Below, piece by piece: positions 1-64,000 of a stretch of DNA of 64,000 nt. The notes under the pieces are model-generated. The model worked only from the letters and a program-made list of their open reading frames with translations. It was not told the DNA's origin and ran no database searches. The stretch is from Mogibacterium sp. GTDB lineage: Bacteria; Bacillota; Clostridia; Peptostreptococcales; Anaerovoracaceae. Position 1 is the first letter of the stretch; each line of letters opens with the position of its first letter. The translations under genes and the position numbers were made by a program. The stretch is taken from the NCBI GenBank assembly GCA_017403955.1, contig JAFRDH010000022.1:62001-126000 (forward strand), given 5' to 3'.

Positions 1-42
1 CCGCTGCCTAACTATGGACTGCTGTTGTTCGGCGAGAAATAG
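1..42 (+). CDS. C-terminal tail of an upstream gene cut by the window edge
   Basis: Frame 1 from the first base reads as 13 codons ending with FGEK and a TAG stop, 12 bases before the asparagine synthase start. The short spacing suggests an operon with asnB. The visible tail is too short to assign a family, and it could also be chance open frame. Confidence 0.4.
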   Translation, partial: PLPNYGLLLFGEK

Positions 43-54
43 AGAGGTGTGATC

Positions 55-3320
<3,266 letters not shown>

Positions 3321-3333
3321 GGTTGAACAATAA

Positions 3334-3368
3334 GGGTCCGCGATCGAAAAAGATTGCGGACTCATTTT
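3334..3368 (+). terminator. Intrinsic terminator after pyrG
   Basis: GGTCCGCGATC pairs with GATTGCGGAC(T)C around a short A-rich loop, giving about 11-12 pairs with G-U pairs, followed by ATTTTATT. It sits 14 bases after the pyrG stop. Confidence 0.75.
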
Positions 3369-3474
3369 ATTGCTATAAAAGCTGCAGTATATATAATTAA
3401 ATAAAGAGATGCATTCAACATACCAGTCATGGCGGATGCAGAGGAAAGTCAAAACAATAGTAAGAGGTGTAATT

Positions 3475-4920
3475 GTGGAAAATCTTAATGTATCTGTTCT
3501 GGACAGTTTCCATGCAGTAGATGAGGACATGCTCGATGAGCTGCTTGCTGCAGAGATCAAGGCGAATACGGTCAAAATCGTTGTCCTTGATGATGATCCT
3601 ACAGGTGTACAGACCGTACATGATGTTTCGGTTTACACTGACTGGTCTATTGGGAGCATCAGGGAAGGTTTTGCCGAAGATAACAAAGTATTCTATATAC
3701 TCACAAACTCTCGCGGAATGACAGAGCCGGAGACGACAAAAGCCCACCGCGAGATCGCGGAACGTGTAGCAGCGGTCTCGGAAGAGACAGGGATACCTTA
3801 TCTGTATATGTCAAGAAGCGATTCTACTCTCAGAGGTCATTATCCTCTCGAGACAGAATTACTGAAAGAGGGCATAGAAGCATCCGGCGGTCATGTCGAC
3901 GGAGAGATCATGTGCCCGTTCTTCAAGGAAGGCGGCAGATTTACTATCAATAACGTGCACTATGTGCGGCAGAGCGATATTCTGGTGCCTGCTGCAGATA
4001 CAGAGTTCGCTAAGGACAAGACTTTCGGATATACAAAATCTCTTATCCCGGAATATATAGAAGAGAAGACAAATGGGAGGTATAAGGCTGCAGATGTCAC
4101 CTGCATCAGTCTGGAATCACTGAGAAATGTTGAAATAGACAAAATCGAGGAGCAGCTCCTGGCAGTAAAGGGCTTTGGCAAAGTCTGCCTTAACGCTGTT
4201 GATTATTGTGACCTCAAAGTATTCAGTATCGCATTTTACAGGGCTCTCGCCAAGGGAAAGAAATTCATGTTCCGTACAGCGGCAGGTGAGGTCAAGGTGC
4301 TTGGAGGCATCTCGGATCAGCCGCTTCTTACCCGCAAGGACATGATCGTTGAAGAAACAGACCTCGGCGGGATCGTCGTGGTAGGGAGCCACACAAAAAA
4401 GACCACAGCACAGCTGAGAGAGCTCCTGAAACTTGACTGTGTTGTGCCTGTAGAGTTTGATTCCAACAAGGTGCTCGAAGGCGATGAAGCTTTCTATGCA
4501 GAGGTCGACCGCTGTGTCGCAGAAGAAGAAAAAATCATCAGGTCCGGCAAAACAGCAGTCTGCTATACCTGCAGGACACTTCTGACCCTTGAAAACGACA
4601 CAAAGGAAAGCGCTCTTCAGCGGAGCGTCAAGATCAGCGATGGCGTTCAGAGTCTGGTTGGCAGACTCCATCTCACACCTGCGTTCGTGATCGCCAAAGG
4701 CGGCATAACTTCGAGTGATGTAGGCACAAAGGCACTTGCAGTGAAGCGTGCGAACGTCCTGGGCCAGATAAGGCCCGGTATCCCGGTCTGGCAGACAGGC
4801 GAAGAGAGCCGCTTCCCGAGGACCCCATACGTCATTTTCCCCGGAAACACCGGCGATGAAACGACCCTCCGCGAAGCCGTCACCATCCTGATGTGTGCCA
4901 CCGGGGACGGTTCTCATTGA
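3475..4920 (+). CDS. Four-carbon acid sugar kinase family (DUF1537) protein
   Basis: Resembles the OtnK/DtnK family, kinases for four-carbon sugar acids such as erythronate or threonate. The N-terminal substrate domain has the family hallmark DDDPTGVQTVHD near residue 37 and SRSDSTLRGHYPLE near 115. The C-terminal nucleotide domain has KGGITSSDVGTKAL and the late PGNTGDE segment. The protein is 481 residues from the GTG at 3475, which has AAGAGG 8 bases upstream. An ATG at 3409 in the same frame has no spaced ribosome site and adds 22 residues of poor family-like sequence. The usual partners (PdxA2-like dehydrogenase, class II aldolase) are absent, so the substrate cannot be inferred from neighbours. 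Confidence 0.82.
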   Translation: MENLNVSVLDSFHAVDEDMLDELLAAEIKANTVKIVVLDDDPTGVQTVHDVSVYTDWSIGSIREGFAEDNKVFYILTNSRGMTEPETTKAHREIAERVAAVSEETGIPYLYMSRSDSTLRGHYPLETELLKEGIEASGGHVDGEIMCPFFKEGGRFTINNVHYVRQSDILVPAADTEFAKDKTFGYTKSLIPEYIEEKTNGRYKAADVTCISLESLRNVEIDKIEEQLLAVKGFGKVCLNAVDYCDLKVFSIAFYRALAKGKKFMFRTAAGEVKVLGGISDQPLLTRKDMIVEETDLGGIVVVGSHTKKTTAQLRELLKLDCVVPVEFDSNKVLEGDEAFYAEVDRCVAEEEKIIRSGKTAVCYTCRTLLTLENDTKESALQRSVKISDGVQSLVGRLHLTPAFVIAKGGITSSDVGTKALAVKRANVLGQIRPGIPVWQTGEESRFPRTPYVIFPGNTGDETTLREAVTILMCATGDGSH

Positions 4921-4964
4921 CACACTTTTCAGCGATGATAATAACATCAGACAGGAATAATACT

Positions 4965-5471
4965 ATGAATAAAAATGTCAGAACTTACAATATACTGCTG
5001 CCGATCTGGCTGCTGATATTTTTTCCGACATGGCTGTGGCTTATCCTGATACCGGCGAACTATATTATTGACCGGGTCGTGCTCAGCTGGAGCCTTGGCG
5101 AGATGGAAGAGAAAGGGCAGTTCTGCAGGAGCCATACATGGAAGATATGTCTTGCCGGATTCCTTAGTGACTTTGCCGGTGTGATCATCCTTCTTGCATC
5201 TGCGCTCATTATGACAAACATAGGCGGAGGCGGGGATTCTTTTATCAGCAATGCAGCCGACGGGCTTATGTTCGATCCGTTTTCTAATGTACTGTCGCTG
5301 CTGATCACGATCGCATCTATCGCGGTCTCAGGAGTCGTCATTTTCAATCTGGACAGAGTGATCCTTAACAAGGCAGGACTGGATCCTTCTCATGCTAAGA
5401 AGTCGGCATTGAGACTGGCGATGATCACAGCGCCGTATCTGTATCTGATCCCATCGAAACTGATTTACTGA
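4965..5471 (+). CDS. Small integral membrane protein of unknown function
   Basis: I do not recognise a family. The 168-residue protein has about four hydrophobic stretches: two close together near the N-terminus (LLPIWLLIFFPTWLWLILIP), one near residues 60-80 and one near 110-130, with a further weak one at the end. The ATG at 4965 has AGGA 8-9 bases upstream. An in-frame ATG further up overlaps the kinase gene and would add a non-hydrophobic tail. It starts about 45 bases after the DUF1537 kinase and is probably co-transcribed with it. No catalytic motif is visible. Confidence 0.65.
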   Translation: MNKNVRTYNILLPIWLLIFFPTWLWLILIPANYIIDRVVLSWSLGEMEEKGQFCRSHTWKICLAGFLSDFAGVIILLASALIMTNIGGGGDSFISNAADGLMFDPFSNVLSLLITIASIAVSGVVIFNLDRVILNKAGLDPSHAKKSALRLAMITAPYLYLIPSKLIY

Positions 5472-5472
5472 C

Positions 5473-5512
5473 AAAAAGCCCGGACCTCTCTGAGATCCGG
5501 GTTCTTCGTTTC
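5473..5512. terminator. Bidirectional terminator between convergent genes
   Basis: CCCGGA (5479-5484) pairs with TCCGGG (5496-5501), with CTC/GAG extending the stem inside. An A-tract lies before the hairpin and a T-rich tract after it, so it can serve both the membrane protein gene and the minus-strand monooxygenase gene. Confidence 0.6.
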
Positions 5513-5527
5513 ATAAAGACTATTCGT

Positions 5528-5824
5528 TTATGCTTCTTCGTCTGTGAAGTATTTCTTGATTTCTGCACCCTTGACACGGCCCTTCTTGAGTTCCTCGAGC
5601 TGCATGTAGTGAGGCAGTGTTCTGTGGTGCTGCCATGCGTCTACATCTTTCCAGAATTCAACGAGGAAAATATCATCAGGGTCTTCCGTCGACATATAGA
5701 AAGCATATTTGAAATTGCCTTCTTCGTTGCGTGACGCAACATCGATTCCCTGCTTTCTTATGAGCTCGCGAAGTTCTTCTCTCTTACCCGGCTCGCATTT
5801 GAATGTAACATTAAGAACTAGCAT
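5528..5824 (-). CDS. Antibiotic-biosynthesis-monooxygenase-like (YgiN-type) protein
   Basis: A 98-residue single-domain protein of the ABM ferredoxin-like fold, a family of small dimeric quinol monooxygenases and related proteins. The pattern is typical: a first strand LVLNVTFKCEPGKRE, a middle helix, then DIFLVEFWKDVDAWQHHR and HYMQLEEL. The start ATG is preceded by AGGAG (CTCCT at 5829-5833 region on the + strand). It stands alone between a membrane protein gene and the molybdenum locus. The substrate cannot be told from sequence. Confidence 0.7.
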   Translation of the reverse strand: MLVLNVTFKCEPGKREELRELIRKQGIDVASRNEEGNFKYAFYMSTEDPDDIFLVEFWKDVDAWQHHRTLPHYMQLEELKKGRVKGAEIKKYFTDEEA

Positions 5825-6006
5825 ATTCTCCTGCTCCTTTCCCTTGATTCAGTACTTTATATAGAGATTATCAGTTTGCTGATGAATGTTCAACTAAATC
5901 ACAGTTTTTCAGTATCCGTAATCTGCACTTGTATTATCTCATATGGCACATTTTGGGGTATATGTGAATTGAAATATATAGTGTATAATACTACAATATA
6001 GCTGTT

Positions 6007-6115
6007 CTTTGAGCAAAAGCACCTAAGCGCTCGTTGATCACTTGATCGTATGGTGCTGCGCCGAGGCCATGAGCCTCCGGGGTATCCGGGGAAACCCGAA
6101 TGCCTTCCCTTAATC
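6007..6115 (+). promoter_or_regulatory. Candidate molybdenum-cofactor (Moco) riboswitch aptamer
   Basis: A GC-rich, strongly structured leader 100 bases before the MobA-MoeA fusion gene in an AT-rich gap. Visible stems are AGCACC (6018-6023) with GGTGCT (6052-6057), GAGGC with GCCTC (6063-6077), GGTAT with ATGCC, and an inner CGGG/CCCG hairpin capped by GAAA. The order of a long arm, a GCCTCC segment, a GAAA-capped hairpin and a final GCCTTCCC resembles the Moco RNA motif as I remember it. A terminator hairpin follows at once, giving an aptamer plus expression platform. The rest of the 389-base gap (5825-6006) shows nothing recognisable. A covariance-model search with Rfam RF01055 would decide the class. 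Confidence 0.55.
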
Positions 6116-6149
6116 GTAAAAAAGAGCATGACAAGCAAAGTATTTATTG

Positions 6150-6180
6150 AGCTGCATGATCTTTTTCGTGCAGCTTTTTT
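6150..6180 (+). terminator. Attenuator terminator between riboswitch candidate and mobA-moeA
   Basis: AGCTGCATGA (6150-6159) pairs with TCGTGCAGCT (6066-type position 6166-6175) through ten pairs with one G-U, followed directly by a run of T. It ends 33 bases before the start of the MobA-MoeA gene, so it must be read through for that gene to be expressed. Confidence 0.75.
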
Positions 6181-6213
6181 GTCAGATATTGCAGAATGAT
6201 TGGTTGATAAAAT

Positions 6214-8058
6214 ATGGATAAAACCCGATATGGATGCGCTATGCTGGCCGGAGGATCCGGCAAACGAATGGGCATATGCAACAAAGCACAACTTGAATAT
6301 GAAGGCAGGACGTTTGCTGACCTGATCGGATCAGAACTTACCGGTACAGGCATGCCTTGCTATATTTCGACAGCGGCATATGAACAGACAGTCCCCGAAG
6401 GATGGACACTCGTAAAAGATGAGGTCACCGGAACAGATGGACGTTTTGCCGGCCCGATGGGTGGGATTTACTCATGCCTCAGGCAGGCTATGAGAGACGG
6501 ACTTGAGGGAGTGTTCTTTGTCCCGTGTGATGCGCCGATGTTCAGTAAGTCCGTTATAGAACGCATGGCAGAAATACTGGAAAATGAGCCGGACAAACCT
6601 GAAGCGCTGATATGGTGCACCGGAGATGGTAAAATACAGACGACTTTCGGCTGGTATTCTGTTAAATGCATCAAGGTGCTTAAAGAAGACATTCTCAAAA
6701 ATGGTTTCAAACTCCTAAAAAGTCTTGAGCGCATCAACTGCAAATATATCAAAACTGCCGATGAAGGGGTAAACGATCGTTGTTTCATTAATGTTAATAA
6801 TACTGAGGACTACAGAAACATGCTGAATGAAGACTTAAGAAAAAAGAATCTGGATACGCCTATATCACTCGAGGAAGGAGTCGAGCTTCTTGTCAGCCAG
6901 ACCGAGCTGATCAAGGATAAGGAACTCGTTCCGTTCAGACAGACGCTCGGCAGGACTTTGGCAGAAAATATTACCGCAACACATGATCAGCCGCCGTTCC
7001 CGCGTTCACCGTTCGACGGCTACGCTATAAGAAGCGCTGACTCCGAAGGAGCAAGTAAAGAGAATCCTGTTATGCTGAAGGTCATCGGCGAAGTCGATGC
7101 GGGCGGAGTTTTCGAGGGTACGCTGCATGAGGGTGAAGCTCTTCGTATCATGACAGGCGCGCCGGTTCCTGAGAGCGCGGATGCAGTGATCAAGCAGGAA
7201 GAAACCGACTATGGTGAGGACAATGTCAGGATCTACAGACAGATGAGGCATCTCCAGAATGTCTGTGCCATAGGCGAAGATTATAAGATGGGCGAGATCC
7301 TCCTCGAAGAAAGAACACATATCGGAGCTGTTGAAACAGGAATAATCGCGAGCACCGGACGTACAGAGGCTTATGTATACCGCAGACCTCGCGCGCTCGT
7401 TCTTTCGACCGGAGACGAACTGTCGATGCCGGGTGATGAGCTAAGACCTGGCAAGATCTATGATTCGAATCTCTTCACGATAGAAGCACTCCTTACAAGC
7501 TGGGGCGTAGAAGTCACCGAAGCAGTGCAGGTCCCTGACGAACCTGAGAAAGCAGCGGAAGTGATCAGTAAGTATGCAGATTCTGTAGATATGATCGTTT
7601 CTACAGGCGGAGTTTCTGTAGGGAAGAAGGACATAATGCATGATGTCTACGCATTGCTTGGCGTTTCAAGGACATTCTGGAAGATCGGCATCAAGCCGGG
7701 AGCTGCGATGATGTCCGGAAATTACAAAGGCAAAATTGTCCTCTCGCTTTCCGGTAATCCGTATGCGGCCTTCGTAGACCTGCATCTTGCGGTCAGACCT
7801 GTCGTCATGACGATGAACGGAAATGATCATTTCGGCATGGTAAGAAGCCGCGCGACTCTGATGAGCGATTACGACAGACCGAGTCCGATCAGACGATTTG
7901 TCAGAGCATTCGTTCAGGATGGCAAAGCTTATATTGAAGGACATCTTGGCGGGAACGGAGATATAGCATCAGGTCGCGGTATCAACGCTCTGATCGAAAT
8001 ACCGGCAGGTTCCGATGCACTGAAAGCAGGAGAAGAAGTAAGAATTCTCTTCCTCTGA
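6214..8058 (+). CDS. MobA-MoeA fusion: molybdenum cofactor guanylyltransferase and molybdopterin molybdenumtransferase
   Basis: Two cofactor enzymes in one 614-residue chain. Residues about 1-195 are a MobA-type nucleotidyltransferase with the GTP-binding LAGGSGKRMG near residue 11 and the metal-binding FVPCDAPMF near 105. Residues about 210-614 are a full-length MoeA with PPFPRSPFDGYA, RIMTGAPVP, the MoCF core STGGVSVGKKD and LSGNPYAAF. MoeA inserts molybdenum into adenylated molybdopterin; MobA adds GMP. Putting them on one chain could channel the cofactor. There is no clear ribosome site before the ATG. MobB lies 16 bases downstream. The candidate riboswitch and terminator upstream suggest end-product control. 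Confidence 0.9.
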   Translation: MDKTRYGCAMLAGGSGKRMGICNKAQLEYEGRTFADLIGSELTGTGMPCYISTAAYEQTVPEGWTLVKDEVTGTDGRFAGPMGGIYSCLRQAMRDGLEGVFFVPCDAPMFSKSVIERMAEILENEPDKPEALIWCTGDGKIQTTFGWYSVKCIKVLKEDILKNGFKLLKSLERINCKYIKTADEGVNDRCFINVNNTEDYRNMLNEDLRKKNLDTPISLEEGVELLVSQTELIKDKELVPFRQTLGRTLAENITATHDQPPFPRSPFDGYAIRSADSEGASKENPVMLKVIGEVDAGGVFEGTLHEGEALRIMTGAPVPESADAVIKQEETDYGEDNVRIYRQMRHLQNVCAIGEDYKMGEILLEERTHIGAVETGIIASTGRTEAYVYRRPRALVLSTGDELSMPGDELRPGKIYDSNLFTIEALLTSWGVEVTEAVQVPDEPEKAAEVISKYADSVDMIVSTGGVSVGKKDIMHDVYALLGVSRTFWKIGIKPGAAMMSGNYKGKIVLSLSGNPYAAFVDLHLAVRPVVMTMNGNDHFGMVRSRATLMSDYDRPSPIRRFVRAFVQDGKAYIEGHLGGNGDIASGRGINALIEIPAGSDALKAGEEVRILFL

Positions 8059-8074
8059 TACAAAAGGAGTTTAT

Positions 8075-8572
8075 ATGCAGACTGTAATTGCGGTTTCGGG
8101 AATCAAAAATTCCGGAAAAACTACGCTCATCTCGAGGTTGGTAGCGGAGTTCTCCGGGAGAGGGAAGAAGGTAGCAGTTATCAAGCATGACGGCCATGAT
8201 TTCGAGTGCGACGTTCCCGGTACAGACACCAGAAAGTTTGCTGATCACGGAGCATACGGAACAGCCTGCTTTTCGGGAAACAGGATGTTTGTGCACCGGA
8301 TCGGAACAGGGGAATCATATCAGGATCTGATCAGATTTTTCCCTGAAGCCGACATCATATTCATCGAAGGTGCAAAGGACAGTGCTCTTGATAAGATAGA
8401 GGTGGTCCGCAGCGGGATATCCGCCGAACCGGCATCAAACCCGGAAGGAAGATTCCTTATAGCTACGGATCTGCCGCAGGGCACATTCGATGAAGAAACT
8501 GCTGATATTAATGATATAGCAGGTATCGTTAAGAAAATCGAAGAGATTGTGGACTGCACTGGCTGTAGATAG
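8075..8572 (+). CDS. mobB: Molybdopterin-guanine dinucleotide biosynthesis protein MobB
   Basis: A 165-residue P-loop GTPase that assists MobA. The Walker A motif GIKNSGKTT is near residue 9, and VIKHDGHDFECDVPGTDT near 45 is the MobB signature after strand 2. FIEGAKDSALDKIEV near 107 corresponds to the family E-G-K-S/D-S segment. An AAAGGAG site lies 7-8 bases before the ATG. It is in the same transcription unit as the MobA-MoeA fusion and is the natural partner of its MobA half. Confidence 0.9.
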   Translation: MQTVIAVSGIKNSGKTTLISRLVAEFSGRGKKVAVIKHDGHDFECDVPGTDTRKFADHGAYGTACFSGNRMFVHRIGTGESYQDLIRFFPEADIIFIEGAKDSALDKIEVVRSGISAEPASNPEGRFLIATDLPQGTFDEETADINDIAGIVKKIEEIVDCTGCR

Positions 8573-8597
8573 CGCAACCCGCAAAATTCATTGCCTT

Positions 8598-9011
8598 CTA
8601 TTCGTAGATTTCCTCTTCAACAACACATTCGCTTTTGATCGTTCCAACAAGGTGCTGCAATCCGTCGATCACATGCGGACGGATATCTCCACCGACCAGA
8701 ACCTGCATGATCGTATCACCAAGTTCGAGATGGCCTTCATTGAGCCATACACGTAAATAATAAATTCCAGGTAATTCATAGGTCCCGGCTATCGCAGCCT
8801 CGACCTTTTTTTCATCATAAGAAAATCTCATACCCGATACCGGCTTCGTGCCTTCTGCGTTATTGCGCACCTTCGCCTTCGCGGATTTCCTGACGATACC
8901 CGTATGTGTCAGATACATCCCGATCTTCTCAGCGGATGGATCGGCCTTAGCTTCTCTGATCCACACATCTCCTGACGGAACTTCTTTACTCTTTATAAGA
9001 CTGCTGCTCAT
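8598..9011 (-). CDS. MoaE-like protein (molybdopterin synthase large-subunit family)
   Basis: A 137-residue protein related to MoaE, which transfers sulfur from MoaD to precursor Z. The segment MYLTHTGIVRKSAKAKVR fits the MoaE phosphate-binding region, FSYDEKKVEAAIAG the following helix, and YYLRVWLNEGHLELGDTIMQVLVGG the G-x-L-x-x-G-D/E strand pair; Lys in GTIKSE may match the catalytic lysine. The N-terminus (SGDVWIREAKADPSAEKIG) is longer than in classical MoaE and no MoaD gene is in the window, so a specialised role is possible. It is convergent with mobB and upstream of the HD gene on the minus strand. Confidence 0.6.
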   Translation of the reverse strand: MSSSLIKSKEVPSGDVWIREAKADPSAEKIGMYLTHTGIVRKSAKAKVRNNAEGTKPVSGMRFSYDEKKVEAAIAGTYELPGIYYLRVWLNEGHLELGDTIMQVLVGGDIRPHVIDGLQHLVGTIKSECVVEEEIYE

Positions 9012-9073
9012 CTCTTTCTCTCCATTGTATTAGTTATTATCGCAATATTCATTGATGATTATTCAATTAATGA

Positions 9074-9577
9074 TTATTCACTTGATCGTTCACTAATCAC
9101 TGCCCGTATCGCTTCCTCTATTGCAAGCGCCCGACTTAACAGCGCATCGTGTTTTTCGATCGCCTCAGGTGTCCGGCACTTGGAAAGGCTTGCGTCAAAG
9201 CGCTCCTGCACTGTTACGACCATATCACCCTGAACGCGTTTGTCTGCATAGTACAAGATATCGGAAGGGGTAAGCTTAACTTCTATGTCATTTGCCGGAC
9301 TGTGGTGATCCCTCACAATATCCGCGATCTGCGTGAAACCTTCACGTTCAAGGAAATCGGCGCCTGCTTTCGCGTGATTGTGTTCTGTCCTGCAGACATC
9401 GTGCAGGAGGGCAGCACATCTGAGAAGATCCCGGTCATAACTCAGACCCGCAGCCGCAAGCTTATCCAGAAGCTGATCCTGAAAATCCGCGACCGCTTGC
9501 ATATGCCTGACCACATGCTCCGGGGTGCCGGCACGTTTATATAATTCATTAATTATCTCATCATTCATTATGTGCAT
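9074..9577 (-). CDS. HD-domain phosphohydrolase family protein
   Basis: A 167-residue protein with the metal-binding HD signature: His in EHVVRHMQAV near residue 22, LLHDVCRTE near 57-60, HNHAKAGADFL near 66 and a later DHHSP and ADKRV segment. It should hydrolyse a phosphomonoester or nucleotide, but the substrate is not evident. AGGAG lies 8 bases before the ATG at 9577. Its gene and the MoaE-like gene form a minus-strand pair inside a molybdenum locus, which hints at a hydroxylase or cofactor connection. Confidence 0.75.
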   Translation of the reverse strand: MHIMNDEIINELYKRAGTPEHVVRHMQAVADFQDQLLDKLAAAGLSYDRDLLRCAALLHDVCRTEHNHAKAGADFLEREGFTQIADIVRDHHSPANDIEVKLTPSDILYYADKRVQGDMVVTVQERFDASLSKCRTPEAIEKHDALLSRALAIEEAIRAVISERSSE

Positions 9578-9687
9578 TGATTTTACTCCTGTCAGACGGA
9601 TGCTGTCTTATATCAGCAACAGGTCAATTATATCACAAATGGTTTTCCTGATGGTTCGTCATGATTATAAAGAATATGCCGATCTTT

Positions 9688-10297
9688 AGGTCAGTGTGAC
9701 CTCATGATTCTTTTTTCCTACCGAAGAATTGTTGATGAATTCCAATAGTTACAGCATCGATGTTCACTGCAGCCTGTTGTGATGTAAGATCGAACTCTGC
9801 AATGGTCTGTATCTGATGCGTTAACGCTGTTAACACAGAATATGCATGAAATGAATATAAGTTTACTGCCTGCCCGGATCAATCAAGAGGCTGAAACAGT
9901 GCTGAGGTTCAGTTTTACTGAAAAATGAGTGTTTCATACTACATTTTCAGTAATCGGATAAGATTTAATGACTGAATCTGTCCGAATCATCAAATGAAAA
10001 AGAGAAGCTCTATCATAAAAAACTACACAGTATTGAAGTCATGTGGGCCGGACTTTTATACGGATAAAAGTCTGATGACTGAAACCGTTGATTTCACTGC
10101 GTTACAGGCTTTTTAATAATATTGATTGCAAACGAATAATTATTCATCCTGACGCACCAAGCTCTTATCGCGTCCGATTTTGAGCATCCATTACTGAAAA
10201 TAAAGCACTTGCATGCGGTTTTTCAGTAAAGTTGAACTTCTGCTATGCAACTTGCTCCCGGTCGGATCCATATCTGACCGTGTTCATATAACGTTCC
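9688..10297. repeat. Left copy of a ~600-bp imperfect direct repeat flanking the hydroxylase cluster
   Basis: This non-coding stretch matches 19626-20256 over its whole length with scattered substitutions and a short insertion. Shared landmarks are CAGCATCGATG, TCTGCAATGGTCTG, ACACAGAATATGCA, GATTTCACTGCGTTACAGGC, CGAATAATTATTCAT, GACGCACCAAG and ATCCATATCTGA. Inside lies a 330-base core bounded by GTTCAGTTTTACTGAAAAA (near 9908) and its near-inverse TTTTTCAGTAAAGTTGAAC (near 10219), with ATTTTCAGTAAT and ATTACTGAAAAT as inner partners. These look like terminal inverted repeats of a small element or decayed insertion sequence. No intact reading frame is shared by the two copies. The 850-base gap 9578-10426 holds only this repeat and the cluster promoter. 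Confidence 0.8.
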
Positions 10298-10334
10298 TTA
10301 GGCAAAGATCTTTAAAGATCGGGGAAATAACTTA

Positions 10335-10382
10335 TTGACAAAATCAGAATCATTTGATACTGTATCAGTATCAAATGATTCT
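10335..10382 (+). promoter_or_regulatory. Promoter and 37-bp perfect palindrome upstream of the molybdenum hydroxylase genes (likely TetR operator)
   Basis: TTGACA at 10335-10340 is a consensus -35 box; GATACT at 10356-10361 can act as the -10 with a short 15-base spacer. From 10346 to 10382 lies a perfect palindrome: arm AGAATCATTTGATACTG, 3-base centre TAT, then the exact inverse arm. It covers the spacer and -10, the place where a repressor would block polymerase. The only regulator gene in the cluster is the TetR-family gene at 18937, so it is the likely ligand-responsive repressor. The palindrome is also able to form a 17-pair hairpin but has no T-run. Confidence 0.7.
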
Positions 10383-10426
10383 CTTTATCAATTATCGAAC
10401 TTTTTTAACGAGGGAAAAGGTGATCA

Positions 10427-10957
10427 ATGATGGATTCTCAGAAAAAGATCAAATTGAAAGTTAATGGAAGAGAACATTGCTTCACTATCGGTGATGGTTG
10501 CGGTGAGATCCCGGCTTCTGAGACGCTTGTAGAGACGATCAGAGAGAGGCTTCTCCTTACCGGGACCAAGCGTCCTTGTAATGAAGGCGGCTGCGGTGGA
10601 TGCACTGTTCTTATCGATGGAAAACCTTCACTTTCATGCTCAACGCTGACTTCAGAATGTGACGGAAAGCAGATCACTACAATAGAAGGGCTTGAAGATC
10701 CTGTTACACATGAACTTCATCCGATCCAGCAGGCTTTTATAGATCTGGATGCCATCCAGTGCGGAATGTGTACACCCGGAATCACACTTACTGCCAAAGC
10801 TCTTCTTGATAACAATCCTGATCCGACCAGACAGGAAGTAGCCGAAGCGCTTGCAGGCAATATCTGCAGATGTACCGGTTACGAAAAGTACTTTGACGGC
10901 ATTCTGCTTGCTGCAAAGAGAATGAGAGAAACTGCGAATAATGGGAAGGGAGAGTGA
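10427..10957 (+). CDS. Molybdenum hydroxylase 2Fe-2S subunit (first pair)
   Basis: Small electron-transfer subunit of a xanthine dehydrogenase-family enzyme, 176 residues. The N-terminal plant-type ferredoxin domain has CNEGGCGGCTV near residue 46 and the fourth Cys in SCSTLT. The C-terminal helical domain has CGMCTPG near 113 and CRCTGY near 149, together binding two 2Fe-2S clusters. The start is one of two adjacent ATG codons after AAAAGGTG. The gene overlaps or nearly abuts the molybdenum subunit gene, so the two are translationally coupled. It is close to, but clearly different from, the second 2Fe-2S subunit at 13260. Confidence 0.92.
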   Translation: MMDSQKKIKLKVNGREHCFTIGDGCGEIPASETLVETIRERLLLTGTKRPCNEGGCGGCTVLIDGKPSLSCSTLTSECDGKQITTIEGLEDPVTHELHPIQQAFIDLDAIQCGMCTPGITLTAKALLDNNPDPTRQEVAEALAGNICRCTGYEKYFDGILLAAKRMRETANNGKGE

Positions 10958-10962
10958 CCGGA

Positions 10963-13239
10963 ATGGATATTGTCGGTAAGAATGTTGAGAGGCTCGATGC
11001 CAGAGCCAAAGCTACAGGAGCTGCAAAGTTCACTGTAGATATTCGTGAAGTCGGCATGCTTACAGCTAAGTTCCTGCGCTCTCCTTATTCTTTTGCCCAA
11101 ATTGTTTCCGTAGATACTTCTGAAGCTGAAAAAATGCCTGGTGTTTATGGTTTTGTTGATCAACTGGATCTGGTCGGAAGGACAACACATCATGACATAC
11201 TCGATGACAAAATCAGATTTTTTGGCGAGGCTGTCGTTGGAGTAGCTGCAGAAACAGAAGAGCTGGCATTGGAGGCTCTTGAGAAAGTTCAGGTTACTTA
11301 CAGAGTCCTTCCGGGTGTGTTGGATTTTGAATCTTCTGCGAAAGAAGATGCTCCTAGAGTATGGCCGGGTGGAAATGTTGCGACCTGGAGAGGCGCAAGT
11401 CCTGTAAGTCAGGGAAGCTCACTTCGCTGGGAGAAAGGCAACACTCAGGAGGCAATAGAGAAAGCCGATCATAAGGTGTCAATAACAGTCAAAACACATA
11501 CACAGTTCCACGGCGCGCTTGAACCTCATGCTTGTACGGCAAGCTGGGATCCGGGTATGGAAGTTCTCAGAATGAACATTTCAAGTCAGGGCGTGTATGG
11601 TAATCAGGAAGATATCGCATCTTCACTCCACCTCAATCTTGATCAGGTTCAGGTCACAGCTGGATTTGTCGGAGGAGGATTCGGTTCCAAAGCGCATAAC
11701 ACATGTAAAGAGTATCTTATGAGCGCGATCCTGGCACAGCGCACGCTCAGACCAGTCAGATATGAGCCGGAAAGAAGCGAGGAATGCATAACAGCGCTTA
11801 GACATGAAGCCACATTTTCTTATGAACTTGCGGCAGATAACGATGGTACTGTGAAGGGCATCAGCATGAAGGCTTATCGAGTAGGCGGTGCCCACACATC
11901 ACTGCAGATGAACTTTCTCCTCGGAAGTACGGAATATGTAGCACCGACCTATCTGAGGAGTCCAAATGTCTGCTATGAAGGCTGGAGCGTATACACTAAT
12001 ATGCCGCTGTGCGCTGCATACAGAGGCTTCGGTTATTTCGAAGGTGGTATTGGATTCGCAGAAGCAGTGGATATGCTCGCTGAGGAGATCGGAATGGACC
12101 CGGTCGAATTTCTTCTTAAGAATGTTCCTGTCAAAGGAGATCCTGTAAGTACTGATCAGGGACCGCTTACGACCGCAGGTATACGTGAGACAGTACAAGC
12201 ATGTGCTGATGCGATCAGATGGAAGGCAAAATATCATGTGCCTGGCGGAAGGAAGCTACCTGACGGACGTATGCACGGAATAGGACTTTGCCATGCGATG
12301 GGCAGAGCGACATTGCCGAATTTTGTCACCAGCGGCAACGCAACGGTTCAGGTCAAAATGGATGGAAGTGTAAGAGTCTTTGCAGGTATCAGTGATATCG
12401 GACAGGGGCAGGCTACGGCAATCAAACAGATCGCAGCGGAATCAGTCGGAGTTCCTTTCGACGCTGTTTCCGTGACCTGGGGTGATACTGTAGCTCCGCA
12501 TACCGGCGATCAGGTGGCAAGCTCTACAACAATGATGACCGGTAACGCAGTCAAGCTCGCAGGTGATGACGCGAGAAGGCAGATCATCGAAGTTGCAGCA
12601 AGACTCCTCAAAGAGCCGGAAGAAAACCTGCAGGTGAAGAATGGTTTTGTTTCCAGCATTGCGGACCCTGAGAAGAGGATGCCTGTCTCGGCAGTCATCA
12701 AGTCTCCGGGCGTCAAAGTGATCACCGGAAACGGCAACTGGTCGATAACCGACATACAAGCTTCTCCAAGATCGCTGGTTGTAACTGCCTGTGAAGTAGC
12801 GGTAGACACGGAGACGGGCAAAATCCAGCTCCTTAACATGGTGCAGGGAACAGATTGCGGCAGGGCAATATGCAAAACAAGAGTAGAGGGACAGCTCGAC
12901 GGAGTTCTGTCAGGAGGCGTAGGTTATGTCCTTTCAGAGGACTGCGCTATAGATTTCAAGGACAACGGCAGGATACTCAATCTGAATCTGTATGACTATA
13001 AGATGCCGACTGCACTTGATTGTGTAGATATCCTTCAGCCGGGAATTATTATGGAGTTTCCGGATGAAGTCGGTCCATATGGAGCTAGAGGAATGGGCGA
13101 AGCAACGCTTTCAGCGAGCGCTCCGGCCATCATGAATGCAGTATATAACGCAATCGGTATCAGATTTGAAGCGACACCGCTTACATGCGATAAAGTCCTT
13201 AAAGCAATAAAAGCAAAGCAAAATAAAGAAAGCATTTAA
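10963..13239 (+). CDS. Molybdenum hydroxylase large (molybdopterin-binding) subunit (first pair)
   Basis: Catalytic subunit of the xanthine dehydrogenase/aldehyde oxidase family, 758 residues. The N-terminal a/b hammerhead domain begins GKNVERLDARAKATG. Cofactor-binding segments include VGGGFGSKAHN near residue 232, CAAYRGFGYFEGG near 345 and GQGQATAIKQIA near 480. The late YGARGMGEATLSASAP carries the glutamate expected to act as base in hydroxylation. A GTG at 10954 overlaps the previous stop, but the GGAAGGGAG site is better spaced for the ATG at 10963. The substrate is not decided by sequence; purines or N-heterocycles are plausible. Confidence 0.9.
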   Translation: MDIVGKNVERLDARAKATGAAKFTVDIREVGMLTAKFLRSPYSFAQIVSVDTSEAEKMPGVYGFVDQLDLVGRTTHHDILDDKIRFFGEAVVGVAAETEELALEALEKVQVTYRVLPGVLDFESSAKEDAPRVWPGGNVATWRGASPVSQGSSLRWEKGNTQEAIEKADHKVSITVKTHTQFHGALEPHACTASWDPGMEVLRMNISSQGVYGNQEDIASSLHLNLDQVQVTAGFVGGGFGSKAHNTCKEYLMSAILAQRTLRPVRYEPERSEECITALRHEATFSYELAADNDGTVKGISMKAYRVGGAHTSLQMNFLLGSTEYVAPTYLRSPNVCYEGWSVYTNMPLCAAYRGFGYFEGGIGFAEAVDMLAEEIGMDPVEFLLKNVPVKGDPVSTDQGPLTTAGIRETVQACADAIRWKAKYHVPGGRKLPDGRMHGIGLCHAMGRATLPNFVTSGNATVQVKMDGSVRVFAGISDIGQGQATAIKQIAAESVGVPFDAVSVTWGDTVAPHTGDQVASSTTMMTGNAVKLAGDDARRQIIEVAARLLKEPEENLQVKNGFVSSIADPEKRMPVSAVIKSPGVKVITGNGNWSITDIQASPRSLVVTACEVAVDTETGKIQLLNMVQGTDCGRAICKTRVEGQLDGVLSGGVGYVLSEDCAIDFKDNGRILNLNLYDYKMPTALDCVDILQPGIIMEFPDEVGPYGARGMGEATLSASAPAIMNAVYNAIGIRFEATPLTCDKVLKAIKAKQNKESI

Positions 13240-13259
13240 TCAGGAGGGAGAAACGTGTT

Positions 13260-13766
13260 ATGAGAACAGAACAAAAAGAGTACATCATACTCAATGTGAA
13301 CGGAATCGACCGCAAGTTCACTGTCGGGGAAGACAGAACTGATGTACAGCCATCGGAAACACTTGCAGAAACTCTTCGCAATCGCCTTGATCTGACAGCT
13401 GCCAAAGTGAGCTGCGACAAAGGCGCGTGTGGATGCTGTACTGTGATTGTCGACGGGGAGGCTACTCTCAGCTGCTCAACATTGACTGTTGAGTGTGATG
13501 GAAAACATGTACTGACACTTGAAGGTCTTGAAGATCCTGTGACAGGAGAACTTGATCCTATCCAGCAAGCCTTTATTGATCATACTGCTTTTCAGTGCGG
13601 TTATTGCACTCCGGGAGTCATCATGACAGTCAAGGCACTGCTAATGAAGAATCCACATCCTACAGAAAATGAATTGAAAGAAGCGCTTGCAGGCAATTAC
13701 TGCCGTTGCGGATCACATCATCAGGTGATCGAAACTGTGATGGATATGACAAGAGAGGAGGCTTAG
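13260..13766 (+). CDS. Molybdenum hydroxylase 2Fe-2S subunit (second pair)
   Basis: A 168-residue second copy of the two-cluster iron-sulfur subunit. Cys positions are CDKGACGCCTV near residue 58, SCSTLT, FQCGYCTPG near 119 and YCRCGSHHQVIE near 148. The last motif differs from the CRCTGY form of the first copy, with Gly-Ser-His in place of Thr-Gly-Tyr. GGAGGG precedes the ATG by 11 bases. It lies 20 bases after the first large subunit and one base before the second, so all five hydroxylase genes should be one transcript. Confidence 0.92.
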   Translation: MRTEQKEYIILNVNGIDRKFTVGEDRTDVQPSETLAETLRNRLDLTAAKVSCDKGACGCCTVIVDGEATLSCSTLTVECDGKHVLTLEGLEDPVTGELDPIQQAFIDHTAFQCGYCTPGVIMTVKALLMKNPHPTENELKEALAGNYCRCGSHHQVIETVMDMTREEA

Positions 13767-13767
13767 C

Positions 13768-16065
13768 ATGGCAGAACACAGATATTTAGGCAAGAATCAG
13801 CCAAGGCTCGCAGCGAGAGACATCGTAACAGGAAGAGCCAGATATGCTGCTGATGAAAAAATAGCAGGTATGCTCTGGGCCAAGGTTCTGAGAAGTCCAT
13901 ATGCGTATGCAAAAATCATTGATATCGATACAAGTAAAGCGGAAGCTCTCCCTGGAGTTAAGGCAATAATCACATACAAAAATGCACCTCACTGGAAGGC
14001 TGGCATGATAATTCCTCACAAGCATCTGCTTTCTGACACAGTTTACTTCATAGGAGATGCGGTAGCACTGATCGCAGCCGAGACAGAAGCAATTGCAGAT
14101 GAGGCAAGAGATCTGATCAAAGTCGAATATGAGGAACTCGATCCGATCCTTTCCATTGAGGATTCCATGAAGGAAGATGCTCCTCAGCTTTATCCGGAGA
14201 TCCCCGGGAACGTTGCAGACTATGAACCGTTCGCGAATCAAGGGATGGCACTTACGCAGGAGAAGGTCGGAGACATTGAGGCAGGGTTTGCAGAAGCTGA
14301 TGTTATCCACGAGGTAACTACAGTACTTGAAAACGCGCAGAATCCTCTTCCGCCTGAATCTCCGGGAATCATAGCTGAGTGGAACGGAGAAGATTACGTA
14401 ACTGTCCGTGGCTCTATGTCCAGTAACGGACTCTGCAGAATGATGAACTCAGGATGTATGAATCTCCCGATTTCGAAGATGAGAGTCATTGCGTCTTATG
14501 TTGGAGGCAGTTACGGCTCAAAGCATTTCTCCAGCAATGGCCTGATAATTCATTACGCAGCAGCACTTTCCAAAGCAACCGGCAAGCCGGTGGGACTCTT
14601 CTATGACAGAGAAGAGCATCTGACATGCCAGACAACAAGAATGAATTCGATCGGAAAGTACAAGATCGGAATGAAGAAAGACGGTACGATCACTGCGATC
14701 CAGGGCGAGTGGACAGGTGAAGCAGGAGCTTTCAACGGTGAGCACTATATGATCATCGCTGTTGGACTCATCTCGCAGGGAGTGCTCGCGCAGAGCAAGA
14801 ATGTAGACATTTCGACAAAGATCGTTCTTACCAACCGCCAGACAAGCGGAGCATTCAGAGGATACGGTTATCTTGAGAATGCTATTCACATCAGTAACGC
14901 GTTGTATCAGACTCTCGAGAAAATCGATCTGGATCCTGTCGAATATTTCCGCAGAAACAGGCTCAAAGTGGGAGATGAATTCTACCATGCATATATGTGC
15001 TCCGGAATGGTCAAAGCAGCCGGCCCTGATGCCCTTGAAATGATCAATAAGGGCGCAGAGAAGTTCAGATGGGACGAGAGGTGGAAAGGTTTCGGCGTTC
15101 CGACATATGAAGATGAAAATGTAGTACGTGCAGTCGGTGTAGGATTCTGCGGACAGAGTGACGTAGGAGAACAGCTCGCGAATGAGAACGTCAATCTTAC
15201 ATTCGATGGAGGTGTCACAGTAAGTTGCGTAGCGACTGAATTCGGACCGGGTACAAGAGATGTCATGAGAAAGATCGCAGCGGAGGCCCTGAATGTTGAT
15301 CTCAGCATGGTTCGCGTGACTGACTCTGACAGCATGGCTGCTCCTTATGAATGGGGAAGCACAGGATCGAGAAGTACTTATGCAATGGGAACAGCAGTAC
15401 TGAAGGCCTGCGAGGATGCAAAAAGACAGCTCTTCGAAAGAGTCGCTCAGATTTTCCACTGCCCGCCTGAAGCACTTGAGACCAAGGATGGAATGGTTTC
15501 AATCATAGGACATCCTGAGGCAACAGTTCCATGGATCGCAGCGATCGGATTCAACGGCAGCATTACGGGTGTCGGAAACTTTGGCGGTGAATACAACGTA
15601 CTCGTTCAGCAGGTACAGTTCATCGAAATGGAACTGGATAAGAAAACCGGCAAAGTTACCGTTCTTGAACAGCTTTGTTCAACAGACTGCGGACAGATCG
15701 TAAACCCGGATGCGCTCAAAGGACAGCTTGATGGATACTTCCCTGGTATCGATATGGCGATCAGAGAAGGAATGATCTGGGACAAGGACGGAAGAATCGT
15801 CAATCCGAACATGATCGACTATAAGACAAGAACCTGGAATGAGATCCCAAAACATGAAAATATCATTCTCGAATCGGCGGCAGATGGCAATTATGTAGGA
15901 ACAAAGCCTCCGTACGGAGCATTCGGAGCGGGCGAGCCAAGTCTTGCACCTGGAATCCCGGCTTTGACCCTTGCAATCTATAACGCGACCGGCAAATGGT
16001 TCACAACATATCCAATCACCCCGAAGGAAATCCTGGATGCTCTTAGAGAGAAGGAAGGTAGGTAG
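13768..16065 (+). CDS. Molybdenum hydroxylase large (molybdopterin-binding) subunit (second pair)
   Basis: A 765-residue paralogue of the large subunit at 10963. The N-terminus is the same type (GKNQPRLAARDIVTG). The first cofactor segment reads VGGSYGSKHFSS rather than the usual GGGFG form, and the middle one is GAFRGYGYLENA. The C-terminal PYGAFGAGEPSLAPG keeps the catalytic glutamate. These differences suggest a different substrate from the first large subunit rather than a redundant copy. GGAGG lies 8 bases before the ATG. The overlap of function with a shared FAD subunit downstream is inferred from the gene order. Confidence 0.9.
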   Translation: MAEHRYLGKNQPRLAARDIVTGRARYAADEKIAGMLWAKVLRSPYAYAKIIDIDTSKAEALPGVKAIITYKNAPHWKAGMIIPHKHLLSDTVYFIGDAVALIAAETEAIADEARDLIKVEYEELDPILSIEDSMKEDAPQLYPEIPGNVADYEPFANQGMALTQEKVGDIEAGFAEADVIHEVTTVLENAQNPLPPESPGIIAEWNGEDYVTVRGSMSSNGLCRMMNSGCMNLPISKMRVIASYVGGSYGSKHFSSNGLIIHYAAALSKATGKPVGLFYDREEHLTCQTTRMNSIGKYKIGMKKDGTITAIQGEWTGEAGAFNGEHYMIIAVGLISQGVLAQSKNVDISTKIVLTNRQTSGAFRGYGYLENAIHISNALYQTLEKIDLDPVEYFRRNRLKVGDEFYHAYMCSGMVKAAGPDALEMINKGAEKFRWDERWKGFGVPTYEDENVVRAVGVGFCGQSDVGEQLANENVNLTFDGGVTVSCVATEFGPGTRDVMRKIAAEALNVDLSMVRVTDSDSMAAPYEWGSTGSRSTYAMGTAVLKACEDAKRQLFERVAQIFHCPPEALETKDGMVSIIGHPEATVPWIAAIGFNGSITGVGNFGGEYNVLVQQVQFIEMELDKKTGKVTVLEQLCSTDCGQIVNPDALKGQLDGYFPGIDMAIREGMIWDKDGRIVNPNMIDYKTRTWNEIPKHENIILESAADGNYVGTKPPYGAFGAGEPSLAPGIPALTLAIYNATGKWFTTYPITPKEILDALREKEGR

Positions 16066-16069
16066 ATCG

Positions 16070-18418
16070 ATGAAAAATTTCAAACATAAAGATGCCCTTA
16101 CTGTAAATGAAGCTGCAGAAGCCAAGGCACAAGGCGCAAAGGTCATTGCAGGCGGATCAGACCTGCTCGGAGAACTCAAAGATAAGATTCTCCCTGAGTA
16201 TCCGGAAAAGATCGTAAACATAAAGACGATACCGGGAATGGACGCAATAGAGAAAATCGAAGGAGGTGTACGCATCGGAGCAAATGTTAAGCTGTCAGAA
16301 CTTGCCGGCTGTGAACTGGTCAAAGATAAGGCCCCGGCAGTTGCAGAAGCTGCATACTCAGTAGCGTCACCGCTTATCCGTAATCAGGCGACTGTTGGAG
16401 GAAACATCTGCCAGGATGTACGCTGCTGGTACTATCGTTATCCGAATCAGATCGGGGGCAAGATCCTCTGTAACAGAAAATGCGATGGTATGCAGTGTTA
16501 CGCATTCACCGGAGAAAACAAGTATCACAGCATAATGGGCGGCATGAGAGTCCACAGATCCGGGTGCAGCGAATCCTGCCCTGCACATATCGACATCCCG
16601 CAGTACCTTGAGAAAATCAGAGCCAATGATCTTGATGGAGCAGCCAGGATCCTTATGAAGAAGAATCCTATTCCTGCAATGACAGGACGTGTATGTCCTC
16701 ATACATGCATGACTGACTGCAAGAGAGACAGATATGATGAGTCAGTCAACATCAATCAGATCGAAAGATTTATGGGTGACTATATCCTTGCGCATGCTGA
16801 CAGATTCATGACGGCTCCAGAGCACGAGACCGGAAAGAGTATCGCCATTGCAGGTTCCGGACCGGCGGCTCTTTCTGCAGCGTTTTATCTCAGACAGGCA
16901 GGACACACTGTTACTGTATACGAGAGAATGGAAGAACCCGGAGGCGCATTGATGTACGCTATCCCTGAATATCGTCTTCCTAAGGACCTGGTACGTAAGC
17001 AGATCAAGGCAATTGCCGATATGGGAGTTAAGTTTGTATGCAACACTAAGATCGGTGAGGATGTAACAGTTGATCAGTTGAAAGCTGAAAATGATAAGGT
17101 TTTCCTGGATACCGGTGCATGGGAACCATCGGTTCTCGGTATTGAAGGCGAGGAACTTACAAGATTCGGTCTTGAATTCCTTGTAGAGGTCAAGAAGTGG
17201 ATGGCTGATAAACCTGGTTCAGATGTCATCGTAGTCGGTGGCGGTAGCGTAGCGGTAGACGTTGCGGTCACCGCGAACAGACTTGGAGCAAAGAGTGTTA
17301 AAATGATCACCCTCGAGCCGGCAGACAAGCTTCCTGCATCCAAGAAAGACCTTGACTGGGCTCTTGAAGAGGGGATCACCATGGAAAATTCATGGGGACC
17401 TAAGCGTATCCTCAGAGATGGTTCAAAAATCACAGGACTTGAACTCAAGAAGTGCGTATCGCTTTTCGATGAATCCGGAAGATTCAGTCCTAAATATGAT
17501 GAGAACGACACTATGATCGTAGAAGGTGATGCAATATTCCTTTCGATCGGTCACAGGATCGACCTCAGTTTCCTCGGAGAAGATCCGTTCCTTGCAACAG
17601 AAAGAGGCCGCATCACAGTCGATGATAAGACTCAGGCTACAAGCAAGGAAGGTATTTACGCAGGCGGAGATGTCACAACTGGAACCAAGACAGTTGTACT
17701 GGCTATTGCAGCAGGTAAGAAGGCTGCGGATGCTATGATTGCAGAACTTGGCGGAGAGCCGGAAGCCTCACTCAAAGAGGGATTCCTCAAGGCGGGAGCG
17801 CATTGCCTCGACCATACACCTCAGCTTGAAACACCTCATGTGCCTGCAGCTGAACGTACGATCGACAAAGAAGATGAACTGACATGCAGCTTTGAAGAGA
17901 TCCTGACTGAAGCTAACAGATGTTTCAACTGCTCATGCTATGCCGTAACACCGTCAGACATTGCAACTGCGCTGATGGCTGTACATGCAAAGGTGGTAAC
18001 GAACAAGGCTGTTTATGATTCTGATGAGTTCTTTACCACAAAAGTGAAGATCCAGGATTTCCTTGCGGAAGATGAGATCGTTACAGCAATCGAAGTCCCG
18101 TTTGCAGATGGTGTTTGTTCATACGACAAGTTCAGAGAGAGAGAATCCATTGACTTTGCCGTAGTCGGACTTGCAACTAACTATAAGGTGAAAGACGGAG
18201 TGATCAAGAATGCAGACATCGTTCTTGGAGCTGTCGCACCAGTACCTTACAGAGCCGGGGATGCGGAAACATACCTCACGGGCAAGGCAGTCAGCGAAGA
18301 GGTGGCTGAAAAAGCTGCAGAAATCGCTCTTGCAGGTGCAGATCCTCTCGAACAGACTGAGTATAAAGTAGATATAGCAAAGACTCTCATCAAGAGATCG
18401 ATTATGAAACTTTTATAG
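16070..18418 (+). CDS. FAD subunit of molybdenum hydroxylase with an inserted GltD-like NAD(P)H oxidoreductase module
   Basis: A 782-residue mosaic. Residues 1-160 are the CoxM/XdhB-type FAD domain (AGGSDLLGELKDK, QATVGGNI) with the 4Fe-4S cysteines seen in 4-hydroxybenzoyl-CoA reductase beta subunits (VRCWYYRYP, CNRKCDGMQCYAFTGENKYH). At the point where the family normally continues, a glutamate-synthase-small-subunit-like module is inserted: CSESCPAHIDIPQYL near 165 and CPHTCMTDCKRD near 209 (4Fe-4S clusters), FAD motif GSGPAALSAAF near 260, NAD(P) motif VVGGGSVAVDVA near 388, GIYAGGDVTTG near 525. The host domain resumes at CYAVTPSDIATALMAVHA near 621 and ends with the CO-dehydrogenase flavoprotein C-terminal domain. 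The ATG at 16070 follows AAGGAAGG. Probably it passes electrons from both molybdenum subunits to NAD(P). Confidence 0.88.
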   Translation: MKNFKHKDALTVNEAAEAKAQGAKVIAGGSDLLGELKDKILPEYPEKIVNIKTIPGMDAIEKIEGGVRIGANVKLSELAGCELVKDKAPAVAEAAYSVASPLIRNQATVGGNICQDVRCWYYRYPNQIGGKILCNRKCDGMQCYAFTGENKYHSIMGGMRVHRSGCSESCPAHIDIPQYLEKIRANDLDGAARILMKKNPIPAMTGRVCPHTCMTDCKRDRYDESVNINQIERFMGDYILAHADRFMTAPEHETGKSIAIAGSGPAALSAAFYLRQAGHTVTVYERMEEPGGALMYAIPEYRLPKDLVRKQIKAIADMGVKFVCNTKIGEDVTVDQLKAENDKVFLDTGAWEPSVLGIEGEELTRFGLEFLVEVKKWMADKPGSDVIVVGGGSVAVDVAVTANRLGAKSVKMITLEPADKLPASKKDLDWALEEGITMENSWGPKRILRDGSKITGLELKKCVSLFDESGRFSPKYDENDTMIVEGDAIFLSIGHRIDLSFLGEDPFLATERGRITVDDKTQATSKEGIYAGGDVTTGTKTVVLAIAAGKKAADAMIAELGGEPEASLKEGFLKAGAHCLDHTPQLETPHVPAAERTIDKEDELTCSFEEILTEANRCFNCSCYAVTPSDIATALMAVHAKVVTNKAVYDSDEFFTTKVKIQDFLAEDEIVTAIEVPFADGVCSYDKFRERESIDFAVVGLATNYKVKDGVIKNADIVLGAVAPVPYRAGDAETYLTGKAVSEEVAEKAAEIALAGADPLEQTEYKVDIAKTLIKRSIMKLL

Positions 18419-18426
18419 AGGACATC

Positions 18427-18861
18427 ATGGATAAGAAAAAATGTGAAGAATTGGTTATTTCCTATGGAGAACTGCTGGAAAGTAATTGTTTCACACCTGA
18501 AACGGTAGCTGCCGTATTTGCTGATGATGCTTTTGCAATCCTGCCTCATGCCGGCGAAGGAAAAGGCATCATGGAACTTGTGGGCAAACATTGCGAAATG
18601 ATGGGGCCTTTTACCGGAGCTACTCATAATATCACTAACATCGTTATCACCCCTGTGGGTGATAACGATGTCAAGGCAACGTGGCATATGGAGGTCGTTC
18701 ACCAGTTCAGACCGGAAATCGCGCAAAATCTGCCGGGCGATCTGTTCATCGTAAATGATCTTGTATCTGCGGACCTTGCAAAGCAGGGAGATACATGGAA
18801 AATCAGCAGACTTTCAATGGACACTAAATTCAAATACTTTATCAGCAGCGCAAGAGACTGA
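18427..18861 (+). CDS. NTF2/SnoaL-like small protein
   Basis: A 144-residue protein with the look of the NTF2-like cone fold: an N-terminal helix, VAAVFADDAFAILPHAGEGKGIMELVGKH, then strands ITNIVITPVGDNDVKATWHMEV and a C-terminal GDTWKISRLSMDTKF. The family includes ketosteroid isomerase-like enzymes, dehydratases and ligand-binding proteins. It starts 8 bases after the FAD subunit and probably handles the hydroxylase substrate or product. Its middle contains a perfect 15-bp inverted repeat at DNA level. The ribosome site (GAGGACATC) is weak, which fits translational coupling. Confidence 0.72.
   Translation: MDKKKCEELVISYGELLESNCFTPETVAAVFADDAFAILPHAGEGKGIMELVGKHCEMMGPFTGATHNITNIVITPVGDNDVKATWHMEVVHQFRPEIAQNLPGDLFIVNDLVSADLAKQGDTWKISRLSMDTKFKYFISSARD
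18638..18671. repeat. Perfect 15-bp inverted repeat inside the NTF2-like gene
   Basis: ACATCGTTATCACCC at 18638-18652 is followed by loop CTGT and its exact complement at 18657-18671. It lies in the frame coding NIVITPVGDNDV. In RNA it would be a very stable 15-pair hairpin with a 4-base loop. It may slow ribosomes, reduce transcription into the regulator gene, or be a second repressor site. Confidence 0.85.
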
Positions 18862-18936
18862 TAAGCGACAAAGCTGCTGATTCGTGATATACTGACACAT
18901 GTTATCATTCAAAAATGTCAATGTACGGAGGAATCA

Positions 18937-19593
18937 ATGGCAGCTAGAGATTCTGCTTATGATAAAATACTTGCTTCTGCAGCTAAGCTGTTTGCAACCA
19001 AAGGTTACGCTGGTACTACTACAAGAATGATCGTAGCAGATGCCGGATCGAGCCTTTCCGCGATACAGACGCACTTTGGATCAAAAGAAGGAATTTACTA
19101 TGCGGTAATGAAAAACACCGCTGATATATTCTTTGAACTGAATGATTCATATCTCAGGGAAATCAATGAAATTGACCGTCAGGGATTGTTGGACCGGGAA
19201 ATGGCGTGGAATCAGATCGTAATGCTTCTCGGACACACGATCGACTGGGTTTTCGATCCGAAATACAAGTATGAAATCCTTCTTGTCAACCAGGCTCTTC
19301 TGGGACTTGGCGCGGAGAATGTAGAGATTCCTGAGGAAATATTTAAACTATATCAGTATTTTGAGCGCCTGTTCCGTGCGTATACCGGTGATGATGATAG
19401 CGACTGGCCGGTAAAACTTGCCTTCTTCACGATCACGACTGTTTTCGATGCAGGTAATTATACGGCTATCCTTAACAGGATGCTGGATAAGAATCTTGAG
19501 ACTGAAGAGGGACTTCTGGCAATGAAGCTGAATCTGAAAAGCTATACCATGACCAATCTCAGAGTCAATCTGGATCTCAGATGCAAGGAATAG
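18937..19593 (+). CDS. TetR/AcrR-family transcriptional regulator
   Basis: A 218-residue regulator. The N-terminal HTH has the TetR pattern: ILASAAKLFATKGYAGTTTRMIVADAGSS followed by LSAIQTHFGSKEGIYYAV. The C-terminal ligand domain is not recognised beyond being all-helical. GGAGG lies 7-8 bases before the ATG. It is the last gene before the right flanking repeat and is the natural repressor for the palindrome at the cluster promoter. A TATACT -10-like box at 18888-18893 suggests it can also be transcribed alone. The effector is probably the hydroxylase substrate, by inference. Confidence 0.88.
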   Translation: MAARDSAYDKILASAAKLFATKGYAGTTTRMIVADAGSSLSAIQTHFGSKEGIYYAVMKNTADIFFELNDSYLREINEIDRQGLLDREMAWNQIVMLLGHTIDWVFDPKYKYEILLVNQALLGLGAENVEIPEEIFKLYQYFERLFRAYTGDDDSDWPVKLAFFTITTVFDAGNYTAILNRMLDKNLETEEGLLAMKLNLKSYTMTNLRVNLDLRCKE

Positions 19594-19625
19594 CATGTGC
19601 CAATATATACTCATTGGGCCTCATT

Positions 19626-20256
19626 GGACCGATGTGACCTCAAAATCCTTTTTTGAACGAAGAATAGCTGATAAATTCCAAGAGTCACAGCATCGATGCA
19701 CAATGCAGTTTGTTGTGATACATGAACGATCTCTGCAATGGTCTGCACCCGGTGCATTATAGCAGCTAACACAGAATATGCACGAAATGTATAAAACTAT
19801 GCTGCCTGTCCGGATCGATCAAGGTGCTGAAACAGCGCCGAAGTTCAGTTTTACTGAAAAATGACTATTTCACATCGCATTTTCAGTAATCAGATAAGAT
19901 CAATTGAAAGAGATTGGCCAGCTCATGAAGTACGGAAGAGAAGTTCCATATTAAAAAAATATACAGTGGCGGTATCATGTGGCGCGTACTTTTTCACGGA
20001 TAAAAGCCCAATCGCTAAAACCCTTGATTTCACTGCGTTACAGGCTTTTTAATAATATTGCCTGCAAACGAATAATTATTCATTCTAACGCACCAAGATC
20101 TTATCGCTCCCACTTTTGAGAATCCATTACTGAAAATACACCATACATATGCGGTTTTTCAGTAAAGTTGAACTACGGCCTTTCATAAATGCATTTCTAT
20201 CGCATGCAATTTGCTACTGATTGGATCCATATCTGATCGTGCTCATATAGCGTTCC
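19626..20256. repeat. Right copy of the ~600-bp imperfect direct repeat
   Basis: Same orientation and order of landmarks as 9688-10297, including the inverted-repeat-bounded core from GTTCAGTTTTACTGAAAAA (near 19843) to TTTTTCAGTAAAGTTGAAC (near 20155). It differs by scattered substitutions and about 20 extra bases around 20180-20200. A 63-codon frame in this copy is broken in the other, so it is not a conserved gene. The gap 19594-20411 otherwise holds only the promoter of the following small gene. Confidence 0.8.
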
Positions 20257-20347
20257 ACTTGATGGCAGGACCTTGACCGTCCCGGAACTGCAGCGTGACA
20301 ATTGTTCAAAGCCGTATCCGTAATGGAATATATGTATCACATGTAAC

Positions 20348-20376
20348 TTATCATATGCTGTGAAATAATATATAAT
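20348..20376 (+). promoter_or_regulatory. Probable promoter of the 121-residue protein gene
   Basis: TTATCA at 20348-20353 and a perfect TATAAT at 20371-20376 with a 17-base spacer, 36 bases before the ATG. The -35 match is moderate. Confidence 0.5.
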
Positions 20377-20411
20377 GACTGGCAGAATAAGATGGTGGAG
20401 AGGATCGGGAT

Positions 20412-20777
20412 ATGAATCTTGAAGTAATAACAGGAACTAAGGAAGAATTCGAAGCAGCTGCACCTTGCCCGGAAGGCGAGGCAACAATGGATAATTACAA
20501 GTCATATGTCAAAGAACTTCTTGCAAATGCAGAGGCTCAGGGCAAAGAACTTGTTTGTATGAGATCGCTTCAGATGGTTGAGCGTGTTTCAGACAATTTC
20601 AATAGAATCAATTGGATCGAACAAGCCATAAACGAGTTCCAGCGCGAACACGATAAGCCTGAACTCGTTCGTATCGTAGCAGAGAACGATGCTGCAGCTG
20701 AGCAGTATAAGGTCGTATATAACATGTACTATGCTACCTCAAAGGCAACGAGGCTGAATGATGACAAGTGGGACTAA
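20412..20777 (+). CDS. Conserved-looking 121-residue protein of unknown function
   Basis: I do not recognise it. The start has GGTGGAGAGG upstream at normal distance, and codon use matches the neighbours. The protein is acidic and soluble, with a helical middle (YVKELLANAEAQGKELVCMR) and a C-terminal part NRINWIEQAINEFQREHDKPELVRIV. That last part has a weak resemblance to the end of macrodomains, not enough to assign. It lies between the right flanking repeat and the molybdenum maturation genes, with its own promoter. Confidence 0.65.
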   Translation: MNLEVITGTKEEFEAAAPCPEGEATMDNYKSYVKELLANAEAQGKELVCMRSLQMVERVSDNFNRINWIEQAINEFQREHDKPELVRIVAENDAAAEQYKVVYNMYYATSKATRLNDDKWD

Positions 20778-21008
20778 AGCTGATTGGGGATCTTTTGTTC
20801 CGAAATGGCACAAAGCTTTCCAATTGTGAATAGATGAAATCAGCTGATAAGTGATATAATCATCGCAAATGATAAGATGATTCGCAAGGGCGTTCCGGCA
20901 GCGCCCTTAAAAAAGCATACCGATTAGTAAAAAAAAACAATTCGCTGCTTTTTATGTATCATGTGTTACTGTCAGGCGCATTGGGATTTTGCTAAACTAT
21001 GTCTGAAA

Positions 21009-21036
21009 GGAGACAGAGAACCGTCCCCCTGTCTCC
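21009..21036. repeat. REP-like palindromic repeat
   Basis: GGAGACAG and CTGTCTCC enclose AGAACCGTCCCC. I know this AGAACCGTCCC core inside an 8-bp stem as a dispersed palindrome in many Clostridia, often linked to REP-associated tyrosine transposases. Only this copy is in the window. It ends 13 bases before the start of the following gene and lies directly against its ribosome site. The preceding 270 bases hold a TGATATAAT box at 20852-20860 and a GGGCG/CGCCC hairpin without a T-run. Confidence 0.7.
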
Positions 21037-21049
21037 GGGAGGGGAGATT

Positions 21050-22006
21050 ATGAAGTATGGTGCTGTCATCGTAGCGGCAGGAATGTCGACTCGTATGAAA
21101 CAGTTCAAACAACTGATGAAGATCGGCGATATGAGTATTGCTGAGAGAGTCATCGTAAACTTTCGCCGTGCAGGTGTCAGGGATATCGTTATGGTGACCG
21201 GATATAACGCAGACCAGCTTGAGAAAGCGCTAAAAGGATTCGATGTTGCTTTCGTACGCAATGAGCAATATGAAACTACTCAGATGTTTGATTCTGCAAA
21301 GCTTGGGCTCGAGTATCTGAACGGTAAATGTGACAGAGTGTTCTTTTGCCCGGTGGATGTTCCGTTTTTCACGGACCGGACAGTCACTGAAGAAATCGAG
21401 AAAATGGACGCGGACAGCAATATCAAGGTCATAGTTCCGAACTGCGGCGGCAAGGACGGCCACCCTCTGCTGATAGAAGGAAAGGCTGTTGGGGAGATCC
21501 TGGCGCATAATGGAGAAAGGGGAATGAAGGGAGCATATGAATCCCTTCCTGAAGGCACAGTTGTAAGGATCAATGTTGATGATGAAGGTGCTGTAATTGA
21601 TGCCGATACAAGAGACGACTACAGGAAACTTGTCGATCTCCATAATGAGAGGCTGCTTCATCCTGAGATCCGCATAACATTCGCGAGTACTACAAGGTTC
21701 TTCGGACCCGGGACTGTCGAACTTCTCAAGGAAGTGGACCGGTGCGGCAACGTGCGGGACGCATGCGAGAAATGCGGCTTTTCGTACAGCAAAGGCTGGA
21801 ACATACTGAAAAGCTGCGAGGAGAAGTTCGGATATACGATTGTAGAGAGACAGGCCGGAGGACAGACCGGAGGAAGTGCGAGAGTAACTGATAAAGGTCG
21901 TGATCTTCTGGCAGTGTATGAAGAACTAGAGACCGAACTTACGGAAATCGCTGAAGAGAAATTTAACGTACTGATGAAGAAATATCATCTTACAGCAGAG
22001 AACTGA
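21050..22006 (+). CDS. MocA-like molybdenum cofactor cytidylyltransferase fused to a ModE/LysR-type HTH
   Basis: A 318-residue protein. Residues about 1-195 are a nucleotidyltransferase of the MocA type, which adds CMP to molybdopterin for hydroxylase-family enzymes: VIVAAGMSTRMKQFKQL near residue 5, FFCPVDVPFF near 98 and CGGKDGHPLLI near 130. Residues about 210-310 form a winged helix like the N-terminal DNA-binding domain of ModE (TVELLKEVDRCGNVRDACEKCGFSYSKGWN, then GGQTGGSARVTDKG). It may couple cofactor finishing to gene control. The ATG at 21050 follows GGAGGGGAG; a longer in-frame start would read through the REP palindrome. Confidence 0.85.
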   Translation: MKYGAVIVAAGMSTRMKQFKQLMKIGDMSIAERVIVNFRRAGVRDIVMVTGYNADQLEKALKGFDVAFVRNEQYETTQMFDSAKLGLEYLNGKCDRVFFCPVDVPFFTDRTVTEEIEKMDADSNIKVIVPNCGGKDGHPLLIEGKAVGEILAHNGERGMKGAYESLPEGTVVRINVDDEGAVIDADTRDDYRKLVDLHNERLLHPEIRITFASTTRFFGPGTVELLKEVDRCGNVRDACEKCGFSYSKGWNILKSCEEKFGYTIVERQAGGQTGGSARVTDKGRDLLAVYEELETELTEIAEEKFNVLMKKYHLTAEN

Positions 22007-22032
22007 TCCCTAAGCGGGGCTACATACATATC

Positions 22033-22887
22033 ATGATAAGAGCAGTAATATTCGGAGCAGGTCAGGCGGGCAGGATGGTAAGCAAATGGCTTCCCTCGTC
22101 AAACGAACTGATCTGTTATATAGATAATAATAAGGACAAGCAAGGCACATCAATTGATGGCATGCGGGTCGTATCGCTGGAAGAGGCACTGGCACTCATG
22201 CCGGACAGGATCTGGATAGCGACTCTCAATGTGCAGGCTGCAGCCTCTATAGAGGAACAGATCCGGGATGCAGGATTTGAGGGAACTCTGAGATATGCTC
22301 ACGCATTCAGAGATGCTCAGGACATCAGGCTCGCGGCACTCAGGCTGATTGCTCCGGAGATCAAATCAAGAAATCTGCCGGGTGCGATCGCTGAGCTCGG
22401 AGTATTCAGAGGAGAGTTCGCATCAGAACTCAGCAGGCTGTTTCCTGAGAGGGACCTGTATCTGTTCGATACATTCGAAGGCTTTCATGGATCCGATCTG
22501 GCGAAAGAGAAAGAAGTGACAGGCGGCAGAATGGCGTGGCATCCGGATTTTTCCGACACAAGCATAGAGACTGTATCCGCTAAACTTGCGCACCCTGAGA
22601 AAGCCCGCTTTATACAAGGACACTTCCCGGAATCGACAGTTCAACTGTCAGGTGATGAAGAATACGCTCTTGTCAATATAGATCCTGACCTGTATGAACC
22701 GACACTTCAGGGACTCAGGTATTTCTGGCCGAGGATGACATGCGGCGGGGTCATAATGGTGCACGATTACAACAGTGCACAGTTCCCGGGAGTGAGGAAG
22801 GCAGTACAGGAGTTTGTCAGTGACGCGGGCATAATGGTCATTCCTCTGCCGGATCTTCACGGAACCGGAGTGATCGTGAAATACTGA
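22033..22887 (+). CDS. TylF/MycF-family methyltransferase-like protein with an N-terminal Rossmann domain
   Basis: A 284-residue protein. The N-terminal 100 residues form a sugar-nucleotide-enzyme-like Rossmann domain (VIFGAGQAGRMVSKWL, CYIDNNKDKQG). The rest matches the TylF macrocin O-methyltransferase family: AELGVFRGEFASELSRLFP near 130, LYLFDTFEGFHGSD near 150, FIQGHFPES near 200, LVNIDPDLYEPT and GGVIMVHDYNS. It should be an SAM-dependent methyltransferase, substrate unknown. Such genes recur in capsule or secondary-metabolite loci, so its place among molybdenum genes is unexpected. The ribosome site is weak. Confidence 0.75.
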   Translation: MIRAVIFGAGQAGRMVSKWLPSSNELICYIDNNKDKQGTSIDGMRVVSLEEALALMPDRIWIATLNVQAAASIEEQIRDAGFEGTLRYAHAFRDAQDIRLAALRLIAPEIKSRNLPGAIAELGVFRGEFASELSRLFPERDLYLFDTFEGFHGSDLAKEKEVTGGRMAWHPDFSDTSIETVSAKLAHPEKARFIQGHFPESTVQLSGDEEYALVNIDPDLYEPTLQGLRYFWPRMTCGGVIMVHDYNSAQFPGVRKAVQEFVSDAGIMVIPLPDLHGTGVIVKY

Positions 22888-22943
22888 CCGGACTTGTGAC
22901 GACTGACAGAAAACAATAAATCAAATACAGGAGTTTTTCATAG

Positions 22944-23564
22944 ATGAAGATATACATGGTCAGGCATGGGATGCCTGTTGGAGCAGAAAAGGGCAGGAGA
23001 TATCTCGGCGTCACTGATGAGCCGCTTTGCAAAGAGGGCAAAATGCAAGCAGAAGCCGCGGGTCAGCTGCTTTCGCAGCTCGAGCCCTCAGGAAAAATAA
23101 GGATAGTCTCGAGCACATTAACAAGGAGCATTCAGACTGCGAAGATCATTAATGAACATCTCGGCTGTGATTTTATCGAGATCGATGATGAACTCAGAGA
23201 AATAGATCTCGGAGAATGGGACGGAAGATATGCTGAGGATATCAGCCGGGAGTTTCCGGAGGAGTACGATGCCAGAGGAAAGGATCTCTGGAACCACAGA
23301 ACACCGGGAGGAGAGACGTTTGCCGAGACAGGAGCGCGATTCCGTGATGCACTTTATGAGATCGTGAAGTGGTCCGGAAATGATGAAGTGATAGTTGTTG
23401 TCTCGCATGCGGGAGCGATCAACGCGGGCCTGAGTCTGATGACAGACCTTACATTCGAGGAAATGAGAGCATTCAGACTTCCGTATGCCGGAATAATAGC
23501 AGTTCAGGGGAATGCAGATGATGCAGGCGGACTGAGGGCCAAGATAGAGAAAACCTATTTCTGA
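22944..23564 (+). CDS. Histidine phosphatase family protein
   Basis: A 206-residue member of the phosphoglycerate-mutase-like superfamily. The phospho-accepting His is in the RHG motif (YMVRHGMPVG near residue 8). SSTLTRSIQTAKII near 52 and EIDLGEWDG near 87 are typical, and VVVSHAGAIN near 150 holds the second catalytic His. Similarity to cobalamin-pathway alpha-ribazole phosphatases is general only. It sits between the methyltransferase and the molybdopterin-binding protein; a nucleotide or cofactor phosphate substrate would fit the context, by inference. Confidence 0.82.
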   Translation: MKIYMVRHGMPVGAEKGRRYLGVTDEPLCKEGKMQAEAAGQLLSQLEPSGKIRIVSSTLTRSIQTAKIINEHLGCDFIEIDDELREIDLGEWDGRYAEDISREFPEEYDARGKDLWNHRTPGGETFAETGARFRDALYEIVKWSGNDEVIVVVSHAGAINAGLSLMTDLTFEEMRAFRLPYAGIIAVQGNADDAGGLRAKIEKTYF

Positions 23565-23581
23565 TAACGGAGGTTAAGAAT

Positions 23582-24613
23582 ATGAAGTTGATTAAGACAG
23601 TAGATGCCGTCGGACAGGTCCTCTGCCATGACATCACACAGATCATCAAGGGTGTTACTAAGGATGCCGTTTTTCGCAAAGGACATATCATCAGAGAAGA
23701 AGATATCCCTGTGCTTCTTTCAGTAGGCAAGGATCATATCTATGTCTGGGAAAATGATGAGTCGATGATGCATGAGAACGATGCGGCTGAGGTGCTTTGC
23801 AGGATGTGCAAAGGCGAAAACATGAGCCGCGGCGGTGTCAAGGAAGGAAAGATCGAGCTTTCCGCTGAATGCGACGGCGTCCTCAAAATCAACAGAGACA
23901 AGCTGAAAGCAGTCAATTCTTTCGGGCAGATGATGATCGCTTCAAGACATGGAGATTTCCCTGTGAAGGCAGGAGACAAGCTTGCCGGAACCAGGATCAT
24001 CCCTCTCGTAATAGAAAAAGAAAAAATGGATCAGGTAGAGGCTCTTTGTGAAGGTGAGCCTATCATGAAGGTCGTTCCGTATAAGAGCCATAAAGCCGGG
24101 ATCGTAACTACCGGAAATGAAGTTTTCTTCGGACGCATCAAGGATACTTTCACACCGGTCGTACAGGCCAAGATCGAGGAATTCGGAGCGGAAGTCATCG
24201 CTCACAAGTACTCCGATGATCAGAACGAGAACATCGAAGCTGTAATAAGAGAAATGCTCGATGCGGGCTGTGACATGATAGTCTGCACCGGAGGAATGAG
24301 CGTCGATCCTGATGACAAGACGCCTCTCGCCATTCGTAACGTATGCGGCTCTGTTGTCACGTACGGAGCACCGGTTCTTCCGGGAGCTATGTTCCTGCTC
24401 GCATATTACGGAGACAGCAAGATCCCTGTCATGGGGCTTCCGGGCTGCGTTATGTATGCGAAAAGAACTATATTCGATCTTGTACTGCCTCGCGTAATGA
24501 CAGACGAGATCCTCGGAAAAGATGATTTTGACAAACTGGGAGAAGGAGGTCTCTGCCTGAACTGCGAGATCTGCACCTTCCCGAACTGCGGCTTCGGCAA
24601 AGGCGGCAATTAA
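23582..24613 (+). CDS. Molybdopterin-binding (MoCF-domain) protein with Cys-rich tail
   Basis: A 343-residue protein. Residues about 165-310 are a MoCF/MogA-like molybdopterin-binding domain: AGIVTTGNEVFFGRIKD and MIVCTGGMSVDPDDKTP, then LPGCVMYAKRTIFD. The N-terminal half resembles the linker region seen in clostridial MoeA-like proteins of hydroxylase clusters. The C-terminus LCLNCEICTFPNCGFGKGG carries four cysteines and may bind a metal or cluster. It is not a second full MoeA, since the MoeA FDGYA signature is missing. GGAGG precedes the ATG. Context points to a role in inserting or sulfurating the hydroxylase cofactor. Confidence 0.82.
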   Translation: MKLIKTVDAVGQVLCHDITQIIKGVTKDAVFRKGHIIREEDIPVLLSVGKDHIYVWENDESMMHENDAAEVLCRMCKGENMSRGGVKEGKIELSAECDGVLKINRDKLKAVNSFGQMMIASRHGDFPVKAGDKLAGTRIIPLVIEKEKMDQVEALCEGEPIMKVVPYKSHKAGIVTTGNEVFFGRIKDTFTPVVQAKIEEFGAEVIAHKYSDDQNENIEAVIREMLDAGCDMIVCTGGMSVDPDDKTPLAIRNVCGSVVTYGAPVLPGAMFLLAYYGDSKIPVMGLPGCVMYAKRTIFDLVLPRVMTDEILGKDDFDKLGEGGLCLNCEICTFPNCGFGKGGN

Positions 24614-24628
24614 AAGGAGGCAACAAAA

Positions 24629-25672
24629 ATGAGAGCAATGCACGATCTTCCGGTTATGCATCTGTATGATGCTATCACCGATGCGAATAATAATGCCGAG
24701 ACTCTGGTAGCAACTGTGATCAGAGGAGAACATACCGGCGAGAAGGCTCTTATCCTTGATGGCAAAATGACCTGGAATTCGTCTGAGGATGGAGTGCTCA
24801 GAAAACACGAGAAAGATGTAACTGCTGTTACAGAGAGCGGTGTGATCAACCTTGGCGGAGAGGATGTTTTCATTGAGCTTCTAGGCAATGAGAAGCAGGT
24901 CGTGATCTGCGGCGCAGGCCACGTTGCGATGCCGATCGTATCTATCACGCGCATGATGGGCATGAATGTCACTGTTATCGATGACCGTGAAGAATTCTGC
25001 GAGAACGCAAGGAAACGCGGCGCTAACAGAGTCATCTGCAAGCCTTTTGGCGAGGCTATGGCAGAGATCGAAGGCAACGACGATACTTTCTTTGTTGTTG
25101 TCACAAGAGGTCACCGTTATGACAAGGATTGTGTCGGCGGAGCGCTTCGCAAGAAGCATGCTTATGTCGGAATGATCGGGAGCAAAAGGCACTCGACTTT
25201 TGTCAAAGAGAACCTCATGAAGGAAGGCCTTTCAGAAGAACTGGTCAACAGCATCTATACTCCGATCGGCCTCAATATCGGAGCAGAAACACCTGAAGAG
25301 ATCGCAGTCGCGATCGTTGCAGAACTGATAGAAGTCAAGAACAGGAAAAAGAGAAACTTCGGATTTCCTAAAGATGTGATGAAGGCTATCATGGACGACA
25401 AGCGTGATCCTATGATCCTCGCGACGATCGTTGCAAGAGCCGGGTCTGCTCCCAGAGCTGTCGGTTCAAAGATGCTCGTAAGAAAAGACGGAACGATCGT
25501 AGGCACGATCGGAGGCGGTTCTGCTGAGGGCGAGATAATGAAGTATTCCAGGCAGCTCCTCGAAGAAGGTTTCAAGGGAACAGAACTCAGACATGTGGAC
25601 ATGGCATGCTCTGCGGAAGAAGACGGAATGGTCTGCGGAGGCGTTGTAGACGTACTTCTGGAGACTGTATAA
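24629..25672 (+). CDS. XdhC/CoxI-family hydroxylase maturation protein with duplicated end domain
   Basis: XdhC proteins bind molybdenum cofactor and deliver the sulfurated form to xanthine dehydrogenase-type enzymes. This 347-residue version has the Rossmann XdhC domain in the middle (QVVICGAGHVAMPIVSITRMMG near residue 90, VVVTRGHRYDKD, MIGSKRH, PIGLNIGAETPEEIAVAI). The C-terminal part near 260-347 (ILATIVARAGSAPRAVGSKM, GTIGGGSAEGEI) is a CoxI-type domain that is usually N-terminal. The actual N-terminus (ETLVATVIRGEHTGEKALIL) looks like a degenerate copy of it. AAAGGAGG precedes the ATG. It is the dedicated maturation factor for the hydroxylase upstream. Confidence 0.88.
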   Translation: MRAMHDLPVMHLYDAITDANNNAETLVATVIRGEHTGEKALILDGKMTWNSSEDGVLRKHEKDVTAVTESGVINLGGEDVFIELLGNEKQVVICGAGHVAMPIVSITRMMGMNVTVIDDREEFCENARKRGANRVICKPFGEAMAEIEGNDDTFFVVVTRGHRYDKDCVGGALRKKHAYVGMIGSKRHSTFVKENLMKEGLSEELVNSIYTPIGLNIGAETPEEIAVAIVAELIEVKNRKKRNFGFPKDVMKAIMDDKRDPMILATIVARAGSAPRAVGSKMLVRKDGTIVGTIGGGSAEGEIMKYSRQLLEEGFKGTELRHVDMACSAEEDGMVCGGVVDVLLETV

Positions 25673-25709
25673 CATGGTCGGTACACGATAAACAGTAGAG
25701 ACGGTCAAA

Positions 25710-26672
25710 ATGAAAGATAATTACGGCAGAACGATCAATTACATGAGGATCTCTATAACTGACAGGTGCAACATGCGCTGCAGGTATTGCATGCCTGACG
25801 GCATAGAGAAGGTTTCTATGAGCAAGATCCTTACTTATGAAGATATCCTTCGTATAGCTGAGGCTGCGACCGGGATCGGGATCACAAGATTCAAGATCAC
25901 CGGAGGTGAGCCTCTTGTAAGACTCGGCTGTGCAGATCTTATCAGGGATATCAAGGCTCTGCCTGGAACTGAACAGGTGACTATCACTACAAACGGGATG
26001 GAACTTGCCAAGTACATGCCTGACCTCAAAGCTGCAGGCATTGATGCCATAAATGTGAGCCTTGATACAATGGATAAGGATAAATTCCGTTACATTACTC
26101 AGTGTGGTGATCTCGAGAAGGTCATGGAAGGGATAGAATCTGCGATAGCCAGCGGGATCCGGACCAAGATCAACTGCGTTCCTCAGAAAGGCTTCAATGA
26201 GAACGAGATCCCTGATTTTGCAAAATTTGCATTTGCAAAGGGTATCGACATTAGGTTCATAGAATTGATGCCGATCGGACAGAGTGATGCCGGTAAAGGC
26301 CTCTCGAATGATGCTATTTTATCGAAACTCAGTGAGATATATCCTGAACTCGAGCCGGATGGCAGCATACATGGAAACGGACCTGCGGTTTACTATCAAA
26401 TTCCGGGCAAGAAGGGCGGTATCGGCCTGATAAGTGCGATGCATGGCATATTCTGCTCAAGTTGCAACCGCATCAGACTTACTTCACAGGGAATGATCAA
26501 ACCATGCCTTTGCTATGAAGAAAGCATAGACATAAAGCCCGCTCTTGAAGGCAACATTCAGGATATACAGGAATTGCTCAAAAGAGCAGTCGAAATCAAA
26601 CCGGGGCAGCACTGTTTCAACGAAATGCCGGATAATATAGAGAAAAGATCAATGTCACAGATCGGAGGATAA
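25710..26672 (+). CDS. moaA: GTP 3',8-cyclase (radical SAM)
   Basis: First enzyme of molybdopterin synthesis, 320 residues. The N-terminal radical-SAM cluster motif CNMRCRYC is near residue 19, followed by ITGGEPLVR near 66. The second cluster uses CSSCNRIRLTSQGMIKPC near 250-267. The C-terminal double-glycine end of classical MoaA is present as QIGG. The upstream ribosome site is weak. It is 7 bases before the MogA/MoaB-like gene, so the two are coupled. Confidence 0.95.
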   Translation: MKDNYGRTINYMRISITDRCNMRCRYCMPDGIEKVSMSKILTYEDILRIAEAATGIGITRFKITGGEPLVRLGCADLIRDIKALPGTEQVTITTNGMELAKYMPDLKAAGIDAINVSLDTMDKDKFRYITQCGDLEKVMEGIESAIASGIRTKINCVPQKGFNENEIPDFAKFAFAKGIDIRFIELMPIGQSDAGKGLSNDAILSKLSEIYPELEPDGSIHGNGPAVYYQIPGKKGGIGLISAMHGIFCSSCNRIRLTSQGMIKPCLCYEESIDIKPALEGNIQDIQELLKRAVEIKPGQHCFNEMPDNIEKRSMSQIGG

Positions 26673-26678
26673 TCAAGT

Positions 26679-27206
26679 ATGAGCCACCATCACGAAAAGA
26701 AAGAACGCACAGTACCATTTACAGCAGCCTGGATCACGCTTTCTGACAAGGGAGCCGCAGGAGAGCGTGAAGACAAGAGCGGACCGCTGATCGGCGAAAT
26801 GCTGACGGAAGCCGGATACGATGTAGTGGAAGGTATCCTTATTCCGGATGGGGTCGAGGAATTGTCAAAACAGCTTATAAGGCTGGCTGATGATGTTAAA
26901 GTCAACCTTGTACTGACAACAGGCGGGACCGGTTTTTCACCAAGAGATCTGACACCGGAAGCTACGATCGCTGTATGCGACCGCATGACACCCGGGATCG
27001 CAGAGGCTATCAGAGCTTATTCAATGACGAAGACTCCAACCGCAATGCTTTCAAGAGCTGCTGCAGGCATGAGGAAACAGACTCTGATCATCAATCTGCC
27101 GGGAAGTCCAAAAGCAGTAAGAGAATGCCTCGAGTTTCTGATGTATCCGCTGGAACACGGACTTGAAATCATGCTCGGACAGACAGGCGAGTGTGCCAGA
27201 TCATAA
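26679..27206 (+). CDS. MogA/MoaB-family molybdopterin adenylyltransferase
   Basis: A 175-residue MoCF-domain protein that adenylates molybdopterin before MoeA acts. AAWITLSDKGAAGEREDKSGP near residue 18, LTTGGTGFSPRDLTPEAT near 88 and INLPGSPKAVRECLEF near 147 are the family signatures. The N-terminal MSHHHEKKE is short and His-rich. It ends the moaA unit; a stem-loop follows. Whether it is strictly MogA or MoaB type cannot be settled by eye. Confidence 0.9.
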   Translation: MSHHHEKKERTVPFTAAWITLSDKGAAGEREDKSGPLIGEMLTEAGYDVVEGILIPDGVEELSKQLIRLADDVKVNLVLTTGGTGFSPRDLTPEATIAVCDRMTPGIAEAIRAYSMTKTPTAMLSRAAAGMRKQTLIINLPGSPKAVRECLEFLMYPLEHGLEIMLGQTGECARS

Positions 27207-27213
27207 ACAAGAG

Positions 27214-27248
27214 AAAATGTCCTCGTGAAATGAAGAGGACATTTTGTT
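27214..27248 (+). terminator. Probable terminator after the moaA-mogA unit
   Basis: AAAATGTCCTC (27214-27224) pairs perfectly with GAGGACATTTT (27235-27245), followed by GTTG. The T-run lies in the stem itself, so its strength is uncertain. Confidence 0.6.
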
Positions 27249-27276
27249 GACCAACCGATTACTTTTTAGAAATAAT
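27247..27276 (+). promoter_or_regulatory. Probable modA promoter
   Basis: TTGACC at 27247-27252 and AATAAT at 27271-27276, spacer 18, directly after the hairpin and about 120 bases before modA. A TATATTTACG segment near 27293 could be a molybdate-regulator site but is not symmetric enough to call. Confidence 0.45.
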
Positions 27277-27394
27277 ACGGTTCAGACGACATATATTTAC
27301 GGAAGAATTCCGGCATTGGTTGAGCCGGATCTTCACCTATATCAATTAATTCTCATCACTTTACGAGTAATATTAAAGAAAGGATGTTACCAAA

Positions 27395-28255
27395 ATGAAG
27401 AAGAAACTACTGGCAATTGTACTTATGATCGCAATGGTTTTCGCTTTTACAGCATGCGGCAGCAAAGAAGCAGAAGAAAGCGAACCTGCAGAAACAGCTG
27501 AAACAGTTACAGTCAATGTCTTTGCTGCCGCATCACTCAGCGCAGTTATGGCAGATTTCGAGGCTTCTTATGAAGCAGCAAACGAAGGTGTAGACATTGT
27601 AATCAATGCAGACAGTTCGGGAGCTCTCCTGACTCAGATCCAGGAAGGCGCACCATGCGATGTATTCTTCAGTGCTGCCCAGAAGCAGATGGATACTCTC
27701 GAAGAGGCAGGAATGGTAGTGGAAGGAACAAGAACCAATGTTGTAAACAACCAGCTCGTAGTTGTTACTCAGCCTGACAGCGAGACTTCTGTTACCGGCC
27801 TTGCAGATATCGCAAAGGCAAAGAGCATCGCTCTCGCAGACGGAAGTGTTCCTGTAGGAAAGTACACAAGACAGGCAATGATCAATCTTGGACTTCTCGC
27901 AGAGGTTGAAGATCCTGCTGCTATCACTACTCAGGAAGTATCCGACCAGCTCGGTGGAGTTGAGATCAGTGAACAGGGCAATGTAAGCAAAGTTCTTGCA
28001 GCAGTTGAAGAGAAATCCTGTGAAGTAGGAACAACTTATCTCTCAGATACTATCGGACACGAAGACAGCATCAAGATCCTTGAGACTGTGGGATATGATG
28101 TGACCGGAAATATCATTTATCCGGTTGCTCAGATAGCTAACCCTGATGCTACAGAAGCAGAGTCAGCTGCAGCTGCAGACTTCATCGCATTCATCACAAA
28201 CGACGAAGCAAAGGCACTTTATCAGCAGTACGGTTTCGATACTGATGTAGAATAA
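27395..28255 (+). CDS. modA: Molybdate ABC transporter, substrate-binding lipoprotein
   Basis: A 286-residue periplasmic-type binding protein anchored as a lipoprotein. The signal peptide MKKKLLAIVLMIAMVFAFTA ends in the lipobox FTACGS, with Cys near residue 22. The mature part has the ModA features VFAAASLSAVMADF, INADSSGALLTQIQEGAPCD, VFFSAAQKQMD and the late IVYP-like NIIYPVAQI. GAAAGGATG precedes the ATG. modB and modC follow in order. Confidence 0.93.
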   Translation: MKKKLLAIVLMIAMVFAFTACGSKEAEESEPAETAETVTVNVFAAASLSAVMADFEASYEAANEGVDIVINADSSGALLTQIQEGAPCDVFFSAAQKQMDTLEEAGMVVEGTRTNVVNNQLVVVTQPDSETSVTGLADIAKAKSIALADGSVPVGKYTRQAMINLGLLAEVEDPAAITTQEVSDQLGGVEISEQGNVSKVLAAVEEKSCEVGTTYLSDTIGHEDSIKILETVGYDVTGNIIYPVAQIANPDATEAESAAAADFIAFITNDEAKALYQQYGFDTDVE

Positions 28256-28308
28256 TTTGTGTTAAAATAGGGCAGTAATCAAAGAAATCACTTACCGTGG
28301 AGGTCTGA

Positions 28309-29013
28309 ATGAGCACGTTTACTCAGCTCGCAGGGTCGCTTGACTGGAGCCCACTATGGATATCACTCAAGACCGGGGTCGTTGCTACGATAATATCGTT
28401 CTTCCTCGGCCTTTGGGCTGCCCGAAAAGTCATCAAAAAAGATTACAGAACCAAATCGATTCTTGACGGGATTCTCACTCTCCCGATGGTCCTTCCGCCA
28501 ACTGTGGCAGGTTTCTTTCTGCTTCTAATATTCAGCAGAAGAAGAGCTTTCGGGATTTTCCTGAATGATACATTCAATATCCAGGTCGTTCACACATGGC
28601 TCGGCTGTATCATTGCAGCAACCGTTATCGCTTTTCCGTTGATGTACAGGAACGCAAGAGCAGCGTTCGAGCAGATAGATGCAAATCTGGTTTATGCCGG
28701 AAGAACTCTCGGTATGTCTGAACTCGCGATATTCTGGCGGATCGTGGTACCTACTGCGGGACCGGGGATCGCCAGCGGTACGATCCTTACTTTTGCCAGA
28801 GCGATGGGCGAGTACGGAGCTACTTCCATGCTGGCAGGTAATATCCCGGGCAAAACCGGCACAGTATCGCAGAGAATAGCGATGGTCATTCAGGACGGTG
28901 ACTATATGACTGCCGGTTTCTGGGTAGTGATCGTGCTCCTGATCACCTTCTTTGCAGTCTTCCTTATCAATATCATCACAGGGAAGCACATGAAAAATGT
29001 GAGAAAATGGTAG
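28309..29013 (+). CDS. modB: Molybdate ABC transporter permease
   Basis: A 234-residue inner-membrane permease with about five hydrophobic segments. The first part LKTGVVATIISFFLGLWAAR and the MVLPPTVAGFFLL segment are ModB-like. The ABC-coupling EAA loop reads EQIDANLVYAGRTLGMSELAIFWRIVVPTAGPGI. GGAGG precedes the ATG. Its last codons overlap the first codons of modC. Confidence 0.93.
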   Translation: MSTFTQLAGSLDWSPLWISLKTGVVATIISFFLGLWAARKVIKKDYRTKSILDGILTLPMVLPPTVAGFFLLLIFSRRRAFGIFLNDTFNIQVVHTWLGCIIAATVIAFPLMYRNARAAFEQIDANLVYAGRTLGMSELAIFWRIVVPTAGPGIASGTILTFARAMGEYGATSMLAGNIPGKTGTVSQRIAMVIQDGDYMTAGFWVVIVLLITFFAVFLINIITGKHMKNVRKW

Positions 29014-30083
29014 GTACGGCTGTGAAGAAATTATACGCGGATATACATAGGGAAATAGGCAATTTTGAGCTGAATATAACAATCGAGAGCGAAGCCTCAA
29101 GGATCGGTATACTCGGGGCTTCCGGCAGCGGCAAAAGCATGACGCTCAGAAGTATTGCGGGGATCGAAGAAGTAGACAGTGGTCTCATCAGGATCAATGA
29201 CAGAGTGCTGTTTGATTCTGATAAAAGGATCAATCTCAAGCCGCAGAAGAGAAACGTCGGATACATGTTCCAGAATTATGCTCTTTTCCCAACGATGACG
29301 GTTCTTAAGAATGTCATGGCGGGCATGAAGGGCTCTGCTGATGATAACCGCATCAAAGCAATGGAGATGCTGAAGAGATTCCGTTTGGACGGATATGAAG
29401 ACAGACTCCCGGGAGAATTGTCCGGCGGGCAGCAGCAAAGAGTCGCGCTTGCAAGGATCATGGTTACTGAGCCTGAACTGATCCTGCTGGATGAGCCGTT
29501 CTCAGCGCTGGACGGATACCTGAGAGACCGTATGCAGGTCGAGATGCTCGAGATGCTCAAAGACTATCCGGGACAGGTGATCATGGTGTCACACAGCAGG
29601 GATGAACTGTACAGATTCAGTGAGGAACTGTTTGTTGTCAGGAAGGGCGAGATCCTGAGGCATGGTGAAACAAAGGCCGTATTCAGTGATCCTGTCAAAA
29701 TTGAAGTAGCGAAGATGACCGGGTGCAAGAATTTTTCGGATGTGAAAATCCTGAATGAGCGTACAATAGAGGCTACTGACTGGGGCATTACAATCGAGCT
29801 TGAGAACAAAGTCCCGGAATGGCTAGGCCATATAGGCTACAGAGCACATTATTTCGAACCTGTCTGGGGTGAAAGAGAGGAGAATTGCATAAGATTCGAC
29901 CTGGTGAGAGTTGATGACCTGCCATTTGAAAAGAACTACTATATCAAGCCGGAGAAGACCGAGTTCAGGGAAGACGATCTGTTGTGCTGGTTCGTTCAGG
30001 GCGAAGAACAGAAGAGAGTCGAACAAAAAGGCCTTCCGGATTATTTGAAACTGACAGAAGATAATATATTGTTATTAGAATAA
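29007..30083 (+). CDS. modC: Molybdate ABC transporter ATP-binding protein
   Basis: A 358-residue ATPase. Walker A is GASGSGKS near residue 36, the ABC signature LSGGQQQRVALARI is near 137 and Walker B ELILLDEPFSALD near 155, followed by the switch His in VSHSRDE. The C-terminal 120 residues are not a clear Mop/TOBE domain and look divergent, so the regulatory oxyanion site of classical ModC may be absent. The ATG at 29007 overlaps the modB stop; a GTG at 29022 with GGTAGG upstream is an alternative. Confidence 0.9.
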   Translation: MVGTAVKKLYADIHREIGNFELNITIESEASRIGILGASGSGKSMTLRSIAGIEEVDSGLIRINDRVLFDSDKRINLKPQKRNVGYMFQNYALFPTMTVLKNVMAGMKGSADDNRIKAMEMLKRFRLDGYEDRLPGELSGGQQQRVALARIMVTEPELILLDEPFSALDGYLRDRMQVEMLEMLKDYPGQVIMVSHSRDELYRFSEELFVVRKGEILRHGETKAVFSDPVKIEVAKMTGCKNFSDVKILNERTIEATDWGITIELENKVPEWLGHIGYRAHYFEPVWGEREENCIRFDLVRVDDLPFEKNYYIKPEKTEFREDDLLCWFVQGEEQKRVEQKGLPDYLKLTEDNILLLE

Positions 30084-30093
30084 AGGAGAAATT

Positions 30094-30567
30094 ATGAGCG
30101 AATTCACACATTTTGACGATAATGGCAATGCATATATGGTAGATGTTTCTGACAAAGAGATCACGAAGAGAACTGCCGTTGCGCAGGGAACGATCTCTGT
30201 CAGCCGTGAGGTGATGGATGCGGTGCTAGGCAACAAGATTAAGAAAGGCGATGTTTTCACTGTTGCTCAGGTCGCAGGGATCATGGGAACCAAGCGTACT
30301 TCTGATCTCATTCCGATGTGCCATCCTCTGAGTCTTACAAATGCCAAAGTCACATTTGATGTTGACGAGGAGAATTGTGTGATCACAGCATATTGCACAG
30401 CTGTCACTGATGGCAAAACGGGGGTTGAAATGGAGGCGCTGACAGGCGTTTCGGTCACTTTGCTCACGATATATGACATGTGCAAAGCTATCGACAAGCG
30501 TATGCTGATCGGAGATATTCATCTTGTCAGTAAATCAGGCGGCAAGAGCGGAGATTTCAGATATTAA
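30094..30567 (+). CDS. moaC: Cyclic pyranopterin monophosphate synthase
   Basis: Second step of molybdopterin synthesis, partner of MoaA. The 157-residue protein begins FTHFDDNGNAYMVDVSDKEITKRTAVAQG and contains the active-site segments GTKRTSDLIPMCHPL near residue 68, GVEMEALTGVSVTLLTIYDMCKAIDK near 115 and a final KSGGKSG. AAAGGAG precedes the ATG. It closes the modABC unit, and a terminator follows. Confidence 0.95.
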   Translation: MSEFTHFDDNGNAYMVDVSDKEITKRTAVAQGTISVSREVMDAVLGNKIKKGDVFTVAQVAGIMGTKRTSDLIPMCHPLSLTNAKVTFDVDEENCVITAYCTAVTDGKTGVEMEALTGVSVTLLTIYDMCKAIDKRMLIGDIHLVSKSGGKSGDFRY

Positions 30568-30598
30568 GGAGATGATCCATATACATATATTAGAGAAG

Positions 30599-30621
30599 GA
30601 CATCGCATGGTGTCTTTTTTT
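30599..30621 (+). terminator. Intrinsic terminator after moaC
   Basis: GACATC, loop GCAT, GGTGTC, then seven T. Stem of six pairs including one G-U. Confidence 0.65.
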
Positions 30622-30789
30622 GTCCTTGGCAGAACCGTACCAATGCAACAGAATATAGTTTTGTTTTGTGGTGAGATGATTTATAATGTTATTAATATCG
30701 GGTAGTATGGCATTGTGCCCGGCTTCCCATGATCACCATTATTCAAAATGAATACTTTTGATAGTTTATCAATAAGGAGGATTCTCAAT

Positions 30790-31803
30790 ATGATCAACAA
30801 ATTACTCGTTGCGGCAGTTATCAAATCCTTCGAGGATATCCTTACAGAGAAGGACGTCCCATATACAGTCAGAGATGATGATGAAACCAGACTTTTCATG
30901 AAGACATGGGATGATGCAGACGAAAGTGAGAGAAATCTTGCTATCAGACAGGCAAGACCTGCGATCAGAAAAATCGCATCAATGGAGCCTTATCTTTTCC
31001 TGAAGGATGGAGAACCTCTCAGCATACGTCTTAATTTCCTTACAAGAGAGCTCAAAAAGGACTCATTCGGAGAGATAATGCTCGAGCGTCCTGAACTGGG
31101 CTGGAGATTCTCGATTTCTGTTAAAAATGATGCAAGAGTTATCTCGACTATGACTGTAGCTGACCGTGCGCAGGCTTTCTATATGGACAAGGAAGTAAAT
31201 GTTTTCAATGAAATCGATGACTTTGGAGACAGAATTTTCGGCGTACCTTGTTCTAATGACTATTTCGATGAAGTAAACGAAATTCTTCAGAAGATAGAAC
31301 CAAGCGACAAAATCACCTGGAAGAATCTCCTCAAGAATGACGATTTCGCATTTGACGAAGTAATCACCCCTATGCTCAATGCTATGAGCAGAGAAATCAA
31401 GAGAATTTGCCAGGATCACCCTGAGGCTCCGATGAAGCTGATAGAGTACTTCTATGGCAAAATCGATTACTACTATATTAACCCGCTTTCCAAAGTGCAG
31501 CTGACTCGTATCGGTGCTGTCAATGCACATGGCGGACTTGGCCGCATTCCTGACAATCACAATCTCATGGTTCCTAGAGTCAAGATCCCTAGAGACCTTC
31601 TTGATATAAGAGAAGGCAAGGGAGAGTACGGCGAACTTTCAAAGGACACCATTCAGCTGTCATTTGACGGTGGCTGGGCTGTTTGCATTCAGCTTGGAAT
31701 CGAGAAGGATGTTGAAACAGGACGCCACTTCGCACTCAACGTATACCTGCCTGTAACACCTTTCGGCAGCTATCGTGATCAGGTCGAATGGGAAGAGGCA
31801 TAG
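30790..31803 (+). CDS. HaeIII-type restriction endonuclease-fold protein without a cognate methyltransferase
   Basis: A 337-residue protein resembling the HaeIII restriction endonuclease family as I remember it: ISVKNDARVISTMTVADR, FGVPCSNDYFDEVNEILQKI near residue 150, VITPMLNAMSREIKRI near 195, KLIEYFYGKIDYYYIN near 220, and a late FDGGWAVCIQLG. In the family the first motif reads approximately WEIGLSIKHNH; here it is WRFSISVKNDA, so the acidic residue before the lysine looks replaced by Arg. It may therefore be inactive or repurposed. AAGGAGG lies 11 bases before the ATG at 30790. No DNA cytosine methyltransferase is in the window; an alkylguanine-DNA methyltransferase starts 14 bases downstream. 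Confidence 0.65.
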   Translation: MINKLLVAAVIKSFEDILTEKDVPYTVRDDDETRLFMKTWDDADESERNLAIRQARPAIRKIASMEPYLFLKDGEPLSIRLNFLTRELKKDSFGEIMLERPELGWRFSISVKNDARVISTMTVADRAQAFYMDKEVNVFNEIDDFGDRIFGVPCSNDYFDEVNEILQKIEPSDKITWKNLLKNDDFAFDEVITPMLNAMSREIKRICQDHPEAPMKLIEYFYGKIDYYYINPLSKVQLTRIGAVNAHGGLGRIPDNHNLMVPRVKIPRDLLDIREGKGEYGELSKDTIQLSFDGGWAVCIQLGIEKDVETGRHFALNVYLPVTPFGSYRDQVEWEEA

Positions 31804-31817
31804 TATAATATAGAGCA

Positions 31818-32291
31818 ATGAATTATTATCACTATGATGTGCCTGATGACTCTCCGCTTCGCGGCATTACTTTCACGACTGAAGGAGAGGAGCTTACCGC
31901 ACTATGGTTTGATGATCAGAAGGACGTAAAAGAGATAGAATTCACCTGTGTCGATAACGTAGCAGCGTCAGACACTAAGCGATGGCTCGATATGTATTTC
32001 AGCGGAAGGGACCCGGGATTCACACCAAAGCTAAGAGCTGTAGGGACAGAGTTCCGCAAGACCGTCTGGGAAATGCTGCTGAATATACCATATGGACATA
32101 CAATGACTTATGGGGAGATAGCAGCAGGTATTTCTGAAAGTATGTCTGCACAGGCTGTCGGAGGTGCAGTAGGGCATAATCCGATAGCGATAATAATTCC
32201 GTGCCACAGAGTGATAGGCTCGGACGGCAGTCTCACAGGCTATGCCGGAGGACTGGACAAAAAGGCTTATCTGCTGGAACTTGAGAAATAA
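31818..32291 (+). CDS. ogt: Methylated-DNA--[protein]-cysteine S-methyltransferase
   Basis: Repairs O6-alkylguanine by transfer to its own cysteine. The 157-residue protein has the active site IIPCHRVIGSDGSLTGYAGG near residue 128 and the DNA-recognition helix region TMTYGEIAAGISESMSAQAVGGAVGHNP. The start has no ribosome site; instead TATAAT at 31804-31809 lies 8 bases before the ATG, so a leaderless transcript or coupling to the upstream gene is likely. A strong terminator follows. Confidence 0.92.
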   Translation: MNYYHYDVPDDSPLRGITFTTEGEELTALWFDDQKDVKEIEFTCVDNVAASDTKRWLDMYFSGRDPGFTPKLRAVGTEFRKTVWEMLLNIPYGHTMTYGEIAAGISESMSAQAVGGAVGHNPIAIIIPCHRVIGSDGSLTGYAGGLDKKAYLLELEK

Positions 32292-32300
32292 CCAAAAACC

Positions 32301-32333
32301 AAAAGGACCGCATCGTCTGCGGTCCTTTTGTGT
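32301..32333. terminator. Strong terminator after ogt
   Basis: AAAAGGACCGC (32301-32311) pairs perfectly with GCGGTCCTTTT (32319-32329) around a 7-base loop, followed by G and T-rich sequence. The A-tract on the other side allows function in both directions. Confidence 0.8.
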
Positions 32334-32373
32334 AGATATTGTAAGAGGGATGAAAGTATTATGGTGTAGATAT

Positions 32374-32492
32374 TTACTGAACCGGGGATTATTGTAGTTC
32401 AGTAAGTATTACCGAATTTTTATTGGGTTAGTCAATTCTAACCCTTGCACGATTATAATAGCATGTACATTTCCTAGTGTCAAGGTAGGAAT
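32374..32492 (+). other. Three-hairpin leader region upstream of ilvB
   Basis: The 352-base gap before ilvB holds TTACTGAAC/GTTCAGTAA (32374-32405, 9 pairs), GGGTTAG/CTAACCC (32425-32444, 7 pairs) and an imperfect TTTCCTA/TAGGAAT hairpin near 32469-32492. A TATAAT lies at 32454-32459 without a good -35. I see no T-box TGGTACC-type motif and no Leu/Val/Ile-rich leader peptide. The TTCAGTAA element recalls the ends of the repeats at 9.9 and 19.8 kb. Confidence 0.45.
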
Positions 32493-32643
32493 TAATTTCT
32501 TTTATTTTATTTTTTACATTGCTCTGCCCCTGCTGATCCATATCGCTAAACAGTTGATATGACTGGTTTTGAATGGTATTATTTTGGAAATCAGAAATTA
32601 GTTGACGGACACAAAATGCTCTCTGAAAAGCGGAGGTGATCAC

Positions 32644-34263
32644 ATGACTGGTGCAGAGGCTATGATCAAATGCCTTGAGGCAGAGAACATAACCAAGGTA
32701 TTCGGCTACCCCGGCGTAGCGATAGCTCCATTTTATGAAGGACTTTATAATTCAGACATAAAACATATTCTGGTCAGGCAGGAACAGAATGCCGGACATG
32801 CAGCGAGCGGATATGCGAGACTATCACGTAAACCTGCAGTCTGTGTAGTTACATCAGGTCCTGGTGCGACCAATCTCATAACCGCGCTTGCGACAGCATA
32901 TGCGGACAGTATTCCTATTGTTGCTATTTCCGGTCAGGTTTCAAGTAAACTCCTGGGCAGGGATGTTTTCCAGGAGGCTGATATGAGAGGCGCTACCAAG
33001 TCTTTCGTCAAGTACAGCTATCTTGTCAAAGATCCTGACGACATCCCGAGCGTATTCAAAGAAGCCTTCTATATCGCCTCAACAGGGCGTAAAGGACCGG
33101 TTCTGATCGATATCCCGATGGATGTTCAGAACAGTACCCTCAAGAAGCCGTTTGTGTATCCTGACTCAGTACATATAAGAGGATACAAACCGGAGATCAA
33201 GGTGAATATGAATCAGATCCGCAGAGTCGTACAGGCACTCGCTCAGGCAAGAAGACCTCTTCTCTGCGCGGGAGGCGGAGTCATTCTCGGGAACGCTGAG
33301 ACTACGATCAGGGCTTTTTGCGAGAAGTTCAATATCCCGATCGTCCATACAATGATGGGAATGGGGGTCATTCCTAAGAGTCATCCGCTCAATTTCGGCA
33401 TGCTCGGCAACAACGGCAAACCTTATGCTAACAATGCAGTCGAACAGGCCGATGTACTGATCGTTGTCGGAGCAAGGATCGCAGACAGAGCCGTATCCAA
33501 GCCGGAGAGCCTGGCAAGACGAGTCGCTGTCATTCATATAGATATAGATACTGCGGAGATCGGCAAGAATCTCGGACCGACTATTCCTCTTGTAGGAGAT
33601 GTCGATGATATTTTCAAGATCCTGCTGGAAGAGGAGATCCGACCTGCTGATCCTTCGTGGATCGCAGAGCTCGAGGATATCAAGCACGGAACCGTCGATA
33701 CAAGAGTTTTCAGCGATCGCTATGTCAATCCTAATCTTCTCGTTCAGACACTGTCTGACAAAATGGATGACAATGCTATATATGTTGCTGATGTCGGTCA
33801 GAACCAGCTCTGGAGCGCTGATAACTATATAATGAAAGATGGCCGGTTCCTTACGACCGGAGGAATGGGAACGATGGGGTATTCGATCCCTGCCGCTATG
33901 GGTGCCAAAATGTTTGCTCCTGAGAGACAGACTGTTGCGGTATGCGGTGACGGTGCATTTCAGATGTGCATGAATGAACTTGCGACCATGCGTGAGAATA
34001 ACGCAGAGATCAAGATCGTGATTGTCAGAAATAACTATCTTGGCCTTGTCAGAGAGTATCAGTACAACTTATACAATGGCCATTATGAGGGCGTCAGACT
34101 GGGAGAGTGGCCTAAATACGACAAAATCGCAGAAGCTTACGATATACCGTTCTTTATCTGCTCGACAAATGATGCTCTTGATGAAACAATAGATGCTTTC
34201 CTGGCATATCCCGGCGCCAGTCTTATGATATGTGATGTGGACAGCAATGACAGAGTAAAGTAG
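32644..34263 (+). CDS. ilvB: Acetolactate synthase, large (catalytic) subunit
   Basis: Thiamine-diphosphate enzyme that condenses two pyruvates to acetolactate for valine and leucine synthesis. The protein is 539 residues, close to the usual length. It shows VFGYPGVAIAPFYE near residue 20, the catalytic Glu in RQEQNAGHAASGYAR near 47, TSGPGATNLITALATAY near 75, and the C-terminal ThDP site GDGAFQMCMNELATM with the metal-binding N near 455. GGAGGTG precedes the ATG at 32644, which is chosen over an in-frame ATG 14 codons upstream without a ribosome site. The small subunit follows after 15 bases. No ilvC or ilvD is nearby. Confidence 0.92.
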   Translation: MTGAEAMIKCLEAENITKVFGYPGVAIAPFYEGLYNSDIKHILVRQEQNAGHAASGYARLSRKPAVCVVTSGPGATNLITALATAYADSIPIVAISGQVSSKLLGRDVFQEADMRGATKSFVKYSYLVKDPDDIPSVFKEAFYIASTGRKGPVLIDIPMDVQNSTLKKPFVYPDSVHIRGYKPEIKVNMNQIRRVVQALAQARRPLLCAGGGVILGNAETTIRAFCEKFNIPIVHTMMGMGVIPKSHPLNFGMLGNNGKPYANNAVEQADVLIVVGARIADRAVSKPESLARRVAVIHIDIDTAEIGKNLGPTIPLVGDVDDIFKILLEEEIRPADPSWIAELEDIKHGTVDTRVFSDRYVNPNLLVQTLSDKMDDNAIYVADVGQNQLWSADNYIMKDGRFLTTGGMGTMGYSIPAAMGAKMFAPERQTVAVCGDGAFQMCMNELATMRENNAEIKIVIVRNNYLGLVREYQYNLYNGHYEGVRLGEWPKYDKIAEAYDIPFFICSTNDALDETIDAFLAYPGASLMICDVDSNDRVK

Positions 34264-34278
34264 GAGAGGAGGGAGTCT

Positions 34279-34752
34279 ATGAAAGGTATTTTCTCGGTAT
34301 TGGTAGAGAACAAAGACGGAGTCCTCTCCGGTGTCTCAGGACTTTTTGCCCGCAGAGGATTTAATATAGATACTCTGGCTGTTGGAGAGACTGATAATCA
34401 CGAGATCTCCAGTATGACCATAGTTTCGACCGGAGACCAGCGAACGATAGATCAGATCGAGAAGCAACTCAACAAGAATATCGATGTTATCAAGGTCAGG
34501 AGGCTGAGCGAAGCTAAAAGTGTATGCCTTGAAATGATGCTTGTCAAGGTCGCATATAACGCATCTAACAGGTCCTCTCTCATCGAACTCTGCCAGATCA
34601 CAGGGGCCAAAATAATGAAAGTCGCTCCTAAGTTTCTCCTGCTGGAGTATCACGGTGAACCGGAAAGTGTCGAGGATTTCATACAGCTTCTGAGAAGCTA
34701 CGGGATCCAGGAAATACAAAGGACCGGAACTATTGCGATGGAGAAAGTTTAA
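34279..34752 (+). CDS. ilvN: Acetolactate synthase, small (regulatory) subunit
   Basis: A 157-residue regulatory subunit that activates IlvB and mediates branched-chain feedback. The N-terminal ACT domain FSVLVENKDGVLSGVSGLFARRGFNIDTLAVG is well conserved, and the second half (ELCQITGAKIMKVAPKFLLLEYHGEPE) is the usual C-terminal ACT-like domain. GGAGG precedes the ATG. The gene ends 30 bases before glgB. Confidence 0.93.
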   Translation: MKGIFSVLVENKDGVLSGVSGLFARRGFNIDTLAVGETDNHEISSMTIVSTGDQRTIDQIEKQLNKNIDVIKVRRLSEAKSVCLEMMLVKVAYNASNRSSLIELCQITGAKIMKVAPKFLLLEYHGEPESVEDFIQLLRSYGIQEIQRTGTIAMEKV

Positions 34753-34782
34753 TATTATCTCAAGTTGTGGTATTATTTTTCT

Positions 34783-36711
34783 ATGAGTATTCAATCAGAC
34801 AATAACAGCCCAATCAGGAGGCAGCTCAGCAATGAGCTTTTGTATCTGTACAACACCGGTAAGCTGTACCACGCTTACCGGACTTTTGGCGCGCATATTT
34901 CAGACGGTGGAGTTCAGTTTACAGTCTGGGCACCTGACGTGAAGGAGGTCAGGGTAACGGGAGACTTTAACGGATGGAACCCGGCAGATAGCAAATATGT
35001 ACTCGAAGAGATCGGAAATACAGGTATACACACCGGATTCATTCCGGATATTGGTGAAGGCACCAGATACAAATATGATATAGAATTCCTTTCAGGCAAA
35101 CATGTTCTCAAGGCGGACCCGTTTGCGTTCGCTGCAGAACGAAGACCTCAAACGGCTTCAGTTGTCTGTGACATTTCGTATGAATGGGGTGACAGTGAAT
35201 GGATCAGCAAGAGAGAGAACACTGATACGTTCAGGTCTCCTATGAATATATATGAGCTTCATCTCGGCTCATGGAGAAGACATCCGGTCGATCCCGATTC
35301 CGATGATGAGGATGGATTCTATACATACAGAGAGACTGCAGCAGAGCTCATCCCATATATCAAGGAAATGGGATATACGCATATCGAGATACTCCCTGTC
35401 ATGGAGCATCCACTGGATGCATCATGGGGTTATCAGGTCACCGGTTATTATGCTCCGACAGCAAGATACGGAAGTCCGACAGATTTCAAGTATCTTGTCG
35501 ATGAGTGCCATAAGGCCGGCATAGGAGTCATCCTTGACTGGGTACCGGGTCACTTCTGTCCGGACGAACAGGGACTTGCTAATTTCAACGGAGGCAAACT
35601 CTATGAGAGCGTGATCCATCCTGACTGGGGCACTTACAAATTCGACTTCAGCAGGAATCAGGTCAGAAGCTTCCTGCTTTCAAACGCTATGTTCTGGCTG
35701 GATGAGTATCATGCTGACGGGATCAGGGTCGACGGTGTCAGCAGCATGCTCTACCTGAACTTCGGCGTTACAGACAAATCCAAACTTCAGAAGAACAGAC
35801 AGGGTGGTGACGGTGACCTCGATGCTATCGACTTCCTCAGAGAGATGAACTACATGGTCGGTACTGCTTTCAAGGGCGTCTTCACTGTCGCAGAAGAAAG
35901 TTCTGCATGGCCGCTTGTAACCAAACCGCCACAGGACGGCGGCCTTGGCTTCCACTACAAATGGAACATGGGATGGATGAATGACACACTGGAATATATG
36001 AAGTGTGACTTCCCGTACAGGAGCGGCGCTCACAACAAACTGACTTTCTCAATGACATATGCATACAGTGAGAACTACATCCTGCCTCTTTCGCACGATG
36101 AAGTCGTGCACGGCAAGTGCTCGCTTATAGGAAGGATGCCGGGAGATATCTGGAGACAGTTCGCAGGTATAAGACTTCTTGCGATCTACCAGATGACGCA
36201 CCCGGGCAAGAAGCTCAACTTCATGGGACATGAGATAGCTCAGTTCATCGAGTGGCGTGAGTATGAACAACTCGAATGGTTCCTTACAGGCTATGAGAAT
36301 CATGAGAAATATCAGAGATTCATCAAGGATCTCAATCATGTATATCTCGAACACCCTGCACTCTGGGCGGACGACATCAGCTGGGACGGATTCAAATGGA
36401 TAGATGCAGATAACAGAGATCAGAACATCTATACATATATCAGAACCGGCAAGACACCTGACCAGAAAGATAAAGAGGTCCTCGTGGTGGCCCTAAATAC
36501 TGCTGTGCAGGCGTTCGATGAATTCACTATCGGAGTTCCTGAGAAGGGATTCTACAAAGAAATATTCAATTCAGATTCAGCAAAATATGCAGGCAGCAAT
36601 CGTGTCAATACAAGGCAGGTCAGAGCCAAGAAGAAACCGGCTCACGGAATGCCTTATTCGATCACCGTTAAGCTCCCTGTAGTCGGAGGCGCGATCTTCC
36701 GCAAGAAATAA
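34783..36711 (+). CDS. glgB: 1,4-alpha-glucan branching enzyme
   Basis: Forms the alpha-1,6 branches of glycogen. The 642-residue protein has a carbohydrate-binding N-terminal domain (TVWAPDVKEVRVTGDFNGWN), then the GH13 barrel: the nucleophile Asp in DGIRVDGVSSMLYLNF near residue 315, the acid Glu in TVAEESSAWP near 370, and LPLSHDEVVHGK near 440. A short all-beta domain ends it. The ATG at 34783 has no ribosome site, but TATTAT lies 6 bases before it, consistent with a leaderless start. It is the first gene of the glycogen cluster. Confidence 0.93.
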   Translation: MSIQSDNNSPIRRQLSNELLYLYNTGKLYHAYRTFGAHISDGGVQFTVWAPDVKEVRVTGDFNGWNPADSKYVLEEIGNTGIHTGFIPDIGEGTRYKYDIEFLSGKHVLKADPFAFAAERRPQTASVVCDISYEWGDSEWISKRENTDTFRSPMNIYELHLGSWRRHPVDPDSDDEDGFYTYRETAAELIPYIKEMGYTHIEILPVMEHPLDASWGYQVTGYYAPTARYGSPTDFKYLVDECHKAGIGVILDWVPGHFCPDEQGLANFNGGKLYESVIHPDWGTYKFDFSRNQVRSFLLSNAMFWLDEYHADGIRVDGVSSMLYLNFGVTDKSKLQKNRQGGDGDLDAIDFLREMNYMVGTAFKGVFTVAEESSAWPLVTKPPQDGGLGFHYKWNMGWMNDTLEYMKCDFPYRSGAHNKLTFSMTYAYSENYILPLSHDEVVHGKCSLIGRMPGDIWRQFAGIRLLAIYQMTHPGKKLNFMGHEIAQFIEWREYEQLEWFLTGYENHEKYQRFIKDLNHVYLEHPALWADDISWDGFKWIDADNRDQNIYTYIRTGKTPDQKDKEVLVVALNTAVQAFDEFTIGVPEKGFYKEIFNSDSAKYAGSNRVNTRQVRAKKKPAHGMPYSITVKLPVVGGAIFRKK

Positions 36712-36755
36712 AGAAATCAAAAGAAAGGGTATTAGATCAATACAAAGTAAAGCTT

Positions 36756-39176
36756 ATGATTAAAACAAAAGAAAGTTTCAAAAGAGAGTACATACGCATA
36801 GCAGAAGAAATATTCGAGAGAACTCCTGAAAAGCTCAATGACAGAGATAAGTTCGCAGTTCTCGCAAGACTTGTCAATGCAGAGACAAATCTCAGAAGAT
36901 CAGCACTTACTGACCCGGCAGCTCCACCTGAAGGCAAAAAGGTTTATTATTTCTCAATGGAATTCCTTATCGGAAAGCTGATGGAGAACTATCTTATTAA
37001 CCTCGGCATCAGAGATCAGGTTGCAGAAGGGCTTAAGGATTTCGGAACTGATCTTGAAACTCTGTGCGCAGTAGAACCTGATCCGGGTCTCGGAAACGGT
37101 GGTCTTGGAAGACTCGCTGCATGCTTCATAGATTCTATGGCAGCACTCGGCATCAGAGGCGACGGAATGGGTCTCAGATACAAGTTCGGACTCTTCAAAC
37201 AGAAAATCGAGAACGGTTATCAGATCGAACTACCGGATGCGTGGCTTGATGAAGGATATATCTGGGAGAGAGCTATCCCGTACGAATCAGTTATCGTCAG
37301 ATTCGGCGGAAGAGTTGACAGAAGATATGTTGACGGAGAGATGGAATATGAGCATGTAGATTATACCACTGTAAGAGCGGTACCTTATGATGTTCCTATT
37401 CTCGGATTCGGCGGAACTACAGTCAATACACTTCACCTCTGGGATGCTCAGCCTGTTCACGATACGATCGATATGGACGCTTTCAATCAGGGCAACTACA
37501 GCAAGGCCATGAAGGAAAGAAGTGAGATCGAGGCTATCACAAGCATTCTCTATCCGGATGACAGACAAGGTATCGGAAAGAAACTCAGACTCAGACAGGA
37601 ATACTTCCTCGTTGCTGCCGGAATCGGTATGATCGTAAGAGAATATAAGTCGAAATACGGCGAAAACGTCTGGGAGAAACTTCCTGAGAGAGTTCAGATC
37701 CATATCAACGATACACATCCGACTATGTGTATTCCTGAACTCATGAGAGTTCTTATGGATGAAGAGGATCTTGAATGGGACGAGGCTTGGAAAATCACCA
37801 AGAACACGATCTCATTCACGAACCACACCGTACTTCCTGAAGCACTTGAGAAATGGCAGATCCCACAGTTCCAGGAACTTCTTCCTAGAATTTATATGAT
37901 CATTGATGAAATCAACAGACGCTGGCAGAAGAGTCTTCCTATCGAGGCTCCTGACTGGCATGAATTGTCAAGAGAGACATCAGCGCTCTGGGATGGCGAA
38001 GTCAAGATGGCCAATCTTTCGGTAATCGGAAGCCATTCAGTCAATGGTGTTTCGGCACTTCACAGTGATATTCTGACTAAGACAGTCTTTAAGAAATTCT
38101 ACGAGCTGAATCCTCGTAAGTTCAACAACAAGACCAACGGAATAAGCCACAGAAGATTCCTTATTCAGGCTAATCCGTCACTTACAAGACTGATCAACCA
38201 GACAATCGGAACGAAATGGCAGTCAGACCTCAGCAGACTCAACATGCTCAACGACTTCATCGATGATCCGGTATTCCTGAGTGATCTTCAGGCTGCCAAG
38301 AGATACAACAAGCAGAGACTTGCCGATTATATCAGCAAGAATATGAGTATCGATGTAGACCCGGATTCCATCTTCGATGTTCAGGTCAAGAGGATCCATG
38401 CATATAAGAGACAGCTCCTGAATGCTTTCAAGGTTCTTGATCTGTACAACAGACTCAAAGCTAATCCGGATCTGCCTATCAACAAGTATACTTTCATATT
38501 TGCCGGCAAAGCAGCTCAGGGTTATGAGTTTGCGAAAGAAGTCATCAAGTTCATCAACAGCCTTGCTGATGTAGTCAACTCTGATCCTGATGCAAATGAC
38601 AAGATCAAGGTAGTATTCATTGAGAACTTCTGTGTATCCAATGCTCAGCTGATTTATCCTGCTGCTGATGTAAGTGAACAGATTTCTACAGCAGGAAAGG
38701 AAGCCAGCGGTACCGGAAATATGAAGTTCATGATGAACGGCGCTATTACTCTCGGGACTATGGATGGCGCGAATGTAGAGATCAACCAGCTTGTCGGAAA
38801 TGACAATATGTTCATTTTCGGATATTCATCTGATGAGGTAGAGAACTTCTACAAGCACGGCGGATACTCTGCACAGTTGACACGTGACAATGATTCCAGA
38901 CTTATCCGTATCACTGATCAGCTGATCGATGGATTCTTCAGGAAGAGCGGTCAGGATTTCTGGGGCATTCATGATGCACTTCTCAACCATAATGACGAGT
39001 TCTTCGTGCTCGGAGATTTCGATTCCTATGTCCGTACATGGGAAGAACTTGACAAAACTTACAGTGACAAAGAGAAGTGGGCCAGGATGTCACTTGCCAA
39101 TATTGCTAATTCAGCATTTTTCTCAAGCGACAGAACTATCAAAGAATATGCTGAAGATATTTGGCAGGTACTCTAG
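36756..39176 (+). CDS. glgP: Glycogen/starch/alpha-glucan phosphorylase
   Basis: Releases glucose-1-phosphate from glycogen. The 806-residue length is typical. VYYFSMEFLIGKLMENYLIN near residue 55, EPDPGLGNGGLGRLAACF near 107 and the pyridoxal-phosphate lysine in STAGKEASGTGNMKFMMNG near 645 are all present. The ATG at 36756 has weak AAAGG-like sequence some distance upstream. It is adjacent to the synthesis genes, so degradation and synthesis share a locus. Confidence 0.95.
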   Translation: MIKTKESFKREYIRIAEEIFERTPEKLNDRDKFAVLARLVNAETNLRRSALTDPAAPPEGKKVYYFSMEFLIGKLMENYLINLGIRDQVAEGLKDFGTDLETLCAVEPDPGLGNGGLGRLAACFIDSMAALGIRGDGMGLRYKFGLFKQKIENGYQIELPDAWLDEGYIWERAIPYESVIVRFGGRVDRRYVDGEMEYEHVDYTTVRAVPYDVPILGFGGTTVNTLHLWDAQPVHDTIDMDAFNQGNYSKAMKERSEIEAITSILYPDDRQGIGKKLRLRQEYFLVAAGIGMIVREYKSKYGENVWEKLPERVQIHINDTHPTMCIPELMRVLMDEEDLEWDEAWKITKNTISFTNHTVLPEALEKWQIPQFQELLPRIYMIIDEINRRWQKSLPIEAPDWHELSRETSALWDGEVKMANLSVIGSHSVNGVSALHSDILTKTVFKKFYELNPRKFNNKTNGISHRRFLIQANPSLTRLINQTIGTKWQSDLSRLNMLNDFIDDPVFLSDLQAAKRYNKQRLADYISKNMSIDVDPDSIFDVQVKRIHAYKRQLLNAFKVLDLYNRLKANPDLPINKYTFIFAGKAAQGYEFAKEVIKFINSLADVVNSDPDANDKIKVVFIENFCVSNAQLIYPAADVSEQISTAGKEASGTGNMKFMMNGAITLGTMDGANVEINQLVGNDNMFIFGYSSDEVENFYKHGGYSAQLTRDNDSRLIRITDQLIDGFFRKSGQDFWGIHDALLNHNDEFFVLGDFDSYVRTWEELDKTYSDKEKWARMSLANIANSAFFSSDRTIKEYAEDIWQVL

Positions 39177-39301
39177 TGTTCTAAATAAATACATAAGGCA
39201 ATTTAGTTCTTAAAACAGATAAAATTAAATAAAATTATCTTATGTGAGACGTTGCTTTTATATAAACCATAACTAAGAAATTGCACAGGAGGCTAGATGC
39301 T

Positions 39302-40432
39302 ATGAAAAAGAAAAAATGTATTGCTATGCTCCTCGCCGGGGGTCAGGGAAGCAGACTGAAAGAACTGACTTCGAGCATTGCAAAACCGGCGGTATCTTTC
39401 GGGGGTAAATACCGAATCATCGATTTCGGTCTCTCGAATTGCGTTAATTCGGGAATCGATACAGTAGGAATCCTTGTGCAGTATAAGCCGCTCATCCTGA
39501 ACAAATACGTAGGAACAGGTGAATCCTGGGATATGGCTGTTGCGGATGGCGGAGTCCATATCCTTCCACCGTTTGCCGGAGAAACAGGCGGTGAGTGGTA
39601 TGAAGGAACAGCAGATGCTATTTATCATAATATCGACTTCATAGATATTTATGATCCTGAGAATGTTCTGATTCTTTCAGGTGACCATATCTACAAGATG
39701 GACTACAACCTGATGCTGGAGGAGCATGTTTCCAGAGATGCAGATCTTACCGTATCGGTAATCGAAGTACCTTGGGAAGAAGCAAGCAGATTCGGTATCA
39801 TGTCCACTGATGAAGAGGACAGGATCACAAAGTTCTCAGAGAAACCAAAAGAACCGGACAGCAATCTGGCTTCAATGGGTATTTATATCTTCAAGTGGAA
39901 AGCACTGAGAAAGGCTCTCCTCGAGGATCATAAGGACCGCGATTCAGAGCATGACTTTGGTAAGAACATCATTCCTAAGATGTTAGCTGAAGGCAAGAAC
40001 CTTATCGTTTACAGGTTTGAAGGATACTGGAGAGACGTCGGAACTGTTCAGAGCTATTATGACAGCCAGATGGACCTGATGGATAATGTAGAGAATATCA
40101 ATGTGTTCACAAAGGATATGAAAGTGTTCTCGAACTCGAATATTTATCCGCCTCAGTACCTCGGCCCTAATGCTATCATCAAGAATTCTCTGATCTGCAA
40201 CGGCTGCACTGTATATGGAACTGTTGAGCACTCGATCCTCGGATCCGGCGCAGTAGTAGGTGCGGAAACGGTTGTAGAAGATTCGATCATCCTGCCTAAT
40301 GCAATTATCGGCAGGAACTGCAAGATCAACAAAGCTATTATCAATGAAGGTGTCGTAGTAGGCGATAACGAGGAAATCGGCAGCGCTGATGGAGAAGTAT
40401 TCGTATACGGCAAATCTAAACTGTCAATTTAA
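39302..40432 (+). CDS. glgC: Glucose-1-phosphate adenylyltransferase
   Basis: Makes ADP-glucose, the committed step of glycogen synthesis. The 376-residue protein begins [19 protein letters not shown], the nucleotide-binding loop, followed by [31 protein letters not shown] near 103 and [11 protein letters not shown] near 123 are catalytic-domain motifs, and the C-terminal left-handed beta helix is visible as repeated hexapeptide-like segments. AGGAGG lies 9 bases before the ATG at 39302. It pairs with GlgD downstream. Confidence 0.95.
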
Positions 40433-40450
40433 GGAAGGAGGAGTAGAGCA

Positions 40451-41554
40451 ATGAAGACAATTGGACTGATTTCTGCAAATTATGGGAGCTCCTCATTCGG
40501 TGCGCTTTTAGATAACAGAACACTTGCATCGCTTCCTTACGGCGGCAGATACAGACTTATAGATTTTGCACTTTCAAATATGACTAATTCCGGTATTACA
40601 ACGGTTGGTATTATTGCACCTTATAACTCAGGTTCTCTTATCGACCATATCGGTATCGGAAGCCCATGGTCACTCGGCCGTAAGAGCGGCGGCCTGTTCC
40701 TTATGCCTGGTTCGGCTTACGGAGTTCAGGCTGCAGGAAGCAGATTCCTGCTCAGAGACCTTATCAAGGCAAAGAAATTCTTCGAGAGAGATGATGCTGA
40801 TTACGTGATCATGTCCGGAAGCAGCGATGTCTGGAATATCGATTTTGAACCACTGATCAAGCAGCATGAAAAGTCCGGAAGACCTATTACTATGGTATAC
40901 AAGAAGGTACCTAGAGGTGAGGACTACTTCGGATATTTCCTGAACATCGACGAAGACGGCAAAGTAACAGACATCAGAGAAGAAGCTTTCGGGTGGGCGA
41001 ACTATTTCGCAGACTGCTTCATTATCGACAGAGATTATATGCTCGACTTCATGTCATGGTTCGGACCTCTTGAATATATGGACATGATCCAGATCATCCA
41101 GAACAATATGGATACAATGGATCTCGGCACATTTGAGTTCAGAGGATATCTCGGCAAGATCAAGAATCCTGCTGACCTGCTCAAGGTCAATCAGGCTATG
41201 ACTGATTACGATATCCGTAATGAAGTATTCTGCAATCCTGAGAGACCTATTTTCACTAAGACTCAGGACGAAGCTCCGGTATTCCATCTCCCTGAAGCTG
41301 ATGTACGCAACTCTGTAATTTCTGCAGGATGCAGAATCGAAGGCAGAGTTGAGAACAGTATTATCTTCAGAAGTGTTAATGTCGGCAAAGGCGCAGTTAT
41401 CAGAAACAGCGTGATCATGATGCATGGCGAGATCGGAGAAGGCGCTGTGCTTGATAATGTAATTGCTGACAAATACGTAAAGATCAACGATGGCGTCAAG
41501 CTTTACGGAGGCGGAGGAGAGCCTATCATTATCGGCAAAGAGAAAACCATTTAA
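40451..41554 (+). CDS. glgD: Glucose-1-phosphate adenylyltransferase subunit GlgD
   Basis: A 367-residue GlgC paralogue found next to glgC in Firmicutes, acting as a modulatory subunit. The start lacks the GGQGSR loop (LISANYGSSSFGALLDN instead), the expected loss of catalytic nucleotide-binding residues, while YGGRYRLIDFALSNMTNSGI is kept. The C-terminal beta-helix repeats (NSVISAGCRIEGRVENSIIF) are clear. GGAGGAG precedes the ATG. Confidence 0.93.
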   Translation: MKTIGLISANYGSSSFGALLDNRTLASLPYGGRYRLIDFALSNMTNSGITTVGIIAPYNSGSLIDHIGIGSPWSLGRKSGGLFLMPGSAYGVQAAGSRFLLRDLIKAKKFFERDDADYVIMSGSSDVWNIDFEPLIKQHEKSGRPITMVYKKVPRGEDYFGYFLNIDEDGKVTDIREEAFGWANYFADCFIIDRDYMLDFMSWFGPLEYMDMIQIIQNNMDTMDLGTFEFRGYLGKIKNPADLLKVNQAMTDYDIRNEVFCNPERPIFTKTQDEAPVFHLPEADVRNSVISAGCRIEGRVENSIIFRSVNVGKGAVIRNSVIMMHGEIGEGAVLDNVIADKYVKINDGVKLYGGGGEPIIIGKEKTI

Positions 41555-41574
41555 TATTTCCAGGGGATAAATAA

Positions 41575-43029
41575 ATGGCTACTAAGACAAAGATTTTGTT
41601 CGCGGCGTTCGAGGCTGTTCCTTTTATCAAGACCGGCGGCCTCGGCGACGTTGCCGGTTCGCTTCCGGCCTATATCAGAAACGATGAATTTGACGCAAGA
41701 GTCATTCTTCCGCTTCTGAATACAATTCCTGCAGAATACAGGAATAAGATGAGATTCATCGAAAGCTATGAGGTTAAACTGGGCTGGAGAAGTCAGTACT
41801 GCGGACTTTTTACACTCCGTAAAGGCGGCGTCACATATTACTTCCTTGACAACGAATATTACTTCAAGAGAGGAAGCGTATATGGCGAATTCGATGATGG
41901 AGAGAGAGTAGCTTTCTTCTCATCAGCCGTACTCGAAACAATCAGACATATCAGCAAAAATTTTGCACCGGATATTCTGCATTGCAACGACTGGCATACT
42001 GCGCTGATACCTGTATTCCTCAAAGAGCTTTACAGAGGCGAGGACCTGTTTGACAGGATCAAGACTGTCTTCACTATCCACAACCTCAAGTTCCAGGGGC
42101 AGTATAACAAATACATGATTGGGGACGTTCTCGGACTTCACAGAACACCTGCAGAGGGTCAGCTCAATCATGATGACAGTATCAACTTCCTTCAGGGTGC
42201 AGTTATTTACTCAGATGCTGTTACTACAGTAAGCCCGACTTATGCTGAAGAGATCTGCACTGTCAAATATGGTGAGAGACTCGAGGGTCTCTTTGAGTCA
42301 AGGAAATACAAGCTTTCCGGTATCATTAACGGTATCGACAGGAAGAACTATGACCCAATGACAGACAAGGCTGTGGCGGTACATTTCGATGAAGACAGCC
42401 TTGACAAGAAGACAGAAAATAAGCTGGCTCTTCAGAGAGAACTCGGACTTAGAGAGGATCCTGATGTTCCACTGTTTGCCATGGTAAGCAGACTCACTCA
42501 GCAGAAGGGTGCAAATCTGATCGTTGATCTTCTTCCGGAATTCGCTGAGCGTAAGATGCAGCTGGCTGTACTCGGAACAGGAGATCTGAACTTCGAAGCT
42601 GCGCTCGGAGACTTTGCATATAGCCACGGCGAGAACTTCGCTGCAAAGATCACTTTCAACGAGCCGATGTCCAGGAGATTCTACGCATCTGCAGATGTAT
42701 TCCTGATGCCGTCTGAGTTCGAGCCATGCGGACTTGCGCAGATGATCTCGATGAGATACGCTACTCTGCCTCTTGTCAGAGAGACCGGCGGCCTCAAGGA
42801 CACAGTAAAAGGCTATTGGGATGCAGGAGAGAATGCTAACGGATTCTCTTTCAAGGACTTCGATGCAAACGGACTCAGGAATGCCGTAGATTGCGCTCTT
42901 GATCTCTGGTACACAGATAAAAAGATGTGGCGCAAATTGCAGCACAATGCTATGAATGAAAACTTCGGCTGGGAAGAATCAGCTGAGAAGTACAGGGAGC
43001 TTTACAGAAGCCTTGTAGATGCTGATTGA
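41575..43029 (+). CDS. glgA: Glycogen synthase (ADP-glucose, GT5)
   Basis: Extends glycogen chains from ADP-glucose. The 484-residue GT-B enzyme has the N-terminal KTGGLGDVAGSLP near residue 19, HCNDWHTALIPVFLK near 138, FTIHNLKFQGQY near 168, and the C-terminal PSEFEPCGLAQMISMRYATLPLVRETGGL near 380 with the catalytic Glu. The ribosome site (AGGGG) is adequate. It is the last of the glgCDA block before a hairpin. Confidence 0.95.
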   Translation: MATKTKILFAAFEAVPFIKTGGLGDVAGSLPAYIRNDEFDARVILPLLNTIPAEYRNKMRFIESYEVKLGWRSQYCGLFTLRKGGVTYYFLDNEYYFKRGSVYGEFDDGERVAFFSSAVLETIRHISKNFAPDILHCNDWHTALIPVFLKELYRGEDLFDRIKTVFTIHNLKFQGQYNKYMIGDVLGLHRTPAEGQLNHDDSINFLQGAVIYSDAVTTVSPTYAEEICTVKYGERLEGLFESRKYKLSGIINGIDRKNYDPMTDKAVAVHFDEDSLDKKTENKLALQRELGLREDPDVPLFAMVSRLTQQKGANLIVDLLPEFAERKMQLAVLGTGDLNFEAALGDFAYSHGENFAAKITFNEPMSRRFYASADVFLMPSEFEPCGLAQMISMRYATLPLVRETGGLKDTVKGYWDAGENANGFSFKDFDANGLRNAVDCALDLWYTDKKMWRKLQHNAMNENFGWEESAEKYRELYRSLVDAD

Positions 43030-43080
43030 ACTATCAGGATCATTTAACCGTTTTCACTACGTATAATAATCAAAAACACA

Positions 43081-43124
43081 AACTCCCGTTTCGTCTATAA
43101 TATGCACAGAAACGGGAGTTTTGG
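43081..43124 (+). terminator. Terminator between glgA and the amylase-MalQ gene
   Basis: AACTCCCGTTTC (43081-43092) pairs perfectly with GAAACGGGAGTT (43109-43120), loop 16 bases, followed by TTGG. The T-run is short, so partial read-through to the next gene is possible. Confidence 0.65.
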
Positions 43125-43146
43125 TAATAAAGGACTAAAGTAAAAT

Positions 43147-46100
43147 ATGAAGATATATCACGACTCCAGAAATACAGATTACAGAAAACCTTTCGGAGCT
43201 GCAAAGACCGGAACAGACATAACGATATCACTAATGGTCGAAGACATGAAACCTGAGAATGTCAGACTTGTTGTACGCAGAGACGATTCATCCGTACCTC
43301 AGTTCCTCGGGATGAAAGAAGTAGCGGGATCGAATACGAAGACAAAATATGCAGTGACGTTGAAAGCTCCTGAAAAAGGATGCCTTCTGTGGTACTATTT
43401 CGCACTTGAAGTCGGTGACGAAGATTTCCGTGATACGATTTATTACGGGAATAACGAAAATGCAATGGGCGGTACCGGCCGTATATACAGAATGGATCCG
43501 GTACCTTATCAGATAACTGTATATCGCGAATCCAGTGTTCCTGAATGGTACAAAAACGGGATCGTATATCAGATTTTCCCTGATAGATTTGCAAGAGATG
43601 AAGACTGGAAGGAAAGATGCGAAGCCTCGGTCAAAAAGATCAATGAAAGACCGGGCGGAGCGAAACGTTTTATCCAGGAAGACTGGAATCAGAAAGCGTT
43701 CTATGTAAAGGATGAAAAAGGCAGAGTAACAGACTGGCCTATCTACGGAGGCAGTTTTAAAGGCATAGAAGAGAAACTTGATTATCTGAGTTCTCTCGGT
43801 GTCTCTGCTATTTATCTGAATCCTATTTTCGAATCAACATCCAATCACCATTATGATACTGCCGACTATATGAAGACTGACTCATCTCTCGGAACAGAGG
43901 AAGATTTTGTCAGCCTTGCTGCTGCTGCAAAGAAACGCGGCATAAGGATATTCCTTGACGGTGTATTCAGCCACACCGGCGCAGACAGCAAGTACTTTGA
44001 CAGGTTCGGGAATTTTGAACCCGGACTTGGCGCTTATGCCAACGAAGACTCACCTTACAGAAGCTGGTACAAGTTCGATGATAATGAAGAGTGCGGTTAT
44101 AAATCCTGGTGGGGAGTAGACGACCTTCCGGAGGTGGACGAAGAGGATCCGGGGTTCAGAGAACTGATCACGGGCGAGGGCGGAGTGCTCGAACACTGGA
44201 TGAAACTCGGCGCATCCGGATGGAGACTTGACGTTGCGGACGAACTTCCGGACAGTTTTATACGCGCAATCACAAGCCGTGTTAAGAAAACAGATCCTGA
44301 AGGACTTGTGATCGGTGAGGTCTGGGAGGATGCCAGCAATAAGATCAGCTATGGAGAACGCAGAAAATACTTCATGGGCGATGAGCTGGACGGAACGATG
44401 AATTACCCGCTGAGGGATATTCTGCTTGATTACATCAACTATACGATTTCTTCCGGATATGCCGGCGAGATGCTGATGAATCTTAAAGAGAACTATCCTG
44501 AAGAGAATTTCTACGGAGCACTCAATCTCATCGGAAGCCATGACCGGGAGAGGATCATTACAGCAATGGCCTGCGAAGAGGATTACAGATCTGCTGTACG
44601 CAAGGTCAGAGCGCTTGCGACTCTTCAGTATACACTTCCTGGAGTTCCATGTATCTATTACGGAGATGAAGTCGGTCTTACCGGCAAAGCTGATCCTGAG
44701 AACAGGAACGGATTCCCGTGGGGTTTTGAGAATCTTGACCTCGGATATCACTACAGAATGCTGGGGCTCATATATCATGAACATCCGGTTCTCAAGGATG
44801 GAGAATTCAGGATGCTTTCCGGTGACTACGGCATCAGTGATGATGTGTTTGCTTTCGTGAGAAGCGGCGGACGATCAAATAAGACAGGCGAGAAAATAAT
44901 AGTTCTTGCCAGCAGACGCTATGGAGATGTGGATGTTGATCTCAGAAACATTCCGGGACTTGAGTGCGGATATGCGCTGGAACTTCTTTCCGGGGGAAGG
45001 ATGGAGACAGGTGATGCAGGGATAGAGGAGATCATCCATATGGAACCTCTGTCCTGCAGGATCATCTGCATAATGGATGAGCCTCCTGCTAAGGAGATGC
45101 TGGGAAGAAGCGCGGGCGTGATCTGCCATATCAGTTCTCTTGGCAAGGGCGTTCTCGGAACTCCTGCCAAAGAATTTGCGGATTATATCGCTTCTGCAGG
45201 AATGAAAATCTGGCAGGTGCTTCCTCTCAATCCGACGGGACTCGGCGATTCGCCATATTCAAGCAGAGCTGCTTTTGCCGGGAATCCTGATTTCATCAAT
45301 AGAGAAGAACTTCCTGACAGCAGCGGCTATGAACAATTCTGCCGCGATAATATGGACTGGCTCAGCGAATATGTCGCTTACACTATTATCAGGGAAATCG
45401 AGAAAGAGAAATCCTGGCAGGAATGGCCTGATGAATATAAATTCGGCGATCCTGCAAAGCTCCTTGAGAAGCTTTCAGCCGAATATAGCGACAAGATAGA
45501 AAAACTGGTGCGTGATCAGTACTATTTCGATGCTCAGTGGAAGGAACTCAAAGAATATGCTAACGGGCTAGGCATCAGACTGATGGGAGATCTGCCTATA
45601 TATATGGCGACTGACAGTGCGGATGTATGGGCGAACAAAGAAGTCTTCAGACTGGACGAAAACGGAAGACTCAAAGTACACGCCGGTGTACCGCCTGATG
45701 CATTCAGCAAAGATGGTCAGGACTGGGGAAATCCACTCTATGACTGGCAGGCCATTGAAAAGGACGGATACTCCTGGTGGATGAGAAGACTCCGGCAGTG
45801 TGCAGGACGATATGACATCCTGAGACTTGATCATTTCAGAGGATTCTCTGAGTATTATGCTGTGCCTGATGGCTTCAAGCCGACAAAGGGGTGCTGGCAG
45901 CATGGCCCGGGTCTCAGGTTCTTCAGAAAACTCCATGAGATGCTCGATGCGGGCGGATATGAGATGAAGATCCTGGCTGAGGATCTGGGCTTCCTCGATG
46001 CAGGAGTGAAGAATCTGCTTGAACTGGCAGGCCTTCCGGGCATGGATATCTGGCAGTTCACATCCGATGAGATGGAAGAAATGCCTGCAGAGAGGGCTAA

Positions 46101-46458
46101 ATACAGAGCCTTTTACACAGGAACACATGACAACGATACCATTATGGGCTATGTGCTTGAACTGCTGAAAGAAGAGAAAAAAGCACATTCAGGAATATCT
46201 TCCGAAGAGTTGAGAACTGAGGCGGAGATAGAAGCTCTCGCAATGATCCGGAAGATATATGAAAGTCCTGCTGCTCTTGCAATGGTGCAGCTTCAGGATA
46301 TGTTCCTCCTCGGCAGCGAGGCCAGAATGAATGTCCCTGGAGTAGCTGAAGGTAACTGGGGCTGGAGAATGCCCGGAGAATCCGTAAGTGAAGCATTCTC
46401 TGACTCCGAAGAAAGAGCTGCATGGTTCAAAGAGCTTGCAGAAAAAACCAAAAGATAG
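43147..46458 (+). CDS. Fusion of a GH13 alpha-amylase/neopullulanase-type enzyme with 4-alpha-glucanotransferase (GH77, MalQ)
   Basis: A 1103-residue two-enzyme protein. Residues 1-120 are a beta-rich N-terminal domain. About 135-630 is a GH13 enzyme: NGIVYQIFPDRFARDEDW near 138, nucleophile in GASGWRLDVADELPD near 358, acid Glu in VIGEVWEDAS near 390, NLIGSHDRERI near 460. About 650-1103 is MalQ: SAGVICHISSLGKGVLGTPA, PLNPTGLGDSPYSS, nucleophile in ILRLDHFRGFSEYYAVP near 897, ILAEDLGFLD near 940 and THDNDTIMGY near 995. Both active sites look complete. No signal peptide is seen, so it acts inside the cell on glycogen or maltodextrin. Confidence 0.9.
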   Translation: MKIYHDSRNTDYRKPFGAAKTGTDITISLMVEDMKPENVRLVVRRDDSSVPQFLGMKEVAGSNTKTKYAVTLKAPEKGCLLWYYFALEVGDEDFRDTIYYGNNENAMGGTGRIYRMDPVPYQITVYRESSVPEWYKNGIVYQIFPDRFARDEDWKERCEASVKKINERPGGAKRFIQEDWNQKAFYVKDEKGRVTDWPIYGGSFKGIEEKLDYLSSLGVSAIYLNPIFESTSNHHYDTADYMKTDSSLGTEEDFVSLAAAAKKRGIRIFLDGVFSHTGADSKYFDRFGNFEPGLGAYANEDSPYRSWYKFDDNEECGYKSWWGVDDLPEVDEEDPGFRELITGEGGVLEHWMKLGASGWRLDVADELPDSFIRAITSRVKKTDPEGLVIGEVWEDASNKISYGERRKYFMGDELDGTMNYPLRDILLDYINYTISSGYAGEMLMNLKENYPEENFYGALNLIGSHDRERIITAMACEEDYRSAVRKVRALATLQYTLPGVPCIYYGDEVGLTGKADPENRNGFPWGFENLDLGYHYRMLGLIYHEHPVLKDGEFRMLSGDYGISDDVFAFVRSGGRSNKTGEKIIVLASRRYGDVDVDLRNIPGLECGYALELLSGGRMETGDAGIEEIIHMEPLSCRIICIMDEPPAKEMLGRSAGVICHISSLGKGVLGTPAKEFADYIASAGMKIWQVLPLNPTGLGDSPYSSRAAFAGNPDFINREELPDSSGYEQFCRDNMDWLSEYVAYTIIREIEKEKSWQEWPDEYKFGDPAKLLEKLSAEYSDKIEKLVRDQYYFDAQWKELKEYANGLGIRLMGDLPIYMATDSADVWANKEVFRLDENGRLKVHAGVPPDAFSKDGQDWGNPLYDWQAIEKDGYSWWMRRLRQCAGRYDILRLDHFRGFSEYYAVPDGFKPTKGCWQHGPGLRFFRKLHEMLDAGGYEMKILAEDLGFLDAGVKNLLELAGLPGMDIWQFTSDEMEEMPAERAKYRAFYTGTHDNDTIMGYVLELLKEEKKAHSGISSEELRTEAEIEALAMIRKIYESPAALAMVQLQDMFLLGSEARMNVPGVAEGNWGWRMPGESVSEAFSDSEERAAWFKELAEKTKR

Positions 46459-46462
46459 AAAA

Positions 46463-46906
46463 ATGATTTACACAGACAAAACCAAGAAAGCGATAAAACT
46501 CAGCTATAAAGCTCATGCGGGACAAACTGACAAGAGCGGATTGCCGTATTTTCACCATCCTATGCATCTTGCAGAACAAATGGATGATGAAGACAGTACT
46601 GTTGTCGCGCTTTTGCATGATGTGGTAGAGGATACGTCTTACACATTTCACGATCTTGAACAGATGGGATTCGGAGATGCAGTGATCGAGGCGCTTAAAT
46701 TGCTCACTCATGACGATTATTCGCCATACCTCGATTATGTCAGGCGGATAGCAAAGAATCCTTTGGCAACAAAGGTCAAACTTGCAGACCTGAGGCATAA
46801 CAGTGACCTGTCGAGACTTAATCATGAACCTACAATTAAAGATATCGAGAGATATAATAAGTATCAGAAAGCAATTGCAATACTGACAGCAGAGCAACAG
46901 GAATGA
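46463..46906 (+). CDS. Small SpoT-like HD hydrolase (possible alarmone hydrolase)
   Basis: A 147-residue HD protein of the RelA/SpoT hydrolase type. AHAGQTDKSGLPYFHHPMHLAEQM near residue 15, the metal site VVALLHDVVEDTSYTFHDL near 48 and ATKVKLADLRHNSDLSR near 102 match the (p)ppGpp hydrolase core. The synthetase, TGS and ACT domains are absent, so it is a stand-alone small hydrolase. It starts 4 bases after the amylase-MalQ stop without a ribosome site, so translation is probably coupled. Confidence 0.8.
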   Translation: MIYTDKTKKAIKLSYKAHAGQTDKSGLPYFHHPMHLAEQMDDEDSTVVALLHDVVEDTSYTFHDLEQMGFGDAVIEALKLLTHDDYSPYLDYVRRIAKNPLATKVKLADLRHNSDLSRLNHEPTIKDIERYNKYQKAIAILTAEQQE

Positions 46907-46921
46907 TAAGAGGGGGAAGTT

Positions 46922-47293
46922 ATGAAATTCAGAATGGTACATGTTAACTTCAATGTCAGCGATCTCGGCAAGGCTATGGAGTTCTATGAGAAAGCCCTTG
47001 GCCTCAAAGAAGTAAGAAGGAAAACTGCTAAAGATGGTTCGTTTATTCTGGTGTATCTGGGAGACGGACAGAGTGATTTCGAACTCGAACTGACATGGCT
47101 CGAGGAGCATCCGCAAAAGTATGATCTCGGTGAGGAAGAGTTCCACCTTGCATTCCATGTGGACGATTTTGATGCTGCACATGCTCTTCACGAAGAGATG
47201 GGATGCATCGCCTTTGAGAATCATGATATGGGCATTTATTTCATAACTGACCCTGATGGTTACTGGCTCGAGATAATACCTGAGAAAAAATAA
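46922..47293 (+). CDS. Lactoylglutathione lyase/glyoxalase I family protein
   Basis: A 123-residue glyoxalase-fold protein: MVHVNFNVSDLGKAMEFYEKALGL at the start, ELTWLEEHPQKYDLGEEEFHLAFHVDDFDAAH in the middle and YFITDPDGYWLEIIPEKK at the end. His near residue 5, Glu near 60, His near 81 and Glu near 119 fit the metal ligands of glyoxalase I. It detoxifies methylglyoxal, a by-product of sugar metabolism, if the family assignment holds. GGGGGAAG precedes the ATG. Confidence 0.88.
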   Translation: MKFRMVHVNFNVSDLGKAMEFYEKALGLKEVRRKTAKDGSFILVYLGDGQSDFELELTWLEEHPQKYDLGEEEFHLAFHVDDFDAAHALHEEMGCIAFENHDMGIYFITDPDGYWLEIIPEKK

Positions 47294-47322
47294 AGCGTTT
47301 GACCGGAAGGAGAGCATTACCG

Positions 47323-47949
47323 ATGAACGAAAAATCGTGTGTGGACTGCGGCGTACTGAACTGCCATAAGATGGATAAAGAATATCCGGATTTCTGCCTG
47401 ACGACTGCGCTTTCTGAAGAAACAATCGACAAGGTCCGCAAGCTATATGAAGATGAAGAGAACAACCGTGTCTCGGTTATTTCCGCTGAGATAGAGAATG
47501 AATTCTATCTCAGATACACAAGAGTGGAGGAAGTTGTAGAGTTTGCTAAACGCATGGGTTACAATAAAATCGGTATAGCCACATGCGTAGGCCTTATCGA
47601 AGAGAGCAGGATACTAGCCAAAATACTCAGAAAGAACGGATTTGAAGTATACGGTGCCGTATGCAAAATCGGTTCTTTCCTGAAGACTGATGTAGGCGTT
47701 GCACCTGAAGACATCACAAGGACAGGGGCAGTGATGTGTAATCCTATAATGCAGGCAATGGTTCTCAATGAACATGGCACAGACTTCAATGTGGTGATGG
47801 GCCTGTGTGTAGGGCACGACAGCCTGTTCTACAAGTATTCCGATGCATTGGTCACTACTCTTGTTGCCAAAGACAGAGTAATGGCTCATAATCCTGTCGG
47901 CGCACTTTACCAGGCAAAAGCTTATTACAAAAAACTCACTCAGGACTGA
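47323..47949 (+). CDS. DUF1847 protein (Cys-rich, putative metal binding)
   Basis: A 208-residue protein. The N-terminus SCVDCGVLNCHKMDKEYPDFC has a run of four or five cysteines suggesting a zinc or iron-sulfur site. The middle YNKIGIATCVGLIEESRILAKILRKNGFEV and the late GLCVGHDSLFYKYSDALVTTLVAKDR with HNPVGALY are typical of the DUF1847 family. Function is unknown. GGAGAG lies 10 bases before the ATG at 47323. It is tightly linked to the following dehydrogenase. Confidence 0.8.
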   Translation: MNEKSCVDCGVLNCHKMDKEYPDFCLTTALSEETIDKVRKLYEDEENNRVSVISAEIENEFYLRYTRVEEVVEFAKRMGYNKIGIATCVGLIEESRILAKILRKNGFEVYGAVCKIGSFLKTDVGVAPEDITRTGAVMCNPIMQAMVLNEHGTDFNVVMGLCVGHDSLFYKYSDALVTTLVAKDRVMAHNPVGALYQAKAYYKKLTQD

Positions 47950-47954
47950 TGACA

Positions 47955-48791
47955 ATGAAAGATATGAGAAACAATAATTATTATGGCAAAAATGTATTCG
48001 TGACAGGAGCGTCATCCGGGATCGGGCAGGCGTGTGCCCGCATGTTTGCAAGTAACGGCTGCAAGGTCACCGGTGTTTCGCGCAATACGGAAGAAAGCAC
48101 GGAAAATTTCTCCGGAGGCGGGAGCCTGACTATGCGCCGCCTCGATGTGACTGACGAAGAGGCCGTAAGAAAATTTGTCGATGACCTTCCTGCTGTAGAT
48201 ATCGCAGTACTCTGTGCAGGAATGGGAGTAGCCGGACCTGCTGAGACCACCCCGCAGGACATGACAAGAAAACAGATGGAAGTCAACTATTTTGGCACTA
48301 TCAATGCTGCACAGCCATGTCTTACAAGGATGCGCGAGCAGCGCCGCGGACTTCTTATCGTAATTGGATCGATAGCCGGAAGAGTTTCTATTCCGATGCA
48401 AAGCCAGTATTCTGCAAGCAAATATGCACTTGAGGCTTTTACCGATGCAGTCAGAATGGAGATGAAGCAATACGGCGTCAAAGCTTGTATAATCGAGCCC
48501 GGTGATACTAAGACGGGCTTCACGGCAGCCAGAGAAACACAGGAAACTAAGGGTGACGCAGATAACTACAGCCGTGTCCTGCGTCAGAGTGTCGCAAAGA
48601 TGGCTGCTGATGAGCAGAACGGAAGATCGCCTGACAGCGTAGCAAAGGTCGCACTGGCACTTGCGGGCCGCAGGAATCCTCCGGCAAGAGTACCTGTCGG
48701 GATCGACTATAAAGCTCTGATGATCCTACTTCGCATACTGCCTGATGCAGCAAAAGAGTTCATTCTGAGCAAACTATATCTGCCGAAATAA
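47955..48791 (+). CDS. Short-chain dehydrogenase/reductase family protein
   Basis: A 278-residue SDR. The NAD(P) motif VTGASSGIGQACARMF is near residue 14, LCAGMGVAGPAE near 82, the catalytic Ser region VIGSIAGRVS near 135, and YSASKYALEAF with the Tyr-Lys pair near 151-155. CIIEPGDTKTGF near 180 is the usual post-catalytic segment. Its substrate is not evident. The ATG at 47955 has AGGA at 9 bases; an ATG at 47949 overlapping the previous stop is possible. Confidence 0.88.
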   Translation: MKDMRNNNYYGKNVFVTGASSGIGQACARMFASNGCKVTGVSRNTEESTENFSGGGSLTMRRLDVTDEEAVRKFVDDLPAVDIAVLCAGMGVAGPAETTPQDMTRKQMEVNYFGTINAAQPCLTRMREQRRGLLIVIGSIAGRVSIPMQSQYSASKYALEAFTDAVRMEMKQYGVKACIIEPGDTKTGFTAARETQETKGDADNYSRVLRQSVAKMAADEQNGRSPDSVAKVALALAGRRNPPARVPVGIDYKALMILLRILPDAAKEFILSKLYLPK

Positions 48792-48819
48792 TGGAATCAA
48801 TAAACAACGGGAGAGGACT

Positions 48820-50043
48820 ATGAATACATTAAGACAAGATGCAAATGAGATAATCAGTGCAAGTCTTAAGGCTGTATTGCCTGATGAAGCCGTAAAACGC
48901 GCGCTGAAAGATCTCAGCAAGCCATCCGGGAAGGTTCTGCTTGTTGCTGCGGGTAAAGCGGCATGGCAGATGGCAAGAGCCGCGGCAGATACTATCACGG
49001 TAGACGCCGGAATAGTAATTACTAAATATGATCATGTTATGGGAGAGATCTCTGGCGTCATATGCTGCGAGGCAGGACATCCTGTTCCGGATCAGAACGG
49101 CTTTGACGCTACAGCCAAAGCACTGGAGCTGGTGCAGGGACTTAGTGAGGACGATCTGGTGATTTTCCTCGTTTCAGGCGGTGGAAGTGCGCTGTTTGAA
49201 TCACCTCTTATCCCGGGTGAAGAGCTTCAGGACATTACAAAACAGCTTCTTGCGAGCGGCGCGGATATTGTTGAAATGAATACATTAAGGAAACGACTGA
49301 GTGCTGTAAAGGGCGGCAAGTTCGCTCTTGCGTGCAGTCCGGCTAAGGTTTTCAGCATCGTTCTGAGTGACGTTCTGGGCGATCCTCTCGATATGATCGC
49401 GAGCGGACCTGCATATCCTGACACATCTACATGTGAACAGGCGCTTGGGATAGCTGAGAAGTACAACCTCAAACTGTCGGATACAGTGATGGAACTTCTC
49501 AATAAAGAGACTCCGAAGGAACTGGATAATGTGACTACAATGATAACCGGGAGCGTAAGGGAACTTTGCACAGCAGCTTCTGTCAAATGTACCGAGCTTG
49601 GCTATGAACCGGTTTTCCTGACAGACCAGCTCTGCTGTGAGGCAGCTGATGCAGGTAGTTTCCTGGGCTCCATCGCAAGATCCCATGCAGGAAAAGGCAA
49701 AAAGCTTGCTTTCATAGCAGGCGGTGAAACAGTCGTACATTTAAAAGGTAAGGGACTCGGCGGCAGGAATCAGGAAATCGCTCTTGCGGCTGCACTTCCT
49801 CTCGACGGCCTTGAAGCAGCAGTCTTCTCTCTGGGAAGCGACGGCACTGACGGACCTACCGATGCAGCAGGCGGCTATGCAGACGGAGAAACTTTGGCAA
49901 AGCTGGCAGCTGCCGGCCTGAAAGTTTCACAGGTCCTTGCGGACAATGATGCATATCATGCACTCAAAGCCGTAGACGGGCTCATCATGACAGGACCAAC
50001 CGGAACCAACGTCAATGACCTGTCAGTAGCACTTATCCGCTGA
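48820..50043 (+). CDS. Glycerate kinase, MOFRL/type II family
   Basis: Phosphorylates glycerate, usually to 2-phosphoglycerate. The 407-residue protein has VLLVAAGKAAWQMARA near residue 40, VFLVSGGGSALFESP near 107, NTLRKRLSAVKGGKFA near 150, LSDVLGDPLDMIASGP near 180, and the C-terminal MOFRL domain GETVVHLKGKGLGGRNQEIALAAA and GSDGTDGPTDAAGG. GGGAGAGG precedes the ATG. It could work with the preceding SDR in hydroxy-acid metabolism, by inference only. Confidence 0.9.
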   Translation: MNTLRQDANEIISASLKAVLPDEAVKRALKDLSKPSGKVLLVAAGKAAWQMARAAADTITVDAGIVITKYDHVMGEISGVICCEAGHPVPDQNGFDATAKALELVQGLSEDDLVIFLVSGGGSALFESPLIPGEELQDITKQLLASGADIVEMNTLRKRLSAVKGGKFALACSPAKVFSIVLSDVLGDPLDMIASGPAYPDTSTCEQALGIAEKYNLKLSDTVMELLNKETPKELDNVTTMITGSVRELCTAASVKCTELGYEPVFLTDQLCCEAADAGSFLGSIARSHAGKGKKLAFIAGGETVVHLKGKGLGGRNQEIALAAALPLDGLEAAVFSLGSDGTDGPTDAAGGYADGETLAKLAAAGLKVSQVLADNDAYHALKAVDGLIMTGPTGTNVNDLSVALIR

Positions 50044-50228
50044 TGCAACAGAATGCATATACTTCATTTTGTTAACGCCGTATTTGAGTTGGCTGCTCCA
50101 CATACTGCGTCAATGTAATTGAGGTGTTTAAATGAATTCTCAGTACGAATTCTATCTGTATTCCTTTATTTAAAAAACATCCTGTATGTATATAAAGGAC
50201 CATGAGCCATTGTTTGGAAGGTGATAAG

Positions 50229-50489
50229 ATGTTTCTTAAAGTAAAAACTTACAAATCGAAGCAGAAGCCAAATGAATATGTATTTGTTTATGTATTTAGT
50301 GAAGAGGTGATAATTAATACTGAGGAGATCACTTCAATAAAGAAATCAAATGCAGACATGGCGGTTAACGTAGATATGGATGGAGTTCCCGGGAAAAAGC
50401 TGTACGAGATATATCTTCCATTAACAAAGTATCTTGTTGATCAAGAAGATGCTGATAAGATTTTTAATGCAATTGGAACTTCAATATGA
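50229..50489 (+). CDS. Small protein of unknown function
   Basis: An 86-residue protein rich in lysine, acidic residues and beta-prone segments (FVYVFSEEVIINTEEITSI), with no family I recognise. GGAAGGTG lies 6 bases before the ATG at 50229. The base composition is more AT-rich than the neighbouring metabolic genes, which may mean recent acquisition. The 185-base gap before it shows no clear promoter. A strong bidirectional terminator follows. Confidence 0.55.
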   Translation: MFLKVKTYKSKQKPNEYVFVYVFSEEVIINTEEITSIKKSNADMAVNVDMDGVPGKKLYEIYLPLTKYLVDQEDADKIFNAIGTSI

Positions 50490-50511
50490 ATCTTCCGACA
50501 ATAAAACAGAT

Positions 50512-50549
50512 AAAAAAGAACAGATACTCTAGGGTATCTGTTCTTTTTT
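50512..50549. terminator. Bidirectional terminator between the small protein gene and tRNA-Arg
   Basis: AAAAAAGAACAGATAC (50512-50527) and its exact complement (50534-50549) enclose TCTAGG: 16 pairs with terminal A-T tract on both strands. Confidence 0.9.
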
Positions 50550-50625
50550 GGTGCGCCCTGAGGGACTCGAACCCGCGACCTTCTGATTCGTAGTCAGACA
50601 CTCTATCCAACTGAGCTAAGAGCGC
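50549..50625 (-). tRNA. tRNA-Arg (anticodon ACG)
   Basis: On the minus strand GCGCTCT begins the acceptor stem, the D arm has AGCTCAGTTGGATAGAGT, the anticodon stem TCTGA/TCAGA holds loop CTACGAA with anticodon ACG, the T arm has GGTTCGAGTCC, and the end is AGGGCGC, discriminator A and encoded CCA. All stems pair. It reads CGN arginine codons after A34 deamination. Confidence 0.97.
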
Positions 50626-50694
50626 ATGTCTTTGTGCGACCAATAAATAATACAATAGTCTTAATAAAAAGTCAATGGGTTAGTCAAATCTTAA

Positions 50695-50721
50695 ATGAAA
50701 GGCCGGCTTTTCAGCCGGCCT
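50695..50721 (-). terminator. Terminator after prdF
   Basis: GGCCGGC (50701-50707) and GCCGGCC (50714-50720) form a strong GC stem with a 6-base loop. On the minus strand it is followed by TTTCATTTAAG, 30 bases after the prdF stop. Confidence 0.7.
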
Positions 50722-50750
50722 GCACGTATGCTTTATAAGGTCATGTTCTA

Positions 50751-51827
50751 TTATACTGCGAATCCCTTTGTCATCTTGTCATCCGGATCCATGAACCATT
50801 TAGCTTCTCCACAGAGATAAGCAGCGCCTGTTACCTGAGGGATGATTGTGTCGAATTCACCAACCTTAGGTCCGAGAGCAGCAACGGTTCCGATAAATCT
50901 TGTGTCGATGAATGATTTGTAAACGAAGCATTCGCCTACACCGAGTTCACCATGCTTGAAGAGCCAGGAGAGCTTAGCTGATGTACCTGTTCCACATGGA
51001 GATCTGTCGATCTGAGGATCATGAGGTTCACCGAATACGAGCTGATTCTTCAGTGAGAACTTAGCTTCCGGACAATATGCCTTGTCATCATCAGTAAGTT
51101 CATCTGAGCAGTAGTTCTCGATGAGGTCTACGCTGGTGATGTCGAGTTCCGGGTGCTGGATTTCATATTTCTTGTTGATCTCCTGGAGAGCAAAGCTTGA
51201 CCACTCTGTGAGGAACTTGGTGTGCTCAGGAGTTACCTTGAATCCAAAGTTCTTCTCGACGTCAACAAGAGCGAAGAACGAACCACCGAAGCAGATGTCG
51301 AATACGACTTTCTTGCCCTGATATTCGAGTTCGCAATTTTCTTTGTATACAAATGCAGGAACGTTGGTGAGCTTAACGCCTGTAACTTTGCCGTTCTTGC
51401 AGGTGCAGTCAAGATGGATAAGGCCTGCAGGTGCTTCGATACAGAGCTTAGTTACCGGCTCTGTCATTTCCATGAGACCTGCTTCGAGGATAACTGTAGC
51501 AGCGCCGATTGAGCAATGACCACACATGTTCAGATATCCGCCGCCGTCCATGAAGAAGATACCGAAATCTGCTTCAGGATTGATTGGCTCGCAGAGAATA
51601 GCGCCAAACATATCGTGGTGGCCGCGTGGCTCAAACATGAGCATTGTTCTGAGATAATCATAATGTTCTTCAAGATAATGCTTCTTTTCGATCATTGTGT
51701 TGCCTGGGAGTTCCGGGCAGTCGAGAGCTACTCTGCAATATTCGCCCTCTGTGTGAGCTTCAACAGTTCTGATGACCTGCTTGTCATAAAGGCCATAGTT
51801 GACTTTAGGCTCGAGATACTTTGCCAT
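50751..51827 (-). CDS. prdF: Proline racemase
   Basis: Interconverts L- and D-proline so that D-proline reductase can use the common isomer. The 358-residue protein has the first catalytic cysteine in NMCGHCSIGAA near residue 102 and the second in DRSPCGTGTSAK near 283. AAGGAGG lies 9 bases before the ATG at 51827. It is transcribed away from the prd operon, with its own promoter in the shared 430-base gap. It lies on the opposite strand from most genes here. Confidence 0.95.
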   Translation of the reverse strand: MAKYLEPKVNYGLYDKQVIRTVEAHTEGEYCRVALDCPELPGNTMIEKKHYLEEHYDYLRTMLMFEPRGHHDMFGAILCEPINPEADFGIFFMDGGGYLNMCGHCSIGAATVILEAGLMEMTEPVTKLCIEAPAGLIHLDCTCKNGKVTGVKLTNVPAFVYKENCELEYQGKKVVFDICFGGSFFALVDVEKNFGFKVTPEHTKFLTEWSSFALQEINKKYEIQHPELDITSVDLIENYCSDELTDDDKAYCPEAKFSLKNQLVFGEPHDPQIDRSPCGTGTSAKLSWLFKHGELGVGECFVYKSFIDTRFIGTVAALGPKVGEFDTIIPQVTGAAYLCGEAKWFMDPDDKMTKGFAV

Positions 51828-51902
51828 GGGTAATTACCTCCTTAAATATAACCATTCACATGGGGTATATTGAAACAAATTTGTCTTGTTTCTAATACAA
51901 AT

Positions 51903-51932
51903 ATGATAACGCAATCTGAGAAACTGTGTCAA
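51903..51932 (-). promoter_or_regulatory. Vegetative promoter of prdF
   Basis: On the minus strand TTGACA (51927-51932) and TATCAT (51903-51908) are separated by 18 bases, about 75 bases upstream of the prdF start. Confidence 0.7.
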
Positions 51933-52131
51933 TCATTTACCATCTATAATTATAGAGTAAAACGAGTTGATTTGCTTAAAAAGTATTTAAGTTAATCTTA
52001 ACGATAAAAAAATAAGATGAAGAAAAACTAAAAAAATTTTTTGGAGATAAAAAATGCTGAAAACATTCAAATTCTAAGGGTTGTGGGCTATTTGATATCA
52101 TTTTTTTCAATGATTTGCCATAATATCATAG

Positions 52132-52160
52132 TTGATAATAATAATTAGTCGTGATATTAT
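52132..52160 (+). promoter_or_regulatory. Vegetative-type promoter of the prdC operon
   Basis: TTGATA at 52132-52137 and TATTAT at 52155-52160, spacer 17, about 100 bases before prdC. The region just upstream is very AT-rich with A-tracts and T-tracts (51990-52110) that may bend DNA. I looked for a sigma-54 GG-N10-GC pair, expected if a PrdR-type activator is used, and found no convincing one. Confidence 0.6.
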
Positions 52161-52258
52161 ATTCGTGACAAGAGGGGCGTTTTTTGTGTGTCTTATCAGG
52201 GAATACGCGCTTTATAAATGTATATAATAATTAATGTAATACAAAGGAGATAAGTATT

Positions 52259-53620
52259 ATGGAAAACATTCAGATGTTGCTGAAGCAGGGTGCTGTAGGC
52301 AAGCCATGTGCACCTGTAGTAAAGGTAGGCGACAAGGTCAAAAAGGGAACTCTTATTGCTACTCCTACCGGTCTCGGCGTCAATGTACACTCCAGCGTTT
52401 ACGGTGAAGTTGTTGAGATTCTTGAAGACAGAATCATCATCAAACCGGACGATGAACAGCCTGAAGAGTATGAGAAGATCGCAAAGGGAACAAACCTCGA
52501 GATGATCAAAGAAGCCGGCGTAATCGGCCAGGGCGGAGCAGGATTCCCTACATTTATTAAGGCAGATGCACATCTTGATCATGGTTATGTCCTTGTTAAT
52601 GCTTCAGAGTGTGAACCTGGACTGAGACATAACATTCAGCAGATCGAAGAAGACCCGGCACCACTTCTGAGAGGTATTCATTATCTCATGGAGATCGCAG
52701 GAGCTGACAAGGGTATCATCGCTATCAAGAAGAAAAACAGAGCAGCTGTTGAAGCACTTGATGCACTGCTGAAAGATGATCCTGCAATCGAAAGACACCT
52801 TCTTCCGGATATCTACCCAATGGGAGAAGAAAGAGCTGTAGTAAGAGAATGCCTCGGCATCGAGCTCGAGCCGGACAAGCTCCCATCAGCAGCGAATGCT
52901 ATCGTTATCAACAGTGAGACCGTATATTCATGCGTAGCAGCTATCGAAGATCAGAAGCCTCTTATCGACAAGAACATCACTGTAAGAGGAATGATCGAGG
53001 GCGGCAATGAAGCTCACGTATTTGAGAAAGTTCCTGTAGGAACAAGCGTAGGCGCTCTGATCGAAAGAGCAGGCGGACTTGATTCCCGCGGATATGGTGA
53101 GATCATCATGGGCGGTGCTTTCACAGGAAAGTCCACAACACTTGATGCTCCTATCACAAAGGCTACAGGCGCTATCCTCGTAACTCGTCAGTTCAGAGAT
53201 CTCCACGGAGCAAAGGTTGGTATTCTGGTTTGTGCATGCGGCGGCAACCTCGAGAGAATGCAGGAACTCGTCAAGAAGTACAACGGAACAGAAACTCACG
53301 TTTGCTACTGCAAGCAGGCTGCAGAGATGCCAAACGGAACACGTAAGTGTGAGCGTCCTGGTAACTGCCCTGGACAGGTTAAGAATAACCTCGAGTTCAA
53401 GAAGGCAGGCTGCGAGTACATCATCATCGGAAACTGCTCTGACTGCTCCAACACAGTTATGGCTTCCGGTCCTAAGATGGGACTCAAGGTTATGCACCAG
53501 ACAGACCTCGCTATGATGGCAATAGGTCATGCACTCTACAGAACACTCAAGGTCTCCAAGAAGGTTGACCAGGATCTCGACGTAGTAGACAACGTAGAGG
53601 ACAATGAGACTGTAGAATAA
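52259..53620 (+). CDS. prdC: Proline reductase-associated electron transfer protein PrdC
   Basis: An RnfC-like protein of 453 residues thought to pass electrons from NADH to D-proline reductase. The N-terminal barrel-sandwich part (GAVGKPCAPVVKVGDKVKKG) is followed by VIGQGGAGFPTFIKA near residue 87, the RnfC flavin-type motif. The C-terminal part is cysteine-rich: ILVCACGGN near 322, HVCYCKQAAEMPNG, KCERPGNCPGQV and GNCSDCSNTV, sites for redox or metal centres. AAAGGAG precedes the ATG. It is the first gene after the divergent promoter region. Confidence 0.92.
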   Translation: MENIQMLLKQGAVGKPCAPVVKVGDKVKKGTLIATPTGLGVNVHSSVYGEVVEILEDRIIIKPDDEQPEEYEKIAKGTNLEMIKEAGVIGQGGAGFPTFIKADAHLDHGYVLVNASECEPGLRHNIQQIEEDPAPLLRGIHYLMEIAGADKGIIAIKKKNRAAVEALDALLKDDPAIERHLLPDIYPMGEERAVVRECLGIELEPDKLPSAANAIVINSETVYSCVAAIEDQKPLIDKNITVRGMIEGGNEAHVFEKVPVGTSVGALIERAGGLDSRGYGEIIMGGAFTGKSTTLDAPITKATGAILVTRQFRDLHGAKVGILVCACGGNLERMQELVKKYNGTETHVCYCKQAAEMPNGTRKCERPGNCPGQVKNNLEFKKAGCEYIIIGNCSDCSNTVMASGPKMGLKVMHQTDLAMMAIGHALYRTLKVSKKVDQDLDVVDNVEDNETVE

Positions 53621-53650
53621 TACATTAATTATCCAATTAATCCGGTATTG

Positions 53651-53691
53651 ACTTCTTGCCGGATGAGACCCCAATGAATCCGGCAAGAAGT
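53651..53691 (+). promoter_or_regulatory. Perfect 14-bp hairpin between prdC and prdA
   Basis: ACTTCTTGCCGGAT (53651-53664) and its exact complement (53678-53691) enclose 13 bases. There is no T-run after it, so it is not a simple terminator. It could protect the prdA message from decay, mark a processing site, or bind a regulator. Confidence 0.75.
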
Positions 53692-53755
53692 AACTATACA
53701 CAACTGATTGCACACAACGTGCAGACAGGCAACATTTTTAAGGAGGAAGATCGAT

Positions 53756-55627
53756 ATGTCAATTACAGCTGAAACAGCTAAGCAACATGCAAACGATCCA
53801 GCAGTACTCTGCTGCAGAGCAGAAGCAGGCACAGAACTGACACCTGCAAACTTCGAGGATCCAGCAATTTTCCCGGATCTTGTTGATTCCGGACTGCTGA
53901 ACCTTGACGGTGCTCTGACAATTGGTCAGGTACTTAATGGCTCAAAGCTCACTAAGACAGTTGATTCTCTCACTCCAGTTACAGCAGATATCGTTGATAA
54001 GTTCGACGCAGCAGAGGGCGCTGAAGAAGCACCTGCAGCTGAGGAAGTAGCTGAGGCAGCACCTGCAGTAGCAGCTCCAGTAGCAGCAGCTCCAGTAGCT
54101 CCAGTAGCAGGCGGCGTTATCAGCCTTCACATCGGCGAAGGTAAGGACATCAACATCCAGATCCCGGTTGGCATTGGCGGTGGCGCAGTAGCAGCAGCTC
54201 CTGCAGCAGTAGCAGCAGCTCCAGTAGCAGCAGCACCGGCAGCAGCTGAGGAAGAAGGCGAGGCTGTAGTTGTCAGAGAGATGACACGTAAGCACTACAA
54301 AATCGATAAGGTAGTTCTTGGCGACGAAACCAAGATCGAAGGAACAACTCTGTACATCAGAGAGGCAGCAGCAACTGAAGGCGCTGACGCTCAGAAGCTC
54401 GTTCACAGCCTCACTCTTGATGTAATCACACCAGACAACTATCACACATACACAGAGACAGTAATGGATATCCAGCCAATCGCTACTAAGGAAGACGATT
54501 ATGAGCTTGGTGAAGGCGTTACAAGAGTTCTCGACGGCGTTGTAATGATGGTTACCGGTATTACTGAAGAAGGTATTCAGGTTGGTGAGTTCGGTTCTTC
54601 TGAGGGATACATCGATGAGAACATGATGTGGGGACGTCCTGGCGCTGTAGACAAGGGCGAGATCATCATCAGAGCTCATGCAGTTATCGACAACAAGAAG
54701 AACATGGAGAGACCTGGTCCTATCGCTATCCACACTGCAGTTGACCACGTAACTCAGGAAATCAGAAATGCTATGAAGAAGCAGCTGACTGATGAGCAGG
54801 TAGTTGATACACAGGTTATGAAGCAGGTTAGAAGACCTGGTAAGAAGAAAATCGTTATCGTTAAGGAGATCATGGGTCAGGGCGCTATGCATGATAACTT
54901 CCTGTTCCCTACAGAGCCAGTTGGAGTACTCGGAGCTAAGCCAAACGTAGACCTTGGTAATGTTCCTGTAGCTGCTAACCCACTCGAGGTAATGGACGGC
55001 TGCATCCACGCTCTTACTTGCATCGGACCAGCTTCAAAGGAAATGTCCAGACATTACTGGAGAGAGCCACTGGTTTACGAAGCAATTCACGATGATGACG
55101 TTGACCTGGTAGGCGTAATCTTCGTAGGTTCCCCACAGGCTAACACAGACAAGTTCTACGTATCCAGAAGACTTGGCCAGATGGTAGAGTCCATGAACGT
55201 AGACGGCGCATTCGTAACAACAGAAGGATTCGGAAACAACCACGTAGACTTCACTTCCCACATCGAGCAGATTGGTAAAAGAGGCGTTCCGGTTGTTGGA
55301 TTCTCATTCTGCGCTGTACAGGGTGCTCTCGTAACAGGTAACAAGTACTGCGATGCTATGATAGACAACAACAAGTCCATGTCCGGTATCGAGAACGAAG
55401 TACTTGCTTGCAACACTCTCTGCCACGAAGACGCTATCAGAGGTCTGGCAATGCTCAAGGCTAAGATGGCTGGCGAGACAATCAAGGCACCTGAAAGAAA
55501 GTACACACACGCTGTTAAGGAGAGCAACGTAGAGCTGATCGAAAAGGCTTACGGCACTAAGATGGAACTCGTTGAGAACGAGCAGTCACTGCCAATGAGC
55601 GAAAAGAGAAAGGCTAAATATGACTAA
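53756..55627 (+). CDS. prdA: D-proline reductase proprotein PrdA (pyruvoyl type)
   Basis: Precursor of the two larger subunits of D-proline reductase, which cleaves D-proline to 5-aminovalerate. The 623-residue chain has Thr421-Cys422 in IHALTCIGPASKE; in the characterised enzyme self-cleavage at this cysteine gives the pyruvoyl-bearing small subunit. The N-terminus MSITAETAKQHANDPAVLCCR is PrdA-like. Two Ala/Pro/Val-rich stretches (about residues 88-120 and 142-162) flank a short GGVISLHIGEGKD segment and look like flexible linkers. GGAGGAAG precedes the ATG at 53756; an upstream in-frame ATG at 53708 lies before that ribosome site and is rejected. Confidence 0.95.
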   Translation: MSITAETAKQHANDPAVLCCRAEAGTELTPANFEDPAIFPDLVDSGLLNLDGALTIGQVLNGSKLTKTVDSLTPVTADIVDKFDAAEGAEEAPAAEEVAEAAPAVAAPVAAAPVAPVAGGVISLHIGEGKDINIQIPVGIGGGAVAAAPAAVAAAPVAAAPAAAEEEGEAVVVREMTRKHYKIDKVVLGDETKIEGTTLYIREAAATEGADAQKLVHSLTLDVITPDNYHTYTETVMDIQPIATKEDDYELGEGVTRVLDGVVMMVTGITEEGIQVGEFGSSEGYIDENMMWGRPGAVDKGEIIIRAHAVIDNKKNMERPGPIAIHTAVDHVTQEIRNAMKKQLTDEQVVDTQVMKQVRRPGKKKIVIVKEIMGQGAMHDNFLFPTEPVGVLGAKPNVDLGNVPVAANPLEVMDGCIHALTCIGPASKEMSRHYWREPLVYEAIHDDDVDLVGVIFVGSPQANTDKFYVSRRLGQMVESMNVDGAFVTTEGFGNNHVDFTSHIEQIGKRGVPVVGFSFCAVQGALVTGNKYCDAMIDNNKSMSGIENEVLACNTLCHEDAIRGLAMLKAKMAGETIKAPERKYTHAVKESNVELIEKAYGTKMELVENEQSLPMSEKRKAKYD

Positions 55628-55652
55628 TATTGGAAAGAGGTAATATCGAGAT

Positions 55653-55931
55653 ATGAAATACGGCGATAAGATAATCAGAATGGAAGGCGTTATCGTTGAA
55701 GTCCATGACGGAAGCGTAGCAATAGACTTCAAGGGCAGACTGGGGCATCTCAGAATCCCTAAGAGAATGATTATTTCAGACTATGACCTCGAGGTAGGTC
55801 AGGAAGTTGCATGGAACATGAGCTTCATAGAACAGGAGAGCGCCGAAGTCAACACAAGATATCTCGAAACTATCGAACATTCCAATAAGCTCCAAGACGA
55901 AATGCACAGTAAAACCAAACAGGAGGTTTAA
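55653..55931 (+). CDS. Small prd-operon protein (CBO2463/CBO2479-type domain)
   Basis: A 92-residue protein between prdA and prdB. I recall a small family of this kind in clostridial prd operons, named after Clostridium botulinum loci, without known function. The sequence IRMEGVIVEVHDGSVAIDFKGRLGHLRIPKRMII suggests a small beta-barrel, and the tail is helical and charged. GGAAAGAGG lies before the ATG. Its position implies a role in assembly or regulation of the reductase. Confidence 0.75.
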   Translation: MKYGDKIIRMEGVIVEVHDGSVAIDFKGRLGHLRIPKRMIISDYDLEVGQEVAWNMSFIEQESAEVNTRYLETIEHSNKLQDEMHSKTKQEV

Positions 55932-55937
55932 TTCGAA

Positions 55938-56663
55938 ATGAGTATGACAGTTGTAAAAGGATTACAGTCTGAGATATTCGTACCTATCACTCCTAAGTCA
56001 GTTTGGGCTCCTGTAACAAAGCCGCTCAGCGAGATGACAGTTGCTCTGGCAACAGCTGCCGGCGTACACAGAAAGGATCAGGAGAGATTCAACCTGGCTG
56101 GAGACTTCACATGGAGAAAGATTCCTAACGAGTCCACAGAAGATGAGCTGATGGTAACACATGGTGGTTACGACAACTCCGACGTTAACAAGGACATCAA
56201 CTGCATGTTCCCTATCACAAGACTTAAGGAGCTCGCAGCTGAGGGATTCATCAAGGCTTGCGCACCATACCATGCAGGATTCATGGGCGGCGGCGGAAAC
56301 ATTGAGAAGTTCACCAATGAGACAGGTCCGGCTGTAGCCAATATGCTTAAAGAAGAAGGAGTAGACGCATGTCTGCTCACCGCTGGATGAGGAACTTGCC
56401 ACCGCTCTGCAACAATCGTGCAGAGAGCAATCGAGTCTGTTGGTATTCCAACCGTCATTATTGCCGCACTTCCTCCAGTAGTAAGACAGGCTGGTACACC
56501 AAGAGCTGCTGCTCCTATGGTACCTATGGGCGCTAATGCTGGAGCACCTCACGATGTAGAGATGCAGACTGCTATCGTAAAGGCATCCCTCGAGCTCCTC
56601 GAGACTATCGAGACTCCGGGCAAGATCGTTCAGCTGCCTTACGAGTATCACGCAGTTATCTAA
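55938..56663 (+). CDS. prdB: D-proline reductase selenoprotein subunit PrdB
   Basis: The selenocysteine subunit of D-proline reductase, 241 residues if UGA at 56388-56390 (codon 151) is read as selenocysteine. The frame continues across it without a shift: CLLTAG, Sec, then GTCHRSATIVQRAIESVG, giving a Sec-x-x-Cys motif, and ends at TAA 56661-56663. The full length matches the roughly 240 residues of known PrdB. A hairpin right after the UGA supports recoding. Reading UGA as stop would leave a 150-residue fragment without the active site, so it is not a pseudogene. GGAGG lies 12 bases before the ATG. Confidence 0.96.
56388..56425 (+). promoter_or_regulatory. Selenocysteine UGA codon with SECIS-like hairpin
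   Basis: TGA at 56388-56390 is followed 14 bases later by CTCTGCA (56405-56411), loop ACAATCG (56412-56418) and TGCAGAG (56419-56425), a perfect 7-bp stem. Distance and size fit a bacterial SECIS element recognised by SelB. Confidence 0.85.
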
Positions 56664-56732
56664 TTTGGGGAGAGTCATACTGGACTATATATCCTGACTT
56701 AAAACTGAATAGGACATCAACTGATGTTGAAG

Positions 56733-56762
56733 ATGGGGCTGAGAAATCAGCCCCATTTTTTC
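56733..56762 (+). terminator. Strong terminator after prdB
   Basis: ATGGGGCTGA, tetraloop GAAA and TCAGCCCCAT form ten perfect pairs, followed by a run of T. It separates prdCAB from prdDE. Confidence 0.92.
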
Positions 56763-56894
56763 CAGAAATAATAATGCCATATTTCATACAGGTATTGAAA
56801 TGTGGATTGTTTTGAAATAACATTTAGACGCGGGATAAATAATCCGCACAACAATTATCATTTATCTTATCGGTAAGGAGAGGTCAGAATAGCA

Positions 56895-57665
56895 ATGGCT
56901 GCAAATGATATTGAACTGAGAAGACTTGTTATCAAGGCGTACCATATGACAGAAGTCGAAATGGGAGACGAAAACAAGATCACCACAAGCGGCAAGATGA
57001 CGATCAATAATGATCATCTGCCGGAATTAGCAGAGAAATATAAGGATGTAATTGAAAAAATAGACGTCCAGATCATCAAGCCGGGAGAACATGACAGATA
57101 TACCAATACTATTATGGATATCATTCCAATCTCTGTTAAAGTGCTTGGTAAGTGTGGTGAGGGAATCACGCACACGATCACAGGTGTTTATGTAATGCCT
57201 ACAGGCGTTGATACGGAAGGAAAGCAGGCTCATGAATTCGGTTCATCTGAGGGCAATCTCAAGGATATGCTCTATCTGAACAGAGCCGGTACACCGGGGG
57301 ACGATGACTTTATTATTTCCTTTGACATAACATTCAAGAAAGGAATGGGACAGGAAAGATTTGCCATTATCGAAGCATACAGAATGCTCGAAGAGTGGAT
57401 CAATGTATTCAGAGCACAGCTCAAGAAGTTCGAGGGAACGAAGTGCACTGAGAGGCATGAGTACTATGACAGGATCAGACAGGGACAGAAGAAGGTCCTC
57501 GTTATCAAGGAAATGATCGCACATGGTGCTATGCTCGACACATGGATCTTCCCTAATCAGCCGTCAGGAGTTGAAGGCGGCAAGTCACTTATCGACTATG
57601 GATGCACACCTATCATGCTGACTCCTAATGAGTTCAGAGATGGTGCTATCAAAGCTATGAACTAA
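56895..57665 (+). CDS. prdD: Proline reductase cluster protein PrdD
   Basis: A 256-residue homologue of the central part of PrdA up to its cleavage site. LRRLVIKAYHMTEVEMGDENKI matches PrdA MTRKHYKIDKVVLGDETKI; HDRYTNTIMDIIPISVK, QAHEFGSSEGNL and KKVLVIKEMIAHGAMLDTWIFPNQPSGVEGGK match the corresponding PrdA blocks. The chain ends FRDGAIKAMN, exactly where PrdA has VMDGCIHALT before the cleaved bond. The catalytic cysteine is therefore not encoded. GTAAGGAGAGG precedes the ATG. A possible promoter, TTGAAA 56812-56817 with ATAAAT 56835-56840, lies upstream, after the prdB terminator. Confidence 0.9.
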   Translation: MAANDIELRRLVIKAYHMTEVEMGDENKITTSGKMTINNDHLPELAEKYKDVIEKIDVQIIKPGEHDRYTNTIMDIIPISVKVLGKCGEGITHTITGVYVMPTGVDTEGKQAHEFGSSEGNLKDMLYLNRAGTPGDDDFIISFDITFKKGMGQERFAIIEAYRMLEEWINVFRAQLKKFEGTKCTERHEYYDRIRQGQKKVLVIKEMIAHGAMLDTWIFPNQPSGVEGGKSLIDYGCTPIMLTPNEFRDGAIKAMN

Positions 57666-57677
57666 GGAGGTAGAAGT

Positions 57678-58163
57678 ATGGGAGTTGGTCCTTCGACTAA
57701 GGAAACAAGTCTTCATCATTTCAGAGATCCGCTGATTGAGATTCTCGGACAGGATGAGGGCATAGATCTGATGGGAGTTCTCGTATACGGTTCTCCTGAG
57801 GGTAATGAAGAGAAAATCAGATGCTCAAGAAACGCAGCTGTTATCGCTGAATGCGCAAGGCCTGACGGCGTCATCGTTGAAACTGACGGATGGGGCAACC
57901 TGGACGTAGACTATGTTAACTGTGTAAATGAAATCGGCGAGAGAGGTATTCCTGTCGCCGGCCTTAACTGGAGCGGCACAGCAGGAACTTTCGTAGTAGA
58001 GAGTCCATATCTTGTTAATGTAGTCGACTTCAACAAGAACCCTGAAGGCATCGAGTCCAATATCGTTGGTGAGAATAACTACACCGAGGACGATGTAAGA
58101 GAATGCGTTAAGAAGCTCAAGATCGCAATGGCAAAGAAAGAACGCGGACTTAAATGGTACTAA
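57678..58163 (+). CDS. prdE: Proline reductase cluster protein PrdE
   Basis: A 161-residue homologue of the C-terminal (post-cleavage) part of PrdA. Its start MGVGPSTKETSLHHFRDPLIEI lines up with PrdA CIGPASKEMSRHYWREPLVYEA, so the initiator region replaces the pyruvoyl-forming cysteine. DLMGVLVYGSPEGNEEKIRCSR, DGVIVETDGWGNLDVDYVN and GIPVAGLNWSGTAGTFV follow in the same order as in PrdA. AAGGAGG lies 8-9 bases before the ATG, 12 bases after prdD. Probably a partner of PrdD in assembly of the reductase; no catalysis is expected. Confidence 0.9.
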   Translation: MGVGPSTKETSLHHFRDPLIEILGQDEGIDLMGVLVYGSPEGNEEKIRCSRNAAVIAECARPDGVIVETDGWGNLDVDYVNCVNEIGERGIPVAGLNWSGTAGTFVVESPYLVNVVDFNKNPEGIESNIVGENNYTEDDVRECVKKLKIAMAKKERGLKWY

Positions 58164-58190
58164 GATAAGTAATATATAGAGACATAAATG

Positions 58191-58212
58191 GGACGGCTGA
58201 GGCCGTCCTTTT
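58191..58212 (+). terminator. Terminator after prdE
   Basis: GGACGGC (58191-58197), loop TGAG, GCCGTCC (58202-58208), then TTTT. Confidence 0.85.
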
Positions 58213-58213
58213 G

Positions 58214-58222
58214 TGATATAAT
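58214..58222 (+). promoter_or_regulatory. Extended -10 promoter of dnaE, likely leaderless
   Basis: TGATATAAT (TATAAT at 58217-58222) lies 6 bases before the dnaE ATG, so initiation would fall at or next to the start codon. No -35 match is seen; the upstream bases are the prdE terminator. Confidence 0.65.
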
Positions 58223-58228
58223 AGGTCC

Positions 58229-61200
58229 ATGTTTACCCATCTCCACGTACATACTGAATACAGTCTGCTCGATGGTATGAGCAGGATCTCCGAGCTCCCA
58301 CAGTATGTTAAGGACCTCGGAATGGATTCGTGCGCGATCACTGATCACGGCGCGATGTTTGGCGTGGTAGATTTCTATAAATCATGCAAAAAGGCCGGCA
58401 TCAAGCCTATCATAGGATGTGAGGTCTACACAGCTGCGCGTACGATGTACGACAAGGAAGCCGGAAGGGACAGGAATTCAGGACATCTTATTCTGCTCGC
58501 GGAGAACCAGACCGGTTACAGCAATCTGGTCAAGATCGTTTCGAGGAGCTATGTCGATGGATTCTATTTCAAGCCAAGGGTCGACAAGAATCTGCTGAGA
58601 CAGTTCAGCGAAGGAATCATCTGCCTCTCGGGCTGCCTGGCGGGTAATGTCCAGAGAATGCTTCTCAATAATGACTATGAAGGCGCTAAGAAGGAGGCTT
58701 TGGAACTCCTCAGCATATTCGGTGAAGGCAACTTCTTCCTTGAGATACAGAACCATCATCTTGAGGAGGATGTCAGAGTTATAGAAGGACTGCGCAGGCT
58801 GTCTGCGGATATAGATGTTCCGCTTGTTACCACTAATGACGCGCATTACATCAGAAGGACTGATGCAACTGCGCAGGATATCCTGATGTGCATCCAGACT
58901 CAGACCAATGTCACGGATGAGAACAGGATGAAGTTTGAGAATGACGAATTCTACATCAAGTCCGAGGCAGAGATGCAGGCGCTTTTCCCGGATCTCCCTG
59001 ACGCTATCGCAAGGACACATGAGATCGCGGAGCGCTGCAACGTAGAGTTCACATTCGGCGATTATCATTTGCCGGAATACGTTCCGCCTGAAGGCATGAC
59101 ATGCGATGAGTATCTCAGAGACCTTTGCTACAAAGGGCTCGTAAGGCGCTACGGTGAGGACTCCATGGATCCGGAATCTTTGTACAGAAAGAGACTGGAG
59201 ACAGAGCTCAAGGTCATTGAGAATATGGGGTATGTCGAATACTTCCTTATTGTGTGGGACTTCATTCATTATGCGAAGTCTAACGGAATAGCGGTCGGGC
59301 CTGGAAGAGGATCGGCTGCGGGAAGTATCGTAGCTTACAGCCTTGATATAACTGAGATAGATCCGATCAGATACAACTTGATTTTCGAGAGATTCCTCAA
59401 TCCTGAGCGAGTCAGTATGCCTGATATTGACGTGGATTTCTGCATCGAGAGACGTCAGGAAGTCATAGATTATGTGATTCGCAAGTACGGCAAGGATAAG
59501 GTGTCCCAGATCATTACTTTTGGTACACTCAAGGCCAAAGCTGCTGTAAGAGATATCGCAAGGGCGCTTAATGCTACATATCAGGAAGGTGATGAGATAG
59601 CCAAAGCTATCCCTAATGAACTCGGCATCACGATCGCAAAGGCTCTTGAAGTGAATCCTGAACTCAAGAGGAGATATGAGAATGAGCCGCTGGTAAAGCA
59701 GGTTCTCGACCTCTCGATGGCACTCGAGGGGCTTCCGAGACATGCTTCCACGCATGCTGCAGGTATAGTTATCTCCAAGCTTCCGCTTGACGAATATGTG
59801 CCGCTTTATTCTTCAGATAAGGGTGTAGCGACACAGTTCAATATGACGACTATCGAGGAACTGGGACTTCTCAAGATGGACTTCCTGGGACTCCGCAACC
59901 TCACCGTTATCAGAGACGCCCTCAAGATGATCAAAGAGAATCACGGCGTCACGATCGACTGGGCCAAAATGGGCTACGACGATCCTGAGGTATACAAGCT
60001 TATCGCAGACGGTAATACGAAGGGAGTATTCCAGCTTGAAAGCGGCGGTATGACTGACTTCATGAAGAACCTCAGACCGTCATGCTTCGAAGACATCGTT
60101 GCGGGAATCGCGCTGTACAGACCGGGGCCGATGGACTCGATACCTAAATATATAGAGAATAAGAAGCATCCTGATAATATCCGCTATGTGGATCCTCATC
60201 TGAAGCCGATCCTGGATGTTACATATGGCTGCCTGATCTACCAGGAGCAGGTAATGCAGATTGTTCGTGACCTCGGAGGATATTCGTTCGGACGTTCGGA
60301 TCTTGTACGTCGTGCGATGAGCAAGAAAAAGTTGAGCGTCATGCTCGAGGAGAAGGCGTATTTCATCAACGGAAAGAAAGCAGAAGACGGGAGTTCTGAG
60401 ATAGCGGGATGTGTCGCTAATGGTGTTCCTGCTTCAGCTGCTGAGACTATCTTCGAAGACATGGTCAGCTTTGCTTCGTACGCATTCAATAAGTCACACG
60501 CAGCTGCTTACGCTGTTGTTTCATATGAGACTGCCTACCTCAAGACGCACTATCCTGTTGAGTTCATGGCCGCTCTCATGAGCAGTATGGCAGGCGATGC
60601 CAAGCATACTGCGGACTATGTCAGGAACTGCCGCGAGATGGGAATCAGGCTTTTGCCGCCTTCAGTCCTCAAGAGCAAGCGCAATTTCAGCACGGAGAAC
60701 GGCAGTATACGATTCGGCCTTCTGAGTGTCAAGAATGTAGGGACCGGTATTATCGATGCGATCATCAAGGCTCGCGAAGAAGTGCCTGAAACACATGATA
60801 TATATGAGTTTATAAATGCTGTAGATGCAGGAGAACTTAACCGCAAAGCAATAGAATCACTCATCCAGGCAGGCGCATTCGACGATATTAATCCGAACAG
60901 GGCAGTGATGATGGCTGTGTCTGATGACGCGGTCCAGAGAGCTCAGAAGCGGGCCAAGACAGGGAATCACGCTCAGATAAGCCTTTTCCAGATGGATGAT
61001 TTCAAGGATGAAGTCCTTACAAGTCCGCCGCTGCCTAGAGTGGCAGACTTCCCTCAGGATACCAAGCTGGCGATGGAAAAGGAAATGCTCGGAGTATATC
61101 TCTCGGGTCATCCGCTTGATGAATTCGCAGAGGTGATACGGGACAATATAACCGCAAGCACTTCGGATCTGATCGCAGGCGGAGAAGAGTTCACGGGAAG

Positions 61201-61864
61201 TGATGATGACAGTATCGTGATCAATACCTCAAAGTTCAACGATGGTGATTTTGTTGTCATGGCCGGAATGATAAGTGGTGTCAAAACCATGATCACACGC
61301 AAATCACAGGAGATGGCGAGGTTATCGCTCGAAGACTTTGATGGTGTGATCGGAGCGATAGCTTTTCCTAAGGTCTATGAGAGGAAACGCAACATCATCC
61401 GCAATGACCGTATAGTAGGAATATCCGGACGCGTAAGCTTCAAGGATGAAAGCGATGCTGAGATCCTTGTCGAGGATGTAGTTCCAATCGAAGACATCCG
61501 CGAACTCACAAGGCCACGCAATAACAGGAATGATTATAACAGAAGAGGATATGACAATAACGGCGGCAACGTTCAGAGCAGCGGCAAAGCGGTGCCTCCT
61601 GTAAAGTCTTCTGCTCCTCTGGATGCATCTAACTTGGTGAAGCTCAGAGTTCCGGAAGATGTCTTAAAGTCTCACGTAGATGCCAAGGGCGTACTGTATC
61701 ATCTGACGGATATGATGAGCCTGTATCCGGGGAACAGGGATGTATTGGTGTATCTGCCTGGCATGAAGCCTCTTAAACTGAGGCAAGAGAACCGGGTCAA
61801 TATGACACCTGAGCTGAAGGCTAAGCTGGTACGAATGCTTGGTGAGAATAACGTGAAGGGATAG
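58229..61864 (+). CDS. dnaE: DNA polymerase III subunit alpha (DnaE)
   Basis: Replicative-type C-family polymerase, 1211 residues. The PHP domain starts immediately (FTHLHVHTEYSLLDGMSRI, ITDHGAMFG). Catalytic aspartates are in the palm: VGPGRGSAAGSIVAYSL near residue 350, MPDIDVDFCIERR near 400, and FQLESGGMTDFMK near 605 precedes the fingers. A tandem HhH and an OB-like domain (VVMAGMISGVKTMITRKSQEMARLSLED) follow. A low-complexity Asn/Arg/Gly linker lies near 1095-1115 (NNRNDYNRRGYDNNGG). There is no ribosome site. Confidence 0.95.
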   Translation: MFTHLHVHTEYSLLDGMSRISELPQYVKDLGMDSCAITDHGAMFGVVDFYKSCKKAGIKPIIGCEVYTAARTMYDKEAGRDRNSGHLILLAENQTGYSNLVKIVSRSYVDGFYFKPRVDKNLLRQFSEGIICLSGCLAGNVQRMLLNNDYEGAKKEALELLSIFGEGNFFLEIQNHHLEEDVRVIEGLRRLSADIDVPLVTTNDAHYIRRTDATAQDILMCIQTQTNVTDENRMKFENDEFYIKSEAEMQALFPDLPDAIARTHEIAERCNVEFTFGDYHLPEYVPPEGMTCDEYLRDLCYKGLVRRYGEDSMDPESLYRKRLETELKVIENMGYVEYFLIVWDFIHYAKSNGIAVGPGRGSAAGSIVAYSLDITEIDPIRYNLIFERFLNPERVSMPDIDVDFCIERRQEVIDYVIRKYGKDKVSQIITFGTLKAKAAVRDIARALNATYQEGDEIAKAIPNELGITIAKALEVNPELKRRYENEPLVKQVLDLSMALEGLPRHASTHAAGIVISKLPLDEYVPLYSSDKGVATQFNMTTIEELGLLKMDFLGLRNLTVIRDALKMIKENHGVTIDWAKMGYDDPEVYKLIADGNTKGVFQLESGGMTDFMKNLRPSCFEDIVAGIALYRPGPMDSIPKYIENKKHPDNIRYVDPHLKPILDVTYGCLIYQEQVMQIVRDLGGYSFGRSDLVRRAMSKKKLSVMLEEKAYFINGKKAEDGSSEIAGCVANGVPASAAETIFEDMVSFASYAFNKSHAAAYAVVSYETAYLKTHYPVEFMAALMSSMAGDAKHTADYVRNCREMGIRLLPPSVLKSKRNFSTENGSIRFGLLSVKNVGTGIIDAIIKAREEVPETHDIYEFINAVDAGELNRKAIESLIQAGAFDDINPNRAVMMAVSDDAVQRAQKRAKTGNHAQISLFQMDDFKDEVLTSPPLPRVADFPQDTKLAMEKEMLGVYLSGHPLDEFAEVIRDNITASTSDLIAGGEEFTGSDDDSIVINTSKFNDGDFVVMAGMISGVKTMITRKSQEMARLSLEDFDGVIGAIAFPKVYERKRNIIRNDRIVGISGRVSFKDESDAEILVEDVVPIEDIRELTRPRNNRNDYNRRGYDNNGGNVQSSGKAVPPVKSSAPLDASNLVKLRVPEDVLKSHVDAKGVLYHLTDMMSLYPGNRDVLVYLPGMKPLKLRQENRVNMTPELKAKLVRMLGENNVKG

Positions 61865-61867
61865 AGA

Positions 61868-62428
61868 ATGAGTAAGGCAATCGTAATATATACATCAAAG
61901 CGCGGCTCGACAAAGCAATATGCCGAGTGGATCGCTGAAGACCTCGGATGTGAGGCGCTTCCTCTTTCGGAAATCAAAACGAGCGGCAGAGATGCTTTCA
62001 ATCTGTATGAATATGACTGTATTATCTACGGCGGATGGATCAGAGGCAGCGGTATCGTTGATTTTGATAAATTCGCGAAGCTTCTCGATGATGAGCTGAT
62101 GAAGAGACTGATCGTCTTCGGTGTCGGATTCGCAGATGAGACGGCAGAGAACTACGCACAGGTCTGGGGTTACAGTATCGGCAAACTGGATCCCAAGAAC
62201 GAGAACAGATCCATTCTGTATATTCTCGGCGGCAGATATGACCCTCAGGCCGTTGCAGGCGGAGACAAGTTTATGATGAAGATCATGAGAACGGTTCTCC
62301 TGTCGGGCAGCACACCGGATGCCAAAATGCAGGCAAACAAGATCAAAGACCGCATTGACAACGGCGTGGATATGGTCAACAGAGACAACATAACATCACT
62401 CGTCAAAGACGCAAAGAAAAAATTATAA
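61868..62428 (+). CDS. Flavodoxin-domain protein
   Basis: A 186-residue protein with a flavodoxin fold: the phosphate loop IVIYTSKRGSTKQYAEWIAE at the start and CIIYGGWIRGSGIVDFDKF near residue 55. It resembles the HemG-like/flavodoxin-domain family. The second half (YILGGRYDPQAVAGGDKFMMKIM) is helical. It starts 3 bases after the dnaE stop with GGGATAGAG upstream. A redox partner role is likely but the pathway is unknown. Confidence 0.85.
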   Translation: MSKAIVIYTSKRGSTKQYAEWIAEDLGCEALPLSEIKTSGRDAFNLYEYDCIIYGGWIRGSGIVDFDKFAKLLDDELMKRLIVFGVGFADETAENYAQVWGYSIGKLDPKNENRSILYILGGRYDPQAVAGGDKFMMKIMRTVLLSGSTPDAKMQANKIKDRIDNGVDMVNRDNITSLVKDAKKKL

Positions 62429-62434
62429 ATATCA

Positions 62435-62470
62435 AGCAGCATCACAAAATATATGCAGATGCTGCTTTTT
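62435..62470 (+). terminator. Terminator after the flavodoxin gene
   Basis: AGCAGCATC (62435-62443) and GATGCTGCT (62458-62466) form nine pairs around a 14-base loop, followed by TTTT. Confidence 0.85.
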
Positions 62471-62481
62471 CATTTAACAAG

Positions 62482-62732
62482 ATTACTGTAAAAAGTCTTG
62501 ATTTATTCACGATCTGTCATGAAATAATCGATTTTAAAGTCGCATTGACCTTATTTTGTGCGATTATACTGAAAAGATTCGACTCCAAGCCCTTGTTTGT
62601 CATGAAAAACCGCCAGATTTCATGACAAAACTATTTAATTAAACATTTTTTTACAGTAAATCGATAAAGAACTGCCTTGTTTTAGCTGATTTTAAGACCG
62701 TTTCATGACAAATCATCTCTCCCATGACAGAT
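62482..62732. repeat. Nested inverted repeats in a convergent intergenic region
   Basis: TTTGTCATGAAA (62596-62607) and TTTCATGACAAA (62618-62629) are perfect inverses 10 bases apart. A further TTTCATGACAAA is at 62701-62712. ATCTGTCATG (62512-62521) and CATGACAGAT (62723-62732) form an outer pair. TTACTGTAAAAA (near 62483) and TTTTTACAGTAA (near 62650) form another. No open frame is present. The region lies between two gene 3' ends, so it is not a promoter for either neighbour; a decayed small mobile element or a protein-binding array is possible. Confidence 0.65.
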
Positions 62733-62764
62733 TTTACATTAAATTCCTTATCATTTAAGGCGCT

Positions 62765-62952
62765 GGAGTAAGAGGCTAAAGGAATACTAAGAAGTGGCTG
62801 AATTAACGATCCGAGGACGCGAACAGATCAACTCCTTAAATGAAGGTTTAAAAAAATAAAACTAAAGACGGTAAGTCGTGATGCGAGCATTCCACAGGAT
62901 GGTTTACGAAGTAAACGATCCGAGGACGCGAGCAGAACGACTTACCGTCTTT
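62765..62952. repeat. Tandem structured element with a 23-base conserved motif; second copy ends in a 16-bp stem
   Basis: CGATCCGAGGACGCGA occurs at 62807-62822 and 62916-62931, inside a 23-base match with one difference (62805-62827, 62914-62936). The second copy is enclosed by AAAGACGGTAAGTCGT (62864-62879) and its perfect complement (62937-62952). Inside it GGAT-GTTTAC/GTAAAC-ATCC forms a hairpin. The first copy is enclosed by a weaker GGAGT/ACTCC pair. On the minus strand the second copy is followed by a T-rich tract, so it may act as terminator of the permease gene, but the 57-base loop is unusual for that. Confidence 0.7.
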
Positions 62953-62975
62953 CTTTTACTCTTTTTAAATCAAAA

Positions 62976-64000
62976 TTATCCTACGATCATGTAGAGTATG
63001 AAGAGTACTCCGGAGATCCACATTACAGGCTTAACGTCCTTTGCGTTTCCTTCACATACCTTGAGGATGAGGAAGGAAAGGATTCCGAACATGATACCGT
63101 TAGCGATCGAAGATGTGAATGGCATCATGATGATAGCGAGGAATGCAGAAATGATTTCTGACATTGGAGCGTTTTCGAACTTTACGTTCTTGATCTGAGT
63201 CATCATCAGGTATCCTACATATACCAGAGCAGGTGTTGTAGCGAAGCTCGGTACTGAAAGGAAGAGTGGTGAAAGAACGAGTGAGATGATGAAGAGAACT
63301 CCTGTTGTTACGGATGTGAGTCCTGTCTTTCCACCGACAGCAGCACCTGCAGAAGACTCAACGAATGATGTTACTGTGGAAGTTCCGCAGATAGCACCAA
63401 CGCATGTTCCGATAGCATCGGAGAGAAGAGCCTGCTTAGCCTTTGGAAGATTACCGTCTTCGTCAAGAAGGTCAGCCTTTGCAGCTACGCCGATGAGTGT
63501 TCCTACTGTATCGAAAATATCAACATACAGGAAGGAGAAAACGATAACTACGAACTGAAGAATGTGTGAACCGATCCATTCAAAATCGAATGAGAAGAAG
63601 TAGTCCATCTTGACACCGCTGAGTGCAAAGCTAGGATATACGCTGTATACGCCAGCTTCAGGATCAGGTACATACCAGCCGATTGCCTGTGCGATCATTC
63701 CGAGTACCCATGTGATCAGGATGCCATAGAAGATAGCGCCCTTAGCTCCTTTGTGAGCAAGGAATGCGATCACCAGGATACCAACGAGTGAAAGGCAGAT
63801 AGCAGCATTTCCCATGTTTCCGAGCGCGATTCCGCCTTCAGTTGTAACGGAAACAGCTCCGGAGTTCTTGAGACCGATGATAGCGATGAAGAGACCGATA
63901 CCAACGGAGATGGAGGACTTGAGGTTCTGAGGGATATCGTTTACGAGCGACTCTCTGAAGTTAGTGAACGAGAGCAGGATGAAAACGATACCTTCGCAGA
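62976..64000 (-). CDS. NCS2/AzgA-family purine permease (5' end outside window)
   Basis: C-terminal 341 residues of a purine (hypoxanthine/guanine/adenine) membrane permease; the frame is open to the window edge, so the start lies beyond it. The DTVGTLIGVAAKADLLDEDGNLPKA segment, then GTSTVTSFVESSAGAAVGGKTGLTSVTTG, are signatures of the AzgA/PbuG branch. About eight hydrophobic segments remain. Purine import fits with the molybdenum hydroxylase cluster elsewhere in the window. Confidence 0.9.
   Translation of the reverse strand, partial: CEGIVFILLSFTNFRESLVNDIPQNLKSSISVGIGLFIAIIGLKNSGAVSVTTEGGIALGNMGNAAICLSLVGILVIAFLAHKGAKGAIFYGILITWVLGMIAQAIGWYVPDPEAGVYSVYPSFALSGVKMDYFFSFDFEWIGSHILQFVVIVFSFLYVDIFDTVGTLIGVAAKADLLDEDGNLPKAKQALLSDAIGTCVGAICGTSTVTSFVESSAGAAVGGKTGLTSVTTGVLFIISLVLSPLFLSVPSFATTPALVYVGYLMMTQIKNVKFENAPMSEIISAFLAIIMMPFTSSIANGIMFGILSFLILKVCEGNAKDVKPVMWISGVLFILYMIVG

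Follow-up and report, generated by a model that had tools for sequence, protein, structure and literature searches.

The window, by which we mean the whole stretch of 64,000 nucleotides of Mogibacterium sp. DNA analyzed here, carries a gene for a chimeric FAD subunit located 3' of two pairs of genes encoding 2Fe-2S and molybdenum subunits (10427-13239 and 13260-16065), no gap exceeding 20 bases (Table 1). Four Pfam domains, all scoring above the curated cut-offs, were detected on the 782-residue product in the order FAD_binding_5 (residues 8-115), Fer4_20 (163-241), Pyr_redox_2 (257-549), and CO_deh_flav_C (687-779). The whole genome encodes two MoCoBD_1 genes and a single FAD_binding_5 gene, all inside this operon, which is closed by a SnoaL-like gene (18427-18861) that was not found next to other chimeras. 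Elsewhere in the window, a MobA-like NTP transferase is fused to MoeA (6214-8058), with a Moco riboswitch upstream (5995-6140), and a MobA/MocA-like NTP transferase has a C-terminal helix-turn-helix (20999-22006; HTH_1 slightly below cut-off), perhaps a fusion between a transferase and a ModE-like regulator.

Table 1. Coordinates of the chimeric gene, its parts, and the upstream subunit genes in the window (4-HBCR, 4-hydroxybenzoyl-CoA reductase).
Feature	Position	Strand	Basis
2Fe-2S subunit, first pair	10427..10957	+	Pfam
Molybdenum subunit, first pair; best solved match 4-HBCR alpha subunit	10954..13239	+	Pfam, structure-database match
2Fe-2S subunit, second pair	13260..13766	+	Pfam
Molybdenum subunit, second pair; best solved match 4-HBCR alpha subunit	13768..16065	+	Pfam, structure-database match
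Chimeric FAD subunit, 782 aa	16070..18418	+	Open ORF, Pfam, AlphaFold2 model
Host N-terminal half, residues 1-158: FAD_binding_5 and first three Cys of the 4-HBCR-type [4Fe-4S] loop	16070..16543	+	Pfam, loop comparison with 40 un-inserted homologues, HcrB alignment
Host cysteines C119, C134, C143	16424..16498	+	Counterparts of 4-HBCR beta subunit C122, C138, C146
Inserted GltD-like NAD(P)H module, residues 159-622	16544..17935	+	Pfam, fold match to NfnABC, StnC, NfnB, GltD
Fer4_20 part: C166, C170, C209, C213, C217, E232	16556..16792	+	Pfam, alignments
Pyr_redox_2: FAD site and nested NAD(P) site; GGGSVAVDV...ITLE, residues 390-416	16838..17716	+	Pfam, alignments
R617-C618-F-N-C621 ligand pair; N-terminal in canonical GltD	17918..17932	+	Motif comparison
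Host C-terminal half, residues 623-782: C623 (fourth loop Cys), then CO_deh_flav_C	17936..18415	+	Pfam, loop comparison, HcrB alignment

Because the two host domains flank the two module domains in the Pfam order, the module is nested within the FAD subunit, as a sequence-only reading of this DNA had proposed, rather than fused end to end. Of the host borders placed by that reading at about residues 158 and 621, the first stands, with the host reaching G158, and the second moves to C623, where the host resumes. Comparison of the AlphaFold2 model with solved structures (VIA-align), together with Pfam, identified the FAD_binding_5 and CO_deh_flav_C fold of a 4-HBCR-type FAD subunit and the Fer4_20 and Pyr_redox_2 fold of a GltD/NfnB-like module, the closest folds to the insert being NfnABC, StnC, NfnB, and GltD. 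Hence the insert is predicted to fold in a GltD-like manner. Its site is the [4Fe-4S] loop of the host rather than an arbitrary surface loop. Model confidence was lowest in this loop (block means of 47 and 59, residues 121-140). The claim that a molybdenum enzyme is linked to NAD(P) on one chain is supported by Pfam, the AlphaFold2 model, the fold match, and conserved motifs alike.

4-HBCR takes a hydroxyl group off an aromatic ring, drawing on ferredoxin. The loop holding the insert is of the 4-HBCR type, and its four cysteines (C119, C134, C143, and C623) are all present in the window chimera. In an alignment of an un-inserted FAD subunit (L085) with HcrB, the 4-HBCR beta subunit of Thauera aromatica (1rm6_B), HcrB C122, C138, C146, and C155 all fell in this loop. 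C122 and C155 align directly, whereas an offset in the alignment meant that C138 and C146 had to be paired by their order. We take these counterparts of the host cysteines to be cluster ligands in HcrB, and the title of a 2004 paper by Unciuleac names an additional [4Fe-4S] cluster. Unlike the chimera, HcrB has no GltD module and uses ferredoxin, and the chimera misses the 4-HBCR equivalog cut-off (TIGR03195; 121.1 versus 404.55 bits).

To compare inserted and un-inserted forms, we used 40 chimeras (the window, five from a search of the order, and 34 of 35 full-length loci from genome contigs, with L072 dropped as the same record as L045) and 40 un-inserted FAD subunits (among L085-L127) that are 36-52% identical to the chimera over the N-terminal host segment. 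In the un-inserted subunits the loop closes directly, with no NAD(P) module: the distance from the third loop cysteine to the SD motif is 24-25 residues in 38 of 40, compared with 34 in L107 and 70 in L118, the longer loop of the latter being unrelated. Chimeras, in contrast, have approximately 465 extra residues between YHSIxG and the fourth loop cysteine. All four loop positions are cysteine in every chimera (40/40), whereas the un-inserted homologues have cysteine in 40, 38, 38, and only 30 of 40. A 2Fe-2S and a molybdenum gene lie directly upstream in 35 of the 39 other chimera loci, the exceptions being cut at a contig end (L054, L065, and L077) or having the molybdenum gene downstream (L062). 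Both genes are likewise directly upstream of 29/40 un-inserted subunits, the other 11 being without one or both upstream matches and mostly close to a contig end. This shared gene order indicates that one enzyme type exists both in a form with the module and in a form lacking it. Other neighbors of the chimeras, considered as a guide to the substrate, differ between loci; they include an acyl-CoA-ligase-like gene in L070 and a corrinoid-protein-like gene in L048, both below curated cut-offs, the rest being judged by eye. The 2Fe-2S subunits of L053 (5936-6631) and L055 (5894-6628) have an N-terminal extension with a CxxC zinc-finger-like stretch, as judged by eye.

The two 4Fe-4S cysteine blocks described in the sequence-only reading are present, but the conserved cysteines number eleven, including the four of the host's own loop. 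These eleven, along with E232 and R302, are invariant in 40/40 chimeras and in 54/54 of a set extended by 14 from the genus around [Clostridium] citroniae. Eleven cysteines and one glutamate add up to twelve ligands, which suffice for exactly three [4Fe-4S] clusters. E232 and R302 align with K170 and R239 of StnC, and passages of PMC10482914 describe a glutamate ligand in NfnB at the position of E232. The module was rightly called GltD-like, being nested, folded, and intact in its cofactor motifs, but it is not a plain GltD, since one cluster-ligand pair stands at its C-terminus. Canonical GltD/NfnB ORFs have EAxRCLxC....CxxxCP close to the N-terminus, and the corresponding C-x2-C-x4-C-x3-C-P is found in 0/40 chimeras. 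Instead, the insert carries R617-C618-x-x-C621 at its C-terminus, with R617, C618, and C621 each invariant across the 40 chimeras, and the resulting RCxxC-x-C leads straight from this pair, assigned below to cluster A, into host ligand C623. With a ligand pair at the C-terminus, the two ends of the module probably meet at cluster A, which would make nesting in a loop easy. From sequence and fold, we infer that the pair arose by relocation or circular permutation. Among 52 GltD-like ORFs, near-identical ones included, 17 have the N-terminal pair, 34 a similar C-terminal motif (27 detected by regex and seven by reading tails), no ORF combines the two, and a contig end truncates the remaining one; of the 18 chosen by size (463-489 aa) as canonical candidates, 17 have the N-terminal pair and the last is a cut modular ORF.

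Three loci have a second, decayed copy of 524-563 aa directly 3' of the full chimera (L066, 11436-13124; L075, 11665-13269; L051, 11392-12963). These copies have no FAD_binding_5 or Pyr_redox_2 match and retain all eleven cluster cysteines (3/3), possibly forming a pure iron-sulfur relay subunit. Because the three copies lost E232 while retaining the cysteines, the role of this glutamate may be at the flavin instead of at a cluster.

Overall, we consider it likely that a ferredoxin-type, 4-HBCR-like molybdenum enzyme has been turned NAD(P)H-linked by a module nested in the [4Fe-4S] loop of its FAD subunit. This reading builds on the computed architecture, predicted fold, conserved ligands, operon, and single clade of modules (below), from which we infer the assignment of ligands to clusters, the electron path, the sharing of one hub by both Mo/Fe-S pairs, and the use of NADH over NADPH. 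NAD(P)H would transfer a hydride to the module FAD, which would pass single electrons to cluster B (C170, C213, C217, and E232), and onward through cluster A (C166, C209, C618, and C621) and the host cluster (C119, C134, C143, and C623) to the host FAD. Electrons would then reach the molybdenum center via the two 2Fe-2S clusters of the small subunit, or flow in the reverse direction, with the one chimera acting as a hub used by both Mo/Fe-S pairs of the operon. Reduction of the substrate by NADH appears at least as likely as its oxidation.

The existence of un-inserted relatives in the same gene order (29/40), and the use of ferredoxin by 4-HBCR according to passages of PMC12771579, would fit a module that is only a side entrance, in which the host cluster still accepts ferredoxin and the insert serves mainly as a tethered ferredoxin/NAD(P)H exchange unit. 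However, the insert fills the very loop that bears the host cluster, and no ferredoxin gene was noted by eye in the locus gene lists, which comprise ORFs of at least 100 residues; we regard this arrangement as unlikely. Less probable still is flavin-based bifurcation or confurcation, suggested in the sequence-only reading on account of the two FADs, in which the module FAD would split NAD(P)H electrons between the molybdenum center and ferredoxin. The two flavins, the invariant NfnB-like E232 and R302, and the presence of NfnABC and NfnB among the closest folds would suit such a mechanism, but two FADs are insufficient for it, the anatomy offers a single exit chain, and StnC keeps the same arginine (R239) yet does not bifurcate at this FAD, as stated in the part of PMC10482914 consulted. 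No NfnA- or HydB-like partner was found among the operon genes. A purely structural or decaying insert that carries no electrons would agree with the three tandem copies, in which no flavin or NAD(P) domain is recognizable, but is very improbable given the complete conservation of the eleven cysteines, E232, and R302 in full chimeras and the retention of all eleven cysteines even in the decayed copies.

Regarding nucleotide preference, the second NAD(P) strand ends in LE in 42/54 chimeras, RR in 10/54, and IL in 2/54. RR is found in the three best solved matches aligned to the insert, among them the NADPH-binding StnC, and on this motif alone LE weakly suggests NADH rather than NADPH. YgfK was assayed with NADH (PMC12507026, in the passages seen), and four congeneric YgfK sequences have RR, counter to reading LE as NADH. 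The same passages (PMC12507026) describe urate reduction with NADH by Escherichia coli XdhD-YgfM, whose FAD subunit is roughly 30 kDa, so NADH use alone is no proof of a module.

The same architecture was sought in other genomes and was found. The junction is spanned in six of 393 genomes of the order, including the window and thus five others, and in four of 398 genomes of the phylum (window included), where three more match the host side only. Within the genus, the best match among 46 other genomes (E = 3.4e-95) covers residues 163-626 only, meaning that these genomes, many of them incomplete, show no full chimera. A search of genome contigs recovered at least 40 chimeric loci among the 80 matches listed, 35 full length and five truncated or split. 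Those among the matches listed were mostly metagenome-assembled and belonged to Bacillota, Spirochaetota, Chloroflexota, Actinomycetota, Thermodesulfobacteriota, Acidobacteriota, Elusimicrobiota, and Bdellovibrionota. Isolates with a chimera include Acetobacterium tundrae DSM 9173 (L048), [Clostridium] citroniae WAL-17108, and Angelakisella massiliensis. Of 17 genomes in the genus to which [Clostridium] citroniae belongs (Enterocloster in NCBI), 10 encode at least one chimera, for a total of 16, of which one pair is 93% identical and one trio 97-98%. Chance or a chimeric assembly artefact, the latter raised in the sequence-only reading, has a negligible probability, because independent orthologues in other genomes and isolates share the identical junction, and the gene sits inside a 171-kb contig. 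No plasmid or phage record in the collections searched covers 80% of the query, whether the window protein or the L066 chimera, and in the 40 un-inserted loci, many of which have short flanks, no split insert was found beside the FAD subunit. Further insert-like matches were all in truncated or split chimeras, tandem copies, or one separate protein beside an Acetobacterium chimera.

The inserts form one clade against both 32 and 49 GltD-like rows (SH-aLRT 97 in each), with YgfK as their sister (SH-aLRT 92). In the host tree there are six switches between inserted and un-inserted forms, at least three of them forced by well-supported branches, and a single clade of chimera host parts was rejected (p-AU 0.000255; 0.000568 with L107 added), although these are quick trees with uneven sampling. 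A single clade of inserts set against the rejected single clade of hosts counts against a simple one-gain story, and fits one origin of the module followed by presumed losses or exchange through shared flanks. In the host tree, the un-inserted L107 (9001-9972) falls among chimeric Clostridia, and its longer loop resembles, by eye, the first linker residues of the module; it may represent a secondary loss with a leftover linker.

Molybdenum hydroxylase genes occur in 34/47 genomes of the genus, window included. In two of these (G044 contig 1 and G035 contig 5), a GltD-like protein of about 1000 aa is encoded within about 5 kb of such genes, and looks like a split counterpart of the nested module. 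L029, L030, L037, and L040 form one group in the tree, and L029 was confirmed as YgfK. YgfK resembles the insert as its sister clade, but is a free-standing protein of about 1000 aa that has a catalytic part of its own and acts after a molybdenum enzyme in urate breakdown (PMC12507026, in part), and the chimera misses its cut-off (TIGR03315; 256.8 versus 835.3 bits). The solved comparisons for the GltD part were StnC and NfnABC (PDB 8oh5_C and 9bov_A). In StnC, the GltD part is joined end to end with NuoG-like domains, rather than nested in the cluster loop of another protein (PMC10482914, passages), and a lysine replaces Glu232 of the chimera.

Our literature search found no description of the nested architecture in the titles, abstracts, and passages within its reach, which excluded most subscription papers. 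In the portion consulted (PMC6147048), a survey of molybdoprotein fusions lists GltD for the DMSO reductase family but not for the xanthine oxidase family. The urolithin C dehydroxylase of Enterocloster bolteae, Ucdh, is a 4-HBCR-like enzyme of three subunits that reduces urolithin C with NADH; 4-HBCR is its closest characterized relative, and the authors contrast its donor with the ferredoxin of 4-HBCR (PMC12771579, in part). The passages of that paper seen make no mention of a GltD module in Ucdh. The published distribution of UcdhA is >90% identity in a few Enterocloster.

A broader proposal, which we advance tentatively and hold somewhat less likely than its negation, is that the GltD module with C-terminal ligands is a one-site redox cassette, gained, lost, or swapped whole within an iron-sulfur loop, by which a family of anaerobic molybdenum enzymes changes its redox partner from ferredoxin to NAD(P)H or back, and which here provides one NAD(P)H hub for two different molybdenum units. 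If true, such a cassette would explain the use of NADH by 4-HBCR-like gut dehydroxylases. The architecture is a clear example of an entire redox domain inserted into a cofactor loop, as opposed to an end-to-end fusion, and the matched inserted and un-inserted orthologues provide a test of electron-donor exchange in evolution. The nested NAD(P)H module is a concrete structural reason why some relatives of 4-HBCR could use NADH, and would make such relatives predictable from their sequence.
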